Below are positions 1-64,000 of a DNA stretch of 64,000 bases, piece after piece. The DNA lies in the NCBI RefSeq assembly GCF_001701025.1, contig NZ_CP016793.1:1240001-1304000 (forward strand), in the 5' to 3' direction. Position 1 is the first letter of the stretch. Each line of letters begins with the position of its first letter. The notes under the pieces are model-generated. The model had not been told where the DNA came from. It saw nothing but the letters and a program-made list of their open reading frames with translations, and did no database searches. The stretch comes from Lentzea guizhouensis (GTDB lineage Bacteria; Actinomycetota; Actinomycetes; Mycobacteriales; Pseudonocardiaceae). A program made the position numbers and the translations under genes.

Positions 1-662
1 TCGTGCTCACGGCGTCGGTGGTGCTGATCAGCCTGGTCCTCGGGCTCGGGCTGGCCTTGTTGCTGGACAAGAAGTTCGCCGGTCGCGGGCTGGTGCGCAC
101 GCTGCTGATCGCGCCGTTCCTCGTGGTGCCGGTGGCGGCGGCGCTGATCTGGAAGCACGTGCTCTACAACCCGGAGTACGGCCTGTTCAACGGCATCCTG
201 AACTGGCTGGGCTTCGAGGCCCAGCCGGACTGGATCAGCTCCATGCCGATGACCGCGGTCGTGCTGTCGCTGGTGTGGCAGTGGACGCCGTTCATGATGC
301 TGATCCTGCTGGCGGGCCTGCAGTCGAAGCCGGTCGAACCGGTCGAGGCGGCGACGATCGACGGCGCGTCGTCGTTCCAGATCTTCCGGTACCTGACGTT
401 CCCGCACCTGCGCCAGTACCTGGAGCTCGGCGGCCTGCTCGGCTCGATCTACGTCGTGCAGAACTTCGACGCGGTCTTCACCATCACGTCCGGCGGTCTG
501 GGCACGGCGAACCTGCCGTACATGATCTACCAGACCTTCTACCAGGCCCACGAGTACGGCGAGGCCTCCGCGGCCGGCGTGATCGTGGTGGCGGGGTCGA
601 TCATCATCGCGACGTTCGCGCTGCGCACGGTGTCCTCGCTGTTCAAGGAGGAGAAGCGATGA
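1..662 (+). CDS. ABC transporter permease, MalF/SmoF-like (5' end outside window)
   Basis: Inner-membrane permease of a carbohydrate or polyol ABC importer. The reading frame enters from the left edge (first full codon at position 3), so the N-terminus is missing. About 219 residues with several hydrophobic segments are visible. The EAA loop that contacts the ATPase is seen as EAATIDGASSFQIFRYLTFP near residue 115. The family normally has six transmembrane helices and about 290-310 residues. It overlaps the next permease by ATGA at 659-662, so the two are coupled. Substrate is not readable; the polyol-type dehydrogenase downstream suggests sorbitol, mannitol or a similar sugar alcohol (inference). 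Confidence 0.85.
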   Translation, partial: VLTASVVLISLVLGLGLALLLDKKFAGRGLVRTLLIAPFLVVPVAAALIWKHVLYNPEYGLFNGILNWLGFEAQPDWISSMPMTAVVLSLVWQWTPFMMLILLAGLQSKPVEPVEAATIDGASSFQIFRYLTFPHLRQYLELGGLLGSIYVVQNFDAVFTITSGGLGTANLPYMIYQTFYQAHEYGEASAAGVIVVAGSIIIATFALRTVSSLFKEEKR

Positions 663-1474
663 GGCCCAAGTGGGTCGGACACAGCTGGGGCGTGCTCGCC
701 TGGTTCTGCGGCCTGGTGTTCTTCGCGCCGGTGGCGTGGATGTTCCTGACCTCGCTGCACAGCGAGTCCGACGCCGCCACGAACCCGCCGTCGCTGCTGG
801 CACCGCTCACGCTGGAGGGCTACGGCGAGTTCTTCGACGCCGGCGCGTGGCCGCCGCTGCTCAACTCGTTCAGCGCCTCCATCGGGTCGACGATCATCGT
901 GCTGCTGCTGGCGATCCCGGCCGCGTACGCGTTGTCGATCAGGCCGGTGGAGAAGTGGACCGACGTCCTGTTCTTCTTCCTGTCCACCAAGATGATGCCG
1001 GTCGTCGCGGCGCTGCTGCCGATCTACCTGATCGCGCAGTTCTCCGGGATGCTCGACAACATCTCGTTCCTCACCCTGCTCTACACCTCGATGAACCTGC
1101 CGATCGCGGTGTGGCTCATGAGGTCGTTCCTGTCCGAGGTGCCGAAGGAGATCCTGGAGGCCGCGTCGATCGACGGCGCCGGGCTCCTGGTGATCCTGCG
1201 CAGGGTCGTGGCCCCCATCGCCATGCCCGGTATCGCGGCGACGGCGTTGATCTGCTTCATCTTCAGCTGGAACGAGCTGCTGTTCGCGCGGGTGCTCACC
1301 GGTGTCGTCGCCGGCACCGCACCCGTCTACCTCACCGGGTTCGTCACCTCGCAGGGCCTGTTCCTCGCGAAGGTGTGCGCGGCCGCGGTCGTGGTGTCTC
1401 TGCCGGTGCTCATCGCCGGGTTCGCCGCCCAGGACAAGCTCGTCCAGGGCCTTTCGTTGGGAGCGGTCAAGTGA
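659..1474 (+). CDS. ABC transporter permease, MalG/SmoG-like
   Basis: Second permease of the same importer, 271 residues, the usual length. An N-terminal membrane segment (WGVLAWFCGLVFFAPVAWMF) is followed by five more hydrophobic stretches and the EAA motif (EILEAASIDGAGLLVILRRV) near residue 165. The start ATG overlaps the stop of the preceding gene, and the stop overlaps the GTG of the following dehydrogenase (GTGA). This indicates one transcript. Together with the preceding protein it should form the heterodimeric pore; the binding protein and ATPase are not in the window. Confidence 0.88.
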   Translation: MRPKWVGHSWGVLAWFCGLVFFAPVAWMFLTSLHSESDAATNPPSLLAPLTLEGYGEFFDAGAWPPLLNSFSASIGSTIIVLLLAIPAAYALSIRPVEKWTDVLFFFLSTKMMPVVAALLPIYLIAQFSGMLDNISFLTLLYTSMNLPIAVWLMRSFLSEVPKEILEAASIDGAGLLVILRRVVAPIAMPGIAATALICFIFSWNELLFARVLTGVVAGTAPVYLTGFVTSQGLFLAKVCAAAVVVSLPVLIAGFAAQDKLVQGLSLGAVK

Positions 1475-2460
1475 AAGCAGCAGTGATCACCGGCGTCGGG
1501 TCCGTCGAAGTGACCACTGTGGACGATCCGAAGTGCGGTCCGCGCGAGGTGGTCGTCGACGTGGCCGCCTGCGGGCTGTGCGGGACGGACCTGCACATCC
1601 TGCAGGGCGAGTTCGCGCCGACGCTGCCGGTCGTGCCCGGCCACGAGTTCGCGGGCACGATCGTCGAGATCGGCTCCCAGGTGAACGAGCTGAAGGTCGG
1701 CGACCGCGTGGCCGTCGACCCGTCGCTGTACTGCTACGAGTGCCGGATGTGCCGCAACGGCAAGAACAACCTGTGCGAGCGCTGGGCGGCAATCGGTGTC
1801 ACCACGGCCGGTGGCGCGGCGGAGTTCGCGGTCGCCCCGGTCGCGAACTGCGTGAAGCTGCCGGACCACGTGCGGGTCGAGGACGCGGCGCTCATCGAGC
1901 CGCTGTCGTGCGCGGTCCGCGGGTACGACGTGCTGCGCTCGCAGATGGCCTCGCGGGTGCTGATCTACGGCTCGGGCACGATGGGCCTGATGATGCTGCA
2001 GCTCGGCAAGCTCACCGGCGCCTCGTCCATCGAGATCGTCGACCTCAACGCCGAACGCCTCAAGACCGCCGTGCAACTCGGCGTCACGGGCACGGCGGCG
2101 TCGGCGGACGAGCTGGACCGGCCGCAGGGCTGGGACGTCGTCATCGACGCCACCGGCAACGAGAAGGCCATCCAGGACGGTCTGGGCCGGGTCGCGAAGG
2201 GCGGCACGTTCCTGCAGTTCGGCGTGTCGGACTACTCGGCGCGGGTGACGATCGAGCCGTACAAGATCTACAACCAGGAGATCACGATCACCGGCTCGAT
2301 GGCGGTGCTGCGCTCGTTCGAGCGGGCGGCCGACCTGTTCGCGACGGGCGTGCTCGACCCGGAGATCTTCATCAGTGACCGGCTGCCACTGGACGACTAC
2401 GCGGGTGCGCTCGACCAGTTCAAGGCGGGCAAGGGCCGCAAGATCCAGGTCCTACCGTGA
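1471..2460 (+). CDS. Zinc-dependent alcohol/polyol dehydrogenase (MDR family)
   Basis: Medium-chain NAD(P)-dependent dehydrogenase, 329 residues. The catalytic zinc site (CGLCGTDLH, then GHEFAG) lies near residues 27-55, and the four-cysteine structural zinc site (CYECRMCRNGKNNLC) near residues 89-103. The Rossmann fold follows (YGSGTMGLM). The family includes sorbitol, xylitol and threonine dehydrogenases. GTG start at 1471 overlaps the permease stop, so it is the last gene of the transporter operon and probably oxidises the imported polyol. A strong hairpin follows at 2491. The exact substrate is not visible. Confidence 0.85.
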   Translation: MKAAVITGVGSVEVTTVDDPKCGPREVVVDVAACGLCGTDLHILQGEFAPTLPVVPGHEFAGTIVEIGSQVNELKVGDRVAVDPSLYCYECRMCRNGKNNLCERWAAIGVTTAGGAAEFAVAPVANCVKLPDHVRVEDAALIEPLSCAVRGYDVLRSQMASRVLIYGSGTMGLMMLQLGKLTGASSIEIVDLNAERLKTAVQLGVTGTAASADELDRPQGWDVVIDATGNEKAIQDGLGRVAKGGTFLQFGVSDYSARVTIEPYKIYNQEITITGSMAVLRSFERAADLFATGVLDPEIFISDRLPLDDYAGALDQFKAGKGRKIQVLP

Positions 2461-2490
2461 GTCAGCAGCTCAGGCCCTGAATGGACCAGG

Positions 2491-2524
2491 AGTGGACCCG
2501 ATCGTCGGAACGATCGGGTCCACT
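2491..2524 (+). terminator. Intrinsic-type terminator hairpin after the polyol operon
   Basis: A perfect 15-bp inverted repeat (AGTGGACCCGATCGT, 4-nt loop CGGA, then its exact complement) lies 30 bp after the dehydrogenase stop. There is no T-tract, which is common for actinobacterial terminators. It also argues against starting the next gene at the ATG at 2481. Confidence 0.8.
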
Positions 2525-2561
2525 CGTGTATCTGGGGGAACGGTTGTCACTCCTACTGGGC

Positions 2562-2852
2562 ATGTCGAAGTCCGAGCAGAAAGCCGGGCAGGAAGTACAG
2601 CTGCCGCCCTACTTCTCGACCATGTCTGACGAAGAGCTCCTGTCCTGGTACGCGGAGCTTCAGGCGCGGGCGATGAGCCCCCAGCCTGGTGACGTCGATT
2701 TCGACCACGTCCACAAGGCCGCCGAGGCGATGACCGTGGAACAGCTGCGGCACCGGCTCCTGACCTTCCAGGGCTGGCCGGGAGGCTCCGGCATGAGCAC
2801 GATGGACGCCGGTTCTCCTTTCCACAACCTGTGGCACTGGCTCAGCGACTGA
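2562..2852 (+). CDS. Small hypothetical protein upstream of a sensor kinase
   Basis: About 96 residues, hydrophilic, with no signal peptide or membrane segment and no family I recognise. I chose the ATG at 2562. A TTG at 2544, preceded by GGGGGA, is an alternative, and the ATG at 2481 sits inside the terminator hairpin. The 3' end overlaps the start of the sensor kinase by 22 bp, suggesting translational coupling, so it may be an accessory of that two-component system (inference). Third-position GC looks coding. Confidence 0.55.
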   Translation: MSKSEQKAGQEVQLPPYFSTMSDEELLSWYAELQARAMSPQPGDVDFDHVHKAAEAMTVEQLRHRLLTFQGWPGGSGMSTMDAGSPFHNLWHWLSD

Positions 2853-4705
2853 CCCGCGGCGAGGTCAACCTCGCCCGGGTCGTCGGCGCGCTGGTGGCCG
2901 CCTGTGTGCTCTACGCGGTCGTGCACACGGTGGCCACCGGCGCCGTCTCGCATCCACGCAACTGGCTCGTGGCCTTCGCCTGCACCTTGCTCGGGGTGCG
3001 GGTGATCGGTCATGTGCAAAGGTCGGCCGTCGGCTGGTTGCTGCTGGTCATGGGGCTCTTCGGCGGGATCACCGTCGCGGTCGCCGGCCAGCCCGCCGAC
3101 CATCCGGCGCGCTGGGTCGAGCAGTGGATCTGGTGGCCGACGTACGCGCTGCTGCCCGCGGTGGCGCTGGTCTTCCCCAACGGCAAGCCCCTGAACAACC
3201 GCTGGTGGTTCGCGATCGGGGCGAGCCTGTTCAGCGCTGTGCTCGGCACGATCGGGATCGCCTGGGGCTCGTGGGGTGATCCGGCGGGCTTCTGGCAGAC
3301 CGGCGGTGGTGGGCTCGCGCGGGCGATCACGCTGGTCGCGGTGCTCCTGGCCGGGGTGTCGGTGGTCGCGGCGGTGGTGGCGTTGTTCGTGCGCTGGCGG
3401 CGGGCCGAGGGCGACGAACGCCGGCTGCTCGTGTGGGCCTTCGCGTTGCTGGCGCTGGCGGTCGTGGCGACGGCGCTGGAGACCACGGACGGGCACTTCG
3501 CGTGGGTCATCGGCGTGCTCGCGTTCCCGGCGGCCGCGGTGATCGCGATCGTGCGGTACGGGCTGTACGACATCAGCCTGCTCATCCACCGGTCGTTGCT
3601 CTACGGCACGTTGACGGTGGCGTTGCTGCTGATCTACCTGGGCGTGATGCTCGCGGCCGGGCGGCTGTTCAGCAACGACGCCGAGGTCATCGGAGTCGTG
3701 GCGGCGGGGTTGGTGTTCGCGCCGTTCCGCAGTTGGGTGCAGAAGAAGCTCGACCGGTGGCTCTACGGCGTGCGGACCGATCCTTATGCCGCGTTGTCCA
3801 CATTGAGCGAGAAGCTCGAACGCTCCCAGGACGTGCTGCCGACCGTCGCGCAGACGGTCGCCGAGTCGTTGAAGCTGCCGTACGTCGCGATTCGCGGTGG
3901 GTCGGTGCTCGCCGAGCACGGACGCAGCCGCGGGTGGCCACAACTGCGCTTCCCCATGACGTACCGCGGTTCTGCCGTCGGTGACCTTGTGGTCGAGCCG
4001 CGCGCGCCAGACGAACGGTTGAGCGACAAGGAACTCAGCCTTCTCGTCGACCTGGCACGGTCCACCGCACCGGCCGCGCAGTCGATGAAGCTGACGGCCG
4101 ATCTGCAGCTCGCCCGCGAACGGCTCGTGCGGGCGCGCGAAGAAGAACGCCTGCGGTTGCGGCGCGACCTGCACGACGGCGTGGGACCGGCGTTGGTCGG
4201 AATCCGGTTGCAGCTGCGGGCGTTGCGGCGGTCGATGGGCGAGGCGCTGGACCCGGTGCTCGGCGACGTCGACTCGACCGCGGGCGAGGTGCGCAGGCTC
4301 GTGGACGGGCTGCGGCCACCGATCCTCGACCAGGGACTGGCACTGGCCGTGCGGGACGAGGCGGCGCGGTTCCACGGCGAGCTCAAGGTCACGGTGGAGG
4401 CGCAGGAGGTCGAGGGGCTGTCGGCGGCGGTCGAGGTCGCGGCCTACCGGATCGTCGCGGAGGCGTTGACGAACACCGCGCGGCACTCGGGCGCGCGGAA
4501 CTGCGTGATCACCGTCCGGCACGACGGCGACCTGGTCGTGGAGATCGTGGACGACGGCCGCGGGGTCGCGGCGGACGCGAAACCCGGTGTCGGCCTCGAC
4601 TCGATGCGGGAACGCTGTGCCGAGCTGGGAGGATCGTGCACAGTGACACCGGCCCAACCACACGGCACGCGGGTGGTCGCGCGGCTTCCGCTGGAAGTCC
4701 GATAG
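2831..4705 (+). CDS. Membrane sensor histidine kinase (HisKA_3/NarL-type)
   Basis: 624 residues. The N-terminal third has about eight hydrophobic segments (roughly residues 15-270). A linker (GAF-like region about 310-410) precedes the HisKA_3 dimerisation domain with the phospho-acceptor histidine in RRDLHDGVGP (His448). The HATPase_c domain follows, with N-box EALTNTARHS near 545-553 and G-box DDGRG, then GVGLDSMRERC. It should autophosphorylate and pass phosphate to the response regulator 13 bp downstream. The start is a GTG overlapping the preceding small gene and has no clear Shine-Dalgarno, in keeping with coupled translation. The signal is unknown. Confidence 0.88.
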   Translation: MALAQRLTRGEVNLARVVGALVAACVLYAVVHTVATGAVSHPRNWLVAFACTLLGVRVIGHVQRSAVGWLLLVMGLFGGITVAVAGQPADHPARWVEQWIWWPTYALLPAVALVFPNGKPLNNRWWFAIGASLFSAVLGTIGIAWGSWGDPAGFWQTGGGGLARAITLVAVLLAGVSVVAAVVALFVRWRRAEGDERRLLVWAFALLALAVVATALETTDGHFAWVIGVLAFPAAAVIAIVRYGLYDISLLIHRSLLYGTLTVALLLIYLGVMLAAGRLFSNDAEVIGVVAAGLVFAPFRSWVQKKLDRWLYGVRTDPYAALSTLSEKLERSQDVLPTVAQTVAESLKLPYVAIRGGSVLAEHGRSRGWPQLRFPMTYRGSAVGDLVVEPRAPDERLSDKELSLLVDLARSTAPAAQSMKLTADLQLARERLVRAREEERLRLRRDLHDGVGPALVGIRLQLRALRRSMGEALDPVLGDVDSTAGEVRRLVDGLRPPILDQGLALAVRDEAARFHGELKVTVEAQEVEGLSAAVEVAAYRIVAEALTNTARHSGARNCVITVRHDGDLVVEIVDDGRGVAADAKPGVGLDSMRERCAELGGSCTVTPAQPHGTRVVARLPLEVR

Positions 4706-4718
4706 CGCTGGAGGTTCG

Positions 4719-5360
4719 ATGACGCGGGTCGTGATCGCCGACGACCACCCGGTCTTCCGGCGCGGCATGAAGGCGTTGCTGGACGGCGAGGACGGCATCT
4801 CCGTCGTCGGCGAGGCGGCCGACGGCGTGGAGGCCGTGGCCGTGGTGCTGGAGGTCGAGCCGGACGTCGTCGTGCTCGACCTGCACATGCCACGGCTGGG
4901 TGGCGTCGAGGCCGCGAAGCAGATGCTGGCGGCGTTGCCCGAGGTCGGTGTGCTGGTGCTGACCATGCACGAGGACGACGAACTGGTCTTCGCGGCGATG
5001 CGGGCCGGCGCGCGCGGCTACCTCGTCAAGACCACGGACGACGACGAGATCGTGCGCGCGGTGCAGGCCATAGGTGCCGGAGAGGCGATCTTCAGCGCGA
5101 CCATCGCCGAGCGGATGATGGGCTACTTCACCGCGATCTCGTCGTCCAAGGCGGTGGCGTTCCCGCAGCTGACCGACCGCGAACGGGACGTGCTGGAGCT
5201 AATGGCGTCCGGCAAGGACAACGCCTCCATCGCCCACCGGCTCAGCCTTTCGCAGAAGACCGTCCGCAACCGGGTGTCCGCGATCTTCACGAAACTGCAG
5301 GTCGCCGACCGCGCCCAGGCCATCGTGGCGGCCAGGGAAGCCGGTCTCGGCAGCTCCTGA
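4719..5360 (+). CDS. Response regulator, NarL/LuxR family
   Basis: 213 residues. The N-terminal receiver domain has the acidic pair in IADDHP, the phospho-acceptor aspartate in VVVLDLHMPR near residue 54, and the conserved lysine in YLVKTT. The C-terminal LuxR-type helix-turn-helix starts at LTDRERDVLELMASG, with the recognition helix in SQKTVRNRVSAIF. GGAGG lies 7 bp before the ATG. It is the cognate partner of the kinase just upstream. Targets are unknown. Confidence 0.9.
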   Translation: MTRVVIADDHPVFRRGMKALLDGEDGISVVGEAADGVEAVAVVLEVEPDVVVLDLHMPRLGGVEAAKQMLAALPEVGVLVLTMHEDDELVFAAMRAGARGYLVKTTDDDEIVRAVQAIGAGEAIFSATIAERMMGYFTAISSSKAVAFPQLTDRERDVLELMASGKDNASIAHRLSLSQKTVRNRVSAIFTKLQVADRAQAIVAAREAGLGSS

Positions 5361-5469
5361 GCACCCCGTGGGCAACCGCGGTCCCGGTTGACTGGGGACA
5401 CCGGTCACCTGACAGCGGGACAGCTCCCCGGATTGGATCGGCGGCATCCGCCGAAGGGGGCCAGACCGC

Positions 5470-6021
5470 ATGGACATCACCTGGGACGTCGCACACGCGC
5501 GGCTCAGCCACGACCGCATGCTGCACATCGCCAAGGCGCTCATCTCGATGCGCCCCGACACCGTCACGCTGGGCGGGGGCGAACCCCTCACCGTGCCGGG
5601 ACTCTTCGAGATCGTCGACCAGTTCCGCCAGGCCGGCATCGACGTCGTCCTGCGCACGTCCGGCAAGTCGCTGCACCCGTCGATGGTGCGCACGCTGCTG
5701 GCGTCGTGCGCCCGCATCGAGGTGTGCGCGATGGCGTTCACCCACGCCCTGCACGCCCTGCACCTGCTCGACATCGGCGCCGCCAAGCTCGACCGGCACG
5801 CCGTGTTCGGCCTCGACGCCACCGGCCTCCGCCGCGGCTTCGACCGCCTGGAGGACTTCTGCGCCACGACCGCGTTCGACCTGCCGCGGCTCGCGTTCAT
5901 CGCGCTCGGCGACTCGATCGGCCGCGACCACGCGCAGTACCTGCAGTCGCTGGCGCCTCAGACCGTCCGGGTGACGGTGGAGACCGCGAACACCTCGGTC
6001 GCGATCAGCCGATCCAGCTGA
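5470..6021 (+). CDS. Radical-SAM-like protein lacking the [4Fe-4S] cysteine motif
   Basis: 183 residues. The segment VTLGGGEPLTVPGLFEIVDQ near residues 32-51 is the GGEP S-adenosylmethionine-binding motif of radical SAM enzymes, followed by a typical next strand (GIDVVLRTSGK). The CxxxCxxC cluster that should precede it by about 30 residues is absent, and no other frame upstream supplies it. Only two cysteines appear near the middle and one later on (CARIEVCAMAF, EDFCATT). It is therefore a truncated, degenerate or repurposed family member without the usual chemistry. GAAGGGGG lies about 10 bp before the ATG. The 3' end overlaps the convergent DUF397 gene by 17 bp. Confidence 0.6.
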   Translation: MDITWDVAHARLSHDRMLHIAKALISMRPDTVTLGGGEPLTVPGLFEIVDQFRQAGIDVVLRTSGKSLHPSMVRTLLASCARIEVCAMAFTHALHALHLLDIGAAKLDRHAVFGLDATGLRRGFDRLEDFCATTAFDLPRLAFIALGDSIGRDHAQYLQSLAPQTVRVTVETANTSVAISRSS

Positions 6022-6181
6022 CCAGGGCACGCCAGGCGGGAATCGAGAACGTGAGCACGTCACCGCTCACGTTCTTGGTGTCCCGCACGAGCGCGTCCTG
6101 GGCCAGCGACACCTCCACGCAGCTTCCGTTGCCATTCCCCGTGCTGTAGGTGCTCTTACGCCAGGCCCGTTCCGGGGTCAT
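6005..6181 (-). CDS. DUF397 protein
   Basis: 58 residues (begins MTPERAWRKSTYS, then GNGSCVEVSL, and ends WRALVSWIG). This is the standard DUF397 pattern: W-x-K-S-T-Y-S near the N-terminus, N-G-x-C-V-E-V in the middle, and a V-R-D-S/T-K element with the closing W-R-A motif. It overlaps the 3' end of the XRE regulator by 26 bp on the same strand. DUF397 proteins in Streptomyces-type bacteria partner with such regulators; some pairs (BldB/WhiJ-like) act in development. The start at 6181 is the only ATG fitting the family. Confidence 0.85.
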   Translation of the reverse strand: MTPERAWRKSTYSTGNGNGSCVEVSLAQDALVRDTKNVSGDVLTFSIPAWRALVSWIG

Positions 6182-7001
6182 GAGAGTCCTCTCGCAGTCC
6201 GCTGACGTACTCCATCAGCTTGCTCCGCGATTGTTCCTCATCCAAGGCAACGGCATCCAGCCGCTGAAAGAGCCTCCTGGCCTGTGCCACGGCGGTCTTC
6301 TCCTGCGCGAACACCTGCGTCACATCGGTCTCCGTGAACACCACCGGAGCCACCTTCGGAAACTCGTACAACGTGCAAGCAGAGCGGAAGCTCGTGATGT
6401 GCGCGGGCACGATCCGGAGGATGTGCGTGTTGAAGAGCAGACGCAGGTACTGGTCCTCGCGGATCTCCGGCGTGCCCAGCCGCATGCGCAACGCGAGCTC
6501 GTGGACGTAGAACACGCACTCAGGGCGGTTGTGCCGCCGCATGATCGTCTGGCGGTCCATCCGCGCCTCGACGTACTGGTCGATGTCCGCCGGTGCCTCG
6601 ATGTGCGAGTCGACGAAGAGCTCGCGCGCGTAGCGTTCCGTCTGCAAAAGGCCGTGCACGACGATCAGGTCGTATGACGTGATCCTGCTGGCCATCGTTT
6701 CGGTCATCGCGAGCGTGCGCAGGTTGCTGTTGTCCTGCGCGAAGTAGAGGTCGAACGCGTGGTGGTACCGGCGGCGGAACGACTCGACGAACTCCAGGTT
6801 CTTGCCGCAGGTCGCCAGGTACTGCACCAGGTCGATGTCGCTCGCCCGCGCCTTGCCCAACTCGATGTCGGACACCTTGCTCGGGTCCCAGCCGAGGTGC
6901 AGGGCCATCGCCCTGCCGTGGAACGGGGTGCACGCCTCCCTGATGCGGCGCAGTTCATCACCGAGGTCCCGGCTGTACGGGGTGGACGCGATTGCTGCCA
7001 T
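6156..7001 (-). CDS. XRE-family transcriptional regulator with DUF5753 domain
   Basis: 281 residues. An N-terminal helix-turn-helix (LGDELRRIREACTPFHGRAM, then LGWDPSKVSDIELGKARAS) occupies about residues 12-60. The rest is a DUF5753 ligand/partner domain with its usual landmarks (YDLIVVHGLLQTERYAREL, RMDRQTIM, EFPKVAPVVFTE). It pairs with the overlapping DUF397 gene downstream; this is the WhiJ-type regulatory pair widespread in actinomycetes. The ATG at 7001 has only a weak ribosome site. It is divergent from nothing: the next gene upstream on this strand is the disrupted MFS gene. Confidence 0.9.
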   Translation of the reverse strand: MAAIASTPYSRDLGDELRRIREACTPFHGRAMALHLGWDPSKVSDIELGKARASDIDLVQYLATCGKNLEFVESFRRRYHHAFDLYFAQDNSNLRTLAMTETMASRITSYDLIVVHGLLQTERYARELFVDSHIEAPADIDQYVEARMDRQTIMRRHNRPECVFYVHELALRMRLGTPEIREDQYLRLLFNTHILRIVPAHITSFRSACTLYEFPKVAPVVFTETDVTQVFAQEKTAVAQARRLFQRLDAVALDEEQSRSKLMEYVSGLREDSHDPGTGLA

Positions 7002-7079
7002 ACCGAGGAAGCTATGGCGTGGAATGAAACCAAGTAACTGGCTCGTTCGGGTGAAAACAGAATCCGGCCAACCCCGCCT

Positions 7080-8392
7080 CTAGCTGCGCAGACGGTGCCA
7101 GTAGGCGGCAGTGATCGCCACTGCGGCACTCATGGCCGTGGCGGGCCAGCCGAGGTGTTCCGCCGCCACCGCGCCGTAAGCGGTGCCGAGGGTGCCGCCG
7201 ACGAAGTAGACGAGCATGTAGGCGCTGTTGAACCGGGCCGGTGCCGCGGGGTCGATGGCGAGCACGGTGCTCTGGTTCGCGACCTGGGCGGCGAACAGGC
7301 CCGCGTCGAACACGGCCAGGCAGACGACGGTGCTCGTGAGGGTCCAGCCGCTGACGACCGCGGCGACGCCCGCCACGGCCAGGCCTGCCAGCACGACGCG
7401 GCGGGCGCCGGTCCGGTCGGTCCAGGTGCCGGCGGCCCTGGTCGCGAGGACGCCCGCCAGGCCGGCGAGCGCGTACAGGCCGATGCGTTCGGCGGAGTAG
7501 GAGAACGGCGGCTGCGAGAGCACCACGGCGAGGCCGGACCACAGGGTGCAGAAGGCGAAGAACCACAGGGCGCCGCGGGTGGCCGCGCCGCGCAGGACGG
7601 GGTGACGGGTGATCAGGCCGGGCAGGGTGCGCAGGGTCTCCGCGTAACCGCGCCCGCTGCCGCGTGCGGGCGGTACCAGCAGCAGGCAGCCCGCCGCGAC
7701 GAGTGCACAGGCCGCGCCGAACGCCAGGAGCGTTGCGCGCCAGCCATCTCGTCGTCAGCCAGCCGCCGGCTCCGCCCGGCCAGATGCCGGCCGAGATGCC
7801 CGGTCACGATGCCGAGACGGTGGCGCGTTCGCCGTGAGGCGGCCCGCCACCGAGCTGAGCCCGCCGCGACGAGTGCACAGGCCCGCCGAACGCCAGGAGC
7901 GTTGCGCGCCAGCCGATCTCTCGGTCAGCCAGCCGCCGGCGATCCGCCCGGCCAGGATGCCGGCCGAGATGCCCGCGGTCACGATGCCGAGGACGGTGGC
8001 GCGGCGGTTCGCCGGTGCGAGGCGGCCCGCCACCGAGCTGAGGCCCGCGCCACGGCCGAACAGGCCCGACCACACCGGTGAGCAGCCAGCACCACGTTGC
8101 CGGCCACCGCGCTCGCCGCCAGCACCAGCGCCAGCACGGCGAACTGCGCGGCCAGCACCCGTGCCGGCGGGAACCGGTCCACCAGCGGCACCAGCAGGCC
8201 GAGTCCTGCCAGGTAGCCGGCCGGTCCCGCCGCGAGCGCGAGGCCGACGGCGGTGAGCTGCGTGCCCAGTGAGTCCGCCACGGCGGCCACGGCGGGGTAC
8301 AGCGGGTACGAAGTGGACGTTCCGAGTGCGGCGGCGAACGCCAGGAAGAACACGGCCGGTCCGCGGAGTCGCGTCGCTTGATCTGTCTGCAC
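7080..8392 (-). pseudogene. MFS transporter, disrupted by frameshifts and an internal tandem duplication
   Basis: The N-terminal half of a major-facilitator carrier (begins MQTDQATRLRGPAVFFLAF at 8392) and its C-terminal half (ends ITAAYWHRLRS at 7080) are both clear, but no single frame joins them. A segment is present twice (7691-7860 and 7861-8042). Removing the left copy and adding three missing single bases (near 8095, near 7920 and in the run near 7885) gives one frame of about 381 codons, the normal length for a 12-helix sugar-efflux/DHA-type carrier. Whether this is a true pseudogene or an assembly fault cannot be decided here; see findings. Substrate unknown. Confidence 0.8.
7691..8042. 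repeat. Imperfect tandem duplication inside the MFS gene
   Basis: The block starting CCGCCGCGACGAGTGCACAG at 7691 recurs at 7861. Both copies run to CACCGAGCTGAG (7849-7859 and 8032-8042). The left copy is about a dozen bases shorter because of scattered one- to three-base gaps, while substitutions are almost absent. Gaps without substitutions are typical of noisy reads rather than of an old duplication. Confidence 0.9.
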
Positions 8393-8454
8393 GCGAACCA
8401 GTCTCGGGAGACCGCACCTCCTGGTGCTGGCGGTGATCCGCCCTCACCCGTGCG

Positions 8455-9393
8455 TCAGTGCAGCGAGTTGCCGCGGCTCGCGAACACGATCTCGACCGGC
8501 TCTCCGGCGCCGAGGGCCAGCCGCAGCAGCACGCGCGCCTTGCGGGGACACAGCCACCCCGCCATGACGGCGCCGCGCTTGATCAGGTCGGACTCGGAGC
8601 CGGTGAAGCCGTAGGTGTTCTGGAACGTGGTGCCCGCGCCCGTCCGCGTGGCGACCACGACCGGGAACCGCGCGCGGGAGATCGCCTCGGCCATGCCCGT
8701 CGAGACGTGCCCGGTTCCCGTTGCGGCGACGACGACACCGCCGACGTTGAGCCAGTCGAGCAGGGCGCCGTCGTCGTCGATCGTCGCCTCGATCAGCGAC
8801 ACAGCGGGCACACCGGCCGGTCGGGGCAGCGCGGTCAGCCGGTGGGCGGGGTGGAAGAACTGCGGCGAGCCCTCGACGACCAGGCCGAGCGGGCCGGGGA
8901 ACGAGGCGAAGGCGTTGGGCAGGCTGCTGTGCGCCTTGCGGACCCACCGGGCGGCGTGGACCTCGTCGTTGAGGACGAGCAGGGCGCCGCGGCCGCGGGA
9001 GTTGGGTGCCTGGGCGGTGGCGACGGCGGCGGCGAGGTTGGCGGGGCCGTCGGCGCCGGGGAGTCCGGGGTGGCGCATGGCGCCGGTGACGACGAGCGGT
9101 TCGTCGTGCGGCCACAGGCAGTCGAAGAAGTAGGCGGTCTCTTCGAGGGTGTCGGTGCCCTGGATGACGACCACACCGCGCGCGCCCTGCTTGACCTGCT
9201 CGTCGGCCCAGTCGAAGGCCTCCAGGAGCGTCTCGAACGTGAGCGAGGCGCCGGGGACCGTGGCCAGGGTCGCGATCTCCCCGACCTCAAGGCCACCGAC
9301 GAGGTCCTGCGCGCCCAGAGTCGGTGACACCGCACCGGAGCCCGTCATCGTGATCGTGCCGCCGAGCGATGCCACCGCCACCTGTGAGCTCAT
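8455..9393 (-). CDS. Type II-like L-asparaginase
   Basis: 312 residues. Both asparaginase signatures are present: the N-terminal nucleophile region (ASLGGTITMTGSG, residues about 9-21) and the second Thr-Asp pair in VIQGTDTLEETAYF (about 77-90). The catalytic lysine is likely in VRKAHSS. It should hydrolyse L-asparagine (possibly glutamine) to the acid and ammonia. No signal peptide is seen, so it is probably cytoplasmic. It follows the SDR gene with a 4-bp gap, so both may be co-transcribed. Confidence 0.9.
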   Translation of the reverse strand: MSSQVAVASLGGTITMTGSGAVSPTLGAQDLVGGLEVGEIATLATVPGASLTFETLLEAFDWADEQVKQGARGVVVIQGTDTLEETAYFFDCLWPHDEPLVVTGAMRHPGLPGADGPANLAAAVATAQAPNSRGRGALLVLNDEVHAARWVRKAHSSLPNAFASFPGPLGLVVEGSPQFFHPAHRLTALPRPAGVPAVSLIEATIDDDGALLDWLNVGGVVVAATGTGHVSTGMAEAISRARFPVVVATRTGAGTTFQNTYGFTGSESDLIKRGAVMAGWLCPRKARVLLRLALGAGEPVEIVFASRGNSLH

Positions 9394-9397
9394 GACC

Positions 9398-10294
9398 TCA
9401 CCCTAGGGGCATGTCGTGTTCCAGCCAGTCGGTGAGAGACGGACGCGACGGGCGCCACCCGAGGGCACGGGCGCGGGTGCCGCGGACCCGGCTGTTGGCG
9501 CCGAGCGCGTAGCGGGCGAACCCCTCGCCCCACACCGCCCCGGCGGCGGCGAGGTCCCACGGCTGCACCGGCCCCAGCCCGAGGCGGCGGGCGATCGCCT
9601 GACCGATCTCGGCGAACGAGACGTCCTCGCCGCCCTCCACGAAGTAGAACCCGGTGGCCGCGGGGTCGGTGAGAGCCAGCAGGTAGAGGTCCGCCGTGTC
9701 GTCGAGGTGCACGGTCGACCAGCGGTTGAGGCCACGCCCGACAACGCGGACGACACCGCTGCTCCTGGCCTGCTCGACGAGCGGCGGGATGAGCACGGTC
9801 TGCGGGCGGGGGCCGGTGCCGTTGCCGTAGATCAGCGAGTTGCACAGCACGACCGAGCGCACTTCCGCGTCGAGCACGGCGCGGTCGACGTCGTAGCGGG
9901 CGCGCCGGATGGGGTGGTCACCAGGGCTGAACGGCGCGGCGTCGTCGAAGACGGTGCTCGACGGCTCACCCTGGGCGTCGTCGCCGATCACGCTGGTTCC
10001 GCTGGTGTGGACCAGGACCTTGTCCGAGCCGCGCAACGCCTTGACGAAGGTGTCCACGGCACCGCGGTGGTCGCTGTTCGCGGTGTTGACGACCGCGTCC
10101 GCCCGCTCCGCCTCGCGGTGGAGCAGGGCGGTGTCGCCGAGGTCCCCGACGACCGGCTCGATCCCTGCCGCGGCAAGGGTTCCGGCCACACCGGGGGTGC
10201 GGGTCAGGCCGCGCACGGTGTGGCCGGCGCGGACCAGCTCCCTGGCGACGGCGCCGCCGATGTAGCCGCTGGCGCCCGTGAGGAAGACGTGCAA
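9398..10294 (-). CDS. NAD(P)-dependent epimerase/dehydratase (extended/atypical SDR)
   Basis: 298 residues. The nucleotide-binding glycine motif is TGASGYIGG (residues 6-14). A Rossmann strand with VVGDLGD follows, then an active-site region with VVLCNSLIYGNG; the usual YxxxK appears altered (ARYDVDRAV). HLDDTADLYLLAL is typical of NAD-dependent epimerase-family proteins. It probably acts on a small-molecule carbonyl or sugar nucleotide, but the substrate is not readable. It sits just upstream of the asparaginase on the same strand. Confidence 0.8.
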   Translation of the reverse strand: MHVFLTGASGYIGGAVARELVRAGHTVRGLTRTPGVAGTLAAAGIEPVVGDLGDTALLHREAERADAVVNTANSDHRGAVDTFVKALRGSDKVLVHTSGTSVIGDDAQGEPSSTVFDDAAPFSPGDHPIRRARYDVDRAVLDAEVRSVVLCNSLIYGNGTGPRPQTVLIPPLVEQARSSGVVRVVGRGLNRWSTVHLDDTADLYLLALTDPAATGFYFVEGGEDVSFAEIGQAIARRLGLGPVQPWDLAAAGAVWGEGFARYALGANSRVRGTRARALGWRPSRPSLTDWLEHDMPLG

Positions 10295-10399
10295 TGAGGA
10301 GTCCTTGCCGGCAGTGGTGTTCGGGGTCCGGTCGCGGAATCTGCCAGCCGCGACCGGATCCCGGCCACTTTCGTTGCCGTTCCGGCAAAGGTGCGAGGA

Positions 10400-11077
10400 C
10401 TACTGGCGCCAGTAGGTGATGTTGCGGAAACGGGCCTCCGCGCGACCGCTGCCGTGGTGGTAGACGCCGTTCTTGAAGTACCGGTTCGCGGGTCCTTCGT
10501 CCTGGTGCGTGAGTTTCAGCGAACCGTTGTAGAACACCTTGATCGTGCCGCGTGCGTTCGAAACGGCGGTGTGTTCCACCCGAATGCGGAACCACTTGTT
10601 GTAAATGCCCGTCGCGATGACCTGGTTGCTGTCCTTGCGCAGGGTGCCGCCGTTGATGTTGGCGACGTTGAGCATCACGTCGGTGGCGCGGGTGCCGGCC
10701 GGGCGGTTCTCGCGCAGGATCTGCACGACCGTCGGACCGCTGACGCCGGACGGGATGTAGATCTCGCCCTCCCACGCGCGCTGGCCGCTCGTGTACTCCT
10801 GGTGGAAGCGCAGCTCGGTGCGTGGATCGGTGGTGCTGCTGGGCGTGTGGGGAGCGTCGTAGTCGTAGACCCACATGGTGTGCACGCCGCCTTCGAACCT
10901 GTAGCGCGCGCTGGTGGCGAGGTTGTGCGGCTTCTGCACGTCGTAGCTGTACGGGGCCGACACCCACTGCGCGGACGGCGGCTGGGCGAGGGCGAGACCA
11001 GCCGGCGCGACGAGCAGGGGTGCGGTCAGGGCGAGGGCCAGTACCGACCTTCTGGTGTGGAGTGCAGGGGTTTCCAC
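10400..11077 (-). CDS. Secreted polysaccharide-lyase-like protein (jelly-roll fold)
   Basis: 225 residues from the GTG at 11077, which has GGAGGGA 7 bp upstream. The upstream start at 11116 would place the operator and ribosome site inside the gene. A Tat/Sec-type signal (HTRRSVLALALTAPLLVAP, A-x-A near residue 32) is followed by a concanavalin-like domain with the pattern RTELRF, WEGEIYIPSG, VIQ-type strand, KWFRIRVEH, YFKNGVYHHG and the closing ARFRNITYWR. This pattern is seen in PL7/PL20-type lyases and relatives. It likely cleaves or binds a uronic-acid or amino-sugar polymer outside the cell. A DasR-like palindrome lies just upstream. Confidence 0.7.
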   Translation of the reverse strand: METPALHTRRSVLALALTAPLLVAPAGLALAQPPSAQWVSAPYSYDVQKPHNLATSARYRFEGGVHTMWVYDYDAPHTPSSTTDPRTELRFHQEYTSGQRAWEGEIYIPSGVSGPTVVQILRENRPAGTRATDVMLNVANINGGTLRKDSNQVIATGIYNKWFRIRVEHTAVSNARGTIKVFYNGSLKLTHQDEGPANRYFKNGVYHHGSGRAEARFRNITYWRQ

Positions 11078-11100
11078 GGTGAATCCCTCCGACCTTCGAT

Positions 11101-11118
11101 AAGTGGTCTGTACCACTT
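11101..11118. promoter_or_regulatory. DasR/GntR-like operator upstream of the lyase-like gene
   Basis: AAGTGGT-CTGT-ACCACTT is a perfect 7-bp inverted repeat. Its 16-bp core matches the published dre consensus of DasR (ACTGGTCTAGACCAGT) at 12 of 16 positions. It lies 24 bp before the GTG at 11077, where a repressor would block initiation. DasR controls N-acetylglucosamine and chitin use in actinomycetes; assignment to DasR rather than another HutC-subfamily GntR is inference. Confidence 0.6.
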
Positions 11119-11186
11119 TGGGGGCACGAAGGCAGAGGGATCAATACCTCGTTCAGTTTCCGGAACAAGATTCAGATGGGCGAACT

Positions 11187-11202
11187 TTTCACATTCGTGA
11201 AA
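11187..11202. promoter_or_regulatory. Short palindrome in the mtnD/lyase intergenic gap
   Basis: TTTCAC-ATTC-GTGAAA is a perfect 6-bp inverted repeat, 25 bp after the mtnD stop and about 110 bp upstream of the lyase-like gene. It could be an operator or part of the lyase promoter region; it is too weak for a terminator. Confidence 0.3.
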
Positions 11203-11227
11203 CCGACTAGCGACTACCCACAGCGCC

Positions 11228-11794
11228 TTACAGGTGGCCTGCGGCGAGCTCGTCGAACGTCGGGAACTTCGTGGCGATGTCGCTGCCGGTGAAGTTGCCG
11301 ATCCAGCCGTCGTCGTCGTGGAAGAAGCGCACGGACACGTAATCGGGTTCCGTGCCCATGTCGAACCAGTGCGTGGTGTTCGCCGGAACGCTCAGCAGGT
11401 CGCCGGCCGTGCAGAGCACCCCGTAGACCTTGTCGCCGATGTGCAGGTAGAAAACGCCTGCGCCACGGGCGAAGTAGCGGTCCTCGTCGTCGTCGTGCGT
11501 GTGCTCGGCGAGGAACTTGGTGCGGAACTCGGCGGCCTTCACGCGGTACTCGTCCGTGTCGGCAGGGGCCATCTCCATCGCGTCGACGTAGGTGTACCCC
11601 TCCGTCTCGCTGACGCGGGCGATGTCCTTCTCGTAGACCTGCAGGGCGTTCTCCGCGGTCACACCGTCCACGACGGACCAGCGGGAGAACCGCACGCCGT
11701 GCTCCTTGAGCTCGGTGGCGACCTCCTCGGGATCGGTGGTGCGGAGCAGCGTCGTCTCGGGGCCGGAGTCCGGCCACACCGTCAGCAGCGTCAT
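11228..11794 (-). CDS. mtnD: Acireductone dioxygenase
   Basis: 188 residues. The ARD cupin metal site is seen as EHTHDDDEDRYFARG (His-x-His with the downstream Glu/Asp) near residues 92-106, plus the later histidine in NTTHWFDMG. With iron it converts acireductone and O2 to the methionine precursor 2-keto-4-methylthiobutyrate and formate. With nickel a different, CO-forming product is made. It is the last gene of the methionine-salvage operon; its ATG overlaps the mtnB stop by 4 bp. The ATG at 11794 starts the canonical MTLLTVWPD; earlier in-frame starts lie within mtnB. Confidence 0.92.
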   Translation of the reverse strand: MTLLTVWPDSGPETTLLRTTDPEEVATELKEHGVRFSRWSVVDGVTAENALQVYEKDIARVSETEGYTYVDAMEMAPADTDEYRVKAAEFRTKFLAEHTHDDDEDRYFARGAGVFYLHIGDKVYGVLCTAGDLLSVPANTTHWFDMGTEPDYVSVRFFHDDDGWIGNFTGSDIATKFPTFDELAAGHL

Positions 11795-12390
11795 GCGTGC
11801 CTCCCCGTGAAGGTTTCCTGTCGCGTCTCCACCTTGAAGCGCAGCAACCACTCCAGGCATTCCAGCCGGTGCCGGGCCTGGACCAGGTCGTCGCCCCACA
11901 CGTAGACGCCGTGCCGCGCGACGATCAACGCGGGCGTGCGCGGGTCGAAGCCCTTCTCGAAGGCGTCACCCAGCTCGACCATGTCCTGCGAGTTGCGGAC
12001 GACCGGGACGACGACCTCCTCGTGGTCGTAGCGCCCGAAGCCCTTGAGCATCTCCAGGTCCTTGAGCACCACGCCGTCCGGCCAGTGCTCCGCCGCGACC
12101 ACCGGTGCCAGCGCGTGGACGTGGACGACCGCGCCCGCTCCGGCGACCCTGGCGATCCTGGCGTGCAGGCCCGCCTCGGCGGACGGGACCTTGTCGCTGT
12201 CGACGGCGTTGCCGTGCTCGTCGATGACCACGCTGTCCGCCGCGGTGATCTCGCCCTTGTCGACGCCGCTGACCGTGACCGCGAGCCGGAGCGGATCGCG
12301 TTGCGTGACCACGGAGAGGTTGCCCGACGTGCCGCGCATCCAGCCCATCGCGGCGTAACGGGCGCACTCGCGTGCGAGCTCCGCGGTCAC
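11791..12390 (-). CDS. mtnB: Methylthioribulose-1-phosphate dehydratase
   Basis: 199 residues from the GTG at 12390, which overlaps the mtnC stop (GTGA). Class II aldolase/adducin fold: GTSGNLSV near residue 20, a zinc site in VVHVHALAPV (His-x-His near 90-92) and a later histidine in ARHGVYVWGDD. It dehydrates 5-methylthioribulose-1-phosphate to the diketo intermediate used by MtnC. Its position between mtnC and mtnD fits the pathway. Confidence 0.92.
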   Translation of the reverse strand: MTAELARECARYAAMGWMRGTSGNLSVVTQRDPLRLAVTVSGVDKGEITAADSVVIDEHGNAVDSDKVPSAEAGLHARIARVAGAGAVVHVHALAPVVAAEHWPDGVVLKDLEMLKGFGRYDHEEVVVPVVRNSQDMVELGDAFEKGFDPRTPALIVARHGVYVWGDDLVQARHRLECLEWLLRFKVETRQETFTGRHA

Positions 12391-13043
12391 GAAAGCTCCC
12401 ACACGGTCGGGTGCGGCGTGAAGTCGGCGTTGCCGTACGGCTCACCTGCGCGCGCGACGCCGACCGTCTTCCAGCCCGCCTCCTGCGCGGCGTGCAGCTC
12501 GGCCGGGACGTCGCTGTAGAACGTGATGTCGTCGCTCTGCAACGTCTCGGCGATCTTGTGGTACGACGCGGCCTCGCGCTTCGGTCCGGCGTTGACCGTG
12601 TCGAAGTGGTGCTCCAGCAACGGGGTCAGGTCGCCGTCGGTGGTGTGCTGGAAGAACGCGATCTGGCCGGCGACCGAGCCGCTGGAGAAGATCGCGAGCT
12701 TGATGCCGTCGCCGTGCCACTTGCGGATGGCGGGCACGACGTCCGGGAAGAACTCCGCCACCAGGTCGCCCTGTGCGTACCCCTGCTGCCAGATCAAGCC
12801 CTGCAACGTCTTGAGCGGCGTGACCTTCTGGTCGGCGTCCATCCAGTCGTGCAACGCTTTGACGACGTCGTCGTGGCCGGACAGCTCCTTGATCTGCCGG
12901 ACCGCGTCGGCGACCACCGGGTCGTCACCGTGCTGCTCGATCCACGGCCCGAGCCGCGGCCGCGCGTAGTCGTACAGCACGACCAGCACCTGGTCCGTGG
13001 CGCTCAGCGTGCCCTCGATGTCGAGCACGACCCACTTGCTCAC
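12387..13043 (-). CDS. mtnC: Enolase-phosphatase E1 (acireductone synthase)
   Basis: 218 residues. HAD-superfamily enzyme with the MtnC-specific motif I DIEGT (Asp8 nucleophile, with Glu10 in place of the usual Asp), motif II IFSSGS near residue 117, and motif IV FYSDVPAE near 173. It enolises and dephosphorylates the diketo intermediate to acireductone, the MtnD substrate. The GTG start overlaps the mtnA stop (GTGA). Confidence 0.93.
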   Translation of the reverse strand: MSKWVVLDIEGTLSATDQVLVVLYDYARPRLGPWIEQHGDDPVVADAVRQIKELSGHDDVVKALHDWMDADQKVTPLKTLQGLIWQQGYAQGDLVAEFFPDVVPAIRKWHGDGIKLAIFSSGSVAGQIAFFQHTTDGDLTPLLEHHFDTVNAGPKREAASYHKIAETLQSDDITFYSDVPAELHAAQEAGWKTVGVARAGEPYGNADFTPHPTVWELS

Positions 13044-14041
13044 CGCTGTTCTCCCTCGTAGTACTTGTCCAGCTCCCCGGCGTTGAAGACGCCTCGGTCT
13101 GTCACCACGTCCGTGACGAACCTCGGCGGCGTCACGTCGAACGCCGGGTACAGCCCTTTCGCCCGCGGTGTGGCACTCGGCCTGCCGAGCACCTGCAGCA
13201 CCTCGGCGCCGTCGCGGTACTCGATCTCCACGTGCTCCGTCGTCGGCGCCTTGTGGTCGGGTGCCTGCACCTGGGCGTGGAACGGTACGCCGAACGCGTG
13301 CGCTGCCACGGCCAGTCCCAGTGTGCCGACCTTGTTGACGACATGCCCGTCCATGGTCACCCGATCGGCCGCCGTGACCAAGGCGTCGATCTCGCCGCTC
13401 TGCAGCACTGCGGCGCCCATGCCGTCGGTGATGAGCGTGGTGTCGACGCCCATCTCGATCAACGTCTCGGCCGTCAGCCGCGCGCCCTGCAGGTACGGGC
13501 GGGTCTCCGTGCAGTAGAACTTCAGCTTTTTTCCTTGCTGCTGGGCGGCTTTGACCGTTTCGGTGAGGTAGAGGTCGGCCCAGCAGTGGGTGAGGACGGT
13601 GGCCCGCTCCGGCAGCAGGTTGGCCGTGTGCTCGCCGAGCTTTCGGCTCTTGTCGCGGTACCTGTGGTCACCGGTTTTCGCGCCGTTCAGTGCTTCCGTG
13701 ACGTCTCGTTCGGCGTCAACGGCTTCCAGGACGACCGCGGTGGCCTTGCGCAGTGCGTTGTTGGTGCGCCTGGTGTTCTCGAGCATGGTCGCGGTCTGCT
13801 GGAGCTGTGCGCGGGCCTGGTCGAACGGCAGGTGTTCGAGGGTGCGGGCCTTGAGCACCATGCCGTAGAGGACCGCAAAGTACGGCCCCGAGGACTGGGT
13901 GACCATGTCCTCGATGGCCTTCGCGACCTCCTCGACCGTCTTGCACAGCACCCATTCGCGTTCGAACGGGAACTGCCGCCGGTCGAGGATGAGCACACCG
14001 TCGTCGGTGAGCCGGACCGAGTCGGCGAGCACGGGTTCCAT
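13040..14041 (-). CDS. mtnA: Divergent methylthioribose-1-phosphate isomerase
   Basis: 333 residues, aIF2B/MtnA isomerase fold. The catalytic cysteine is kept in TVLTHCWAD (near residue 148) and the aspartate in LITDGMGA (near 212), with the closing motif PFHAQVQAPDHK. The usual RGAPAIG and TRPTAVNL motifs are replaced by TQSSGPYFAVLYG and TRRTNNALRKA, so it belongs to a divergent branch. Its place between mtnC and a monooxygenase, with 1-bp and 4-bp overlaps, supports the isomerase role in the salvage pathway, though a related sugar phosphate is possible. Confidence 0.82.
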   Translation of the reverse strand: MEPVLADSVRLTDDGVLILDRRQFPFEREWVLCKTVEEVAKAIEDMVTQSSGPYFAVLYGMVLKARTLEHLPFDQARAQLQQTATMLENTRRTNNALRKATAVVLEAVDAERDVTEALNGAKTGDHRYRDKSRKLGEHTANLLPERATVLTHCWADLYLTETVKAAQQQGKKLKFYCTETRPYLQGARLTAETLIEMGVDTTLITDGMGAAVLQSGEIDALVTAADRVTMDGHVVNKVGTLGLAVAAHAFGVPFHAQVQAPDHKAPTTEHVEIEYRDGAEVLQVLGRPSATPRAKGLYPAFDVTPPRFVTDVVTDRGVFNAGELDKYYEGEQR

Positions 14042-15141
14042 CAGCTGTACCCGGTGTGCGCGGGGCGGGCGCCGGTCAGGAAGTGCTCGCCGACCTCGCG
14101 TGCCTTGTAGACGACCGGGTCGTGCAACGTGAGCGTGCGCGCGTTGCGCCAGAACCGGTCCACGCCGTACTTCTGCGCCGTGCCGCGCGCGCCGACCTGT
14201 TCGAAGATGCGGCTGCTGACCTCGTTGACGAGCTTGGTGCTGACGACCTTGGCCGCGGAGATCTCGACGGCGACCTGTGCGCGCTTCTGCGGCGTGAGGT
14301 TCTTGCCGAGCTCTGACGCTTCCCAGAGGAGTTTGGCGGCCTCGTCCGCGAGCAGCCCGGCGGCCTTGGTCTGCGACACCATCTCGCCGTACGCGGCGAC
14401 GATGTACGGGTCCTCGGTGGCGTGCTCGACCCCGCTGACGAACCACGGGCGGGTCTTCGTGCGGGTGTAGTCGGCGGCCTCGTCGAGCGCGCCCTCCGCG
14501 ATGGCGACGTAGAGCTGCGCCAGCACCAGCTGGAACCCGATCGCGGCGAGGCTGATCCGCGGGTCCTCGTTGGCTGGCTGCACACCGAGGACCTCGGTCA
14601 CCTCGACGTTCTCGAAGACGACCCCGCCGGACGCCGTGAGCCGCTGGCCGATGTTGTCCCAATCGTCCAAGCAGGTGATCCCGGTCGCTTTTCCGTCGAG
14701 CAGGAAGGTGAGCTTCTCGCCGTTGTCCGTGCGGGTCGCGCTGACCACGAGCCGGTCGGCGACACTCGCTCCGGTGGCGAACGTCTTGCGCCCGTTGAGC
14801 AGGAAGCCGGTGCCGGTGGGCGTGAGCTCCAGCGCCGCGTCGAGCGGGTTGCTGACCCCGGCCCAGAACTGGTCGTCGTGCCGGGAGAAGGCGGTGTCGA
14901 ACAGCCCGCTGCGCCAGATCTGCAGGTAGTGGTACCCGAGGAGGTGCCCGGCGTTCGCGTCGGCGGCCCCGATGATCCGGTTGATCCGCTGCTGGGTGGC
15001 CCAGTCGCTGACGTTGAGCAGGCCGCTCTGCCGGAGCAGCTCCACCTCCTTGGTGGGTGGCTGGTTGGCCCGGTCCCTGTCCGCCGCGTCGGACCTGAGC
15101 GTCGCCGCGACGTCCCGCGCGACGTCCAGCCAGTTCGTCAT
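14041..15141 (-). CDS. Acyl-CoA-dehydrogenase-fold flavin monooxygenase (DszC/SfnB-like)
   Basis: 366 residues from the ATG at 15141, which has GAGAGGAG 6 bp upstream. The acyl-CoA dehydrogenase fold is clear (LLRQSGLLNVSDW, NGRKTFATGAS, QRLTASGGVVFENVEV, LVLAQLYVAIAEGALDEA), but the acyl-CoA base glutamate region is not typical. It resembles the flavin-dependent sulfur-compound oxygenases DszC and SfnB. It is the first gene of the methionine-salvage operon (TGATG overlap with mtnA), so it may oxidise or release a sulfur compound that feeds salvage (inference). Confidence 0.75.
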   Translation of the reverse strand: MTNWLDVARDVAATLRSDAADRDRANQPPTKEVELLRQSGLLNVSDWATQQRINRIIGAADANAGHLLGYHYLQIWRSGLFDTAFSRHDDQFWAGVSNPLDAALELTPTGTGFLLNGRKTFATGASVADRLVVSATRTDNGEKLTFLLDGKATGITCLDDWDNIGQRLTASGGVVFENVEVTEVLGVQPANEDPRISLAAIGFQLVLAQLYVAIAEGALDEAADYTRTKTRPWFVSGVEHATEDPYIVAAYGEMVSQTKAAGLLADEAAKLLWEASELGKNLTPQKRAQVAVEISAAKVVSTKLVNEVSSRIFEQVGARGTAQKYGVDRFWRNARTLTLHDPVVYKAREVGEHFLTGARPAHTGYS

Positions 15142-15239
15142 GCCTGCTCCTCTCGGTGGTACCCGTGCCAACTTACTTCGTCACACCACCGGGCTAACCA
15201 ACATGTGAGAAGGACTTCCGCCTGGCAGACTGCCTGCGG

Positions 15240-15256
15240 ACCCCGGTCTCCGGGGT
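15240..15256 (+). promoter_or_regulatory. Hairpin in the cold-shock gene leader
   Basis: ACCCCGG-TCT-CCGGGGT forms a 7-bp stem, 25 bp before the csp start codon and upstream of its AGGGAG ribosome site. Cold-shock leaders are often structured and temperature-sensitive; that role is inference. Confidence 0.4.
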
Positions 15257-15280
15257 CAACGACTATAGGGAGCATTTCGC

Positions 15281-15484
15281 ATGGCGCAGGGCACTGTTAA
15301 GTGGTTCAACGGCGAGAAGGGCTTCGGATTCATCGCGCAGGACGGCGGCGGTCCGGACGTTTTCGTGCACTACTCGCAGATCGAGGGCAACGGCTTCCGC
15401 TCGCTCGAGGAGCAGCAGCGGGTCGAGTTCGAGATCGGCCAGGGTCAGAAGGGACCACAGGCGCAGGCCGTCCGCGCCATCTGA
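15281..15484 (+). CDS. CspA-family cold-shock protein
   Basis: 67 residues, the standard size. Both RNA-binding motifs are present: KGFGFIAQD (RNP1) and VFVHYSQI (RNP2), after the invariant GTVKWFN start. It binds single-stranded nucleic acid and acts as an RNA chaperone. AGGGAG lies 9 bp before the ATG. It is divergent from the methionine-salvage operon and followed by a terminator hairpin. Confidence 0.96.
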
Positions 15485-15498
15485 TGCCGCTTTGACAG

Positions 15499-15530
15499 GG
15501 CCCGCTCAGCTCCGCTGGGCGGGCTTCTTT
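15499..15530. terminator. Bidirectional terminator between csp and a convergent gene
   Basis: GGCCCGCTCAG-CTCCG-CTGGGCGGGC forms a GC-rich stem with one G-T pair, followed by TTCTTT on the plus strand. It lies 15 bp after csp and overlaps the 3' end of the convergent membrane-protein gene (stop at 15506). Confidence 0.7.
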
Positions 15531-16045
15531 CGTGCTCGGACGATTGTGACCGTGATCGCCGCGGCGAGGACGAACGCGCCGCCGTCGGTGATGGCGGACG
15601 GCAGGGTGCCCACCGGTCCGAAGTGTTCCACCGCGGCCTGCCACATCTGGGGCGGCACCATGAAGACACCGGCGGCCTGGGTGACGTTGGTGACGAGGAC
15701 GGCGGGCAGCAGCCACCTGGGCGGTGCGGGCCGGAAGGCGAGGACGCCGAGGGCGTTGGCGACGATGTAGAGGCAGCCGACGGCCCGGAAGACCGTCAGG
15801 AACTGCTCTGCCGCGGCCGGGTCGGCGTTCGCGAGAACCATCATCCTGGTGAGGGTGTGGTCGTCGACGATCACGAATGCGTGCAGCGCGGTGCCGACGG
15901 TGAAGACGATCGAGGCGATGCCGGTGATCGTCGTGAGCCTTCTCCCCAGTGGGTCCACGAGTCCGATGTTCTGCTTTTGCCGTTGATCAAGCATCCGGGA
16001 TGTCCCCGGTGCTCGCCCTGAAAAATTGTCAGACCTCGTCGTCAT
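15506..16045 (-). CDS. Hypothetical four-helix membrane protein
   Basis: 179 residues from the ATG at 16045; an internal ATG 17 codons later (MLDQRQKQNIGL) is an alternative. Four hydrophobic segments are visible, about residues 38-58, 80-100, 108-130 and 148-168 (for example TTITGIASIVFTVGTALHAF), ending with the basic tail RARKKPAQRS. It looks like a small uncharacterised integral membrane protein; no catalytic motif is visible. Confidence 0.65.
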   Translation of the reverse strand: MTTRSDNFSGRAPGTSRMLDQRQKQNIGLVDPLGRRLTTITGIASIVFTVGTALHAFVIVDDHTLTRMMVLANADPAAAEQFLTVFRAVGCLYIVANALGVLAFRPAPPRWLLPAVLVTNVTQAAGVFMVPPQMWQAAVEHFGPVGTLPSAITDGGAFVLAAAITVTIVRARKKPAQRS

Positions 16046-16081
16046 CCTGGTTCCCGGAGAACTCCCACCCCTGGAGAACCA

Positions 16082-16379
16082 GTGATCGAAAGGCCGGACA
16101 ACTCATGCGCGTACCTCAGCTCAGCCGTCAACGCCAAGGTCGCCCAGCTCGCCCGGTGGACGTGGCGCCACCCGCGGGTGGTCAACCTGGAGGTGAACCG
16201 CCAGATCGCGTTCGGTCCCGTCGACGCGCCACCGAGGACCAGCTCCGGGAGGCGCTGCGGTACGTGGAAGGCCGGCTGCGCGAGGCCCTGACGCAGGTGC
16301 GGCGGCGGTGACCCGCTGAGGGAGGCGCTCCGGTACGTGGGCGACCGGCTGAGAGCGCTGGCAGGCCGCGGGGGAACGC
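16082..16379 (+). pseudogene. Degenerate coding remnant with a repeated LREALRYV segment
   Basis: One frame begins MIERPDNSCAYLSSAVNAKV at 16082 and reads well for about 45 codons. The frame then shifts, and the coherent continuation in another frame is QLREALRYVEGRLREALTQV, stopping at 16311. After the stop a near copy, LREALRYVGDRLRALAGRG, follows in a third frame. This looks like a decayed small protein gene with an internal repeat, or a gene broken by missing bases. No family recognised. Confidence 0.35.
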
Positions 16380-16580
16380 ACCGCCCTTGACGCAACCGGG
16401 CGGGGAGCCGCCGTTCTGACCGCGACGAAGGAGAGGCCGCCGGGCTGACGCGTAGCCCGGCGGAGCTCACCTCGTCCGGGCGCTCGCGCCCGAACACGCG
16501 GGGGTCTGGGGGTCGCTCCCCAGAAGACACGACGAACGACGCGGTCCGCGCTGTCCGCGGACACACGTCTCCTGAGTGAG
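16380..16580. other. Non-coding GC-rich stretch with strong hairpins
   Basis: I see no convincing gene here. A perfect 10-bp hairpin (CCGCCGGGCT, 7-nt loop, complement) lies at 16437-16463 and could terminate whatever is transcribed from the left. An antisense frame spanning 16042-16566 is low-complexity and not convincing. Confidence 0.5.
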
Positions 16581-16666
16581 TGGCAACCGAGGGAGTCGAA
16601 CCCTGCGCGGCTTGTGAAGGCGGCGCTCAGTACCGGCCCGAACCCTTCGGCTGGGCGACGGCTGCC
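16581..16666 (-). tRNA. tRNA-like element, class II size, probably degenerate
   Basis: On the minus strand GGCAGCC (16660-16666) pairs over 7 bp (one G-T) with GGTTGCC (16582-16588). The latter directly follows a T-arm with the canonical loop TTCGACT and a 4-bp stem. A 4-bp D-like stem and a 4-bp stem with a 7-nt loop (ACTGAGC, central TGA) can be drawn, plus a small variable arm (CTT-CAC-AAG). Length 86 nt fits class II tRNAs. Against a working tRNA: the residue before the putative anticodon is C rather than T, the outer T-stem pair is C-C, and the D-loop is long. No CCA is encoded. Confidence 0.35.
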
Positions 16667-16783
16667 CTGCGTGGAACTTTCTCCTGTTAAGAGGCGCTAG
16701 CGATGCGTGGGATACCCACAGTGTTAAACGTCCACACGCCTGAGGATGTTTCATGTTTCACTCGGCTGAGTGACGCTGTCCCC

Positions 16784-17992
16784 ATGCGATACCTCCCTGC
16801 CATCGCAGCCGCGCTGCTACTGCCCCTGGTGCCCGCCGCCACCGCCACCCCGGCGCACGCGGCCCCGAGCGGCACGTTCTACGTCACCGGTGTCCGGACC
16901 GGGCTCAACGTCGCCCAGAGCGGCACCGGACTCGCCCTGCACCGCCCGAAGGGCAATGAGGACCACCAGCAATGGCGACTCGCTGACGGGAGGTTCGAGA
17001 ACACCGACTCGCCGGGCCAGTGCATCACCCGCCAGCTCACCATGGCTTCGTGCTCACAAGGGGACACGGCCCACGAGCTCAGGCAGTTCGGTGATCAATG
17101 GGAGTTCTTCAGCCTCGGCGGTGAGACCCGGTGGTACCTGACGCCGGTCAACGCCACCACGGAACCGATGCCGCAAGATCCGCGGCTCGACCAGATGACG
17201 TTCCTGACCGCCCACAACGCCTATGCGAACGGGGTCGACGGCGGGTTCGCGCCGCCGTTCGTCAACCTCGCCAAGAACCAGACGCGCGGCATCGTGCAGC
17301 AGATGAACGACGGCGTGCGCGGGTTCATGCTCGACATCCACCAGACGCCTGACGGCGCGATCCTGTGCCACAACAGCTGCACGCTCGTGAGCCGGCCGGT
17401 GGCGCTCAACGTCGACCTCCAGCGCATGGTCGACTTCCTCAAGAACAACCGCCAGGAGATCATCACGGTCTTCCTGGAGGACTACGTCGACGCCACCACC
17501 TTCCGCAACGAACTGCGCAAGGTGAACGGGCTCAACGACGTGCTGTACCGGGCCGAGGGCGTCAAGGAGAACGGCTGGCCGACGCGCAGTCAGCTGCAGA
17601 GCACCAACAAGCGGCTCATCATCTTCACCGACCACGGCAAGGACGGCCGCGAGGACACCGGTGTGCTCTACCAGCGCGACTGGACGGTCGAGAACTACTG
17701 GTCGATGGGGCCGGGTGTGGGTGCGTCCGACTGGTCCTGTTACAGCCGATGGGATGAAAAACCGCTCACGGTCACGGACAGGTTCCAGCCGTTGTTCGTC
17801 ATGAACCACTTCCGGGACGTTCCGTTCACGAGCACCGCCACGGCGGACAACGGCAAGCTGCAGAACCGCGCCCAGCAGTTCTGCCAGCCCGCAGCGCGGA
17901 AGAAGCCGAACTACCTGTCGGTCGACCTCTACCACCTCGGCAACGCGCAGGCGGCGGTCAACCAGCTGAACGCATACGTATATAGGCCGTAG
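16784..17992 (+). CDS. Secreted PI-PLC X-domain phosphodiesterase with N-terminal lectin-like region
   Basis: 402 residues from the ATG at 16784, where a clean signal peptide begins (MRYLPAIAAALLLPLVPAAT, AHAA cleavage site); an in-frame ATG at 16703 would spoil it. Residues about 30-125 resemble a ricin-type beta-trefoil segment (GTFYVTGVRTGL, QQWRLADGRFEN, GQCITRQL). The PI-PLC X barrel follows, with catalytic histidines in TAHNAYAN and ILCHNSCT and the barrel strands FMLDIHQT and IITVFLEDYV. It likely cleaves phosphatidylinositol-type lipids or glycosylphosphatidyl anchors outside the cell. No Shine-Dalgarno is obvious. Confidence 0.85.
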   Translation: MRYLPAIAAALLLPLVPAATATPAHAAPSGTFYVTGVRTGLNVAQSGTGLALHRPKGNEDHQQWRLADGRFENTDSPGQCITRQLTMASCSQGDTAHELRQFGDQWEFFSLGGETRWYLTPVNATTEPMPQDPRLDQMTFLTAHNAYANGVDGGFAPPFVNLAKNQTRGIVQQMNDGVRGFMLDIHQTPDGAILCHNSCTLVSRPVALNVDLQRMVDFLKNNRQEIITVFLEDYVDATTFRNELRKVNGLNDVLYRAEGVKENGWPTRSQLQSTNKRLIIFTDHGKDGREDTGVLYQRDWTVENYWSMGPGVGASDWSCYSRWDEKPLTVTDRFQPLFVMNHFRDVPFTSTATADNGKLQNRAQQFCQPAARKKPNYLSVDLYHLGNAQAAVNQLNAYVYRP

Positions 17993-18022
17993 CCCAAATC
18001 GTGGGAGTTGTACGCTCCGCGC

Positions 18023-19102
18023 ATGGCCTCGATCCTGTTCACGCGCGGAGCGCCCTCTCTCGACATCATCGACCAGGAAGGTCTGCGCGAAGCAGCGCAG
18101 AAAGCCTTCACGGACGACCCCGGCGGCACCTTCGCGTACGGCACGAGCGTCGGCTACGTGCCGCTGCGGACCTGGCTCGCGGAGCAGCACGGTGTCGCGC
18201 CGGAGCAGGTGCTCGTCACCAACGGGTCGATGCAGGCCGACGCGTTCCTGTTCGAGCTGCTCGTCAGCGAGGGCGACGACGTCGTGGTCGAGGCGCCGAC
18301 CTACGACCGCACGCTGCTGAACCTGCGCCAGCGCGGCGCGAACGTCCACGCCATCGAGCTGGAGACCGACGGCATCAACGTCGACGCGCTCGAGAAGCTG
18401 CTGGAGAGCGGTGTGCGGCCGAAGCTCGCGCACATCATCCCGAACTTCCACAACCCGGCCGGCTACACGCTGTCCGAGGCGAAGCGCACGCGGCTGCTGG
18501 AGCTCTCGGCCGAGTACGACTTCGTGCTGTTCGAGGACGACCCGTACGTGAAGGTGCGGTTCGAGGGCGAGCCGCTGCCGACGATGCTGTCGCAGGACAA
18601 GAACGCGAAGGTCGTCTACGCGTCGTCGTTCTCGAAGACCATGGCGCCCGGCATCCGCTGCGGTTACCTGGTGGGGCCGAAGGACGTCATCAAGAAGGTC
18701 CAGGACATCGCGACCACCACGTACATCTCGCCGAACATGGTCGCGCAGTCGATCGTGAACTCGTACTGCCGCTCCGGCCGTCTCGAGGAGTCGGTCGTGA
18801 ACGTCCGCACCGCGCTGCGTGCGCGCCGGGACGCACTCGTCGCGGCGTTGCGGCGGGAGCTGCCCGAGGCCGTCTTCACGGCGCCGCAGGGCGGCTACTT
18901 CATGTGGGTCGAGCTGCCGGGTGTGTCGATCGAGAAGCTGTTCCCGGTCGCCAAGGAGCACGGCGTCGAGTTCGTCAAGGGCTCGGACTTCCTGCTGGAG
19001 GGCGGCGACAACGAGCTGCGCCTCGCGTTCTCGGGCGTCACGCCGGAGCAGATCGACGAGGGCATCACGCGCCTCGCCGCGGCGGTCCGCTCACTCTCCT
19101 GA
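18023..19102 (+). CDS. PLP-dependent class I/II aminotransferase (LysN/ARO8-like)
   Basis: 359 residues. Fold-type I enzyme with the PLP lysine in YASSFSKTMAPGIRCGYLVGP near residue 208-228. The aspartate/tyrosine of the cofactor site are in LFEDDPYVK, and the N-P pair in PNFHNPAGYT. It resembles the C-terminal domain of MocR proteins and 2-aminoadipate/aromatic aminotransferases. The ATG at 18023 is preferred over the TTG at 18008. The 3' end overlaps the convergent glycosyltransferase by 38 bp. Substrate not readable. Confidence 0.85.
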   Translation: MASILFTRGAPSLDIIDQEGLREAAQKAFTDDPGGTFAYGTSVGYVPLRTWLAEQHGVAPEQVLVTNGSMQADAFLFELLVSEGDDVVVEAPTYDRTLLNLRQRGANVHAIELETDGINVDALEKLLESGVRPKLAHIIPNFHNPAGYTLSEAKRTRLLELSAEYDFVLFEDDPYVKVRFEGEPLPTMLSQDKNAKVVYASSFSKTMAPGIRCGYLVGPKDVIKKVQDIATTTYISPNMVAQSIVNSYCRSGRLEESVVNVRTALRARRDALVAALRRELPEAVFTAPQGGYFMWVELPGVSIEKLFPVAKEHGVEFVKGSDFLLEGGDNELRLAFSGVTPEQIDEGITRLAAAVRSLS

Positions 19103-19892
19103 TCTGTGCCTCCAGGTGTTCCGGCAGCTCACAGCGCTGCCGGAGCGCCTGGCGCAGGCGGGGCAGTGCGGCGCGGAACGCGACCGGGTCCCGCAGCGAG
19201 TCGGCCAGCGCGCGGCCGACCGGTCTGCGCATCCACGACGTCAGCACGGCGTTGCGCCGCTCGACGATCTCGCCGTCCGGTGACCGTTCCGGTGCCGGGT
19301 GGTGGTGCGCCACCACGTCGTCGACGTAGCAGAGCGCCCAGCCCGCGGCCGCGAGGTCCCACGACAGCAGCGTTTCCTCGCCGCGGAAGAACAGCACCGG
19401 GCTGAACCCGCCGACCTCCTCGAATGCCTGCCGCCGCACGATCGCCGAGCAGGCGAGGAACCCGAGCACCGCGGGCCCGGCCACCCCTTCGCCCAACGGG
19501 CTGTCGCGCAGCAGCGGTGTGATCGGGTCCGGCCTCTCCTCGGGGCCGACGAGCGTGCGCGCCGCGATCACCGCGAGGTCCGGGTGGTCGTCGAAGACCC
19601 GCTCGGCCCGCTCGAACGCGCCGGGTGCCCACCACGAGTCGTCGTCCGCGAAGGCCACGAACGGCGTGCGCGCCGCCCGCACACCGAGGTTGCGCCCGGC
19701 CGCTCCGAGGTTCACCGGCGATTCCAGCACCTTGACCTGCGGGAACTCGCTGCGCACGCGGTCGGCCGTGGCGTCGGTGGAGGCGTTGTCGACCACGATC
19801 ACCGGCACCCTCATCGGGCTGAGGTGCGTGAGGGTCCGCCGCAGCCGGTCCACGCGGTTGCGGGTGGCGATGACGACGGTCGTCCGTGGCAT
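19065..19892 (-). CDS. Family 2 glycosyltransferase
   Basis: 275 residues, GT-A fold. N-terminal TVVIATRNRVDRLRRTL, the nucleotide aspartate in IVVDNASTD, and the metal-binding DxD-type motif in FADDDSWW near residue 82. The acceptor region contains GFSPVLFFRGEETLLSWDLAAAGW. It probably transfers a sugar from a nucleotide donor to a cell-envelope or secreted acceptor. It has no transmembrane segment. It overlaps the 3' end of the convergent aminotransferase and diverges from the TetR regulator. Confidence 0.85.
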   Translation of the reverse strand: MPRTTVVIATRNRVDRLRRTLTHLSPMRVPVIVVDNASTDATADRVRSEFPQVKVLESPVNLGAAGRNLGVRAARTPFVAFADDDSWWAPGAFERAERVFDDHPDLAVIAARTLVGPEERPDPITPLLRDSPLGEGVAGPAVLGFLACSAIVRRQAFEEVGGFSPVLFFRGEETLLSWDLAAAGWALCYVDDVVAHHHPAPERSPDGEIVERRNAVLTSWMRRPVGRALADSLRDPVAFRAALPRLRQALRQRCELPEHLEAQIRRVSGPPRRGA

Positions 19893-19927
19893 GCGTGTCG
19901 TCTACCCCGGAGCGAACGACCCACACG

Positions 19928-19965
19928 TTGACATTTGATGACGAGAAATCTGGCAGTTACTGACA
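19928..19965 (+). promoter_or_regulatory. Promoter and TetR-type operator of the oxidase operon
   Basis: TTGACA at 19928-19933 is a consensus -35 element. Seventeen bases later lies the imperfect palindrome TGGCAGTTACTGACA (19951-19965, one mismatch between 7-bp arms), which would cover the -10 region. A repressor bound there would block RNA polymerase, consistent with autoregulation by the TetR protein encoded just downstream. Confidence 0.5.
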
Positions 19966-19985
19966 AAGAAGGCTACGGTGACCGC

Positions 19986-20564
19986 GTGGAGACGCTCACC
20001 ACCCGCGCCGCGAAGGACCTGCGCACCCGCCTCGCCATCCAGGAGGCGGCCATCGCACTGTGCCTGGAGCACGGTTTCGCCGCGACCTCGACGAAGGCGA
20101 TCGCCGACCGCGCTGGGATTTCCGAGCGCACGTTGTTCCGCACGTTCGGCACCAAGGCCGCGATCTTCTGGTACGACGCGTTCCTCAGCCGGGTCGTCCG
20201 CGCGCTCCGCCAGGACTCCGATCCCGTTGCGGCACTGGTGAAAGCGCTGCGCACCGCGATCGAGACGATCACCCCCGAGCAGTGGGCGCTCGAGCTCGGC
20301 CGACGCGCGGTGATCGTCAAAGAGCCTGATCTCATCGCCACCGGCACGCAGGAGCTCACCGCGGGCGCCGAGAGCATCGCCGCGATCCTCACGCCACCGC
20401 TCGCCTCCCCCGGCCAGGCGTTCGACCTGCTGCTCTTCGCGCGGTTCGCGGTGGCGGGGTGGGGTGTCGTGCCGATCCACACCGAGACCACCCCGGCAGA
20501 GTGGGGCGCGGAACTGGAACGCGTGGCGCACAAGGCCGCGCACGGCGCGTTGGAGCGGCCATGA
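19986..20564 (+). CDS. TetR-family transcriptional regulator
   Basis: 192 residues from the GTG at 19986. The ATGs at 19935/19938 would put the likely operator inside the gene. The helix-turn-helix is residues about 10-55 (IQEAAIALCLEHGFAATSTKAIADRAGISERTLFRTFGTKAAIF). The C-terminal ligand domain is unspecific. The stop overlaps the ATG of the FAD-linked oxidase (ATGA), so it heads a three-gene operon and likely represses it. Confidence 0.85.
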   Translation: METLTTRAAKDLRTRLAIQEAAIALCLEHGFAATSTKAIADRAGISERTLFRTFGTKAAIFWYDAFLSRVVRALRQDSDPVAALVKALRTAIETITPEQWALELGRRAVIVKEPDLIATGTQELTAGAESIAAILTPPLASPGQAFDLLLFARFAVAGWGVVPIHTETTPAEWGAELERVAHKAAHGALERP

Positions 20565-21892
20565 CACTGCCGAACCTGATCACCGACCCGAACACGCTGG
20601 CCGGGCTCAGCCACGACGAGGCCGAGTGGGCACCGGCGGGCACGCCGTGGGCCGCGTTCCGGCCGGAGTCCACATCGGACGTTCAAGACGCGGTGAAGCA
20701 CTGCGCCGCCAACAACATCCCGATCGTGCCGCGCGGCGCCGGGACCGGGCTGTCCGGCGGGGCGAACGCCGTGGACGGGTGCCTGGTGCTCGACCTGAGC
20801 CGGATGAACCGGATCGTCGAGATCGACGCGGACAACCTGCTCGCGGTCGTGCAGCCGGGCGTGGTCAACGACGACCTCAAGAAAGCCGTTGCCGCCCAGG
20901 GACTCTGGTACCCGCCGGACCCGGCCAGCTCGCCGTGGTCGACGATCGGCGGCAACGTGGCCACCAACGCGGGCGGCCTGTGCTGCCTGAAGTACGGCGT
21001 CACGCGCGACTACGTCCTCGGCCTGGAAGTGGTCATGGGCGGGCCGGTCGAGTACGGCACGGCGGTCCGGCTCGGGCGCCGCACCAACAAGGGCGTCGCC
21101 GGGTACGACCTGACCAGCCTGCTCGTCGGTTCCGAGGGCACGCTCGGCGTCGTCACCGAGATCACCCTGCGACTGCGGCCCGCGGCACGTCCGCAGGCCA
21201 CCGTCGTCGGTGCCTTCACCAGCCTCGTCGACGCGGGCGGCGCTGTCGCGCTGTGCACCCGCCGAGGTCTCCAACCAGCAGCTCTGGAGCTGATCGACCG
21301 CGCGTGCCTGCAGGCCGTCGAGGACTGGAAGCACCTGGGCATCGAGCCCGGCACCGAGGCGATGCTGCTGGCGCGGGCCGAGACCGCCGAGGACGCGGAC
21401 GGGCTGGTCGCCGCCTTCACCGACGCGGGCGCGGTGTGGACCGAGCGGTCCACCGACTCCACCGAGGCCGAGGCGCTGTTCGCCGCCCGTCGCCTCGCCT
21501 ACCCCGCGCTGGAACGGCTCGGGCCGCTGCTCACCGAGGACGTCTGCGTGCCGCGCTCGGCCGTCCCCGCGATGCTCGCGCGGGTCGAGGAGATCGGCGC
21601 ACGGCACGGCGTGCGGATCGCGACCATCGCCCACGCCGGCGACGGCAACCTGCACCCGTTGCTCATCACCCCGCCCGGCGACGACAACGCGCGCATCGCC
21701 GCGCAGGCCGCGTTCGCCGACATCATCGACGCCGCCCTCGCACTCGGCGGCACGGTCACCGGCGAGCACGGCGTCGGCCTGCTCAAGCGCGACGGCATGA
21801 TCCGCGAGCTCGGCCCCGACGTGTGCGCCGTGCAGAACGCGGTCAAGCACACCCTCGACCCGCTCACCCTCTTCAACCCCGGCAAAGCCTGA
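20561..21892 (+). CDS. FAD-linked oxidase, glycolate/D-lactate dehydrogenase type (GlcD-like)
   Basis: 443 residues. FAD-binding PCMH domain with the signature PIVPRGAGTGLSGGANAVDG near residues 50-70 and the flavin contacts GGNVATNAGGLCCLKYGVTRDYVLGLEVV and GYDLTSLLVGSEGTLGVVTE. The C-terminal FAD-oxidase C domain includes IATIAHAGDGNLHPL and GTVTGEHGVGLLKR, the histidines expected at the active site. It oxidises a D-2-hydroxy acid such as glycolate, D-lactate or D-2-hydroxyglutarate to the keto acid. It is translationally coupled to the TetR gene and followed after 13 bp by a hydrolase. Confidence 0.88.
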   Translation: MTLPNLITDPNTLAGLSHDEAEWAPAGTPWAAFRPESTSDVQDAVKHCAANNIPIVPRGAGTGLSGGANAVDGCLVLDLSRMNRIVEIDADNLLAVVQPGVVNDDLKKAVAAQGLWYPPDPASSPWSTIGGNVATNAGGLCCLKYGVTRDYVLGLEVVMGGPVEYGTAVRLGRRTNKGVAGYDLTSLLVGSEGTLGVVTEITLRLRPAARPQATVVGAFTSLVDAGGAVALCTRRGLQPAALELIDRACLQAVEDWKHLGIEPGTEAMLLARAETAEDADGLVAAFTDAGAVWTERSTDSTEAEALFAARRLAYPALERLGPLLTEDVCVPRSAVPAMLARVEEIGARHGVRIATIAHAGDGNLHPLLITPPGDDNARIAAQAAFADIIDAALALGGTVTGEHGVGLLKRDGMIRELGPDVCAVQNAVKHTLDPLTLFNPGKA

Positions 21893-21905
21893 AAGGGGCC
21901 CGCAC

Positions 21906-22733
21906 GTGCTCCACCAGATCCCCGTCGACGGTGGCACCCTCACCGTCGAGGTCATCGAGGGCGACACAGCCCCGGTCCTCGCACTGCACGGTCTCACCAG
22001 CAACCGCAAGCTGTGGAGCTGGGTCGCCGCGCACGGGTTCACGCTCGTCACCCCCGACCTGCGCGGCCGTGCCGACAGCGTGTCCCTGACGGGTTCGTCG
22101 CTGCGACAGCACACCGACGACATGGTGCGCGTGCTGGACGCGTTGGAACTCGACGCCGTGACGGTGTGCGGCATGTCCATGGGCGCGTACGTCGGCCTCG
22201 ACCTGGCGGTGACCCATCCGGACCGAGTGCGCGCGCTCGTTCTCGTGGACGGCGGCTTCCCGATGCCCGCGCACGCCGCCATGACCCCCGAGCTGATCGA
22301 CATGGCGTTCGCCCCGCAGCTCGCCGCGCTGGCCCAGACCTGGACGCCCGACAGCTACCTCGCCGCGAACGCCGCCGTGAACCCGCTGATCGACCCGGCC
22401 GACCCGCTGCAGCGCGAGTACTTCGCCCACGACCTGTCCCCCGACGGCCGGCGCAGGCTGGACGAGGACACCGTGCTCGCCGACGCCCGCGACACCATCC
22501 TCGGCGACTCGCCCTGGCGTTCGCTGACCGTGCCGACCTGGTTCGTGCGCGCCGAGTGGAGCACCGGACCGAACACCCCGCCCGCCTACACGGAGTCGGA
22601 CGCGGCCCGGTTCCACGCCGCACTGCCTGTGCTGCGCGAGCCGGTGCTGATCAACGAGGTCGATCATGGCGGCACCGTGATGACCCCGGCTGGCGCCGCC
22701 GTCACTGCCAAAGTTCTCGCCGAGGCTCTGTAA
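21906..22733 (+). CDS. Alpha/beta-hydrolase
   Basis: 275 residues. The nucleophile elbow is CGMSMGAY (serine near residue 92), preceded by the oxyanion motif LALHGLTSN. The acid is probably in the segment around VRAEWSTG, and the catalytic histidine in NEVDHGGTVM. GAAAGGGG lies 8 bp before the GTG. It is the third gene of the TetR-controlled operon. It could be an esterase or lactonase acting on the product or precursor of the oxidase (inference). A strong terminator follows. Confidence 0.82.
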   Translation: MLHQIPVDGGTLTVEVIEGDTAPVLALHGLTSNRKLWSWVAAHGFTLVTPDLRGRADSVSLTGSSLRQHTDDMVRVLDALELDAVTVCGMSMGAYVGLDLAVTHPDRVRALVLVDGGFPMPAHAAMTPELIDMAFAPQLAALAQTWTPDSYLAANAAVNPLIDPADPLQREYFAHDLSPDGRRRLDEDTVLADARDTILGDSPWRSLTVPTWFVRAEWSTGPNTPPAYTESDAARFHAALPVLREPVLINEVDHGGTVMTPAGAAVTAKVLAEAL

Positions 22734-22765
22734 CCCACAGGAACCCCACCAGCCTCACTTTCCGC

Positions 22766-22814
22766 CACGCGGGGAGCTTTCGTACTGCGGGAGAGCACGA
22801 AAGCTCCCCGCGTG
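22766..22814. terminator. Strong terminator after the TetR-oxidase-hydrolase operon
   Basis: A perfect 18-bp inverted repeat (CACGCGGGGAGCTTTCGT, 13-nt loop, exact complement) lies 33 bp after the hydrolase stop and 47 bp before the next start codon. Confidence 0.85.
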
Positions 22815-22860
22815 CGTCTGGTGCGTCACAGGGGGTGGCAGTGGGGAGGTGAGGGAGATA

Positions 22861-23322
22861 ATGTGTGCACAAATGATTAGTGCACCAAGAATCCCGGAGA
22901 ACCCGCTCGAGCTCGAGCGGCAGGTCTGCTTCGGCCTGGCCGTGGCGAGCCGGACCGTGATCGCCGTCTACCGGCCGATCCTGGAGCCGCTGAACCTCAC
23001 CCACCCGCAGTACCTGGTGATGCTCGCCCTCTGGGAACGCTCGCCGCGCACGGTGAAGGACCTGAGCAACGCTCTGCAGCTCGACCCCGGCACCCTCAGC
23101 CCGCTGCTGAAGCGGCTGGAGGCGGTCGGGTACGTCGAACGGCAGCGCGACAAGACCGACGAGCGCGCGCTCGCCCTGACTCTGACCGAGCGGGGACAGG
23201 ACCTGCGCCGAGAAGCGTTGAAGATCCCCTTCAAGGTCGTCGAGCGGCTCGGCATGTCCTTCGAAGAGCTCACCCAGCTGAACGAGGTGCTGCGCAAGGT
23301 GATCGCGAAGGCCACGACATGA
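22861..23322 (+). CDS. MarR-family regulator, OhrR-like
   Basis: 153 residues from the ATG at 22861, with GAGGGAG 4 bp upstream. The sequence closely follows OhrR: QVCFGLAVASRTVIAVYRP with a cysteine at residue 23 where OhrR has its peroxide-sensing cysteine, then LTHPQYLVMLALWE, LDPGTLSPLLKRLEAVGYVERQRD (winged helix) and DERALALTLTERG. It should be a thiol-based repressor responsive to organic peroxide. No ohr gene is adjacent. It is coupled to a DUF5313 gene by ATGA. Two GTGCAC half-sites overlap its start. Confidence 0.85.
   Translation: MCAQMISAPRIPENPLELERQVCFGLAVASRTVIAVYRPILEPLNLTHPQYLVMLALWERSPRTVKDLSNALQLDPGTLSPLLKRLEAVGYVERQRDKTDERALALTLTERGQDLRREALKIPFKVVERLGMSFEELTQLNEVLRKVIAKATT
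22865..22885. promoter_or_regulatory. Paired GTGCAC half-sites at the regulator start
   Basis: GTGCAC at 22865 and again at 22880 are separated by 9 bp and sit over the first codons of the MarR gene. This spacing and position fit an autoregulatory operator, but the hexamer is short and self-complementary, so chance is possible. Confidence 0.3.
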
Positions 23323-23714
23323 ACCCGCTGCTGAAGCTCTGGTACTACGCGGGCGGGCGGCTGCCGCAGAAGTACCGCCAGTTCGTCCACGACGACGTGA
23401 CCGGGCCGAAGTGGTTGCTGCGGTTCACCGTGCGCAGTCTGGTGCAGGTCACGCCGCTCACGACGGCCATCACGCTGGCCCTCGTGTTCGGGCTCGGCTC
23501 GCCGTGGCCGCTGGCGATCGCGTGCGGTGCGCTCGGATTCGTCGTGGGCCTGTACTTCGCACTGTCCTACGCACCCGAAAGCGTGGATTACCGGCTCACG
23601 AAGTACGGGTATCCACGGGGCACGGCAACCGCAGGCCGCCGGGAGCGCAACGCCGCGCAGGACCGCGAACAGCAGGCGAAGTACGACGCGGTGTGGCGGC
23701 GATCCGAAGGGTAG
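23319..23714 (+). CDS. DUF5313 membrane protein
   Basis: 131 residues. The N-terminus (NPLLKLWYYAGGRLPQKYRQFVHDDVTGP) and two membrane helices (about residues 45-60 and 65-85) followed by APESVDYRLTKYGYP match the actinobacterial DUF5313 family of unknown function. It is coupled to the OhrR-like gene (ATGA overlap), which suggests control by that regulator and a link to envelope or oxidative stress (inference). Confidence 0.75.
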   Translation: MNPLLKLWYYAGGRLPQKYRQFVHDDVTGPKWLLRFTVRSLVQVTPLTTAITLALVFGLGSPWPLAIACGALGFVVGLYFALSYAPESVDYRLTKYGYPRGTATAGRRERNAAQDREQQAKYDAVWRRSEG

Positions 23715-23722
23715 AGACGACC

Positions 23723-24052
23723 ATGGCCTTGGCGAGCAAGCAATTTCAGTTCACGAGGCCGCAGGTGCTCACCCTCACCGCCGGCCTGTTCCAGCTCGGG
23801 TTCGGGTACCTGGACCTCTTCAACCTCGACCCGAACTACCACGTGCTGCAGATCAGCGTCGGTGTGCTGGGTGTCCTGATGGCGTGGCGGCTCCACCTCG
23901 CGCGGATGTACGGACTGCTGTTGCTGCTGTCGTTCGGGACGTTGGCGTTCCTGCTCAACGACATCTCGACCGAGAGCTTCCTCGGGGTCCGCACCGCGCT
24001 GATCGGGCTCTTCATCACGCTGGCCAGGCCGGCAAAGGCCGCTCAACGCTAG
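23723..24052 (+). CDS. Small membrane protein, DUF4383-like
   Basis: 109 residues with three to four hydrophobic segments (QVLTLTAGLFQLGFGYLDLF, LQISVGVLGVLMAWRLH, YGLLLLLSFGTLAFLLND, TALIGLFITL). The pattern is that of DUF4383-type proteins. It lies 8 bp after the DUF5313 gene and probably belongs to the same operon. The 3' end overlaps the convergent surE by 38 bp. Function unknown. Confidence 0.6.
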   Translation: MALASKQFQFTRPQVLTLTAGLFQLGFGYLDLFNLDPNYHVLQISVGVLGVLMAWRLHLARMYGLLLLLSFGTLAFLLNDISTESFLGVRTALIGLFITLARPAKAAQR

Positions 24053-24770
24053 TCGTCCGCTCCACCGAGAGCAGAGCGGTCAGGGTCGCGTAGCCCTCGC
24101 CGAGCAGGGCGGCGTCCGTGCCCGGCGCGGGAGAGTCCTCCGCGTACACGGCCACCAGCTCGACCTCGTGCTCGTCCACCTCGTCCACGCGGCTCTGCAC
24201 GGTGCCGAACCGCGCCAGCTCCGCCCAGCGGAGTCCTTGCACGTCAACGATGTTCGGCACGTTCAACGAGAGCACGGTGGCGGCCGGCATGTCCTCCAGC
24301 AGCGGCAGCACGACGCGGACCACCTCGCCCGCCTTGTGCCACAACGGTTCGGGCCCGTCCAACCCCACGTCGAGCGAGACCGCGAGCGACGAGACGTCGT
24401 TCACCTGGGCGGTCAGCGCGGCACCGACGGTGCCGGAGTGCAGCACCGCGCGGCCGACGTTCGCGCCGAGGTTCACGCCGGAGAGCACCACGTCCGGCTT
24501 GCCGCCGAAGCCGCCGTGGCAGGCGATCAGCGAGATCAGGCCGGGATGTGCGGCGACCGCGTAGGCCTCCACGTCGAGACCGAGCAGCTCGCGGCGTTCG
24601 CTGACCACCCGGCCGGTGTCACCGACCGCGGCGACCGAGGCGCTCGTGCCGCTGGCCTGCTGGGCCGGTGCCGCGACGAGCACCTCGAAGCCCAGCGCGA
24701 CCGCGGCTTCGGCCAGGGTCAGCAGGCCGGGTGAGTCGATTCCGTCGTCATTGGTGATCAGCGCGCGCAT
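24015..24770 (-). CDS. surE: 5'/3'-nucleotidase SurE
   Basis: 251 residues. The metal-binding start LITNDDGIDSPGL (Asp8-Asp9), the serine in PAQQASGTSASV, and VVLSGVNLGANVGRAVLHSGTVGAA are the SurE signature, and LSLNVPN is the late conserved element. It dephosphorylates nucleoside monophosphates, particularly purines, with a divalent metal. It is separated by 4 bp from the upstream PfkB gene, suggesting one transcript. Confidence 0.92.
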   Translation of the reverse strand: MRALITNDDGIDSPGLLTLAEAAVALGFEVLVAAPAQQASGTSASVAAVGDTGRVVSERRELLGLDVEAYAVAAHPGLISLIACHGGFGGKPDVVLSGVNLGANVGRAVLHSGTVGAALTAQVNDVSSLAVSLDVGLDGPEPLWHKAGEVVRVVLPLLEDMPAATVLSLNVPNIVDVQGLRWAELARFGTVQSRVDEVDEHEVELVAVYAEDSPAPGTDAALLGEGYATLTALLSVERTTSVERPLPAWPA

Positions 24771-24774
24771 CCGC

Positions 24775-25680
24775 TCATTCCTCGATCGGTTCCAGTTCCA
24801 CGCGTTTGCTCAGCTCGCGCACCGCTTCCCCGCTACCGCTGCCGAGGCCGTGGCGCGTCACGTTGACCGCGCCGGCGGCCGCACCGAGCTTCACCGCGTC
24901 CTCCAACGACATACCCAGCGCGAGGCCCGCTGAAATCCCCGCCGTCATCGAGTCGCCGGCGCCACGCGTGTCGACAGGTTGCAGCTGAGGCATCTTGACG
25001 AAGTACAACTTGTCGTCGAGCAGCGCCAACGCCGGTTCGTCAGCCCGGGAGACGACCACGCCGTGCACGCACGACTCGGCGATCTCACGGCACTTCTCGA
25101 TGAGTTTGGGCACCTCCTCCTCGCCCAGCTCCTCGTGGCTCACCTTGACCACGTGCGGGCCTCCGCGCACGGCCTCGGCCAGCCGGTCACCGGCGAGGTC
25201 CACGATCACGCGGCAGCCGTTGCCGGTCAGGTCGGAGGTCAGCCGGTAGTAGGTATCGTGCGGCAGCACCCGGTCGTCGGACGGGCCGCTGAGCACGGCC
25301 GTGCCCGCCCGGATCCCTTCGACAAGTGCGAGCTCGTAGACGTCGTCGAGCTCGTGGCGGGACAACGCGTCCGGCAGCATCTCGACCATCTCGGAACGGC
25401 TGCCGTCCCGGCGGTCGTGCACGTACGCGCCGTTGCGGGCGGCGACGTCGCGGGCGCGCAGGTCGACGTGCTCACCTTCGAGCAACGTGCGCAGCACCCG
25501 GCCGGTCTCACCGCCGAACGTCGCGCACACCACGGCTTCGACGCCCAACGCGGCGATCATCCTGGACTGCCAGAAACCCTGGCCGCCCGCGTGCAGGTGC
25601 ACATCGGGTTCACCATCGAGGTCCTCGACGGTGACGGTCAGTTGGGGGGACGGGGCAAACACGGCAACTCGGGCATCCAC
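24775..25680 (-). CDS. PfkB-family carbohydrate kinase
   Basis: 301 residues, about the family length. The C-terminal PfkB signature DTRGAGDSMTAGISAGLALG (catalytic aspartate near residue 241) and the N-terminal glycine pair (LHAGGQGFWQSRM) are present. It resembles 1-phosphofructokinase/tagatose-phosphate kinase, but the substrate is not certain. The GTG at 25680 starts the frame; a second GTG six codons in (25662) is possible. A strong hairpin lies immediately upstream, leaving little room for a promoter. Confidence 0.85.
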   Translation of the reverse strand: MDARVAVFAPSPQLTVTVEDLDGEPDVHLHAGGQGFWQSRMIAALGVEAVVCATFGGETGRVLRTLLEGEHVDLRARDVAARNGAYVHDRRDGSRSEMVEMLPDALSRHELDDVYELALVEGIRAGTAVLSGPSDDRVLPHDTYYRLTSDLTGNGCRVIVDLAGDRLAEAVRGGPHVVKVSHEELGEEEVPKLIEKCREIAESCVHGVVVSRADEPALALLDDKLYFVKMPQLQPVDTRGAGDSMTAGISAGLALGMSLEDAVKLGAAAGAVNVTRHGLGSGSGEAVRELSKRVELEPIEE

Positions 25681-25693
25681 GACAGCCTGGTAC

Positions 25694-25726
25694 CCGGTGT
25701 GGGCGAGCGTTACTCGCCCACACCGG
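25694..25726. terminator. Hairpin between the acidic-protein gene and pfkB-like gene
   Basis: CCGGTGTGGGCGAG, 5-nt loop CGTTA and the exact 14-bp complement lie 12 bp after the stop of the small acidic gene and 13 bp before the kinase start. It can serve as a terminator for the former, or as a leader structure for the latter. Confidence 0.65.
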
Positions 25727-25738
25727 ATGAATCAGACA

Positions 25739-25924
25739 TCACGCGCCGGAGCCGCCGGTCGGGTCGTCACCGTCCTGCGGTGCGGGCGCGCCACCCGGTC
25801 CCATCTTCTCGTCGGCGCGCCACTCACCGGGTTCGGTCATGTCCCGGTACTCGTCGACCTCCTGCGGCGTCGGGTCGACACCGACCTCTTCAGCGAACTC
25901 TTCTGCCTCTTCCGGATCCGTCAT
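25739..25924 (-). CDS. Small acidic hypothetical protein
   Basis: 61 residues, strongly acidic in the first half (MTDPEEAEEFAEEVGVDPTP, then EVDEYRDMTEPGEWR), with a glycine/proline-rich tail. No signal or membrane segment. Such short acidic proteins are common in actinomycetes and unassigned. It lies between GH20 and the kinase, on the same strand as both, and is followed by a hairpin that probably ends its transcript. Confidence 0.5.
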   Translation of the reverse strand: MTDPEEAEEFAEEVGVDPTPQEVDEYRDMTEPGEWRADEKMGPGGAPAPQDGDDPTGGSGA

Positions 25925-25948
25925 GTCCGGCGGAGTACCCAGAAGGAG

Positions 25949-27676
25949 TCAGCAAACGCCGTCGTCCCGCCACACGCCCCACTGGCCGGTGGTGCCGGGC
26001 TCCTCGCCCTGCGTCCACCACTTCGCCGTCCACTTGTGGCCGTTGTGCGACACCACGCTCGCGCCGCCGTAGGCCTTCGACCGCTCCCACGCGGGCTGGG
26101 TGCACGGGCCGGGCTGCGGGCCTTCGGTGTCCCACGGGACCTGCGGCGACTTGTAGAAGTTGATGCCCATGGTGGTCCAGCGCGGACCTTGGGCACCCAG
26201 CCGCACCTTGAAGCTGTCCCAGTTGTGCGTGGACCACGGCGACCAGCCGAGCTCGGCGTGCCCGGCGAGCCGCGGGAACGCCATGAACTCGAGGTCGCGC
26301 GAGGTCGCCAGCGTTTCCGTCCACAGTGGAGCTTCGACGCCGAGGACCGCCGTCTCCGGGACACCGCTGAGGTGCGTGCCGGGGTTCCAGCCGTAGGCGT
26401 CCTGGACCTCGATCAAGCCCGCCCACGACAGGCCCAGCGGCGTGCTGGAGTTGTACTTCTGGTCGATGTACGCCTTGTTCGCCGGCGACATGATGACCTT
26501 GTGGCCGCGGGCCGCCGCCGCCTGCACCACGGCGTTGGACGTGGTGGTGCCCCAGTACTGCGGGATGGTGGCGGTGTCGGTCGTGGTCTTCACGAACTCG
26601 TGCCAGCCGAGTGCGGTCTTGCCGTACTTCTTCACGATCGGCAGAACGCGGTTCATGAACGTCTGGTAGTCCGCGTCGGACGTCGAGTGCGCCTCGTCGC
26701 CGCCGATGTGGAAGTACGGGCCGGGCGTGAGCGCCGCGATCTCGCGCACCACGTCGTCGACGAACTGGTAGGTGATCTCCTTGTTCACGCACAGCGAGGA
26801 GTAGCCGACCTCGATGTCGGTGCGCAGCGGCGGGGCCTGGCCGTTGCAGTTGAGCTCCGCGTACGAGGCGAGGGCCGCGTTGGTGTGGCCGGGCAGGTCG
26901 ACCTCGGGGATCACCGTGATCTTGCGGGCGGCCGCGTACTGCACGATCTCGCTGTACTGCGCCTTGGTGTAGTAGCCGCCGGGACCGCCGCCGACCTGCG
27001 TGCTGCCGCCGTGCGTGGTGAGGCGCGGCCAGCTGTCCACCTGGATGCGCCAGCCCTGGTCGTCGGTCAGGTGCAGGTGGAAGTAGTTGATCTTGTACAG
27101 CGCCAGCTGGTCGATGTACCGCTTCACCGACGCGACCGGGTGGAAGTGGCGGGCCACGTCGAGCATCGAGGCGCGGTAGGAGAACCGCGGGTGGTCGACG
27201 ATCAGCGCGCCGGGCACGGTCCACGGCCCTGGCTGCACCGTCGTGCCCTCCACCTTGGCGGGCAACATCTGCCGCAGCGTCTGCACGCCCGCGAACAGGC
27301 CCTCCGAGGTGTTCGCCCTGATGACGACCGCACCGGCGGCCGCGTCGAGCTGGTAGCCCTGCTGACCGACGGACCCCGGGGCGCCCGTGAGCAGCAACGA
27401 GATGCCGTCGGTCGGCGTGCCGGTCGTGTCGGACACCGGCAGCGCGTAGCCGGTCGACGGCCGCAGCACGCCGGCCAGGAAGTTGCCCACGTCCCGGGCG
27501 GCGGGAGCGGTGTAGATCTTGGTGTTCGCGGTCAGCGAGTGCGTGACACCGGTCCTGGCCTGCACGGAGACCGGCACGGGGACGAGGCTCTGCAGAGGTT
27601 CCGCGGCCTGCGACTGCGCACTCACGGAGAGCGCGGCGGTCACGGTGACGACCACGGCGAGAACGCGAGTTCTCAC
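25949..27676 (-). CDS. Secreted GH20 beta-N-acetylhexosaminidase with C-terminal chitin-binding module
   Basis: 575 residues. A signal peptide (RVLAVVVTVTAALSVSAQSQA) is followed by a GH20b domain (about 30-160) and the GH20 barrel from HPRFSYRASMLDVARHF. The catalytic Asp-Glu pair is in YFHIGGDEAHS (D327, E328). The C-terminal ~45 residues (PAWERSKAYGGASVVSHNGH, then WTAKWWTQGEEPGT) form a CBM5/12 chitin-binding module. It removes terminal GlcNAc from chitin oligomers outside the cell. A DasR-like site lies 67 bp upstream, fitting GlcNAc-responsive control. Confidence 0.93.
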   Translation of the reverse strand: MRTRVLAVVVTVTAALSVSAQSQAAEPLQSLVPVPVSVQARTGVTHSLTANTKIYTAPAARDVGNFLAGVLRPSTGYALPVSDTTGTPTDGISLLLTGAPGSVGQQGYQLDAAAGAVVIRANTSEGLFAGVQTLRQMLPAKVEGTTVQPGPWTVPGALIVDHPRFSYRASMLDVARHFHPVASVKRYIDQLALYKINYFHLHLTDDQGWRIQVDSWPRLTTHGGSTQVGGGPGGYYTKAQYSEIVQYAAARKITVIPEVDLPGHTNAALASYAELNCNGQAPPLRTDIEVGYSSLCVNKEITYQFVDDVVREIAALTPGPYFHIGGDEAHSTSDADYQTFMNRVLPIVKKYGKTALGWHEFVKTTTDTATIPQYWGTTTSNAVVQAAAARGHKVIMSPANKAYIDQKYNSSTPLGLSWAGLIEVQDAYGWNPGTHLSGVPETAVLGVEAPLWTETLATSRDLEFMAFPRLAGHAELGWSPWSTHNWDSFKVRLGAQGPRWTTMGINFYKSPQVPWDTEGPQPGPCTQPAWERSKAYGGASVVSHNGHKWTAKWWTQGEEPGTTGQWGVWRDDGVC

Positions 27677-27740
27677 GACTCCTCCTCACGAGTCGGGGGC
27701 GGCGACCCGGTCACAGCGTGACTAAAACTCCCTTTTGCCG

Positions 27741-28520
27741 TCAATGGTCTGGGCCAATTATCGGCTGGAAGACCGCCTTCTTCGCAGCTCGGCGCAGTGT
27801 GCGCAGCAGGACCGGTCCGGTGACCGCGACCAGAACGGCGGTCGTGACGGCCCGGCCGAGGTCCCAGCCGAGCGAGGTGGCCAGGGTGAACGCGGCGAGC
27901 TTGACCAGGTTCTGCGCGGCGGAGGCGTCCGGGTCGAAGCTGACCGACGTGCCCTCGCCGACCGCGAACGGCCAGAACGACAGGTTGAGCAGGAACCCGT
28001 AGACGAGCGAGCTGACCACGCCGTACGCCGCGAGCAACGCGATCTCCGCCTTGCCGCGCCACTGCGGCAGCAGACCGGCCCCGAGCGCGACCCAGGCCGC
28101 GCCGAGCATCTGGTACGGCATCCACGGCCCGACGCCGCCGGTCAGCAGGGCGGAGGCGAACAACGTCGTGTTGCCGAGCACGAACCCGAAGCCGGGCCCG
28201 AACACCCGTCCGCCCAGCACCATCAGGAAGAAGATCGTCTCGATGCCCGCCGTGCCCGCGCCCAGCGGCCGGATCGCGGCACCCAGCGCGGACAGCACGC
28301 CGAGCATCGCGATGGCCTTGGAGTCCATGCCGTGGTCGCTCATCTCGGCGAGCACCACGGCCAGCACGACCGGCAGCAGCAGCGCGAACGTCCACGGCGC
28401 GTCACCGCCGTGCGCGATGTCGCTGGTGGGGGCGACGAACAGCGGCCAGGTGAACGCGGCCAGCCCGATGACGCCGGAGATCGTGAGCGCGACGGCTGAC
28501 CGCGGGCGGATCGCGATCAC
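27741..28520 (-). CDS. ECF transporter S component, probably cobalamin-specific
   Basis: 259 residues from the GTG at 28520, which overlaps the EcfA stop (GTGA). At least six hydrophobic segments are visible (for example ALTISGVIGLAAFTWPLFV, TFALLLPVVLAVVLAEM, YQMLGAAWVALGAGLLP, LLAAYGVVSSLVYGFLLNL). A basic C-terminus follows (LRTLRRAAKKAVFQP). The S component binds the vitamin in the membrane and docks on EcfT. It is the last gene of the six-gene operon behind a cobalamin riboswitch, which makes cobalamin (or a corrinoid precursor) the best guess. Confidence 0.82.
   Translation of the reverse strand: MIAIRPRSAVALTISGVIGLAAFTWPLFVAPTSDIAHGGDAPWTFALLLPVVLAVVLAEMSDHGMDSKAIAMLGVLSALGAAIRPLGAGTAGIETIFFLMVLGGRVFGPGFGFVLGNTTLFASALLTGGVGPWMPYQMLGAAWVALGAGLLPQWRGKAEIALLAAYGVVSSLVYGFLLNLSFWPFAVGEGTSVSFDPDASAAQNLVKLAAFTLATSLGWDLGRAVTTAVLVAVTGPVLLRTLRRAAKKAVFQPIIGPDH
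27743..27758. promoter_or_regulatory. DasR-like (dre) site upstream of the hexosaminidase
   Basis: AATGGTCTGGGCCAAT matches the dre consensus ACTGGTCTAGACCAGT at 12 of 16 positions, with both TGGTCT and CCA half-cores intact. It overlaps the last codons of the EcfS gene and lies 67 bp before the hexosaminidase start. DasR regulation of chitin and GlcNAc genes is established in Streptomyces; its action here is inference. Confidence 0.6.
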
Positions 28521-30073
28521 AGGGCCGCCTCGACGTCCTCGACGGTCAGCCACGGGCCGAGGACCTTGCTGACCTGCGGGGCGAACACCGGCGACGACGT
28601 CACGACCTCGCGTGCCGGGCCGTCCGCGACGACCTCGCCCTCGGCCAGCACGACGACGCGGGTGGCGTACTCCGCGACGAACTCGACGTCGTGGGTGGCG
28701 AGGACCGTTGCGCTGCCGAGGTTTCTGAGCACGGCGGCGAGGGCGGCCTTGGCCGGGTAGTCGAGGCCGCGGGTGGGTTCGTCGAGCAGCAGGACGTCCG
28801 GTGCGCCGGTCAGCATGATCGCCAGGACCAGGGCGAGCTTCTGGCCCTCGGACAGGTCGCGCGGGTGGGTGTCGTGGGGGACGTCGGCCAGGCCGTCCAG
28901 CAGCTTGCGGCACGTTCCGGCGGGTTGCCCGGACTCGTGGTCGGCCTGGGCGCACTCCTCGGCGACGGTTTCGAGGTAGAGGAGGTCGGCGGGCTGCTGG
29001 GGGACGAGGGCGACGACTTGGCGGCGTTGCGCGGGTTTGAGGGTCCTGGGGTCGGTGCCGCTCACTGTGACCGTGCCCGAGGTGCGTTTCCCGCTGCCCT
29101 GGGTGACCCAGAGGAGGCTGGACTTGCCGGAACCGTTGCGGCCCATGAGTGCGACGCGCTCGCCTTTGGCGACTTGGAGGGAAACGCCGCGCACGGCCGG
29201 TACGTCGCCGTACTTGACGACGATCTGGTTGGTCTCCAGCACGGTGTCGCCGTGTGTTGTCGTTGCTGCGGGTGGTTCGGTGAGACGGCTTTTGAGTTCT
29301 TTCGCCACACGGCGTGCGTCACGCACGGACACCGGCACCGGTTCCCACCCGGCCAACTGCGCGAGCCTGACCACGGGCGGCGCGACCGGAGCGTTGGCCA
29401 GCGTCTCGCCCACGGGTCCGATCTCGCCCGTCGGCAGCAAGAGCGCGCTGTCGGCGTACTGCGCAACGCGTTCAAGGCGGTGTTCGGCGATCACGACGGT
29501 CATGCCGAGGTCGTGCACAAGTCGTTGCACCGCCGCCAGGACGTCCTCCGCGGCACCGGGATCGAGCGCTGAGGTGGGTTCGTCGAGCACGAGCACCTTC
29601 GGGTGCGCCGTGAGTGCCGCGCCGATCGCGACCCGCTGCTGCTGCCCGCCGGACAGTGTCGCGAGTGGACGGTCACGGAGGTTCGCGATGCCGAGCAGGT
29701 CGAGGGTCTCTTCGACGCGCTTGCGCATCACGTCACCGGGCAGCCCCAGCGACTCCATCGAGTAGGCGAGCTCGTCCTCGACGTTGTCCGCCACGAACCC
29801 GGCCAGCGGGTCCTGCCCGACGAACCCGACCACGTCGGCGAGCTCGCGCGGTGGACGGGTCGCGGTGTCCCGGCCGTCGACCAGCACCCGCCCGGCGAGC
29901 GTGCCACCGCTGAAGTGCGGCACCAGACCGTTGATCGCGCGCAGGAACGTCGACTTCCCCGCACCCGTCCTGCCGACCACCAGGCACAGCTCGCCCTCGG
30001 CGATCTCCACTGAGAGGTTCCTGAGCACCGGCGCACCGGCATAGGTGATCGTGACGTCCTCGAACCTGATCAT
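28517..30073 (-). CDS. Fused double ATPase of the ECF transporter (EcfA-EcfA')
   Basis: 518 residues with two ABC ATPase domains in one chain. The first has Walker A GRTGAGKST near residue 34, LSGGQQQR, and VLVLDEPTSALD. The second (from about residue 270) has GRNGSGKSS, an unusual signature LSEGQKLAL instead of LSGGQ, and VLLLDEPTRGLD. It powers the ECF module. The ATG at 30073 overlaps the EcfT stop, and the stop overlaps EcfS. Fused EcfA proteins are known in actinobacteria; the altered second signature may mean the two sites differ in activity. Confidence 0.92.
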   Translation of the reverse strand: MIRFEDVTITYAGAPVLRNLSVEIAEGELCLVVGRTGAGKSTFLRAINGLVPHFSGGTLAGRVLVDGRDTATRPPRELADVVGFVGQDPLAGFVADNVEDELAYSMESLGLPGDVMRKRVEETLDLLGIANLRDRPLATLSGGQQQRVAIGAALTAHPKVLVLDEPTSALDPGAAEDVLAAVQRLVHDLGMTVVIAEHRLERVAQYADSALLLPTGEIGPVGETLANAPVAPPVVRLAQLAGWEPVPVSVRDARRVAKELKSRLTEPPAATTTHGDTVLETNQIVVKYGDVPAVRGVSLQVAKGERVALMGRNGSGKSSLLWVTQGSGKRTSGTVTVSGTDPRTLKPAQRRQVVALVPQQPADLLYLETVAEECAQADHESGQPAGTCRKLLDGLADVPHDTHPRDLSEGQKLALVLAIMLTGAPDVLLLDEPTRGLDYPAKAALAAVLRNLGSATVLATHDVEFVAEYATRVVVLAEGEVVADGPAREVVTSSPVFAPQVSKVLGPWLTVEDVEAAL

Positions 30074-31101
30074 CGTTCCCTCACGATCGCCACCGGCACC
30101 AACGCCACCAGCACCGCCAACGCCGGCACGAGCGGCAGTTCGGGCGCCTGCAGCGGGACCGTCGTGGGCGCCAGCGCCGGATCCCCCGAGAACACCAGCA
30201 CCACCGCCGCCGCCACCCCGCTCACCGCCACCCCGACCGCCCTGGCCGTCCACCGGTCCGGCCGGTACCGCGTCCTCGGCACCCTGCGCGCGCCGGTCCT
30301 CAGCCCCGCGACCGCCAGGAGACCACCGAGCGCGAGCAGCGGCCAGCCAGAGTAGGCGTCGGCGAGCAGCCCGTACATGCCGATGCAGAGCCCGAACAAC
30401 CCGGTGAGCACGAGCGCCCCGGTCAGCACCCGGTCCTTCCTGGTGATCCCCGCCGTCCTGCCGTACCCGCGCGAGTCCATCGACGCGGCCAGCACGAGCG
30501 ACCGGTCGAGGGCGTCCTCCAGCACCGGCACGAGCATCGTGCGAACCGCCCGCACCCCGCGTGCCGTGTCACCGCGCAGCCGGCGTGCTCTTCGCACTGC
30601 TCTTGCCGACGACACCAGTTGCGGCGCAACGGTCAGCGCCACCACCACGGCCACGCTCACCTCGTACAGCGCGGCGGGCAGTGAGCGCAGGAGGCGCTTC
30701 GGGTTGGCGAGGGCGTTGGCGGCGCCGACGCAGCTGAGGATGGTGGCGAGCAGCAGTCCCTGGTAGAGCGCGAAGACCAGTCCCTCGGCGGTGACCGGGC
30801 CACCGATGCGGATGCCCTGGGCCCAGTCGGGCAGCGGGACCTGCGGCAGGGTGAAGAGCGTGGTCGGCCCGCCGATGCCGCCGAGGAAGACGTGCAGCAG
30901 CACCCGCAGGCCGATGACGACCAGGCCGAACTTGAGGAAGACGCCGTAGGTGCCGGCCCACGGGGTGTTCGCGCGGCAGGTCACGACGACCACGCCCGCG
31001 ACGGCGAGGATCAGACCCAGCACCAACGGGTTGGTGGTGCGGCTGGCGGCGGTGGCCAGGCCCAGGGCCCAGAGCCACCACGCGCCGGAGTGAAGCCTCA
31101 C
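30070..31101 (-). CDS. ECF transporter transmembrane component EcfT
   Basis: 343 residues. Hydrophobic N-terminal core (about residues 10-130), then the cytosolic coupling helices with the conserved motif VLAASMDSRGYGR near residue 205-217, equivalent to the EcfT A-R-G coupling motif. A further C-terminal membrane region follows (about 230-335), longer than in minimal EcfT proteins. It links the ATPases to the S component. The GTG start overlaps the upstream stop (GTGA). Confidence 0.88.
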   Translation of the reverse strand: MRLHSGAWWLWALGLATAASRTTNPLVLGLILAVAGVVVVTCRANTPWAGTYGVFLKFGLVVIGLRVLLHVFLGGIGGPTTLFTLPQVPLPDWAQGIRIGGPVTAEGLVFALYQGLLLATILSCVGAANALANPKRLLRSLPAALYEVSVAVVVALTVAPQLVSSARAVRRARRLRGDTARGVRAVRTMLVPVLEDALDRSLVLAASMDSRGYGRTAGITRKDRVLTGALVLTGLFGLCIGMYGLLADAYSGWPLLALGGLLAVAGLRTGARRVPRTRYRPDRWTARAVGVAVSGVAAAVVLVFSGDPALAPTTVPLQAPELPLVPALAVLVALVPVAIVRER

Positions 31102-31874
31102 TCGGTCTCAGTGCGGCGCCGCCGCGCGACCAACGAACCAGCGACCACCAACGCCACGATCACCAGCAGGCCGGCCAACGTCCACACCCAGCTCGTCCCG
31201 GACTCCTCCACGACCTGCTGGGCCTTCTCCTCAACAGCGGCCGACTCCTCCGCGGCTGCTGTCGTGGTCCCCACAGCCGCACTGGACGAGGGCGCCACCG
31301 ACTCCGAAGTCGGTGCGACCGCGGAAGAACTCACCGGCGCCGGCGGAGTCGTGGTGACACCCGGTGTGGGCTGCGGCTGCGCGGCCGGCGGGTTCACCGG
31401 AGCGGGCACCTGCGGTTTCGGTGCGGGAGGCGGTGGTGCCGGAGCCGCGGGAGGCGCGATGCCCGGCTGCTCCCCCGCCCCGAACGCCCACCCCTCGACG
31501 CTCCCCCGCGGCGGGACACGAGAGGCCGCCCCCTGGTTGCTGTACGCCCAGGAACCCCCTGCCGGCGCGTGCCAGTACGACCAGTAGGCGGTGGCGGGCG
31601 AGGTGGTGACGCACTTGTCGACGTCGTTGCCCGGCTTGCCGTTGATGCGGCAGACGAACCCCTGCTGCCGGGTCGCGTAGGCGTACCCGAACCCGGCCGC
31701 CGACAACGCCGCCACCCCGGACGCCGGACTCCCCGGCGCACACCCCTGTTGCACACCACCGCCGAGCCCCCGGAAGTCGACGACCACGGTCACACCGTCA
31801 CACCCCGCCGCAAGAGCAGGCACCGGGACCGCCGAAGCGATCACCAGTGCCAGTGCGAGGAAAAGCCTCCTCAC
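31098..31874 (-). CDS. Secreted, membrane-anchored DUF4430-like protein (putative beta-domain, long form)
   Basis: 258 residues from the GTG at 31874. Signal peptide (FLALALVIASAVPVPALA), then a ~110-residue domain with the pattern GVAALSAAGFGYAYATRQQG, FVCRINGKPG, AYWSYWHAPAGGSWAYSN and SVEGWAFGAG. This resembles the DUF4430 beta-domain of intrinsic factor and transcobalamin. A Pro/Ser/Thr-rich linker (about 140-220) leads to one membrane helix (WVWTLAGLLVIVALVVAGSL) and the basic tail ARRRRTETE. It is anchored outside the membrane next to the ECF transporter and coupled to both neighbours. DUF4430 assignment is by pattern, not by search. Confidence 0.72.
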   Translation of the reverse strand: MRRLFLALALVIASAVPVPALAAGCDGVTVVVDFRGLGGGVQQGCAPGSPASGVAALSAAGFGYAYATRQQGFVCRINGKPGNDVDKCVTTSPATAYWSYWHAPAGGSWAYSNQGAASRVPPRGSVEGWAFGAGEQPGIAPPAAPAPPPPAPKPQVPAPVNPPAAQPQPTPGVTTTPPAPVSSSAVAPTSESVAPSSSAAVGTTTAAAEESAAVEEKAQQVVEESGTSWVWTLAGLLVIVALVVAGSLVARRRRTETE

Positions 31875-32287
31875 GGAGTGGCGCCCGGTGCGACGCCCGC
31901 GCCGAACGCCCAGCCCTCGACCGCGCCGGGAGCCGGGTTGTAGCTGCCGGCACCGGCCGAGCTGTAGGACCAGGAACCGCCGGGGGTGGCGTGCCAGTAC
32001 GACCAGTAGGCGCTGGTGGTGGGGACGGTGCACGGGTTCGGCAGCGAGTTGATCCGGCACACGAAACCGGCCTGGCGCGGCACGAACGAGTACGTGAAGC
32101 CCGCGCCGGTCAGCGCGGTGAGGCCGGTGGTGGGGTCGCCGACGGCACAGCCCGTCTGGACACCACCGCCGAGCGAGGCGAAGTCCACGACGACCTTGAC
32201 GCCCGCGCAGGATTCGGCGGAAGCAGCGGGCGCGACGACGAACGTGCTCGCGACCAGGGCGAGAACAGCGAGAATCCGGCGCATCAC
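31871..32287 (-). CDS. Secreted DUF4430-like protein (putative beta-domain, short form)
   Basis: 138 residues (GTG at 32287, or ATG one codon later). Signal peptide (RRILAVLALVASTFVVAPA, ASA cleavage site). The mature part parallels the long form: GVQTGCAVG, GLTALTGAGFTYSFVPRQAG, FVCRINSLPN, SAYWSYWHATPGGSWSYSS and AVEGWAFGAG. It has no anchor, so it is probably soluble or held by a partner. It overlaps the alpha-domain gene upstream and the long form downstream (GTGA), so it is made from the riboswitch-controlled transcript. Confidence 0.72.
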   Translation of the reverse strand: MMRRILAVLALVASTFVVAPAASAESCAGVKVVVDFASLGGGVQTGCAVGDPTTGLTALTGAGFTYSFVPRQAGFVCRINSLPNPCTVPTTSAYWSYWHATPGGSWSYSSAGAGSYNPAPGAVEGWAFGAGVAPGATP

Positions 32288-33477
32288 GCACCAACCTTCC
32301 GACGACGGGTAACCAGGACGAGCACGGCACCGGCGAGCACCGCGACAGAGCCGAACAGGGTCAGCGGGACCGCCTGGTCAGGACCGGTCGCGGCCAGCGG
32401 CGGGTCGACCGGCGCTTCCTCCGGACCACCGGGAGCAGGAGCGGGCGTGGTGGGAGCGGGTGTGGTGGGAACGGACGGCGGGGCCGCGCAGTCGATCGCG
32501 GGCACACCGTTCGCGGCACCGGCGAACGACACGTCCACGAGGCTCTTGCGGGCCAGCCCGAGCATCGCCTGGGTGGTCGCCCGGACAGCGCCGTAGACCT
32601 CGAAACCCGTTGCGTCGTAGGCGATCGCGCCCCGAGCCGCCTCCGGCCCGGTGCACCCGACCTGCAACGACCTCAGGTACGCCACGGCCTTGTCCGCTGC
32701 CTCCGCACGACCACCGGCGACGAGCGCGCCGACCGCGAGACCGGTGCTGTTCGCGTTCGAGCCCGACAGAGCCGACGGGAAACCGCCATCGGCCTGCTGC
32801 TGCGACGCCAGCCACGCCAGCGCACGCACCGAAGCCGTCTTCTCCCCCGCCGCCTGCAACGCCTGCACCACGATCGCGGTTCCGTCCACATCGGACTTGC
32901 AGGTCGGCTCCCCGAACGAGATCGGGAACCCGCCGTCGGGGCACTGCGTCGAGACCTGGAACGCGACCGGCTTCGCCACCGGCTGCGCGGCGCGCGTCAA
33001 CGTGATGATCGCCAGCGCCTGCGTGAACGCGTTGGTCTGGTCGCCCCCGGGCTCGGTGCGGTCGAGGTAGCGGCCGGCCCCGTCCTGCAGCGCGGCCAGC
33101 CGGTCCAGCAGGTCGACACCTGCGAAGTCATGCGGGTCGGTGCCCAGCGCCTGCGCCACCAGGGCCAGCTTCACCAGGCCCCCGACGTAGGACTCGGCCT
33201 CGCCGTCACCGGCGAAGTACGAGAGCTGGCCGGGTTCGGCGAGCCACGCGGCGGCCTTGACGGCCGTCGACTTCCCCACCCCGGCGGCGGCCAGGCCGTA
33301 GACGCCGTCCGCGGTCAGGCCGTGGTCGACGAGGTCCGGCCCCTTCACCAGGTGGGTGCCGTCCACGAACTGGCCGGCCAGCCAGGTTCCCGCTGACGGC
33401 TCAGCCGCGGCCTGCGCCTGCGGTGTCGCCACGAGCGCGGCCGCCACGAACGCGACCAGCGCGGATTTCCGGATCAC
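32284..33477 (-). CDS. Cell-wall-anchored alpha/alpha-barrel protein, intrinsic-factor/transcobalamin alpha-domain-like
   Basis: 397 residues from the GTG at 33477 (GGGGGA 6 bp upstream). Signal peptide 1-23. Residues ~28-330 carry prenyltransferase/squalene-oxidase-type repeats (QCPDGGFP at 178-185, QADGGFPSALSGSNANSTGL from 228, AYLRSLQVGC near 276-285), the fold of the cobalamin-binding alpha-domain of intrinsic factor. Four cysteines (179, 193, 285, 330) could pair. A Pro-rich linker precedes LAATG (361-365), a class E sortase-type LAxTG signal, then a membrane helix (371-390) and RRRK. It is first in the operon behind the cobalamin riboswitch, so a corrinoid-binding role is likely. Terpene-cyclase chemistry is unlikely, since no DxDD motif is seen. 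Confidence 0.82.
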   Translation of the reverse strand: MIRKSALVAFVAAALVATPQAQAAAEPSAGTWLAGQFVDGTHLVKGPDLVDHGLTADGVYGLAAAGVGKSTAVKAAAWLAEPGQLSYFAGDGEAESYVGGLVKLALVAQALGTDPHDFAGVDLLDRLAALQDGAGRYLDRTEPGGDQTNAFTQALAIITLTRAAQPVAKPVAFQVSTQCPDGGFPISFGEPTCKSDVDGTAIVVQALQAAGEKTASVRALAWLASQQQADGGFPSALSGSNANSTGLAVGALVAGGRAEAADKAVAYLRSLQVGCTGPEAARGAIAYDATGFEVYGAVRATTQAMLGLARKSLVDVSFAGAANGVPAIDCAAPPSVPTTPAPTTPAPAPGGPEEAPVDPPLAATGPDQAVPLTLFGSVAVLAGAVLVLVTRRRKVGA

Positions 33478-33514
33478 TGCGCTTCCCCCTGCCCCGCTGT
33501 CCTCGACGGGTCGA

Positions 33515-33645
33515 TGGAGCTACCGCGCGCCACGGGCATTCGGACTATCACCGTTGCGGGTCAGCGCCGGAGTTCCACCGGCTTCCCCCGCGGCGTGCGG
33601 ATGCTGTTGTCCCCTGGATCGTGCGGGAGGAGCCACCTCGAGTCA
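33515..33645 (-). ncRNA. Cobalamin (adenosylcobalamin) riboswitch
   Basis: Minus-strand leader of the operon. The conserved core is present: GGGAAGCCGGTGG (33575-33587), paired repeat CCGG either side of TGGAACT, then GCTGACCCGCAACGG (33551-33565), TGA, and the B12-box-like TAGTCCGAATGCCCG (33533-33547). These match the RF00174 consensus order GGGAA..GGTG-AA-TCC..GCTG-CCCGCAAC..AGTC..G. The 5' part starts around GAGGTGGCTCC. The ribosome site of the first gene is about 45 bases further on. Outer boundaries are approximate. Confidence 0.88.
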
Positions 33646-33671
33646 AATGGCTGTGAGCTGGGCCATCGGCA

Positions 33672-34754
33672 TCACGGCAGCTGGAACGAGTTGACGACGG
33701 CCGCGAACTCCTCGGTCGGCTGCCCGCCATTGGCCTGGTTCTTCAGCGCCATCTCCTGGTTCGCCGTGACGTACGGCCGCAGCGCGTCCTCGTACCGCCC
33801 GAACGCACCGTCGACCCCGGCCGCCAGCTCAGCGGCCAGCACGTACGCACCGACCAGCGCCATGCTCGTGCCCTGACCCGACAACGGCGAACCGCAGTAG
33901 CCGGCGTCGCCGAGCAGCACGACGTCGTCCCGCGACCAGCTCGGCATCCGGATCTGCGCCATGGCGTCGAAGTGGAAGTCCGGCGCCTCCCACATGTGCT
34001 TCAGCGCGGTCTGCCACTCCCAGCCGGCGTCGGCGAACTTCTCCGCCAGCAACCGGCGCTGCGCCTCGACGTCGCGGTGGTCGAACGAGACCTCGCCGTG
34101 GAAACCCATGTACACCCGGCACTCCGCGTTGGCACGGGCGCTCATGATGCCACCGCCGAGCACCTCCCCCTGCTGGAACACCTGCCAGTGGTCCAGGTCC
34201 AGGAAGTTCGGCGCGGTGAACACGGCGAGGTTCGTGCCGAGGTGGTGCAGGAAGTCCTCCTCCGGCCCGAACACGAGCCGGCGGACGGTGGAGTGCAGGC
34301 CGTCCGCACCGACGATCAGGTCGAAGTCGCGAGGAGCGGTGCGCTCGAACGTGACGCGGGTGCCGTCGATCGCGGTGATGGTGTCGTCGAACAGGTACTC
34401 GACGCCCTCGGTCGCGTCGACCAGCAGGCGGGCCAGGTCGTCGCGCATGACCTCGACGTCGGGGCTCGCGAGGTCACCGCCGCTCAGCGTGTGCTCGGTG
34501 GAGCGGTAGATCTCGTTGCCCTGCTCGTCCACCATGCTCATGCCGCGCATGCCGGTCGTCATCGACCGCAGCCGGTCGCCCAGGCCCATCCGCTCCACGA
34601 CGTCGAGCGCCGGGCCGCGCACGTCGACCGCCTGGCCACCGGGGCGCAGGCCGCGGTGGCGCTCGACGACGGTGACGCGGAACCCGTTGCGGTGCAACCA
34701 GTGCGCGAGCGCCGGGCCGCCGATGCTGGCACCGGAGATCAGGACGTTCTTCAT
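33672..34754 (-). CDS. FAD-dependent aromatic-type monooxygenase
   Basis: 360 residues from the ATG at 34754 (GGGGGA 6 bp upstream). PHBH-fold enzyme: FAD dinucleotide motif ISGASIGGPALAHWLHRNG near residues 6-24, the DG motif DLIVGADGLHSTVRRLV near 155, and the GD motif VVLLGDAGYCGSPLSGQGTSMAL near 278. The group includes TetX-like and aromatic polyketide hydroxylases. It hydroxylates an unknown small molecule using NAD(P)H and O2. It stands alone between the riboswitch operon and geosmin synthase, 92 bp from the latter's stop. Confidence 0.88.
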   Translation of the reverse strand: MKNVLISGASIGGPALAHWLHRNGFRVTVVERHRGLRPGGQAVDVRGPALDVVERMGLGDRLRSMTTGMRGMSMVDEQGNEIYRSTEHTLSGGDLASPDVEVMRDDLARLLVDATEGVEYLFDDTITAIDGTRVTFERTAPRDFDLIVGADGLHSTVRRLVFGPEEDFLHHLGTNLAVFTAPNFLDLDHWQVFQQGEVLGGGIMSARANAECRVYMGFHGEVSFDHRDVEAQRRLLAEKFADAGWEWQTALKHMWEAPDFHFDAMAQIRMPSWSRDDVVLLGDAGYCGSPLSGQGTSMALVGAYVLAAELAAGVDGAFGRYEDALRPYVTANQEMALKNQANGGQPTEEFAAVVNSFQLP

Positions 34755-34845
34755 GGTCGTTCCCCCTGTGGAGTGGTCGATGCCCACAAGGTGCCGACCC
34801 GTGCTGACCACCGGCTGACCGTCGACTGCCCGGCGCTGACCGCGC

Positions 34846-37047
<2,202 letters not shown>

Positions 37048-37155
37048 TCACGCAACCAGTCCGACGCGCGCGGGCGCCAGATGGTGGAACCTTGATCCAC
37101 ACCTTCGTAGCGGCCCATCGCCCGTTCGGCTCAACGGGTCCCGGCCGGCAGGTAC

Positions 37156-37704
37156 TCAGCGCACCAGTGACTGGGCGCTCAGCTTCACCGGGAACGGGAA
37201 CCGGAGCTCCACCCACTCCTCGCCGTCGGACCGCGCCTGCTCCACGTAGACGCCGTTCTCCAGGTGCAGGCACCGCAGCCACGGACTGTCGTAGTCGATG
37301 ATCCAGTAGTTCTCGCAGCCGACCTCTTGGAACTTCGCCCGCTTGAGCTCGAGGTCGACGTGCCGGGTCCGCGGCGAGAGAACCTCCACGGCCAGCACCG
37401 GCGGTCCCATCAACGCCTGCTTCGTGAACTGCTCACGCGTGCCGACTACCAGGTCCGGGATGAAGACCGTGTCGTCGGCGAGCACCACGTCGACCGGAGC
37501 CGGGAGGACCTCCAGCTCCGGCGGGCAGACAGCCGTCAGCGCCACCAGCAGCCGGGCGACGACGCGCTGGTGCACGGGGCGGGGTGAGGGGCTCATCACC
37601 AACACCCCGTCGACAAGTTCGAAACGGTGCCCGTCATCAGGCATCGCCTCCAGGTCCGCCCACGTCAGTGGCCTACCGCGGGGAAACGTCGGGACACCAC
37701 CCAT
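37156..37704 (-). CDS. Uma2-family (DUF820) endonuclease-like protein
   Basis: 182 residues from the ATG at 37704. PD-(D/E)XK-type Uma2 landmarks: LTWADLEAMPDDGHRFELVDG, VFIPDLVVG (metal-binding Asp), LAVEVLSPRTRHVDLELKRAKF (Glu and Lys), YWIIDYDSPWL. The family is abundant in actinobacteria and cyanobacteria and is thought to be restriction-like or transposon-derived; no role is established here. No partner gene adjoins it. Confidence 0.85.
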   Translation of the reverse strand: MGGVPTFPRGRPLTWADLEAMPDDGHRFELVDGVLVMSPSPRPVHQRVVARLLVALTAVCPPELEVLPAPVDVVLADDTVFIPDLVVGTREQFTKQALMGPPVLAVEVLSPRTRHVDLELKRAKFQEVGCENYWIIDYDSPWLRCLHLENGVYVEQARSDGEEWVELRFPFPVKLSAQSLVR

Positions 37705-38063
37705 GGTGCGTTCCACCCCCTGGTCGAGGCCACTGTCCGCCGGCCGGATCCCGGCCATGCCATTAGACAAGACTCGTCCGATTCCCACGACTCGCAAGCC
37801 CCTTTTGGCCGACCCCGCACCACTGCACGCACACGCTCCCGGCACCGCCGTCCCGCTGGGTGAGCAGGCGCTGGTCCTGCCGTGGAAAGCGCCACCCGAT
37901 CGGCTCAGCGCATCGTTGTAATCGAACAACTGACTAAAACCCGGTCAATTTTCGGGCGATTTTCGGTAACGCCACCGCCTCCGCCAATTGCTCGCGAATC
38001 GCACCCTAACGGAATGTTAAGAGCCCGCCAAGAGCACGGTCGGAGCAATACCTCACAACGACC

Positions 38064-40116
38064 TCACGCGCGGAAGATCATATCGCCGTCCAGGGTTTCC
38101 AGCCCGAATTCCGCGTAAACCGCGCGGGCACCGGCCTCCACCTCGTCCGCGAGCACGTCATCGCCACCCGCGCGCAGCACGTGGACCAGTTCCAGCCGCG
38201 ACCTGGCCGCGTTGACGACGTCGAAGGTCGCGTCGCAGATGGCCGCCGACTCCTGCAGCAACGTGCGCGCGCTGCCGAGCCTGCCGCGGGCGAACTCGGT
38301 GCGCCCCAACAGGTGCAGCACGAAGCTCTCGCCGCGCCGGTCCCGCACGCCGCGAACCAGGCCGAGCGCCTCGGTCAGCACGTCGAACGCCTGGTCGTGC
38401 CTGCCCTGCGCGAACAGCACCTCGCCCAGCCGGTGACGGATCTGCGCCCGCACGCGGGCCGGCCCGGCGTCGCCGCACACCCGCAGCGCCGCCTCCAGCC
38501 GGTCGAACGCGCCGCGCAGGTCGTTGCGGCACAGGTCGACCTGGGCGAGGTTCTGCAGCACGGTCGCCTGGCCGACGCGGTCGCCGGTGCGTTCGAAGGC
38601 CGCCAACGCCCTCCGGTCCCACCGGCGAGCCCCCGCCAGGTCGTCGGACGAGCGGGAGACGACGCCGAGGTTGCGGTAGGCGATCCCGAGGCCGGCGAGG
38701 TCGCCCAGGTCCTCGAAGACGTCCTTCGCGGCCACCGTGAGCTCGTGTGCGAGGTCGAACCGGCTCTGGGAGATGTGCAACGACGCCAGCGAACACCGCA
38801 GCACCGCCGAGCCGCGCGCGTTGCCCGCCTTCTCGGTCGCGGCCAGCGCGAGGTCGTGGGTGCGCAGCCAGCCCTCGTGGTCGGCGCGGTGCTCGAACAG
38901 CGTCACCAGCCGGTGGGCGAGCTCCCAGGCCTGTTCGTCGAGCCCGGCGGCCGCGGCCAGTGCCACCGCCTCACCCAGGTTGACGCGTTCGGACTCCAGC
39001 CACGCCAACGGCTCCGCCAGCAGCTCGGGGCCGGGGCGCACGACCTCACGGTGTGCATGGCCGCGCACGACGGTGAAATCCCCGCCGTAGTCGGCCTTGT
39101 GCGCGAGGTCCACGAGGTGGAGCCACCCGCCGAGCACGCGCCGGACCGCGTCCGTCCCGTCCACGTGACCGGCGGCGAACTCGCGGACCAGCGGCGGCAC
39201 GGCGTAGGAGCGGCCGGCGGTCTGGACGAGGTGGGCCGACACCAGTTCGTCCACAGCGGACTCCCCGCGCACGTCGCCGAACGCCACCCGCGGTGCCCAT
39301 CCCGGCAGCTGCGCGGCGTCGACGGCGGCGAGCAGCCCGAGCAGCCTGCGGGCGTGCGGGCTGAGGTCGGCCGCGGTCTCGGCGATCCGGCTGCGCAGGC
39401 ACAAACCGCCGTGGACAACACGTCCAGCCGCCCGGCCGGATCGGTGAGGCGGTCCACCAGCAGCGCGAGCGGCCAGTGCGGACGGCGGCGAGCCGGGCGC
39501 CCGCGATGCGCACCGCGAGCGGCAGGTGGCCGGCGGCGGCGACGAGCGCCTCGGCACCCGCGTGGTCACCGGCGATCCGGTCGGCTCCGATCTGCCGCCC
39601 CAGCAACGACATCGCCTGCGCGTGCTCCAGCGCACCGACGTCGACGACGTGCGGCAGCTTGAGCCGGTGGCGACTCGTGACCAGCACCGCGCACCCCGGC
39701 GCGTGCGGCAGCAACGGAGCCACCTGTGCGATGGTCGAGGCGTCGTCGAGGACGATCAGCAGCGACTGTCGTGCCACGGCGTCTCGATAGGCCGACAACC
39801 GCGCGCCGAAATCCCGCGGAGCGGACATCCCGAGGGACAGCAGGAACCGGCCGAGGATCTCGTGCGGCGTGGACCCGCGCAGCCGCACGAACAGCTGACC
39901 GTCCGGGAAATGACCGTCCGCGGCCCGGTGCGCGGCGTGCACGGCGAGCGTCGTCTTGCCCGTCCCCACCGCCCCGGTCAGCAGCACTACCTGCGGAAAC
40001 GAGGTGATCAGGCCGACGACGGAGGTGAGCTGCTCGTCCCGGCCGACGAAGTCCGCGACCGCGGCGGGCAGCTGACGCGGGCGCGGCAGGGCAACGTCAT
40101 CGGAACCGGTTCGCAC
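38064..40116 (-). CDS. NB-ARC/TPR ATPase regulator, two single-base frame breaks
   Basis: From the GTG at 40116 the frame reads an NB-ARC ATPase (FVGRDEQLTSVVGL, Walker A LTGAVGTGKTTLAV near residue 50, LLIVLDDAS, VLVTSRHRL) to about 39478. It then continues in a second frame for some 20 codons (VDRLTDPAGRLDVLST) and in a third from about 39410 to the stop with a winged helix and TPR repeats (ALAAFERTGDRVGQATVLQNL). Each break is fixed by one added base, giving 685 codons. It resembles the C-terminal part of AfsR-type SARPs without the DNA-binding domain. A signalling STAND ATPase is the likely role. Confidence 0.75.
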
Positions 40117-40223
40117 GCCACCGCCTTTCCTCCGAGACCCGGCAGTCCAGTTTCACACAAAACGCACTCCGGATCACGGCCCGTGTGATCGCGGTGGGGA
40201 CGATGTGTGGACGGCGTTGCGCA

Positions 40224-40248
40224 CCCTCGGTGGCACCACCACCGAGGG
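40224..40248. terminator. Hairpin between the two NB-ARC genes
   Basis: CCCTCGGTGG, 5-nt loop, exact 10-bp complement. It lies 71 bp after the stop of the SARP gene on the minus strand and can terminate it. It is also 10 bp before the start of a possible small plus-strand gene. Confidence 0.55.
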
Positions 40249-40257
40249 GAGCCGGGG

Positions 40258-40353
40258 ATGCGCAGGACGAAGGACGTGGCGGAGCAGTGGGTGGCGCTCG
40301 TGATCGTGGCGGCGGCCGTCACGACGCTGGTGCTGCTGGGACTGACGTTGTAG
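40258..40353 (+). CDS. Possible 31-residue single-span membrane peptide
   Basis: ATG at 40258 is preceded by GAGGGGAG at a suitable distance. The product has a charged N-terminus (MRRTKDVAEQ) and one hydrophobic helix (WVALVIVAAAVTTLVLLGL). It overlaps the 3' end of the convergent SARP gene by 35 bp. Short size makes chance possible; the ribosome site and clean topology are the only support. Confidence 0.35.
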   Translation: MRRTKDVAEQWVALVIVAAAVTTLVLLGLTL

Positions 40354-43284
40354 CGGCGGCTTCGGCGGTGGCCGCGTCGAGGACCCGGCGGGCGACGGCC
40401 TTCGCCCGCCGGTTCGCCTCGCCACCGACGTACCGCACCGCCGCCTCGCCGTAGCGCACCGCCTGCGCGGTGTCGCCGAGCCGCAGGTGCAACCGGGACA
40501 GCTGGCCCAGCAGCCTGCCCTCGCGGAAGCGAGGGCCGACCTCGCGCACCAGGGCGAGGCACCGCTCGGCGTGGCTCAGGGCCTCGACCGGCCGCCCCTC
40601 CAGCTCGGCCGCGATCGTCAGCGCGATGAGCACCGTGATCAGGCCCGTCCGGTCGTCGACCTCCTCCATCGCCGCGAGCATGCCCGCGGTGTCCGGCTGC
40701 CGGGTGGCCTGCCGGCTCAGCCGCAGACTTCCCCGCAGCACCTCGCCGGCGCGGTCCCACTCGCCCATCTCGTAGATCATGTACCCGAAGTCGGCCGCGG
40801 CGAGGGCCTCCCCGCGCTGGTCACCCGCCTCGCGGTAGAGCCGCAGGGACCGGTCCGCGGCGGCCAGGCACTGCTCGTCCCGGAACTCGTTGTAGTGCAC
40901 GTAGGCGATGTCGTGCAGGACCATCGCGGACGAGCGGATGTCGTGGTGCGCCCGCAGGAGCGACAACGCCTGTTCCAGGTAGGCGAGCGCGGTCTCGTTC
41001 TCCTCCTGCTCCGCGTGCACGATGGCGATGTTCTGCAACGCGTTGGCCTCACCGGTCGGCGCGCCGACCTCGCGCATCAACGCCAGTCCGCGCTGGAAGT
41101 GGTCCATCGCCTCGGCGTACTCGGCCCGTTCGCGGGCGAGCATGCCGAGCAGCCCCAGCGTCGAGGCCTCGCCGCGCAGGTCACCGATCTGCCTCATGAG
41201 TCCGAGCGCTTCCTCCAGGTGGCGCACGGCGTCGGGGGCGCTGCCGTCGACCAGGTACGCGGAACCGAGGCCCCGCAGTGCTTCCGCGCGCGCCTTGAGG
41301 TCACCGAGCTGGCGCGCGGCGGCGAGTCCGACCCGTTCCAGCTCGAGCCGTTCCCGCGCGGACCCGCGCATCAGCAGGAAGTAGCCGAGGTGGTGCGGCA
41401 GCTGCCAGGCGTACCGGTAGTGGCCCTGGTAGGCGGCCTGGAAGACCACCGCCCTGAGGTTGCGGCGCTCGGCCTCCAGCCATGCCAGCGCCTGCGCCGG
41501 GGTGGCGAACACCGGCGGGTCGACCGGGGTGTGCGTGAGCTCGTGGTGGATCCGCGGCCGGCCGGGGGCGAGGCGGTACCCGGCGGTGGCGGCGCCGTTC
41601 AGGTAGTGGTCGAGGACGCGGACCACCGCCTCCTCGCGCTCGTCCTCCGCCACGCTCGCCTTCGCGTGGTCGGCGAGCAGGTCGTGGAACCGGTAGCGGC
41701 CGTTCTCCTGCTGCTGCACCAGGTGCGCGTCGAGCAACGCGTCCAGCAACCGTTCCGCCGCCGCCCTCGTGGTGCCGAGCACGGCCGCAGCGAGGCAGGC
41801 GTCCCAGTCGTCGCCGGTGTGCAGCCCCAGCAACCGGAACAACCGCTGCTGCTCGGCCGTGAGCTGCTGGTAGCTCACCGCGAACGCCTTCGCGACGCTG
41901 CGCTCCCCCGCTTCGAGCTCGCCGAGCCGCTGCTCGGCGAGCCTGCGCCCGAGGTCCTGCGCGGTCCACGCCGGCCGCGTCCGCCACCGCGCGCCCACGA
42001 TCCGCACCGCGAGCGGCAGGAACCCGCACAACTCGACGATCTCGCGCAGCGCCCGCGGGTCCTGCCGGGCCCGCGGCCCGACGATGCCGGTCAGCAGGTC
42101 CAGCGCGTCCCGCTCCGGCAGCACGTCCAACGAGATCGTGCGCGCCACGTCCAGGTCCACCAACCGGCGCCGGCTCGTGACGATCACCATCCCGCTGCCC
42201 GGCAGCAACGGCCGCACCTGCGCCGCACTGCCCGCGTTGTCCAGCACCACCAACGCCCTGCGGTGCGCCATCTCGGCCCGGTACAACGCCGCCGCGCGTC
42301 CAGCTCGTCCGGGACGTCCTTCGCGGGCACCCCGAGCGCCGTCAGCAACGCGAACAGCGCGTCCGCCGGCGTCCGCGGCTCCACCCCCTCGGTGTAGGAG
42401 TGCAGGTCCACGAATAGCTGCGCGTCCGGGAACCGCTCCTTGAGCCGGTGCGCCGCCCGCACCGCGAGCGTGGTCTTCCCGATCCCCGCCATGCCGTCGA
42501 TGGCCGTGATCGCCACCGTCCCCGCCGGCACCGCCGCCAGCACCTCGTCCAGATCGGCCTGCCTCCCGGCGAAGTCCGCGATGTCCCCCGGCAGGTCGTT
42601 GCGCGCCCTGGGCCGGTTGTCCGCCCGCAGCACCTCCTGGTGCGCCAGCTGCAGCTCCCTGCCGGGATCGACGCCCAGCTCCTCGGCGAGCTTGCGCCGC
42701 ACGTCCTCGTAGGCCTGCAACGCCTCCGCCTGCCGCCCCGCGTGGTGCAACGCCCGCACGAGCTGAGCCCACATCCGTTCCCGCGCCGGGTGCTGCCGGG
42801 TGAGCGTCCGCAGCTCCCCCACCACCTGCTCGTGCCGGCCGCCCCGCAGGTCCTCCTCGACCCGAGCCTCCAGCACCGCCAGGTACGTCTCCGTCAACGC
42901 GGGCCCGTGGTCACGTTCCAGCCGATCACTGCCGATGTCCGCGAAGGGCCGCCCTCGCCAGAGCCCCAAGGCCTCCTCGGCCCCCACCCGCCCGAACAGG
43001 TGCACGTCCACCTCATCAGGCGCGACGTCGATCAGGTACCCACCGGCCCGCGTCAGAACGAGCTCCGGCACCCCGAGGTCCTCCCTCAGCCGCCCCACGG
43101 TCGTCTGCAACGCGTTCCGCGTCCCACCGACGAGCTCCACGAGCTCGTCAACCCCGACAACCTCCCGCGCCTTCACCAACAGCGCCGCCAGCACCACCCG
43201 CCGCTTACCCGCCGGCACGCGGACGTGACGCCCGTCGAGCACCACGTCCAACGGCCCGAGCAACCGGAAGAACCTCACTCCCAC
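40319..43284 (-). CDS. SARP/AfsR-type transcriptional regulator, one single-base frame break
   Basis: From the GTG at 43284 the protein starts with an OmpR-like winged helix (RFFRLLGPLDVVLDGRHVRV to about residue 95). The bacterial transcription-activation domain follows (about 95-240), then an NB-ARC ATPase with Walker A DGMAGIGKTTLAV near residue 273. The frame breaks near 42299 (one missing base in a GCG repeat), and the rest (LVVLDNAGSAAQVRPLLP, TPR repeats to the stop at 40319) continues in a second frame. Repaired length is 988 residues, typical of AfsR. It likely activates secondary-metabolite or developmental genes; no biosynthetic cluster adjoins. Confidence 0.85.
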
Positions 43285-43862
43285 TGCCCCCAGCGCACAA
43301 CCTCCTCAAAGGCCGCCCGCCTCCGCCGCAACGGCGAGGCCCCTTCCGAGATCTCACTCTCCGCCGGGTGCCCGATCGCAATGGCCCCGATCGGCTCATG
43401 CGTCTCCGGCACCCCGAACTCCGCCCGGAACGCGTCCCACGACTCCCGCGGCATCCCGAAGAACACCGCCCCCAGCCCCTCGTCGACCACGGTCTGCAGG
43501 ATCAGCAACGCCGCCATGCCGGTGTCGATGTGCCAGTACGGCACCGGCCAGTGCTCCTCACTGCGGTCCGTCCACCCCTTGTCGGCCTGCGCATACCGGT
43601 CCAGGTAGGTGTCCTTGACCGACATCGGCACCACCACCACGGGCGCCGCCTTCGTCTCGTCGGAGGCCCACACCTGGAACTTGTCCCGGTACCGCTGCAA
43701 CGGCTCCCCCTGCAACACCAGGAACCCCTGCCCCTGCGAGAACCCCGCCGACGGCCCACGCACCGCATTGCGCATGATCCGCCGCACGCTCTCGTCACTG
43801 ACCGGCTCATCAGTGAACTTCCGCACCATCCGCCGCTTGCGCACGACGTCCTGAAACTCCAC
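43275..43862 (-). CDS. Nitroreductase-family flavoprotein
   Basis: 195 residues. FMN-binding nitroreductase fold: N-terminal RKRRMVRKFTDEPV, RGPSAGFSQGQGF, and C-terminal GLGAVFFGMPRESWDAF and IGAIAIGHPAE. Members reduce nitro or quinone compounds with NAD(P)H; some dehalogenate or act in cofactor metabolism. It ends inside the start of the SARP gene (10-bp overlap), so the two are probably co-transcribed. Confidence 0.85.
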   Translation of the reverse strand: MEFQDVVRKRRMVRKFTDEPVSDESVRRIMRNAVRGPSAGFSQGQGFLVLQGEPLQRYRDKFQVWASDETKAAPVVVVPMSVKDTYLDRYAQADKGWTDRSEEHWPVPYWHIDTGMAALLILQTVVDEGLGAVFFGMPRESWDAFRAEFGVPETHEPIGAIAIGHPAESEISEGASPLRRRRAAFEEVVRWGQWE

Positions 43863-44029
43863 GGCACCTCCCCACAGATACGCCCGGACCCCGACCGTAA
43901 CGCACCCAGCCCGCTCCTGATCGAGCCGAAAAGCCCGCGATTCGAGCCGTGGAGGGCTTCTTCGGGAGTGTCGGGGTCTGGGGCAGAGCCCCAGGAACAG
44001 CCCGCGCCCAGCGCGCCCTCAAGGGCGGG

Positions 44030-44659
44030 CTACAACCGCCTCAACCCCGCCAACACCCGCTCCATCAAATCCCCATCCGGCCGCTCATCCCCATAAGACG
44101 ACGCAGTCCGGTGCACATCGATCAACCCATGCCCCGCCATGTCCCCCAGCAACACCCGAGTCACCCCCAACGGCAACCCGCGCAACGCCGCAATCTCCGC
44201 AACAGACCGCGGCTGCGAACACAAAGCCAGCACTTCCTGGTGCTCCGGCCGCACCGCGCTGCCCGACCGCTCGTTGACCGAGACCAGCGTCTCGATCTCC
44301 AGATGCACCTCGGACGTCGTCCGCCCACCGGTCCACGCATACGCCCGCACGATCGACGCCGACTCGATCGACGGCAACGGCGGCACGGCCTCGAACGCCG
44401 TCGTGGCGTACGGGTCAGGCTGCGCGTACAGGTCCGGCCGGCCGAACGGGTCGGGCCGCGGGATGGAACCGGTCGGCCCGAACGGGTCCGGCCGCGCGAA
44501 CGAGCCCGTCTGGGCCGGCGAGTCCGGTTCGGCAGCCGGTTCCGCGACCGGCTGCTCCTTCTTCGCCTTGCGCCCCCGTTTCCGGATCCGGTCGCTGTCC
44601 AGGCTGAACCCGCTGATCAGGTCACCGAAGTTGACCTGCTGATCGTCGGACTCCCTCAT
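44030..44659 (-). CDS. DUF742 protein of a conservon (CvnC-like)
   Basis: 209 residues. The N-terminal half is a disordered Pro/Asp/Phe-rich stretch with repeated PDPFG/RPDPF units. The C-terminal DUF742 domain follows (SIVRAYAWTGGRTTSEVHLEIETLV, LCSQPRSVAEIAALRGLPLGVTRVLLGDMAGHGLIDVH), a winged-helix-like fold. In Streptomyces conservons it works with a kinase (CvnA), roadblock protein (CvnB) and GTPase (CvnD). Its ATG overlaps the CvnB stop. No GTPase gene follows. Confidence 0.88.
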   Translation of the reverse strand: MRESDDQQVNFGDLISGFSLDSDRIRKRGRKAKKEQPVAEPAAEPDSPAQTGSFARPDPFGPTGSIPRPDPFGRPDLYAQPDPYATTAFEAVPPLPSIESASIVRAYAWTGGRTTSEVHLEIETLVSVNERSGSAVRPEHQEVLALCSQPRSVAEIAALRGLPLGVTRVLLGDMAGHGLIDVHRTASSYGDERPDGDLMERVLAGLRRL

Positions 44660-45054
44660 GCGAGCTCAGCCCGCAGCTCCGGCGTGAGCATCTGACCCAC
44701 CTGCCGCACGACGACCGTCATCTCGTAGGCCACCTGCGCCACGTCGCAACCGGCGGAGGCGAGCACCGCGAGGACGGAGCCGTCGCTGATCGACATCAGC
44801 AGCATGACGCCGCGGTCCATCTGGACGACCGTGCGCACCACGGCCTCGCCCGCGAAGCACTGCGAGGCGGAGGCGGCCAGCGAGACGATTCCGGCGACGA
44901 TCGCGGCGAACTGCTCGGCCGACTCCGGTGGGAGCTTCGACGACGAGACCAGCACCAGGCCGTCGGCGGAGATCACCACCGCGTGCTCGATGCCGGGTGT
45001 GCGTTCGGTGAAGTTGGTGACCAGCCAGCCGAACTGGTCCACCTGCGTGCTCAT
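44656..45054 (-). CDS. Roadblock/LC7-domain protein of a conservon (CvnB-like)
   Basis: 132 residues, a single roadblock/LC7 domain (GWLVTNFTERTPGIEHAVVISADGLVLVSS, QFAAIVAGIVSLAASASQCF, MDRGVMLLMSISDGSVLAVLAS). Such proteins regulate small Ras-like GTPases (MglB-like). It overlaps the kinase gene upstream and the DUF742 gene downstream by 4 bp each. Confidence 0.92.
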   Translation of the reverse strand: MSTQVDQFGWLVTNFTERTPGIEHAVVISADGLVLVSSSKLPPESAEQFAAIVAGIVSLAASASQCFAGEAVVRTVVQMDRGVMLLMSISDGSVLAVLASAGCDVAQVAYEMTVVVRQVGQMLTPELRAELA

Positions 45055-47147
45055 CGACTCTCCTGCCGGTCGGGAAGGCCCTTCTGCACACCGCGCTGGA
45101 AGGCGTCGAGGAATCCTCGTGCCGACTCAGGCGTCTGGCGTGCGGGGGGCTGCGGGGGGCTGGCGGCTGCTGCTGCGGCGAACCAGGACGTGTGTTGTCC
45201 CGGCACGCGCATGGTCATCGTCTGCTCCTCGATCGCCTCCCCGCGGAAAGACTCCCAGGACTCTTCCCGTCGTGGTGCCAGTTCGGCCGGAACCAACACG
45301 ATCGCGCGAGTCCCCTTGCCTTGTTGCGCGTCGAGACGTACCACGATCTGGTGGCGCGCCGCGAGCCTGCCCACGACGAAAAGTCCCATTTCGCGGAACA
45401 CCTGCACGTCTGCGCCCTCACCGGCGGCCTCCAGGCGGCCGTTGACGGCGGCCAGCGCGTCGGGGTCGATGCCGATGCCGCGGTCGACGACGTCGATCTG
45501 CACGATGTCACCGGCCTCGATGGAGGCGCTGATCTCCACCTGGGACTGCGGGGGCGAGAAGGCCGTGGCGTTGTCGAGGAGCTCGGCGAGCAGGCGGACG
45601 AGGTCGCTGGCCACGTAGCCGACGACCTCCGCGCTGGGCGCGGTGTGCACCTGGACCCGCTGGTACTGCTCGATCTCCGCGGCCGCCGCGCGCAGCACGT
45701 CGGTCAGCGGGATCGGGCGGGTGAAGCGCCTGGCCACGTCGCCGCCGGAGAGCACCATCAGGTTCTCGTTGTTGCGGCGCATGCGGGTGGCCAGGTGGTC
45801 GAGCTTGAACAGGTTCGCGAGCTGCTCCGGGTCCTCCTCGAACTTCTCCAGCTCCTCCATCAGCTTGAGCTGGCGTTCGACGAGGCTCTGGCTGCGCCGC
45901 GAGAGGTTCACGAAGATGTTGCGCATGTTCGCGCGCAGGCCCGCCTGTTCGACGAGCGAGAGGACGGCCTGCTGGTGCACCGCGTCGAACGCCCGCGCCA
46001 CCTGGCCGACCTCCTCGGTCGTGTGCACCGGCACCGGTTCGACCTCGGTGCTGCCGCGCCCGGTCGCCACCATCGCCGGCAGCTTCTCCCAGGCCACGTC
46101 CAGTGCGGAGCGGCGCAGGGCGCCGAGCGAGCGCAGCAGGTGGCGGCCGACGACGAACCCGATGGTGCCGGCCAGGACGAGGCTCGCGAACAGCAGCGCG
46201 GACGCGGCACCGGCGGCGTCGCTGGTCTCGTCGCGCAACCGGTTCACGGTGTCGCGCAGGTCGGTCTGCAGGCCCCGCACGACGCCGTCGAGCGAGCCGG
46301 CGACCGCACCGGAGGCCTTGGTCCAGTCCGCCGCTGCGATCGGCAACGGCCTGGGCCTGCTGCCGTTCGCGGACGCCGAGTCCGAGGTCGGGTGCAGCAG
46401 TGCGGCGCTCAGCATCTTGCGGTGCGACTCGATGTCGGGGCCGTTGAAGCCCTGCCAGTACGAGTTGAGCTGCTCCGGCGTCGCGAGCGCGGCGAACTGG
46501 CCCGCGATGTAGCTGAGCTTGACGTTCGACTCGACCAGCGACCGCACCTCGGCCTGCGCGAGCAGCCCGCGGGTGAGCCCGGACAGCACGACCGACTGCT
46601 GGTAGAGGACCTCCTCCTGCACGTGCAACGCGTGGTGCAGGCCCATCGCGGTCTTGGACAGCGCCGCGTCACCGAAGTCGCTCGCCAGCACCTCGTCGAC
46701 GTCGAGCATCGACTCGGTGAGCGAGGTGTACTCCTTGACGGCGGCCGGCACGTCCGCGGTCTGCTCGCGCAACGCGGGCAAGCGGCCGATCTTGGCGTGG
46801 ACGTCGTTCATGCGGGCGGTGACGACCTCGCTGAGCGAGGCCTTCTCGATCGCCACGCGCAACGTCTCGCGGGCGGCATCGGTGCGGCGGACCTGCTCCT
46901 GCAGGAGCTGCGGGCCGGCGCCTTCCGCGACGACCCGCCGTTCCGCCTGGACGCCCTCGACCACCGGGATCAGCGCGGTGCGGACCTTCTCCAGCCGCTG
47001 CAACGCGGCGTAGGAGTCGGCCCGCTCCATGTGGGACTGGATCTGGAGAACACCCGAGACCACCGCGATGGTGACCGGAACGATCAGCACCGCGGCGAGC
47101 TTCACGGGCAGGCGCCAGTTGCGCCAGTTGACCAGCGTGGTGAACAT
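45051..47147 (-). CDS. Conservon sensor histidine kinase (CvnA-like)
   Basis: 698 residues. N-terminal membrane helix (VKLAAVLIVPVTIAVVSGVL), a large extracytoplasmic helical sensor of the nitrate/nitrite type (about 40-310), a second helix (about 310-335) and a HAMP-like linker. A coiled region follows (SLVEQAGLRANMRNIFVNLSRRSQSLVERQL) and then the HATPase with N-box LLAELLDNATAFSPP and G-box VDRGIGID. No standard phospho-acceptor histidine box is seen, as usual for CvnA proteins. The C-terminal ~80 residues are low-complexity. It heads the cvnA-B-C operon. Confidence 0.9.
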   Translation of the reverse strand: MFTTLVNWRNWRLPVKLAAVLIVPVTIAVVSGVLQIQSHMERADSYAALQRLEKVRTALIPVVEGVQAERRVVAEGAGPQLLQEQVRRTDAARETLRVAIEKASLSEVVTARMNDVHAKIGRLPALREQTADVPAAVKEYTSLTESMLDVDEVLASDFGDAALSKTAMGLHHALHVQEEVLYQQSVVLSGLTRGLLAQAEVRSLVESNVKLSYIAGQFAALATPEQLNSYWQGFNGPDIESHRKMLSAALLHPTSDSASANGSRPRPLPIAAADWTKASGAVAGSLDGVVRGLQTDLRDTVNRLRDETSDAAGAASALLFASLVLAGTIGFVVGRHLLRSLGALRRSALDVAWEKLPAMVATGRGSTEVEPVPVHTTEEVGQVARAFDAVHQQAVLSLVEQAGLRANMRNIFVNLSRRSQSLVERQLKLMEELEKFEEDPEQLANLFKLDHLATRMRRNNENLMVLSGGDVARRFTRPIPLTDVLRAAAAEIEQYQRVQVHTAPSAEVVGYVASDLVRLLAELLDNATAFSPPQSQVEISASIEAGDIVQIDVVDRGIGIDPDALAAVNGRLEAAGEGADVQVFREMGLFVVGRLAARHQIVVRLDAQQGKGTRAIVLVPAELAPRREESWESFRGEAIEEQTMTMRVPGQHTSWFAAAAAASPPQPPARQTPESARGFLDAFQRGVQKGLPDRQESR

Positions 47148-47151
47148 CGGC

Positions 47152-47301
47152 TCAGACGAAGAGCTTCGCCGCGTTCAGGAAGAGCCGGTACAGGCCGTAG
47201 GCGAGCGGGACGCCCACCCACAGCCACGCGCCGACCAGCAACGGCAGCTGCGACTTCCGCTCCTGGGCAGAGCTCACGTCAGCGCTCGCTTCGGGGCTCA
47301 C
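47152..47301 (-). CDS. 49-residue partner (small subunit) of the OFA-type MFS transporter
   Basis: GTG at 47301 overlaps the stop of the MFS gene (GTGA). The product has a hydrophilic N-terminus (SPEASADVSSAQERKSQ) and one membrane helix (LPLLVGAWLWVGVPLAYGLY) followed by RLFLNAAKLFV. Very short single-span proteins in exactly this position accompany oxalate/formate-antiporter-family carriers in many actinobacteria. It may stabilise or modulate the carrier (inference). Confidence 0.75.
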   Translation of the reverse strand: MSPEASADVSSAQERKSQLPLLVGAWLWVGVPLAYGLYRLFLNAAKLFV

Positions 47302-48776
47302 TTCTGCACCACGCCTTCCGACTTGTCCGCGTCTTCTGCCTCGTCGGCAGCGGTCTGCGCGGCCTCGGCCTCGTTCCACCTGGCGACCGTCGCCTCGTCG
47401 TCCGACCTCGGTTCCGGCGATCCGGTTCCGGTCTCGGACTTCGGCTCGTGGAACTTCGGGTCGACCGGACGGATCAACTCGTTCGCCACGAAACCAACGA
47501 CCAGCAGGGCGATCATGATGTAGAACGACGTCGCGTACAAGTCCGGTCCGGTGTGACCGGCCTTCTTGCCCGCGTCCGCGATGGCGTTGACGATCAGCGG
47601 CCCGAGCACGCCGGCCACCGACCACGCGGTCAGCAGACGACCGTGGATCGCGCCGACCTGGTAGGTGCCGAACAGGTCGCGCAGGTAGGCCGGAACGGTC
47701 GCGAAGCCCGCGCCGTAGAACGACAGGATCACCATCGCGCCGATCACGAACAGCGGCACACTGGTCGAGCCGAACATCAGCAGCAGCAGGTACAGCAGCG
47801 CGCCGACGCCCAGGTAGAGGCGGTAGATGTTCTTGCGCCCCACCAGGTCCGAGGTGGACGACCAGACGATGCGGCCCGCCATGTTCGCGGCGGAGAGCAG
47901 CGCGACGAAACCGGTGGCCGCGGCCGTGGCGACCGGCGTGGACGACTCCTTGAAGAAGTCGACCAGCATCGGCGCGGCCTTCTCCAGGATGCCGATGCCC
48001 GCGGTGACGTTGAAGCACAGCACGACCCAGAGCAGCCAGAACTGCGGGGTCTTGATCGCGTTGTTGGCGGAGACGTTGTGCGCGACCGAAGCCTTCGGCC
48101 TGTCCTTGGCGAGCGCCGCCTTGGCCGCCTCGAACTCCTTGGAGGGCAGGCGGATCAGCAGCACGCCGACGGTCATGAAGACCGCGTAGGCGATGCCGTG
48201 GACGAGGAACGCCTTGCCGATGCCCGAGGTCGAGGTGGCGCCGAACGCGGTCAGCATCGAGGTCGACCACGGCGACGCGATCAACGCACCGCCGCCGAAG
48301 CCCATGATCGCGATGCCGGTGGCCATGCCCGGCCGGTCGGGAAACCACTTGATCAGCGTGGACACCGGCGAGATGTAGCCGATGCCGAGGCCGATGCCGC
48401 CGACGAGGCCGTACCCGAGCACGACGACCCAGTACTGGCCCGCCCACACACCGGCGGCCGAGATCAGCAGGCCGGAGCAGAAGCAGACGAGCGACATGAA
48501 CATCGCCCACCGCGGCCCGCGGCGCTCCACGGTCGTGCCCAGCACGGCGGCCGAGAGGCCCAGCATCACGATGCCGAGCTGGAAGGGCAGCGCGCTCTGC
48601 GTTCCGGTGATGCCCAGGGATTTCTCCAGCGGCGTCTTGAAGACGCTCCAGGCGTAGGCCTGACCAATGGAGAGATGAATCGCCAAGGCCGCGGGCGGAA
48701 CGAGCCAGCGGTTCCATCCGGGAGGCGCGACCGTGCGTTCGCGCGCTAAGAACCCCACTTTATCCCCAACCGTCAC
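47298..48776 (-). CDS. OFA-family (oxalate/formate antiporter-like) MFS transporter
   Basis: 492 residues, 12 predicted helices. Landmarks of the OFA family: HLSIGQAYAWSVFKTPLE, GIVMLGLSAAVLGTTVERRGPR, GGIGLGIGYISPVSTLIKWFPDRPGMATGIAIMGFGGGA. The C-terminal ~65 residues are acidic and hydrophilic (cytosolic tail). It likely moves a small carboxylate (oxalate, formate, lactate or pyruvate). It is coupled to the 49-residue partner gene and diverges from the DUF485/ActP pair, another monocarboxylate system. Confidence 0.88.
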   Translation of the reverse strand: MTVGDKVGFLARERTVAPPGWNRWLVPPAALAIHLSIGQAYAWSVFKTPLEKSLGITGTQSALPFQLGIVMLGLSAAVLGTTVERRGPRWAMFMSLVCFCSGLLISAAGVWAGQYWVVVLGYGLVGGIGLGIGYISPVSTLIKWFPDRPGMATGIAIMGFGGGALIASPWSTSMLTAFGATSTSGIGKAFLVHGIAYAVFMTVGVLLIRLPSKEFEAAKAALAKDRPKASVAHNVSANNAIKTPQFWLLWVVLCFNVTAGIGILEKAAPMLVDFFKESSTPVATAAATGFVALLSAANMAGRIVWSSTSDLVGRKNIYRLYLGVGALLYLLLLMFGSTSVPLFVIGAMVILSFYGAGFATVPAYLRDLFGTYQVGAIHGRLLTAWSVAGVLGPLIVNAIADAGKKAGHTGPDLYATSFYIMIALLVVGFVANELIRPVDPKFHEPKSETGTGSPEPRSDDEATVARWNEAEAAQTAADEAEDADKSEGVVQK

Positions 48777-49023
48777 AAAAACGCGGACCGGACGATCCTA
48801 GGCCAGCCGCACACGTGCGACAACGGTCAGGACCTGTCGTTGTGCTGTTGCGCATCTCGCAACTCGCAGGCCTTGAACCTGAAGATCATCCCTGGTCAAC
48901 CATTTGAGACGAATGCACGTGTCCGATTTCGGCCAGTTCCCGGCACCTGAGCTGCCTGCGGAGACGTTGACTGGACACGTGCGGACGCTAGAGTGTGCCC
49001 GCACGCAGGAGGGGCGGGGATCG

Positions 49024-49440
49024 ATGACCAAGGCGATGCGGTCGCCTGGCGAAACGCAGCACGGACAACCGGAAATACGGGGATTCGCGTCGTTCGACGA
49101 CCCCGAGGTCTTGTCGTACGTCGATTCGAACGGCAAGCCGAACTACGCGCTCATTCAACAGAGCGACGAATTCCGGGCCTTGCGCCGCCGGCTCACGACG
49201 TTCATCTTCCCGATGACCGTTTTGTTCCTCACGTCGTACCTGACGTTCGTGCTGCTGTCCGCGTATGCGAAGAACTTCGTCAGCACGAAGGTGATCGGCG
49301 TGATCAACCTCGGGATCCTGCTGGGACTCGGGCAGTTCGTCGTGTCCATCGTCATCACGCTCTCCTACGCGCGTTACGCCAAACGGAGGCTGGACCCGCA
49401 GCGCAAGCTGCTCGCCGAGAAGACCGGCGTCGAGGAGTAA
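49024..49440 (+). CDS. DUF485 membrane protein (YjcH-like partner of ActP)
   Basis: 138 residues from the ATG at 49024, with AGGAGGGG upstream. DUF485 core: SDEFRALRRRLTTFIFPMTV, two membrane helices (about residues 55-80 and 95-118), SYARYAKRRLDPQR. In many bacteria DUF485 proteins are encoded directly before the acetate permease and are thought to assist it. ActP begins 3 bp after its stop. Confidence 0.9.
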   Translation: MTKAMRSPGETQHGQPEIRGFASFDDPEVLSYVDSNGKPNYALIQQSDEFRALRRRLTTFIFPMTVLFLTSYLTFVLLSAYAKNFVSTKVIGVINLGILLGLGQFVVSIVITLSYARYAKRRLDPQRKLLAEKTGVEE

Positions 49441-49443
49441 GGC

Positions 49444-51024
49444 ATGCCCACCACCGGCAACCCGGTGCTGAACCTCAGCGTCTTCGCGGTGTTCGTCCTG
49501 ATCACCCTCTACATCGTCTACCGCGCCTCGAGCCGGAACGTGACGGCGTCGGACTACTACGCCGCGGGCAGCTCGTTCACCGGCGCCCAGAACGGCGTGG
49601 CGCTCTCCGGCGACTTCCTGTCCGCCGCGTCGTTCCTCGGCATCTCCGGCGGCATCGCGGCGCACGGCTACGACGGCTTCCTGTACTCGGTCGGCTGGGT
49701 CGTGGCGTGGCTGGTCGGCCTGCTGCTGATCGCGGAGGGCCTGCGCAACACCGGCCGCTTCACCGTGGGCGACGTGCTGGCGTTCCGGATGAAGCAGCGC
49801 CCGGTCCGCGCGGCCGCCGCGAACGCGACCCTGGTGATCTCGTTCTTCTACATGATCGCGCAGATGGCGGGCGCCGGCGGCCTGATCGCGTTGCTGCTCA
49901 ACGTGTCCTCGAAGTGGGGCCAGGCCCTGCTGATCGCGGTCGTCGGCATGGTGATGGTGCTCTACGTGCTGGTCGGCGGCATGAAGGGCACGACCTGGGT
50001 GCAGATCATCAAGGCCGTCCTGCTGCTGCTCTGCGTGACGCTGATGAGCATCTTCCTGCTCGGCAAGTTCGGCTTCAGCCTGTCCGCGATCATGGAGCAG
50101 GCCACCGAGAACAACGAGCTCGGCACGGCCGTGCTCGACCCCGGCGCGAAGTACGGCTTCAGCTCGATGTCCAAACTGGACTTCGTCTCGCTGGCGCTGT
50201 CGCTGGTGCTGGGCATCGCCTCGCTGCCGCACGTGCTGATGCGCTTCTACACCGTGCCGAACGCCGCGGAGGCCCGCCGGTCGGTCGTGTGGGCGACCTG
50301 GACGATGGTCATCTTCTACCTGTGCACGCTGGTGATCGGCTTCGGCGCGATGGCGCTGGTGGGCACGGACAAGATCGCCGCGGCACCGGGCGGCGAGAAC
50401 TCGGCGGCGCCGCTGCTCGCGTTCGAGATCGGTGGCGCGGTGCTGCTCGGCATCGTCTCCGCGGTGGCGTTCGCCACGATCCTCGCGGTCGTCGCCGGCC
50501 TGACGCTGGCCGCCTCGGCCTCGTTCGCCCACGACGTCTACGCGAACGTGATCAAGCGCGGCAACGCGGAACCCCGCCGCGAGATCAAGGTCGCCCGCCT
50601 CACCGCCGTCGTGGTCGGTGTGCTGTCGATCATCGGCGGCATCGCGGCGAACGGCCAGAACGTGGCGTTCCTGGTGTCGCTGGCACTGGCGCTGGCGGCG
50701 TCGGCGAACCTGTCGACGATCCTCTACACGATCTTCTGGCGGCGCTTCAACACCACCGGCACGCTGTGGAGCATCTACGGCGGCCTCGGCTCGTGCCTGG
50801 TGCTGATCATCTTCTCGCCGGTGATGTCGGGCTCGCGGACGTCGATCTTCCCGGACGTCGACTTCGCGTGGTTCCCGCTGGGCAACCCCGGGCTGGTGTC
50901 GATCCCGTTCTCGTTCCTGTGCGGGTTCCTGGCGACGATCTTCTCGAAGCGCGAGCCGGAGATGGCGGACAAGGCGGCGGAGATGGAAGTGCGGGCGATC
51001 TCGGGCATCGGCGTCCGCACCTGA
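49444..51024 (+). CDS. actP: Cation/acetate symporter ActP (sodium:solute symporter family)
   Basis: 526 residues, about 13 helices. SSS-family signature regions: ASDYYAAGSSFTGAQNGVALSGDFLSAASFLGISG near the N-terminus, AQMAGAGGLIALLLN, and SLPHVLMRFYTVPNAAEARRSV. It takes up acetate and other short monocarboxylates with a cation. It is coupled to DUF485 and ends at a strong bidirectional terminator. Confidence 0.92.
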   Translation: MPTTGNPVLNLSVFAVFVLITLYIVYRASSRNVTASDYYAAGSSFTGAQNGVALSGDFLSAASFLGISGGIAAHGYDGFLYSVGWVVAWLVGLLLIAEGLRNTGRFTVGDVLAFRMKQRPVRAAAANATLVISFFYMIAQMAGAGGLIALLLNVSSKWGQALLIAVVGMVMVLYVLVGGMKGTTWVQIIKAVLLLLCVTLMSIFLLGKFGFSLSAIMEQATENNELGTAVLDPGAKYGFSSMSKLDFVSLALSLVLGIASLPHVLMRFYTVPNAAEARRSVVWATWTMVIFYLCTLVIGFGAMALVGTDKIAAAPGGENSAAPLLAFEIGGAVLLGIVSAVAFATILAVVAGLTLAASASFAHDVYANVIKRGNAEPRREIKVARLTAVVVGVLSIIGGIAANGQNVAFLVSLALALAASANLSTILYTIFWRRFNTTGTLWSIYGGLGSCLVLIIFSPVMSGSRTSIFPDVDFAWFPLGNPGLVSIPFSFLCGFLATIFSKREPEMADKAAEMEVRAISGIGVRT

Positions 51025-51031
51025 CCCTCGG

Positions 51032-51081
51032 GGCGTCTGCAAGTACTACCAACCACGAAGTTGGTGGTACTTGCAGACGCC
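51032..51081. terminator. Bidirectional terminator between actP and a response regulator
   Basis: A 22-bp stem with one G-T position (starting GGCGTCTGCAAGTACTACC, 6-nt loop CACGAA) lies 7 bp after actP and 3 bp from the stop of the convergent regulator. Confidence 0.88.
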
Positions 51082-51083
51082 GT

Positions 51084-51752
51084 TCAGGCGGGGATGATGC
51101 CGGACTCGTGGGCGATGATGGCGGCCTGCACGCGGTTGCGGACGCCCAACTGCCGGAAGATCGTGCTCACGTACACCTTCACGGTGCCCTCGACGACGTG
51201 CAGGCGCGCCGCGATCTCGGCGTTGGACAGGCCGGCGCCGACGAGTCCGAGCACCTCGCGTTCGCGGGCCGTGAGGACATCGATCCGTTGCTGTGCCTGC
51301 GGCCGTGGGCGGGCGCGAGAGAGTTGGTCGACGACGCGCTTGGCCACCAGTGGGGACAGGTACGCGCCGCCGCCCGCGACCGCGCGGACGCCGGAGATGA
51401 TCTCCTGCGGGTCGCCGGTCTTCAGCACGAACCCCGCCGCGCCCTCCCCCAGCGCCCTGCTGATGTAGGCGTCGTCGGCGAACGTGGTCAGCACCAGCGT
51501 CTGCGTGCCCGGATGGCACTCGCGGATCACCTTGGCCGCGTCCAGGCCGTCGAACACCGGCATGCGGATGTCCAGCACGGCGACGTCGGGGCGGTGGCGG
51601 GCGACCAGGTCGATCGCCTCGCTGCCGTTCTCCGCCTCCGCGACCACCTCGACGTCTCCCGCGGTGGCGAGCACGGCCTTCACGCCGAACCTGACCACCG
51701 GCTCGTCGTCCGCGAGCACGACCCTGATCAACCGCTCCTCCTGGCCAGCCAC
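51084..51752 (-). CDS. Response regulator, NarL/LuxR family
   Basis: 222 residues. Receiver domain with the acidic pair in VVLADDEP, phospho-acceptor aspartate in VAVLDIRMP near residue 61, and FVLKTGD. LuxR helix-turn-helix LTAREREVLGLVGAGLSNAEIAARL with VEGTVKVYVSTIFRQL. It overlaps the 3' end of the kinase gene by 25 bp and is its cognate regulator. Confidence 0.9.
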   Translation of the reverse strand: MAGQEERLIRVVLADDEPVVRFGVKAVLATAGDVEVVAEAENGSEAIDLVARHRPDVAVLDIRMPVFDGLDAAKVIRECHPGTQTLVLTTFADDAYISRALGEGAAGFVLKTGDPQEIISGVRAVAGGGAYLSPLVAKRVVDQLSRARPRPQAQQRIDVLTAREREVLGLVGAGLSNAEIAARLHVVEGTVKVYVSTIFRQLGVRNRVQAAIIAHESGIIPA

Positions 51753-53209
51753 TGCTTGGACACGAGCCGATCATCCCGGAAGCACAGCTGGTGCAGGTCG
51801 TGCCGGGCGCCGTCGAACGGGTTGGCGTGCGTGCTGTAGTAGCGGCACTCGGCGCTTGGCGGCGCGGTGACGCCGAGCGGGTTGTCGACGCGGGTGCGCA
51901 GCGGCAGGTCCATGTCGTCCTCGTGCTGCCCGGGTTGTGCCCGTTCGAACTGTTGCAGGGTGAGAACGGACGTCACCGCGTCGAACACCATGTAGCCCGG
52001 CACGCCGATCACGATTCCCGCGCACACGGCCGTTGTGATCAGCATGGTCCGGCGCGCGGTCTTGCGGATCTCCTCCTCCGTGCGCTCGCGACGCATGTGC
52101 GTGGGCGTGGTGCGGGCCCGTGGGCGTTCCGGGAGCTTGGCCCGGACCTCGAACCCGCCGTCGTCCGTCGGCGCCGCCTCGAACCAGCCGCCCACGAGCG
52201 CGACGCGTTCGGCGAGGCCCACCAGACCCTTGCCACTGCCGACCGCCGGGGTCTTCGGGGCGGGGCCGTTCGCGATGCGCAGGTCGAGGTTCGCTGTCAG
52301 GGTCACGGTGACCGGCGCGCCGGGTGCGTGCTTGATCACGTTCGTCAGCGCCTCGGCGGTCACGCGGTGCACGGTCCTCGCGATGATGCCGTCGACCGGT
52401 TCGGTGCGGTGGTTGGTGAGCTCGACGCGCAGGCCGGACCGGGCGACGACCTCCTCGACGGTCGCGACCGGTTCGTCCTCGTCGGCGCGCAGGACCTGCA
52501 TGACGTCCGCGAGTCGTTCGGCGGCGGCGGTCACGCTGGCGCGTGCGGTCTTGGCGGCCTCGCGTTGTTGCCGGCTGAGCGTCGGTTCCAGTTCCAGCGC
52601 ACCGACCAACAGCGCGGCTCTGGCCAGTTCGTGGCCCACGAGGTCGTGCATCTCACCGGCCAGGCGCGCGCGTTCGGCGTCACGGGCGTTGTCGGCGTCG
52701 CGTTCCAGCAACGCCGCGTGCTCCCAGCCGACCTCCTGCAGGTCCGCGTACCTCAACCGGAACCGCCCGAACGCCCACGGCACCACGCCCAGGACGCCGA
52801 TGCCGGAGGTGACGGCGAGCGCGGTGTCCGAGCCGCCGCGTTCGGTCAGCGCCACGACCACACCGGCGATCTCCGCGACGGTCAGGGTGATCGCGCTCGC
52901 CCGCGGGTCCCGCGCGTACCGCCCGGCGAAGAAGCTGGTGACCGCGAGCGCCGGTGCCAGCGCCATCACCCCGGTCGCGCTGTCGAGCTCGACCCGCACG
53001 AGGTAGCAGACGAGCCACGAGCTGAGCGCCAGCCCCAGCGCCACAGCAGGTCTGCGCCGCACGACCACGAGTGCCACCGCGAACACGACCAGGTAGAGCA
53101 GGACCTCCCACTCAGCAAGGCGCCCCGCCCGGGACGTCACGCTCGCCGCCACCACCGGAACCGCCGCGCACACCCACAGGACCAGCCTCAGCCACACGGG
53201 CCTCATCAT
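51728..53209 (-). CDS. Sensor histidine kinase with C-terminal membrane helix and extra tail
   Basis: 493 residues (ATG at 53209 overlaps the PAP2 stop). N-terminal membrane region (about residues 5-145, five or six helices), HisKA_3 with the phospho-acceptor histidine in AGEMHDLVGHELARAA (His188), N-box EALTNVIKHAP, and a short G-box (SGKGLVGLAERVALVGG). Unusually a further membrane helix (TMLITTAVCAGIVIGVPGYM, about 395-415) follows the ATPase domain. A ~75-residue tail with two cysteines (SAECRYYSTHAN, LHQLCFRDD) comes last and is probably extracytoplasmic. It pairs with the overlapping response regulator. Confidence 0.85.
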   Translation of the reverse strand: MMRPVWLRLVLWVCAAVPVVAASVTSRAGRLAEWEVLLYLVVFAVALVVVRRRPAVALGLALSSWLVCYLVRVELDSATGVMALAPALAVTSFFAGRYARDPRASAITLTVAEIAGVVVALTERGGSDTALAVTSGIGVLGVVPWAFGRFRLRYADLQEVGWEHAALLERDADNARDAERARLAGEMHDLVGHELARAALLVGALELEPTLSRQQREAAKTARASVTAAAERLADVMQVLRADEDEPVATVEEVVARSGLRVELTNHRTEPVDGIIARTVHRVTAEALTNVIKHAPGAPVTVTLTANLDLRIANGPAPKTPAVGSGKGLVGLAERVALVGGWFEAAPTDDGGFEVRAKLPERPRARTTPTHMRRERTEEEIRKTARRTMLITTAVCAGIVIGVPGYMVFDAVTSVLTLQQFERAQPGQHEDDMDLPLRTRVDNPLGVTAPPSAECRYYSTHANPFDGARHDLHQLCFRDDRLVSKQWLARRSG

Positions 53210-53697
53210 CGCAGCCGGCTCATCACCACGGTCGGCGCGTCGGCGTTGCCGAGCTGCTTCGGCTGAAGCTTCTTCTTCACCAGCACCGCGACCCCCCACG
53301 ACACCAAGGCTCCGAGCGCCAGTCCGGCCAGCACGTCGTGTACATAGTGGACACCCACGACGACCCGTGACGCGGCCGCCGCGAGCGCGCAGACCGCCGC
53401 CACCCAGCCCAAGGTCCGGTGCAGCGCCCAGATCGCCATCGCCGACGCACCCGCGATCACCGAGTGGTTGCTGGGGAACGACCAGTCCCCCGGCTCCGGG
53501 CACTCGGCGAGCGAAGGCCTGGTGCGACAGGGCCTTTCCTCCTGCACGACCAGCTTCACGACCTCACTCGTCGCATACGCCACCACCACACCGGCCCCGC
53601 CGAGGAACGCTCGCAACCGGAACTGGAACCACAGGAACGCGAACATCAAAGCGAACACACCCAGCACCGCGTCGGTGCCCACAGTCAGCCAAGTCAC
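53206..53697 (-). CDS. PAP2-family membrane phosphatase
   Basis: 163 residues. The three acid-phosphatase motifs are in order: KLVVQEERP (C1), PSNHSV (C2) and SRVVVGVHYVHDV (C3), interleaved with hydrophobic helices. It dephosphorylates lipid phosphates such as undecaprenyl pyrophosphate or phosphatidic acid. It is coupled to the downstream sensor kinase (ATGA), so phosphatase and signalling genes share a transcript. Confidence 0.9.
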   Translation of the reverse strand: MTWLTVGTDAVLGVFALMFAFLWFQFRLRAFLGGAGVVVAYATSEVVKLVVQEERPCRTRPSLAECPEPGDWSFPSNHSVIAGASAMAIWALHRTLGWVAAVCALAAAASRVVVGVHYVHDVLAGLALGALVSWGVAVLVKKKLQPKQLGNADAPTVVMSRLR

Positions 53698-53804
53698 CCA
53701 GCCGAACCTACGAACCGCCGCCTTCGCGCGCCTCTGCCGATCGGAACCGGTTCGGGCTTACTTTCGACAAGGTGCGCACCTGCGAGGCGGAGCGGTTCCG
53801 GCTG

Positions 53805-54340
53805 TCAGCGCGCCTCCGCGGCCATCTGTTCGACCAGGTCGTAGAACTCCGGCGGGTTGCCGGCACCGTTGCGGCCGTCGATGAGCTCCCTGACGACGTC
53901 GCAATGGCCCGCGTGCTGCGCGGTCTCCGCCACCACGCGGGCCAGCAGGTGCCCGAACGTGGTCCGCCGCTTGTGCTCGGCCCACCAGGACACCTCACCC
54001 GGCGCGTCCAGCGGCAGCGTGGCGATCGAGGAGTCCGAGTGCCGCCAGGCCATGCGGTAGAGGTCGAGCAGGTACTCGCGGCTCTCGCTCGGCTTGGCCC
54101 ACATGTCGGCGTTGTCCCAGATCGAGCCGTCCTCGACCCACGGCAACGTGACCGGCGCCGGGCGGCCCACGCAGTCACCGAGGTAGCCGAGCTCGATGCC
54201 AGGTGCTTGACCAGACCGAGCAGGTTGGTGCCGCTGGGCACGAGCGGGCGGCGGACGTCGTACTCGCTCAGTCCGTCCAATGAGGACACCACGGAGTCGC
54301 GCGCCTCCTGGAGGTGGTGGCGCAGGTCATCGGCAATCAT
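53805..54340 (-). CDS. DinB-family protein (DUF664), one single-base frame break
   Basis: The N-terminal part (ADDLRHHLQEARDSVVSSLD, from the ATG at 54340) and the remainder (LPWVEDGSIWDNADMWAKP to the stop at 53805, with FGHLLARVVAETAQHAGHCD) are in different frames. Adding one base near 54197 joins them as GLVKHLA-x-IELGYLGD, giving 178 residues. The late metal-type histidines (HLLARVVAETAQHAGH) are those of mycothiol-dependent DinB/DUF664 transferases. Function unspecific. Confidence 0.75.
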
Positions 54341-54388
54341 CCCGCGACCATAACGGCGAGGTCCGACAGTTTCGTTAGCCTCGGGTCC

Positions 54389-55354
54389 ATGCAGAGACTC
54401 ATCGTCGCCGCCGTCGTCGGCGCCACTCTCCTCACCTCCGTCCCCGCGCACGCCGGCACCGCCCATCGGGTCGACGCCGCCGCCGGGTGGCTCGCGAGAC
54501 AGATGGCCGGCGGTGAGCGGCTGGAGACCGAGTTCGGTGGCGTGAAGTACCCGGACCAGGGCCTGACCATCGACGCCATCTTCGCCTTCGCGGCGGCGAA
54601 GGACGCCGACGACTACGCCGACCGTGCCATCGCATGGCTGGCGAAGCCCGAGATCGCCGACGCCTACCTCGGCACGGACGGCGAGTCGTACGCCGGTGCG
54701 CACGCCAAGCTCGCCGTCGCCGCACGGGTGAAGGGCCAGAACCCGCGCGCGTTCGCCGGACGTGACCTGGTCGCCGGCCTCAAGGCGCTGCAGGCGCCGT
54801 CCGGCCGCTACACCGACCGCTCGCAGTTCGGTGACTTCTCCAACGCCTTCACGCAGTCGTACGCGGTGTTCGCCCTGAAGGACACCAAGGCGGCCTCGTA
54901 CCTCGCGGGCAGCCAGTGCCCCGACGGGGGCTTCCCGGTCACGTTCGAGACCTCGCCGTGCGTCAGCGACGTCGACGCCACCGCGATCGTGGTCCAGGCC
55001 CTGCGCACCGCCGGTCGGCCGACGGGACGCGCCGTGACGTGGCTGGAGTCGAAGCAGCAGGCCGACGGCGGGTTCCCGAGCGCGCAGGCGGGTTCGAACG
55101 CCAACAGCACGGGCCTGGCCGCCCAGGTGCTGCGCGGTGAGCGCGCGGCCAAGGCCCGCGACTACCTGAGGTCGTTGCAGGTCGGATGTGACGCACCGGT
55201 CGCGGACCGGGGTGCGGTCGCGTTCGACGCGGCCGGTTTCGACCCGGCGACCGCGACCCGTGCGACCGCGCAGGCCGTGCTCGGGCTGACCCACGCGAAC
55301 GTCGCGACGCTGCGCGGTGGTGGCCGGGACGGTGCGCCCGCACTGCGCTGCTGA
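54389..55354 (+). CDS. Secreted alpha/alpha-barrel protein, paralogue of the riboswitch-controlled alpha-domain protein
   Basis: 321 residues from the ATG at 54389. Signal peptide (RLIVAAVVGATLLTSVPAHA), then the same repeats as the protein at 32284-33477: SQCPDGGFPVTF, VSDVDATAIVVQALR, QQADGGFPSAQAGSNANST, YLRSLQVGCDAPVADRGA and a closing GAPALRC. It lacks the Pro-rich linker, LAxTG signal and membrane helix, so it should be released. There is no riboswitch in the 48-bp gap to the divergent DinB gene. Possibly a soluble cobalamin-binding (haptocorrin-like) protein, but the ligand is inference. Confidence 0.78.
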   Translation: MQRLIVAAVVGATLLTSVPAHAGTAHRVDAAAGWLARQMAGGERLETEFGGVKYPDQGLTIDAIFAFAAAKDADDYADRAIAWLAKPEIADAYLGTDGESYAGAHAKLAVAARVKGQNPRAFAGRDLVAGLKALQAPSGRYTDRSQFGDFSNAFTQSYAVFALKDTKAASYLAGSQCPDGGFPVTFETSPCVSDVDATAIVVQALRTAGRPTGRAVTWLESKQQADGGFPSAQAGSNANSTGLAAQVLRGERAAKARDYLRSLQVGCDAPVADRGAVAFDAAGFDPATATRATAQAVLGLTHANVATLRGGGRDGAPALRC

Positions 55355-55462
55355 CCCCGGGACGAGCCGTGTAGACGACCGCGCCAACTCGTTCGAGATC
55401 TCCTGATCACTCCGATCGTGGCCTGACGTTTGTCCGACCGGCTCGCCGGAAACCACGAGGGC

Positions 55463-55657
55463 ATGACTGAACCCCAGCAGTTCACCACGCCCGAGGGTGG
55501 CGGCGAGCCGGTCGACACCGAGCCGGACGCGGTGGCGGTCGCAGCCGGCGAGGGTGCGTACGTCACCGCCGCCGAGGAGACCGCGATGCACATCGAGGAG
55601 ACCGAGGAGGGCGGCGGACGGGTCGACCGGCCCGACGACGGGTACCTGGACCGGTGA
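55463..55657 (+). CDS. Small acidic hypothetical protein
   Basis: 64 residues from the ATG at 55463 (GAGG 4 bp upstream). Acidic and glycine-rich (TEPQQFTTPEGGGEPVDTEP, then ETEEGGGRVDRPDDGYLDR), no membrane segment. No family recognised. A hairpin follows at 55702. Confidence 0.5.
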   Translation: MTEPQQFTTPEGGGEPVDTEPDAVAVAAGEGAYVTAAEETAMHIEETEEGGGRVDRPDDGYLDR

Positions 55658-55701
55658 GTCACGCAGGGTGACTCCAGGTCATCGCGATCTCGCTCGAATC
55701 T

Positions 55702-55722
55702 CGCTCAAGTCCCGCTTGAGCG
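55702..55722 (+). terminator. Hairpin after the small acidic gene
   Basis: CGCTCAAG-TCCCG-CTTGAGCG, a perfect 8-bp stem, 45 bp after the stop. Modest strength; no T-tract. Confidence 0.45.
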
Positions 55723-55730
55723 GCCGTTCG

Positions 55731-55764
55731 TCTAGGACACAAGCTGACCTCAAGTGGTCCTAGA
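55731..55764. promoter_or_regulatory. Inverted repeat upstream of the DinB gene
   Basis: TCTAGGAC and its exact complement GTCCTAGA are separated by 18 bp and end 40 bp before the DinB start codon, in the promoter region. An operator for an unknown dimer is plausible. Confidence 0.3.
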
Positions 55765-55803
55765 GTCCTTCATGTCGGGACAAACGAGCGAAGGACACAA
55801 GCG

Positions 55804-56322
55804 ATGACCACCACCGAGATCCTCACCGGCGAGCGCGCGGACCTGCTCGAGACCCTGCGGCAGCACCGCTGGTTCCTGACCTTCACGGCGCAGGGCCTCA
55901 CCGACGAGCAGGCCGCGTCCAGCCCGACGGCCAGCGCGCTGTGCATCGGCGGGCTCATCAAGCACGTCGCGTCGGTCGAGGAGAGCTGGGTCCGGTTCAT
56001 CGAGCAGGGCACGTCGGCGATGGAGACCGACCCCGAGTCGACGGACTACGAGAACCACGCCGCGAACTTCCGGATGGAGCCGGGCGAGACGCTCGCCGGC
56101 ATCATCGAGCGGTACAACGAGATCGCGGCCTACACCGACAAGCTCGTCGAGACCGTCGACATGGACCTCTCGCACCCGCTGCCGGCCGCGCCGTGGTTCC
56201 CCGAGGGCAAGACCTGGTCGGCGCGCCGGGTGTTCGTGCACATCGTCGCCGAGACCTCGCAGCACGCGGGCCACGCGGACATCATCCGCGAGACGATCGA
56301 CGGCCAGAAGACGATGGGCTGA
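55804..56322 (+). CDS. DinB-family protein (DUF664/mycothiol-transferase-like)
   Basis: 172 residues. Four-helix DinB fold with candidate metal histidines in LIKHVASVEESWVRF and VFVHIVAETSQHAGHADIIRE. Such actinobacterial proteins include mycothiol-dependent enzymes; the substrate is unknown. It is a separate, intact paralogue of the frame-broken DinB gene at 53805. AAGG lies before the ATG. Confidence 0.85.
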   Translation: MTTTEILTGERADLLETLRQHRWFLTFTAQGLTDEQAASSPTASALCIGGLIKHVASVEESWVRFIEQGTSAMETDPESTDYENHAANFRMEPGETLAGIIERYNEIAAYTDKLVETVDMDLSHPLPAAPWFPEGKTWSARRVFVHIVAETSQHAGHADIIRETIDGQKTMG

Positions 56323-56349
56323 GACCGGAACCCTGGGCCTGGGGGCCGC

Positions 56350-57249
56350 CTACCGACGGGGCGGCCCCGAGAAGTTCACCCGCAGCGTGTACACCGAGCT
56401 CGACGCGGTGATGAACAGGTCGTTGTTGCGCGGCCCGCCGAACGTCAGGTTGGAGCACACCTCGGGGATCCGCAGCTTGCCGATCCGCGTGCCGTCCGGC
56501 GCGAAGCAGTGCAGGCCGTCGTGCGCGGCGGCCCAGACCCGCCCGGCCTCGTCGACGCGGAGGCCGTCGAACCCGCCGGCGTCGCTGGTCACGAAGACCT
56601 CACCACCACGCAAAGTCCCGCCGTCGACCTCGAACACCCTGATGTGGCTCGGGTTCTGCCGGGTGTCGGCGAGGTAGAGCAACGAGCCGTCCAGCGAGAA
56701 CGCCAGCCCGTTCGGCCGCGAGAAGTCGTCGGCCACGACCGTGACGGACCCGTCGACCGGGTCGGCGCGGTAGACGTGACACGCACCGATCTCGCTCTCG
56801 GCCCGGTGCCCCTCGTAGTCGCTGTCGATCCCGTAGCTGGGGTCGGTGAACCAGATCGCGCCGTCCGCCGACTCGACGACGTCGTTGGGGCTGTTGAACC
56901 TCTTGCCCCGGTAGGTCTCGGCGAGCACTGTGGTCGAGCCGTCGTGCTCGGTGCGGGTCACCCGGCGGTTGCCCTGTTCGCAGCTGATGAGCCGGCCTTG
57001 GCGGTCAACCGTGTGCCCGTTGTGGAACCCGGCCGGTTCGCGGAAGACGCCGACCGCGCCGGTGCACTCGTCCCAGCGCAGCACCCGGTCGTTCGGGATG
57101 TCGCTGAACACCAGGTAGCGGCCGGCGGGGAAGTAGGCGGGCCCCTCGGTCCAGCGGCAGCCGGTGTGCAGCCGGTGGACCCACTCGTCGCCGTTGACGC
57201 GGGCGAACCGGTCGTCCAGAACGACGAAGTCCGCTTTGACCTTGTCCAT
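56350..57249 (-). CDS. SMP-30/gluconolactonase-like beta-propeller hydrolase
   Basis: 299 residues. Six-bladed SMP-30 propeller: WTEGPAYFPAGRYLVFSDIPNDRVLRW near residue 33, with the metal glutamate in TEGP, the asparagine in FNSPNDVVESADGAIWFTDPSYG, and the aspartate in SRPNGLAFSLDGSLLYLADT. It probably hydrolyses a sugar lactone with a divalent metal. It diverges from the Lrp regulator, which may control it. Confidence 0.88.
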   Translation of the reverse strand: MDKVKADFVVLDDRFARVNGDEWVHRLHTGCRWTEGPAYFPAGRYLVFSDIPNDRVLRWDECTGAVGVFREPAGFHNGHTVDRQGRLISCEQGNRRVTRTEHDGSTTVLAETYRGKRFNSPNDVVESADGAIWFTDPSYGIDSDYEGHRAESEIGACHVYRADPVDGSVTVVADDFSRPNGLAFSLDGSLLYLADTRQNPSHIRVFEVDGGTLRGGEVFVTSDAGGFDGLRVDEAGRVWAAAHDGLHCFAPDGTRIGKLRIPEVCSNLTFGGPRNNDLFITASSSVYTLRVNFSGPPRR

Positions 57250-57318
57250 GTCCTACCCCAGATCGTTGAACGAAGTCCTGTCTCTAGCATCGAACGCCGA
57301 ACCTGATACGGTCAACCG

Positions 57319-57762
57319 GTGGATGACGTAGATCGCATGTTGCTCGCGGAGCTGCAGCGCGACGCGACCCAGGCGTACGCCGCGCTCGGCAAGGCCGTCG
57401 GGCTGTCCGCGGGTGCCGCGCACGAACGGGTCCGCAAGCTGCGCGACCAGGGCGTCATCCGGCGCACGACCGTGGACGTCGACCCGGCGGCCGTCGGTCG
57501 CGGTGTGATGGCGTACGTGCTGGTCGAGGCCAACGCGTGGATGGGCGACGCGCCGACCCGCGAGGCGTTGGAGGCACTGCCGGAGGTTGTGGAGGCACAC
57601 GTCATCGCGGGCCCGGCGGCGTTGCTCGTGAAGGTGCGCACGCCGACCACCGAAGAGCTGCAGGCGTCACTGCGCAGGCTGTACGGCGTCGACGGCGTGA
57701 CCGGGACGCAGACGATCGTGGTGCTGGAGTCGTTCTTCGAACGGCCCGTCGACCCCGGTTAG
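57319..57762 (+). CDS. Lrp/AsnC-family transcriptional regulator
   Basis: 147 residues. N-terminal helix-turn-helix (DVDRMLLAELQRDATQAYAALGKAVGLSAGAAHERVRKLRDQGVIRRTTVDVDP) and a C-terminal RAM ligand domain (GVMAYVLVEANAW, VVEAHVIAGPAALLVKVRTP). It typically senses amino acids. It diverges from the SMP-30 gene and overlaps the convergent sulfatase-fold gene by 4 bp. Confidence 0.9.
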   Translation: MDDVDRMLLAELQRDATQAYAALGKAVGLSAGAAHERVRKLRDQGVIRRTTVDVDPAAVGRGVMAYVLVEANAWMGDAPTREALEALPEVVEAHVIAGPAALLVKVRTPTTEELQASLRRLYGVDGVTGTQTIVVLESFFERPVDPG

Positions 57763-59339
57763 GGCTTCGGCGGTGAGAACGCCGACAGGAACTGGTCGCG
57801 GAAGTCGCTCATCCGCGACACCGGCGCGGACGCCCCCGGCTTGAGCCCGTCGTCCCACTTCCAGCCCTCGATCCGGTGCAGCACAGCCGGATCCTTGGCC
57901 ACGACGGTGATCGGCACGTCCTTCGAGGCACCCTCGCCGGTCACCATCTGCGCCGGCTGGTGGTCGCCGAGGAACACGAAGACCAGGTTCTCGTCGCCGT
58001 ACCGTTCGAGGTACGACATGACCGACTCCAGCGAGTAGGACACCGAGTGCGCGTAGTCGGCGCGCACCGCGGCCGGGTCGCGGCCGAAGATGGACTCCGG
58101 CGGGTCGTTCGAGGCGGGCATGGTCGCGTAGATCGAGCCGTCGCCGAGCTCGTCCCAGTCGACGAAGTCGGGCGTGGGCGACCACGGCGCGTGCGAGGAC
58201 ACCATCGGGATCGCGGCCATGACGGGGCCGTGCTGTTTCGCGCGTTCGTTGCGTTGGAACGACTCCAGCGTGAACTGGTCGGGTGTCGTCGCGTAACCGA
58301 ACCGCGGGCCGGCGTAGCCGAGGTCCTGCGCGGCGTAGATCTCGTCGTAGTGGAAGAAGTCGCCCTCCGGCCACGCCTGCGTGATGCCGGGCACGACCCC
58401 GACCGAACGCCACGACGCCTCGCGGAACGCGCGCGGCAGCGTGAGCCGGTCGCTCGCCACGAGGTTGCGGTAGCGCTGCTGGTTGTCGATCCACAGGCCG
58501 GACAACAAGGTCGCCTGCGCCATCCAGCTGCCGCCGCCGGCCGTCGGTGAGGTCAGGTACGCCGACTTCGCCGCGTAGCCGCGTGCCTTCAGCCGGGCGT
58601 CGCCGTCCGCGAGCTTCGCGGCCACGTCCGGCATCTCCAGCGCCGACTTGCCGTAGCTCTCCACGAACGTGAACACGACGTCCTTGCCCTGCAACGCCGA
58701 CAGCAGCCCCGGATGCCCGCGGAACGCGTCGACCGAGGCCTCCGCCGCGAACACCTCCTGGTCGCGCAGCCCCGCCTGGAACCGCCGCGCGTGGTCGGCC
58801 ACCGAGGTCGCCGCCGCGTCGGAGTAGACCGGGATTCCCGGCACGGCAAGGGAAACGCAGGCCACGGCGGCCAGCGCCACGACCCGGACGGTGACCGGGC
58901 GCCGTCCCGCCGCGACAGAACCCAGGCGCTGCACCGACACCGCCGCCAGGAACACGATCCCGACGACCAGCGCGACCGTGAGCACCACGGCCAGCACCGA
59001 GGCGAAGCGGCCGAACGTCACGTCCACGAAGTCGAGCGCGGGCACCAGCAGCGGCCAGTCGAGCACCAGGTCGAAAGGCCGGTACAGCACCATGTCGAAG
59101 CCGATGTCCATGATCTTCACGACCGTGAAGACGCCCAGCGCCACCCCGAGCGCGATGGCGGCAGGCCTGCGGAAGCGGTCCGGCACCGCCACCAGCAGCA
59201 GCACGCCGACCAGGCCTTCGAGCGGCACCCGCAGGAACGCCTCGAACGTGAACTTCTCCAGGTCGCTCGGTGCGATGAGCACGAACAACACGAACAGTCC
59301 CGCCAGGAGCGTGGCCGTCCGCCGCAACAACGTCTTCAC
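57759..59339 (-). CDS. Membrane sulfatase/alkaline-phosphatase-superfamily enzyme (LtaS/OpgB-like)
   Basis: 526 residues. Four or five N-terminal membrane helices (about 10-150) precede an extracytoplasmic hydrolase domain. VVFTFVESYGKSALE near residue 225-235 has the position of the catalytic Thr/Ser strand, GGGSWMAQATLLSGLW follows, and the late metal motifs are SSHAPW and VFVFLGDHQPAQM. It resembles lipoteichoic-acid-synthase-type phosphoglycerol transferases and sulfatases. It likely modifies an envelope polymer or lipid. The ATG at 59339 faces the palindromic element. Confidence 0.82.
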   Translation of the reverse strand: MKTLLRRTATLLAGLFVLFVLIAPSDLEKFTFEAFLRVPLEGLVGVLLLVAVPDRFRRPAAIALGVALGVFTVVKIMDIGFDMVLYRPFDLVLDWPLLVPALDFVDVTFGRFASVLAVVLTVALVVGIVFLAAVSVQRLGSVAAGRRPVTVRVVALAAVACVSLAVPGIPVYSDAAATSVADHARRFQAGLRDQEVFAAEASVDAFRGHPGLLSALQGKDVVFTFVESYGKSALEMPDVAAKLADGDARLKARGYAAKSAYLTSPTAGGGSWMAQATLLSGLWIDNQQRYRNLVASDRLTLPRAFREASWRSVGVVPGITQAWPEGDFFHYDEIYAAQDLGYAGPRFGYATTPDQFTLESFQRNERAKQHGPVMAAIPMVSSHAPWSPTPDFVDWDELGDGSIYATMPASNDPPESIFGRDPAAVRADYAHSVSYSLESVMSYLERYGDENLVFVFLGDHQPAQMVTGEGASKDVPITVVAKDPAVLHRIEGWKWDDGLKPGASAPVSRMSDFRDQFLSAFSPPKP

Positions 59340-59402
59340 CGAGTTTCCCCTTTCCCTGCCTCATTGGTCAAACGGGCGCGACCCGCAGGCGGTTCAGCTG
59401 CA

Positions 59403-59567
59403 TTAGTGGCGTGGCTCGGAACGTTGCCGGGGAATTCGCGGTCAGACGGCCGCATCGTGGTGCCGCCCCCGCGTCCTCGTACTGGATGTACGGGGGCGCG
59501 GGGGCGGCACCGCGAGGTGGCCCGCTGAGCGTGAATTACACGCCCACGTTACGAGTCACGCCACTAA
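59403..59567. mobile_element. 165-bp palindromic MITE-like element
   Basis: Two 80-nt arms, aligned without gaps, are complementary at 65 of 80 positions around a 5-nt centre (TGGAT). The ends read TTAGTGGCGTGACTC/TTAGTGGCGTGGCTC inward from both sides, so the element can be written TA-GTGGCGTG...CACGCCAC-TA with a TA target duplication, as for IS630/Tc1-type derivatives. It has no coding capacity and lies between the divergent sulfatase and RibD-like genes, where a terminator is not expected. Confidence 0.65.
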
Positions 59568-59577
59568 CATCAGGTGC

Positions 59578-60240
59578 GTGACCCGCCCGCACGTTCTGCT
59601 GAGCGTGGCCGTCAGTCTCGACGGTCACATCGACGACCGCGGCACCGAGAGGTTTCCGCTTTCCAACGCCGAGGACTTCGACCACGTCGACCGGATGCGC
59701 GCGGAGTCGGACGCGATTCTGGCCGGGGCCGAGACGTTGCGCCGGGACAACGCGCGCCTGCTCGTCTACAGCGAAGAGCGGCGCGCGCGGAGATCATCGG
59801 AGGGCAAACCGGAGTTCCCGTTGCGGGTGACCGTGACCAGGAGTGGCCAGCTGGACCCTGAGCTGCGGTTTTGGCACTGCGGCGGCGAGCGCCTGGTCTA
59901 CTCGTGCTTGACGCCGACGACGGTCGACCACCTCGCGGAAACCAGGACCTTCACCGATTTCGCAGAAATCCTCGACGATCTGGGCGAACGCGGTGTGCGA
60001 AAGCTGATGGTCGAAGGCGGCACGAGCATTCACACGGCGTTCCTGCGGGCGGGGCTGGCCGACGAGATCAGGGTGGCCGTCGCGCCGATGCTGATCGGAC
60101 AGGCGACGGCCCCGCGTTTCGTGAATCCCGCCGAATTCCCCGGCGGACCGGCTCGCCGGTTCCACCTGGAGGACGTCACGAAAGTCGGGGACGTCGCCGT
60201 GCTGCGCTACTTCCCGAAAGTCACTTCCGCACCAGCCTGA
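59578..60240 (+). CDS. RibD C-terminal-domain reductase (dihydrofolate-reductase-like)
   Basis: 220 residues. The RibD_C/DHFR fold shows HVLLSVAVSLDGHIDD at the start, RMRAESDAILAGAETLRRDNARLLV, LMVEGGTSIHTAFLRAGLADEIRVAVAPMLIG, and the closing LEDVTKVGDVAVLRYFP. Stand-alone members reduce pteridine or riboflavin precursors with NADPH. The start is a GTG 10 bp after the palindromic element. The 3' end overlaps the convergent DoxX gene by 20 bp. Confidence 0.88.
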   Translation: MTRPHVLLSVAVSLDGHIDDRGTERFPLSNAEDFDHVDRMRAESDAILAGAETLRRDNARLLVYSEERRARRSSEGKPEFPLRVTVTRSGQLDPELRFWHCGGERLVYSCLTPTTVDHLAETRTFTDFAEILDDLGERGVRKLMVEGGTSIHTAFLRAGLADEIRVAVAPMLIGQATAPRFVNPAEFPGGPARRFHLEDVTKVGDVAVLRYFPKVTSAPA

Positions 60241-60622
60241 CCGCCCCGAGGATCTGCTCGCGGCGGTAGACGGCGATCACCAGCGCCCACACCATGAAGA
60301 CGAGCGGCATGGTCGCGTCGTCGATGCCACCGTTGGTCACGAGGAACATCTCGGTGAGCGCGGCGCCGGCCATGATCCCCGCCAGCGCCAGGGCCGCGAG
60401 CCCGCAGATGCGCGGGATCAGCAGTCCGAGCGCGGTGGCGATCTCCAGCACACCGGTGAAGTACCGGAACCACTGGCCGAAGCCGATGTCGTCGAACTTC
60501 GCGACGAACTGGTCGGTGAAGAGCGCGTAGCCGTTCATGACGAACTGCACGGCAAGCGCGATCTGCAGGATCCAGACGACGACGTTGCCGATCTTCGCCG
60601 CGGTTGAGGTCTGCTCAGGCAT
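60221..60622 (-). CDS. DoxX-family membrane protein
   Basis: 133 residues from the ATG at 60622 (GGAGG upstream). Four helices (IGNVVVWILQIALAVQFVMNG, FTGVLEIATALGLLIP, LAALALAGIMAGAALTEMF, LVFMVWALVIAVYRR), the DoxX/DUF4870-type pattern. DoxX proteins are associated with quinone or redox functions, but most are uncharacterised. It overlaps the CDP-alcohol phosphatidyltransferase gene by 8 bp and is co-transcribed with it. Confidence 0.8.
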   Translation of the reverse strand: MPEQTSTAAKIGNVVVWILQIALAVQFVMNGYALFTDQFVAKFDDIGFGQWFRYFTGVLEIATALGLLIPRICGLAALALAGIMAGAALTEMFLVTNGGIDDATMPLVFMVWALVIAVYRREQILGAVRLVRK

Positions 60623-61400
60623 GACGGGATCCTCCCACCGCGACCACCGCGTTGCGCCGCAGCCACAGCACATCGCGACCGAACGACCACACCAACGATG
60701 CCAGCGCGAGACCAACGACGACAGCGGCGAACGGGATGACACCGGAAGCCGCCACCACGAGGAAGATCCCCTGCACCGCGGCCACGACCTTGCGCGCGTA
60801 GCTGGCCGGAAGCGGCGCGTTCAGCCAGCGGAGCTTCCACGACGCGGCGACGAACACGTAGCGCATGAGCCCGATCGCGAGCACCCACGGACCCATGTGC
60901 ACGGCCACGTACGCGCTCAGCACCAGGATCAGGAACGCGTCGACCTCCATGTCGAACCTCGCCCCCAGCGCGGTCGACGTCCCGGTGCGGCGCGCGACCT
61001 GGCCGTCCACCCAGTCCAGCGACAACGCGACCGCCGCCAGCGTCACGACCAGCGCGACCGGCACGTCCTGGCCCGCGCGGTCGGCGACCAGCGCCGTGAC
61101 CGCGCCGACCAGCAGGCCACGCGCCAGCGTGACCCGGTCAGCGGGACCGAGCGAGGAGATGCGGTGCCGTTGCATGCCGTAGCCGAGGAACGCCCAGGTG
61201 GCGAACGCGTAGGCCAGCCCGGCGGCCCACCCGAGCGGCCCGAGCCCCACCGTCAGGGCCACGCCCGCCAGCAGCACGACCTGCACGCCCGCCCACACCC
61301 CCGGCTCGAAGGTCACGCGGGACTCCCGCGTGACCTCCAGGGGAACGCGGGGCCCCCGCGTGACAGCGGCGGAGGTGCGGGTGTGCTGAAGTGTGGTCAT
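60615..61400 (-). CDS. CDP-alcohol phosphatidyltransferase-family membrane enzyme
   Basis: 261 residues. The catalytic signature D-G-x2-A-R-x8-G-x3-D-x3-D is complete in LDWVDGQVARRTGTSTALGA followed by RFDMEVD, near residues 128-155, in a six-helix membrane protein. It transfers an alcohol headgroup using a CDP-linked lipid or CDP-alcohol. The ~35-residue N-terminal extension is polar. It is divergent from the dehydrogenase/creatininase pair, with a 32-bp gap. Confidence 0.9.
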   Translation of the reverse strand: MTTLQHTRTSAAVTRGPRVPLEVTRESRVTFEPGVWAGVQVVLLAGVALTVGLGPLGWAAGLAYAFATWAFLGYGMQRHRISSLGPADRVTLARGLLVGAVTALVADRAGQDVPVALVVTLAAVALSLDWVDGQVARRTGTSTALGARFDMEVDAFLILVLSAYVAVHMGPWVLAIGLMRYVFVAASWKLRWLNAPLPASYARKVVAAVQGIFLVVAASGVIPFAAVVVGLALASLVWSFGRDVLWLRRNAVVAVGGSRHA

Positions 61401-61432
61401 CGGTGGCCCCTAGTGCGGCGGAGGTGTTGTGA

Positions 61433-62416
61433 GTGACACGTACGGCGGATGCCTTTTGGCTCAATGAATCCGGAAACGGGGAGGTTCGGCAGGTCACACT
61501 GGCCGAGCCCGGTCCGGGTGAGGTCGAGGTGCGCACGCTGTTCTCGGGTGTCAGCCGCGGTACCGAGACGCTCGTCTTCCGCGGTGGGGTGCCGGAGAAC
61601 CAGTACGCCACCATGCGGGCCCCCTTCCAGGACGGCGACTTCCCGTGGCCGGTCAAGTACGGGTACCTCAACGTGGGCGTCGTCGAACACGGGCCCGAAC
61701 GACTGCGCGGGCGCACGGTGTTCTGCCTCTATCCACATCAGACTCGGTACGTGGTCCCGGAATCCGCCGTCACCCCCGTGCCGGACGGCGTTCCCGCCGC
61801 TCGTGCCGTGCTCGCGGGCACCGTGGAGACGGCCGTGAACGCGGTGTGGGACGCGCGTCCGCTGATCGGCGACCGGATCGCGGTGGTCGGCGGCGGCATG
61901 GTCGGGTCGAGCATCGCGGCGGTGCTGGCGACGTTCCCCGGCGCACGGGTCGAACTGGTGGACGCGGATCCGGCGCGTTCGGCCGTCGCCGAGCGGCTGG
62001 GGGTCGGGTTCGCGCTGCCTGACCAGGCACTCGACGGCTGTGACCTGGTGTTCCACGCCAGTGCGACGGAGGCCGGGCTCACCACGGCGTTGAACCTGCT
62101 CGCGCCGGAGGGCCGGGTGGTCGAGCTGAGCTGGTACGGGGACAAGCGGGTCGCCGTGCCGTTGGGCGAGTTCTTCCACTCGAAGCGGCTCACGATCCGC
62201 AGCAGCCAGGTCGGCACGGTCGGCCGCTCGGACCGCTCCTACGCCGAACGCATGGCGCTGGCGCTCGACCTGCTGGCCGACGCCCGGTTCGACGCGTTGA
62301 TCACCGGTTCCAGTGCGTTCGAGGAGTTGCCCGCCGTCATGCCGAAGCTGGCCGACGGGGAGATTCCGGCGCTGTGCCACCGCATTGACTACGGTCGGGG
62401 TCATGTTCCCTCGTGA
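61433..62416 (+). CDS. MDR-family dehydrogenase, zinc-less
   Basis: 327 residues. GroES-like N-terminal domain (GEVEVRTLFSGVSRGTETLVFRG) and Rossmann domain (IAVVGGGMVGSSIAAVLATF near residue 145). The catalytic cysteine of zinc alcohol dehydrogenases is replaced (SGVSRGTE) and the structural four-cysteine loop is missing. Such proteins resemble those seen with 6-carboxytetrahydropterin-synthase homologues and CDP-alcohol transferases in actinomycetes. It overlaps the creatininase gene by 14 bp. Substrate unknown. Confidence 0.85.
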   Translation: MTRTADAFWLNESGNGEVRQVTLAEPGPGEVEVRTLFSGVSRGTETLVFRGGVPENQYATMRAPFQDGDFPWPVKYGYLNVGVVEHGPERLRGRTVFCLYPHQTRYVVPESAVTPVPDGVPAARAVLAGTVETAVNAVWDARPLIGDRIAVVGGGMVGSSIAAVLATFPGARVELVDADPARSAVAERLGVGFALPDQALDGCDLVFHASATEAGLTTALNLLAPEGRVVELSWYGDKRVAVPLGEFFHSKRLTIRSSQVGTVGRSDRSYAERMALALDLLADARFDALITGSSAFEELPAVMPKLADGEIPALCHRIDYGRGHVPS

Positions 62417-63095
62417 CACCACGGTCGACGTCCGCGACCAGCGCGTGGCCGTGCTCCCGGTCGGCAGCACCGAGCAGCACGGCCCGTTCCTGCCGCTGGC
62501 CACGGACGCGGTGATCGCGTGGACCATCGCGTCGGCGCTCGCGGAGGCGTACCCGGTGCGGTTGCTCGCGCCGATCCAGTTCTCCTGCTCGCAGGAGCAC
62601 GCCGACTGGTCCGGAACCGTCAGCATCTCCGCGCGCACGCTGGTGTCAGTGGTCACGGACATCGCGGAATCGTTGCGGCACAACGGGGTCGAGCACCTCG
62701 TGCTGGTGAACGCGCACGGCGGCAACTACGTGCTCTCCAACGTCGTGCAGGAGTCGCGTGGCATGGCGCTCTTCCCCGGTCGCGACGACTGGGCGTTCGC
62801 CAGGGCGAAGGCCGGCATCGAGACCTCGGCGTACAGCGACATGCACGCGGGTGAGCTGGAGACCTCGATCCTGCTGCACGCCCACCCCGATCTCGTCCGT
62901 CCCGGCTACGACTCCGCTGACCACCTGGCGGAGGACCGGCGGCACATGCTCACCCTGGGTCTGGCGCCGTACACGTCCTCCGGCGTCGTCGGGCGCCCGT
63001 CCCTGGCCTCAGCGCACAAGGGCGAGCTCCTGCTCACGGGGCTGGTCGAGTCGTTCCGGCACTACCTCGACCTGTTCGACGGCCTTGCGCCGTGA
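62403..63095 (+). CDS. Creatininase-family amidohydrolase
   Basis: 230 residues from the ATG at 62403. Metal-binding motifs of the family: LPVGSTEQHGPFLPLATDA (Glu and His near residues 21-35), VNAHGGN near 105 and HAGELETS near 143. Members hydrolyse cyclic or linear amides (creatinine, a riboflavin/F420 precursor, or the MftA peptide in mycofactocin maturation). No mycofactocin genes are visible. The 3' end overlaps the convergent membrane protein by 87 bp. Confidence 0.88.
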   Translation: MFPRDTTVDVRDQRVAVLPVGSTEQHGPFLPLATDAVIAWTIASALAEAYPVRLLAPIQFSCSQEHADWSGTVSISARTLVSVVTDIAESLRHNGVEHLVLVNAHGGNYVLSNVVQESRGMALFPGRDDWAFARAKAGIETSAYSDMHAGELETSILLHAHPDLVRPGYDSADHLAEDRRHMLTLGLAPYTSSGVVGRPSLASAHKGELLLTGLVESFRHYLDLFDGLAP

Positions 63096-63974
63096 GGTGA
63101 ACAGCACGACCGCGCCCGGCAGGCTCGCGATCAACGCGAGCACGCCGTAGACGATGCCGGTGGTGAACCCCTGCTGGGCCCCCAGCCCGGCGGCGCCGAA
63201 CGCGACCGCGAGGAACGCCTCGCGCGGGCCGAACCCGCCGATGTTCACCGGGATCGCCATCACCAGCAGCGCGACGATGACGACCGGCGCGAGCTGCGTG
63301 ACGGTGGCGTCCGACCCGGCGGCGCGGGCGGCGACCAGGAACAGCGCGACGTATCCGGCGACCGCACCCGCGGACAGCACGACCACCGCGGGCCAGGTCG
63401 TGAACGACAGCAGCCTGATGCCGTCCGCGAGCGTGTTGACCAGGACCTTCTTGATCGGCTTGACGTGCCAGCCGATGACCGCGAGCGCGGCCAGGCAGGC
63501 AAGCACGACGGCGACCGTGGTGCCGTCCGGCGCGAAGTCGAGGCCGGGAGCGGGGTGCGTGAGGAACACCGCGACCCCGATCCCGATCAGCACGAACTGG
63601 CCGGCGAAGCGCTCGAAGAACACAGCGCGCACACCACGTCCGACGTCACCCGACTCACGCCCGTGGTTCACCGCGCGGTGCACGTCGCCGAGCACGCCCG
63701 CAGGCAGAACGGCGTTCACGAGCTGTGCGCGGTAGTAGTCGCTGACCGCGGTCTTCACGGTCAGCGGCAGGCCGAGGCGGCGCGCGACGAGCACCCAGCG
63801 ACCGGCGCTGAGCAGGGTCGTCGCGAACCCGATCGCCAGTGCGGCGGCGACGGAGAACGCGTCGATCGCGCGCAACCCGTCGAGGAACGCCCCGGTGCCC
63901 AGGCGCAGGCCCAGACCCACGAGGATGCCCACCGCCACCAGCAGCCGAAGCCACGGCCAGAAACGCTTCATCAC
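63009..63974 (-). CDS. Lysylphosphatidylglycerol-synthase-type membrane protein (YbhN/UPF0104)
   Basis: 321 residues (GTG at 63974 or ATG at 63971). About eight helices with the UPF0104 pattern: SAGRWVLVARRLGLPLTVKTAVSDYYRAQLVNAVLPAGVLGDVHRAV, RAVFFERFAGQF, and IPVNIGGFGPREAFLAVAFGAAGL. This is the flippase half of MprF-type proteins, without the aminoacyl transferase domain. It probably moves or modifies a lipid and may serve the lipid made by the CDP-alcohol transferase nearby (inference). Confidence 0.85.
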   Translation of the reverse strand: MMKRFWPWLRLLVAVGILVGLGLRLGTGAFLDGLRAIDAFSVAAALAIGFATTLLSAGRWVLVARRLGLPLTVKTAVSDYYRAQLVNAVLPAGVLGDVHRAVNHGRESGDVGRGVRAVFFERFAGQFVLIGIGVAVFLTHPAPGLDFAPDGTTVAVVLACLAALAVIGWHVKPIKKVLVNTLADGIRLLSFTTWPAVVVLSAGAVAGYVALFLVAARAAGSDATVTQLAPVVIVALLVMAIPVNIGGFGPREAFLAVAFGAAGLGAQQGFTTGIVYGVLALIASLPGAVVLFTSRRKAVEQVEVVPERLDQPREQELALVR

Positions 63975-64000
63975 GCAACTCCAGGTAGTGCCAGCAGGTC
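63971..64000 (-). CDS. 3' end of a gene cut by the right edge
   Basis: Only the last nine codons are inside the window (DLLALPGVA then TGA at 63971-63973). The stop overlaps the GTG of the YbhN-like gene (GTGA), the coupling pattern used throughout this window, so an upstream gene of the same operon is likely. Product unknown. Confidence 0.4.
   Translation of the reverse strand, partial: DLLALPGVA

Follow-up and report, generated by a model that had tools for sequence, protein, structure and literature searches.

An operon on the minus strand of the window (the whole 64,000-nucleotide stretch of the Lentzea guizhouensis genome analysed here) probably encodes a corrinoid uptake system, in which a carrier split into alpha and beta proteins serves a dedicated ECF importer under the control of an adenosylcobalamin (AdoCbl) riboswitch. 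By analogy, it suggests a bacterial counterpart of animal B12 capture in soil actinobacteria. The riboswitch is followed by six genes joined by GTGA/ATGA overlaps, an arrangement that the original prediction had described and that the coordinates of the open reading frames confirm (basis of each assignment in brackets):

33526-33597, minus strand: AdoCbl-II riboswitch aptamer, core of the operon leader (RF01689)
32284-33477, minus strand: alpha (PF13243, sorting signal, AlphaFold model, Foldseek and VIA)
31871-32287, minus strand: beta1, secreted transcobalamin-type beta domain without anchor (predicted fold)
31098-31874, minus strand: beta2, second beta domain (57% identity to beta1; anchor from sequence)
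30070-31101, minus strand: EcfT, transmembrane component of the ECF module (PF02361, CbiQ)
28517-30073, minus strand: EcfA, two fused ATPase domains (two PF00005 stretches)
27741-28520, minus strand: EcfS, substrate-specific component (PF12822; conserved beside EcfA in relatives)
54389-55354, plus strand: second alpha without anchor, 321 aa (49% identical to the anchored alpha over most of its length)

The cobalamin riboswitch core is borne out by a match to RF01689 (AdoCbl-II) of 42.6 bits, above the gathering score of 36.5 (E 7e-7), which is the sole match to this model genome-wide; RF00174 reaches 30.3 at the same site, slightly under its cut-off of 31.5. Since the folding energy of the stretch is ordinary compared to shuffled sequences (z 0.08), the assignment rests on the covariance-model match and on conservation. 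When 1.28 Mb of base-shuffled sequence was scanned once, a looser pattern of the core matched three times; this control refers to the looser pattern and not to the tighter one of the survey. Upstream of the second alpha, no riboswitch was found. A scan for promoters and terminators yielded no more matches than in shuffles. The host genome contains CobN, and self-synthesis of B12 is probable, which counts against the uptake interpretation.

Concerning alpha, the first gene encodes a secreted alpha/alpha-toroid protein with an LAATG sortase signal (17.5 bits with TIGR01167, cut-off 15.9; 25 with NF058582, cut-off 27), a C-terminal membrane segment, and a basic tail, in agreement with the LAxTG-bearing barrel protein proposed originally. 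Anchors were located by a simple script based on hydropathy and motifs, and signal peptides were judged by eye. In Pfam, alpha matches SQHop_cyclase_C (PF13243, E 2e-7), and its AlphaFold model (pLDDT 89.7) is a toroid whose nearest structures in Foldseek and VIA are squalene-hopene and drimenyl cyclases, followed by GH76 and epimerases. Transcobalamin appears at rank 27 (E 3.2e-5) and cyclases rank first, such that the model is closer to the latter; no B12 carrier is among the 50 entries listed by VIA. Sequence profiles of alpha also match cyclases through shared repeats (E 2.6e-18 and 4.9e-28), and the profile of its closer relatives reaches no better than P 0.035 against B12 carriers. With a threshold of E 1, PF01122 gives no match to the alpha of the window; it weakly matches 6 of 25 alphas (best E 0.045, below cut-off). 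The original prediction had named a grouping of the barrel with terpene cyclases as evidence against itself, and the structural ranking does give this grouping; but cyclases, prenyltransferases, and transcobalamin have the toroid in common, and none of the 99 alpha relatives has the cyclase DxDD motif complete (the third Asp, position 199, being A, T, S, or G). Polar residues of alpha are conserved in 99/99 relatives, and aligned conserved polar residues are common to alpha and the vertebrate carriers. One alignment row (L012) and L012:11334-12435 were left out, being out of frame.

The predicted fold of beta, modelled for beta1, is that of the beta domain of intrinsic factor, transcobalamin, and haptocorrin, with modest Foldseek E-values (best 0.019); the modelled protein is thus not of the unrelated fold that would have spoken against a carrier. 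From sequence, beta1 lacks an anchor, and beta2 bears a Pro-rich linker and a C-terminal membrane anchor. No Pfam model, including PF14478 (DUF4430), matches beta1 at E up to 1, no sensible one matches beta2 at E up to 5, and PF14478 has no match in the host genome at E 0.001; the label DUF4430-like therefore rests on fold and context. Of the two secreted DUF4430-like proteins proposed originally, beta1 has the predicted carrier beta-domain fold, neither matches PF14478, and beta2 is membrane-anchored, not freely secreted. Aligned to the carriers' beta domains with hhalign, beta scores 16.8, within the range of shuffles (up to 18.0), and B12 carriers are absent among the matches of the beta profile to PDB sequences. 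The NCBIfam models SCO2321 family membrane protein and SCO2322 family match the window alpha and betas partially, none reaching its curated cut-off (104.4 of 300, and 27.0 and 30.5 of 85 bits), and their names carry no function.

The linkage to the ECF genes, whose absence elsewhere would have weighed against the prediction, is kept in the loci of relatives. Among 80 named loci (of 325, those 80 with the highest beta similarity, such that beta is present in 80/80 by construction), alpha is found in 76, and it is found in 18 of 20 distant regions chosen by the authors from 20 of 51 genomes with a match, some matches being short; all locus counts are raw and ignore kinship among genomes. For the 20 regions, the anchoring rule does not reach significance (12/15 versus 2/4, P 0.27). 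In one locus (L122), alpha and beta form a single chain with the domain order of the vertebrate carriers; purpose-built profiles detect both parts (E 3.6e-51 and 1.1e-21, respectively), and Pfam reports SLH alone, neither toroid nor beta. In L149, EcfS is fused to alpha. The term "split" hence applies to this genome with its separate genes, but not to the single-chain form in L122. In two further loci (L106 and L116), a riboswitch core, beta, and ECF genes occur and alpha was not detected, which, like the nearest structures of alpha not being carriers, would fit a system in which beta alone is a corrinoid-binding accessory to a corrinoid-importing ECF module and alpha, lacking a ligand pocket, serves as a scaffold or as a tether to the wall. 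This alternative appears unlikely, given the frequency of alpha across both samples, its invariably kept polar residues, and the two fusions.

The ECF genes share one operon and constitute a dedicated module, with the identities originally proposed: EcfT matches CbiQ (PF02361, 33.5 bits, cut-off 25, E 4e-8), EcfA contains two ABC_tran stretches (PF00005, 184.7 bits), and EcfS is assigned by PF12822 (ECF_trnsprt, E 1e-5), at 26 bits under the cut-off of 30.7, together with its conserved position. Neither the EcfS protein nor its profile matches PDB sequences at E up to 10. The CbiQ match raised cobalt transport as a candidate, which was kept as a minor rival: the substrate would be cobalt, a chelate of it, or a precursor of B12 rather than an intact corrinoid, and the riboswitch would mirror the general B12 economy. 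Cobalamin riboswitches control cobalt uptake genes too, CbiQ is found in cobalt transporters, and among solved structures no relative of EcfS with a known substrate was detected; against this, CbiQ is the general EcfT family, EcfS has no CbiM match in Pfam, and beta is predicted to fold like the B12 carriers, so that we regard a cobalt-type substrate as improbable. That alpha is a terpene cyclase- or glycosidase-type enzyme, in a B12-controlled operon for chemistry of the wall or of lipids, was suggested by its structural ranking and by the profile matches through shared repeats, but is rejected as very improbable in view of the missing third Asp, the signal peptide and sortase anchor that place alpha outside the cell, the beta fold, and the operon setting with its ECF linkage.

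The evidence supports the split-carrier interpretation of the original prediction as a model. The alpha toroid and the transcobalamin-type beta, as separate extracellular proteins, would clasp a corrinoid between them and pass it to the importer of EcfS, EcfT, and double EcfA. A soluble set (beta1 and, in many genomes, a soluble alpha) may scavenge corrinoid, which an anchored set (sortase-linked alpha and membrane-tethered beta2) would take up at the transporter; the second alpha of the window is possibly the soluble partner of beta1. Plentiful adenosylcobalamin would turn the operon off via the riboswitch.

Intrinsic factor and transcobalamin bind corrinoid between two domains. Like these and haptocorrin, the window proteins combine a toroid alpha with the same beta-domain fold outside the cell; unlike them, alpha and beta are separate and wall- or membrane-anchored, their corrinoid ligand is predicted, beta has no significant sequence match to the vertebrate carriers, and the importer lies in the same operon, whereas the vertebrate carriers depend on receptor endocytosis. 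In BtuF-BtuCD and BtuB/BtuG, extracytoplasmic capture proteins feed an ATP-driven B12 importer; capture and ATP-driven import would be alike in the window, whereas folds and transporter class are unrelated. In transcobalamin (TC), His173 is described as binding B12. ECF-CbrT of Lactobacillus delbrueckii is described as a cobalamin importer with a shared ECF module, encoded in an nrdJ-cbrS-cbrT-pduO cluster (PMC5997447). Both systems are of ECF type, with a corrinoid substrate predicted for the window, which differs in its dedicated EcfT, double EcfA, and EcfS, in the riboswitch-controlled alpha and beta beside them, and in an EcfS whose profile has no PDB relative. For lactobacilli, the label "Additional lipoprotein component of putative cobalamin ECF transporter" is reported, and so is a protein with DUF4430 close to rtpR, similar to the window in that a surface protein is tied to genes for a cobalamin ECF transporter or a B12-dependent enzyme; the passages concerned do not state that the labelled lipoprotein is the DUF4430 protein, nor do they describe an alpha partner or a mechanism (PMC9963975). 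Searches of the open-access literature (PMC) turned up no account of a bacterial B12 carrier of the alpha-beta type, and an earlier one may exist elsewhere.

Little is known about how thick-walled bacteria capture scarce corrinoids before these reach an ECF importer, which belongs to a transporter class that lacks a classical substrate-binding protein, or about where the animal B12 carriers came from; the locus joins both questions and makes them testable. More tentatively, it might represent a complete counterpart of the animal B12-carrier pathway, from a diffusible two-part carrier to an anchored two-part receptor on the ECF importer, with the animal carriers descended from, or sharing an ancestor with, bacterial proteins of this alpha-beta kind; the L122 protein would illustrate their single-chain form, its domains being in the same order. 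If confirmed, families that now bear just a locus tag or a "domain of unknown function" label would gain a function, and models of B12 sharing in soil a further corrinoid-scavenging route.

In other Actinomycetota, loci with canonical DUF4430 (PF14478) proteins (L141-L150; 10 regions from 10 of 12 genomes with a PF14478 match) contain the same EcfS family in 9/10, a cobalamin-class riboswitch in 7/10, and an alpha toroid in 5/10, and differ from the window in the PF14478-type beta and in gene order. In their distant toroids, Gln303 is often replaced, and the one in L146, outside the set of 99 relatives, has DPDD, both of which speak against the carrier interpretation. Some of these loci also carry a PQQ beta-propeller protein.

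Downstream of an AdoCbl-II riboswitch, the host genome (9,997,872 bases, containing the window) carries six genes on the minus strand whose stops and starts overlap, in the order alpha, beta1, beta2, EcfT, double EcfA and EcfS:

33526-33597, minus strand: AdoCbl-II riboswitch (42.6 bits)
32284-33477, minus strand: alpha, 397 aa, with a toroid domain (PF13243, E 2e-7), an LAATG sorting signal and, by eye, a signal peptide
31871-32287, minus strand: beta1, 138 aa, with a signal peptide and no further targeting feature
31098-31874, minus strand: beta2, 258 aa, with a Pro-rich linker and a C-terminal membrane anchor
30070-31101, minus strand: EcfT
28517-30073, minus strand: EcfA, two fused ATPase domains
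27741-28520, minus strand: EcfS
54389-55354: second alpha, anchorless

The original prediction of a cobalamin riboswitch ahead of six overlapping genes, the first encoding an alpha/alpha protein with an LAxTG signal, is thereby borne out; of the two beta proteins taken to be secreted, beta1 agrees with this, whereas beta2 is membrane-anchored. The nearest named relative of beta1 is from Lentzea (88% identity). Judged by eye, the ORF upstream of the operon (34846-37011, minus strand, 721 aa) resembles a two-domain terpene synthase of the geosmin-synthase type, and a secreted protein encoded just 3' of EcfS (25949-27676, minus strand, 575 aa) a GH20 beta-hexosaminidase with a chitin-binding tail.

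Among the best 80 of 325 beta relatives from named genomes, surveyed with profiles built in this analysis, 76 loci contain alpha, 67 contain EcfT or EcfS, and 65 combine alpha and beta with ECF genes (44 of the 48 loci longer than 18.2 kb), kinship being ignored. In 67 of the 80 loci (43 of the 48 longer ones), an alpha or beta gene has a riboswitch core no more than 1 kb 5' of it, and of the 86 cores found, 85 precede one of the five genes by at most 1 kb, again irrespective of kinship; the Rfam cobalamin riboswitch reaches threshold in 8 of 8 named and 4 of 8 distant loci scanned. Across the phylum, beta is matched at E 0.001 in 51 of 396 sampled genomes, in part by short hits, and 20 regions chosen from these genomes contain all three components in 14 cases and a riboswitch core in 14 (kinship ignored). 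The expected linkage to ECF genes is conserved. In two loci (L106, 7656-8621, minus strand; L116, 7693-8850, plus strand), a riboswitch core is followed by beta and ECF genes and alpha was not detected, possibly a beta-only version. A contig of a Rhodobacteraceae MAG (L075) carries a beta gene at least 51% alike to actinobacterial betas, possibly through a binning error or transfer.

Concerning anchorage, 62 of the 66 betas encoded immediately ahead of EcfT in the named loci carry an anchor, compared with 8 of the 62 at other positions (Fisher P 2e-22, kinship ignored); for the 20 distant regions the corresponding numbers are 12 of 15 and 2 of 4 (P 0.27). Many loci encode two alpha-beta pairs adjoining the ECF genes, one soluble and one anchored, and several of these loci have two riboswitch cores. 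The window fits this pattern, with alpha and beta2 anchored, beta1 soluble and a second, soluble alpha elsewhere.

Fusions tie alpha to beta as well as to the transporter. In locus L122 (5483-7834, plus strand), one frame behind a riboswitch core runs from alpha through beta into three S-layer homology repeats, a single chain with the domain order of intrinsic factor; ECF transporter genes were not found within its 15 kb. The order beta-alpha-alpha-sortase signal occurs in five Kitasatospora/Streptomyces loci (L013, L019, L021, L025, L026). In region L149 (920-3151, minus strand), EcfS passes without a stop, via a hydrophobic segment, into an alpha toroid (744-aa frame), which makes it an S component joined to the presumed extracellular capture domain.

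The DUF4430 domain is reported at the transcobalamin C-terminus in a passage of PMC4350170. Its canonical model matches in 12 of the 80 genomes searched and has no match in the host genome. In ten regions, one each from 10 of the 12 matching genomes, EcfS profile matches lie next to the DUF4430 gene in nine and alpha profile matches in five, and a sixth (L147) encodes, between its riboswitch and the DUF4430 gene, a protein that matches a toroid weakly (23.3 bits against a cut-off of 26.5); seven of the ten contain a cobalamin-class riboswitch. The divergent beta of the window and canonical DUF4430 thus share their gene company. In three of these regions (L145, 3933-6491; L146, 4253-6859; L148, 3206-6121), a secreted-looking PQQ-type beta-propeller, which brings BtuG-like propellers to mind, is situated between the cobalamin riboswitch and the DUF4430-ECF-alpha genes.

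The predicted model of alpha is an alpha/alpha toroid (77 sequences, pLDDT 89.7). The Foldseek comparison proposed originally did retrieve transcobalamin (ranks 27, 31 and 46, E 3.2e-5 to 1e-4, amid farnesyltransferases), but cyclases scored ahead, squalene-hopene cyclase and drimenyl diphosphate synthase being at the top (best E 5.3e-8); VIA gave no B12 carrier among the 50 entries listed, and cyclases, GH76 mannanases and epimerases instead. The modelled structure by itself does not choose between a carrier and a cyclase kind of role. The third Asp of DxDD is replaced by A, T, S or G in 99 of 99 alpha relatives, all of which keep Asp198, Asn243, Gln153 and Gln303, and 94 Asn241. Against the alpha domains of human, rat and bovine transcobalamin (TC), intrinsic factor (IF) and haptocorrin, a profile of 25 diverse alphas scored 40.7 (probability 52, P 1.4e-4, 186 columns), compared with at most 23.2 for 60 column shuffles and 16.3 for the reversed profile. 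Asp198 pairs with TC Asp176 and IF Asp153, Gln303 with TC Gln273 and IF Gln252, and, only in the alignment of the profile from closer relatives (A1), Asn241 with TC Asn224 and IF Asp204; we take the TC and IF residues named here to be B12 contacts. Counted against carrier kinship are the weaker result of A1 (P 0.035), the beta profile, whose score against the carriers' beta domains did not exceed shuffles, and six distant alphas, which retain Asp198 in six and Gln303 in two cases, one exhibiting DPDD.

We read the operon as a probable ECF importer of a vitamin, equipped with extracellular carriers akin in type to intrinsic factor. ECF import of cobalamin is known: passages of PMC5997447 describe cobalamin import by an ECF transporter for Lactobacillus delbrueckii. 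Passages of a proteome paper (PMC9963975) mention a DUF4430 protein near rtpR and a table label 'Additional lipoprotein component of putative cobalamin ECF transporter', and do not state whether the two are one kind of protein. The alpha and betas of the window come close to the NCBIfam SCO2321/SCO2322 families, named after those locus tags only, but fall below their cut-offs; the open-access literature searched yielded no account of a two-part B12 carrier from bacteria. As the best-supported mechanism, for which we infer ligand, sandwich and hand-over, a corrinoid would be captured extracellularly between alpha and beta and then passed to EcfS.

The host possesses CobN, and its genome yields seven matches to B12-binding domains and six additional cobalamin riboswitches that exceed their cut-offs. 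One of these riboswitches precedes the CobN match (G000:C1:5294257-5297970, plus strand, in the host genome) by around 160 bases, such that the host's own B12 synthesis may be B12-controlled, too. Since the host probably makes B12, the alpha-beta-ECF system would be a salvage route. In Micromonospora phaseoli (L043, 1042-7515, plus strand), genes for ribonucleotide reductase and the B12-independent methionine synthase MetE, preceded by cobalamin riboswitches, are situated just upstream of the alpha-beta-ECF cluster.
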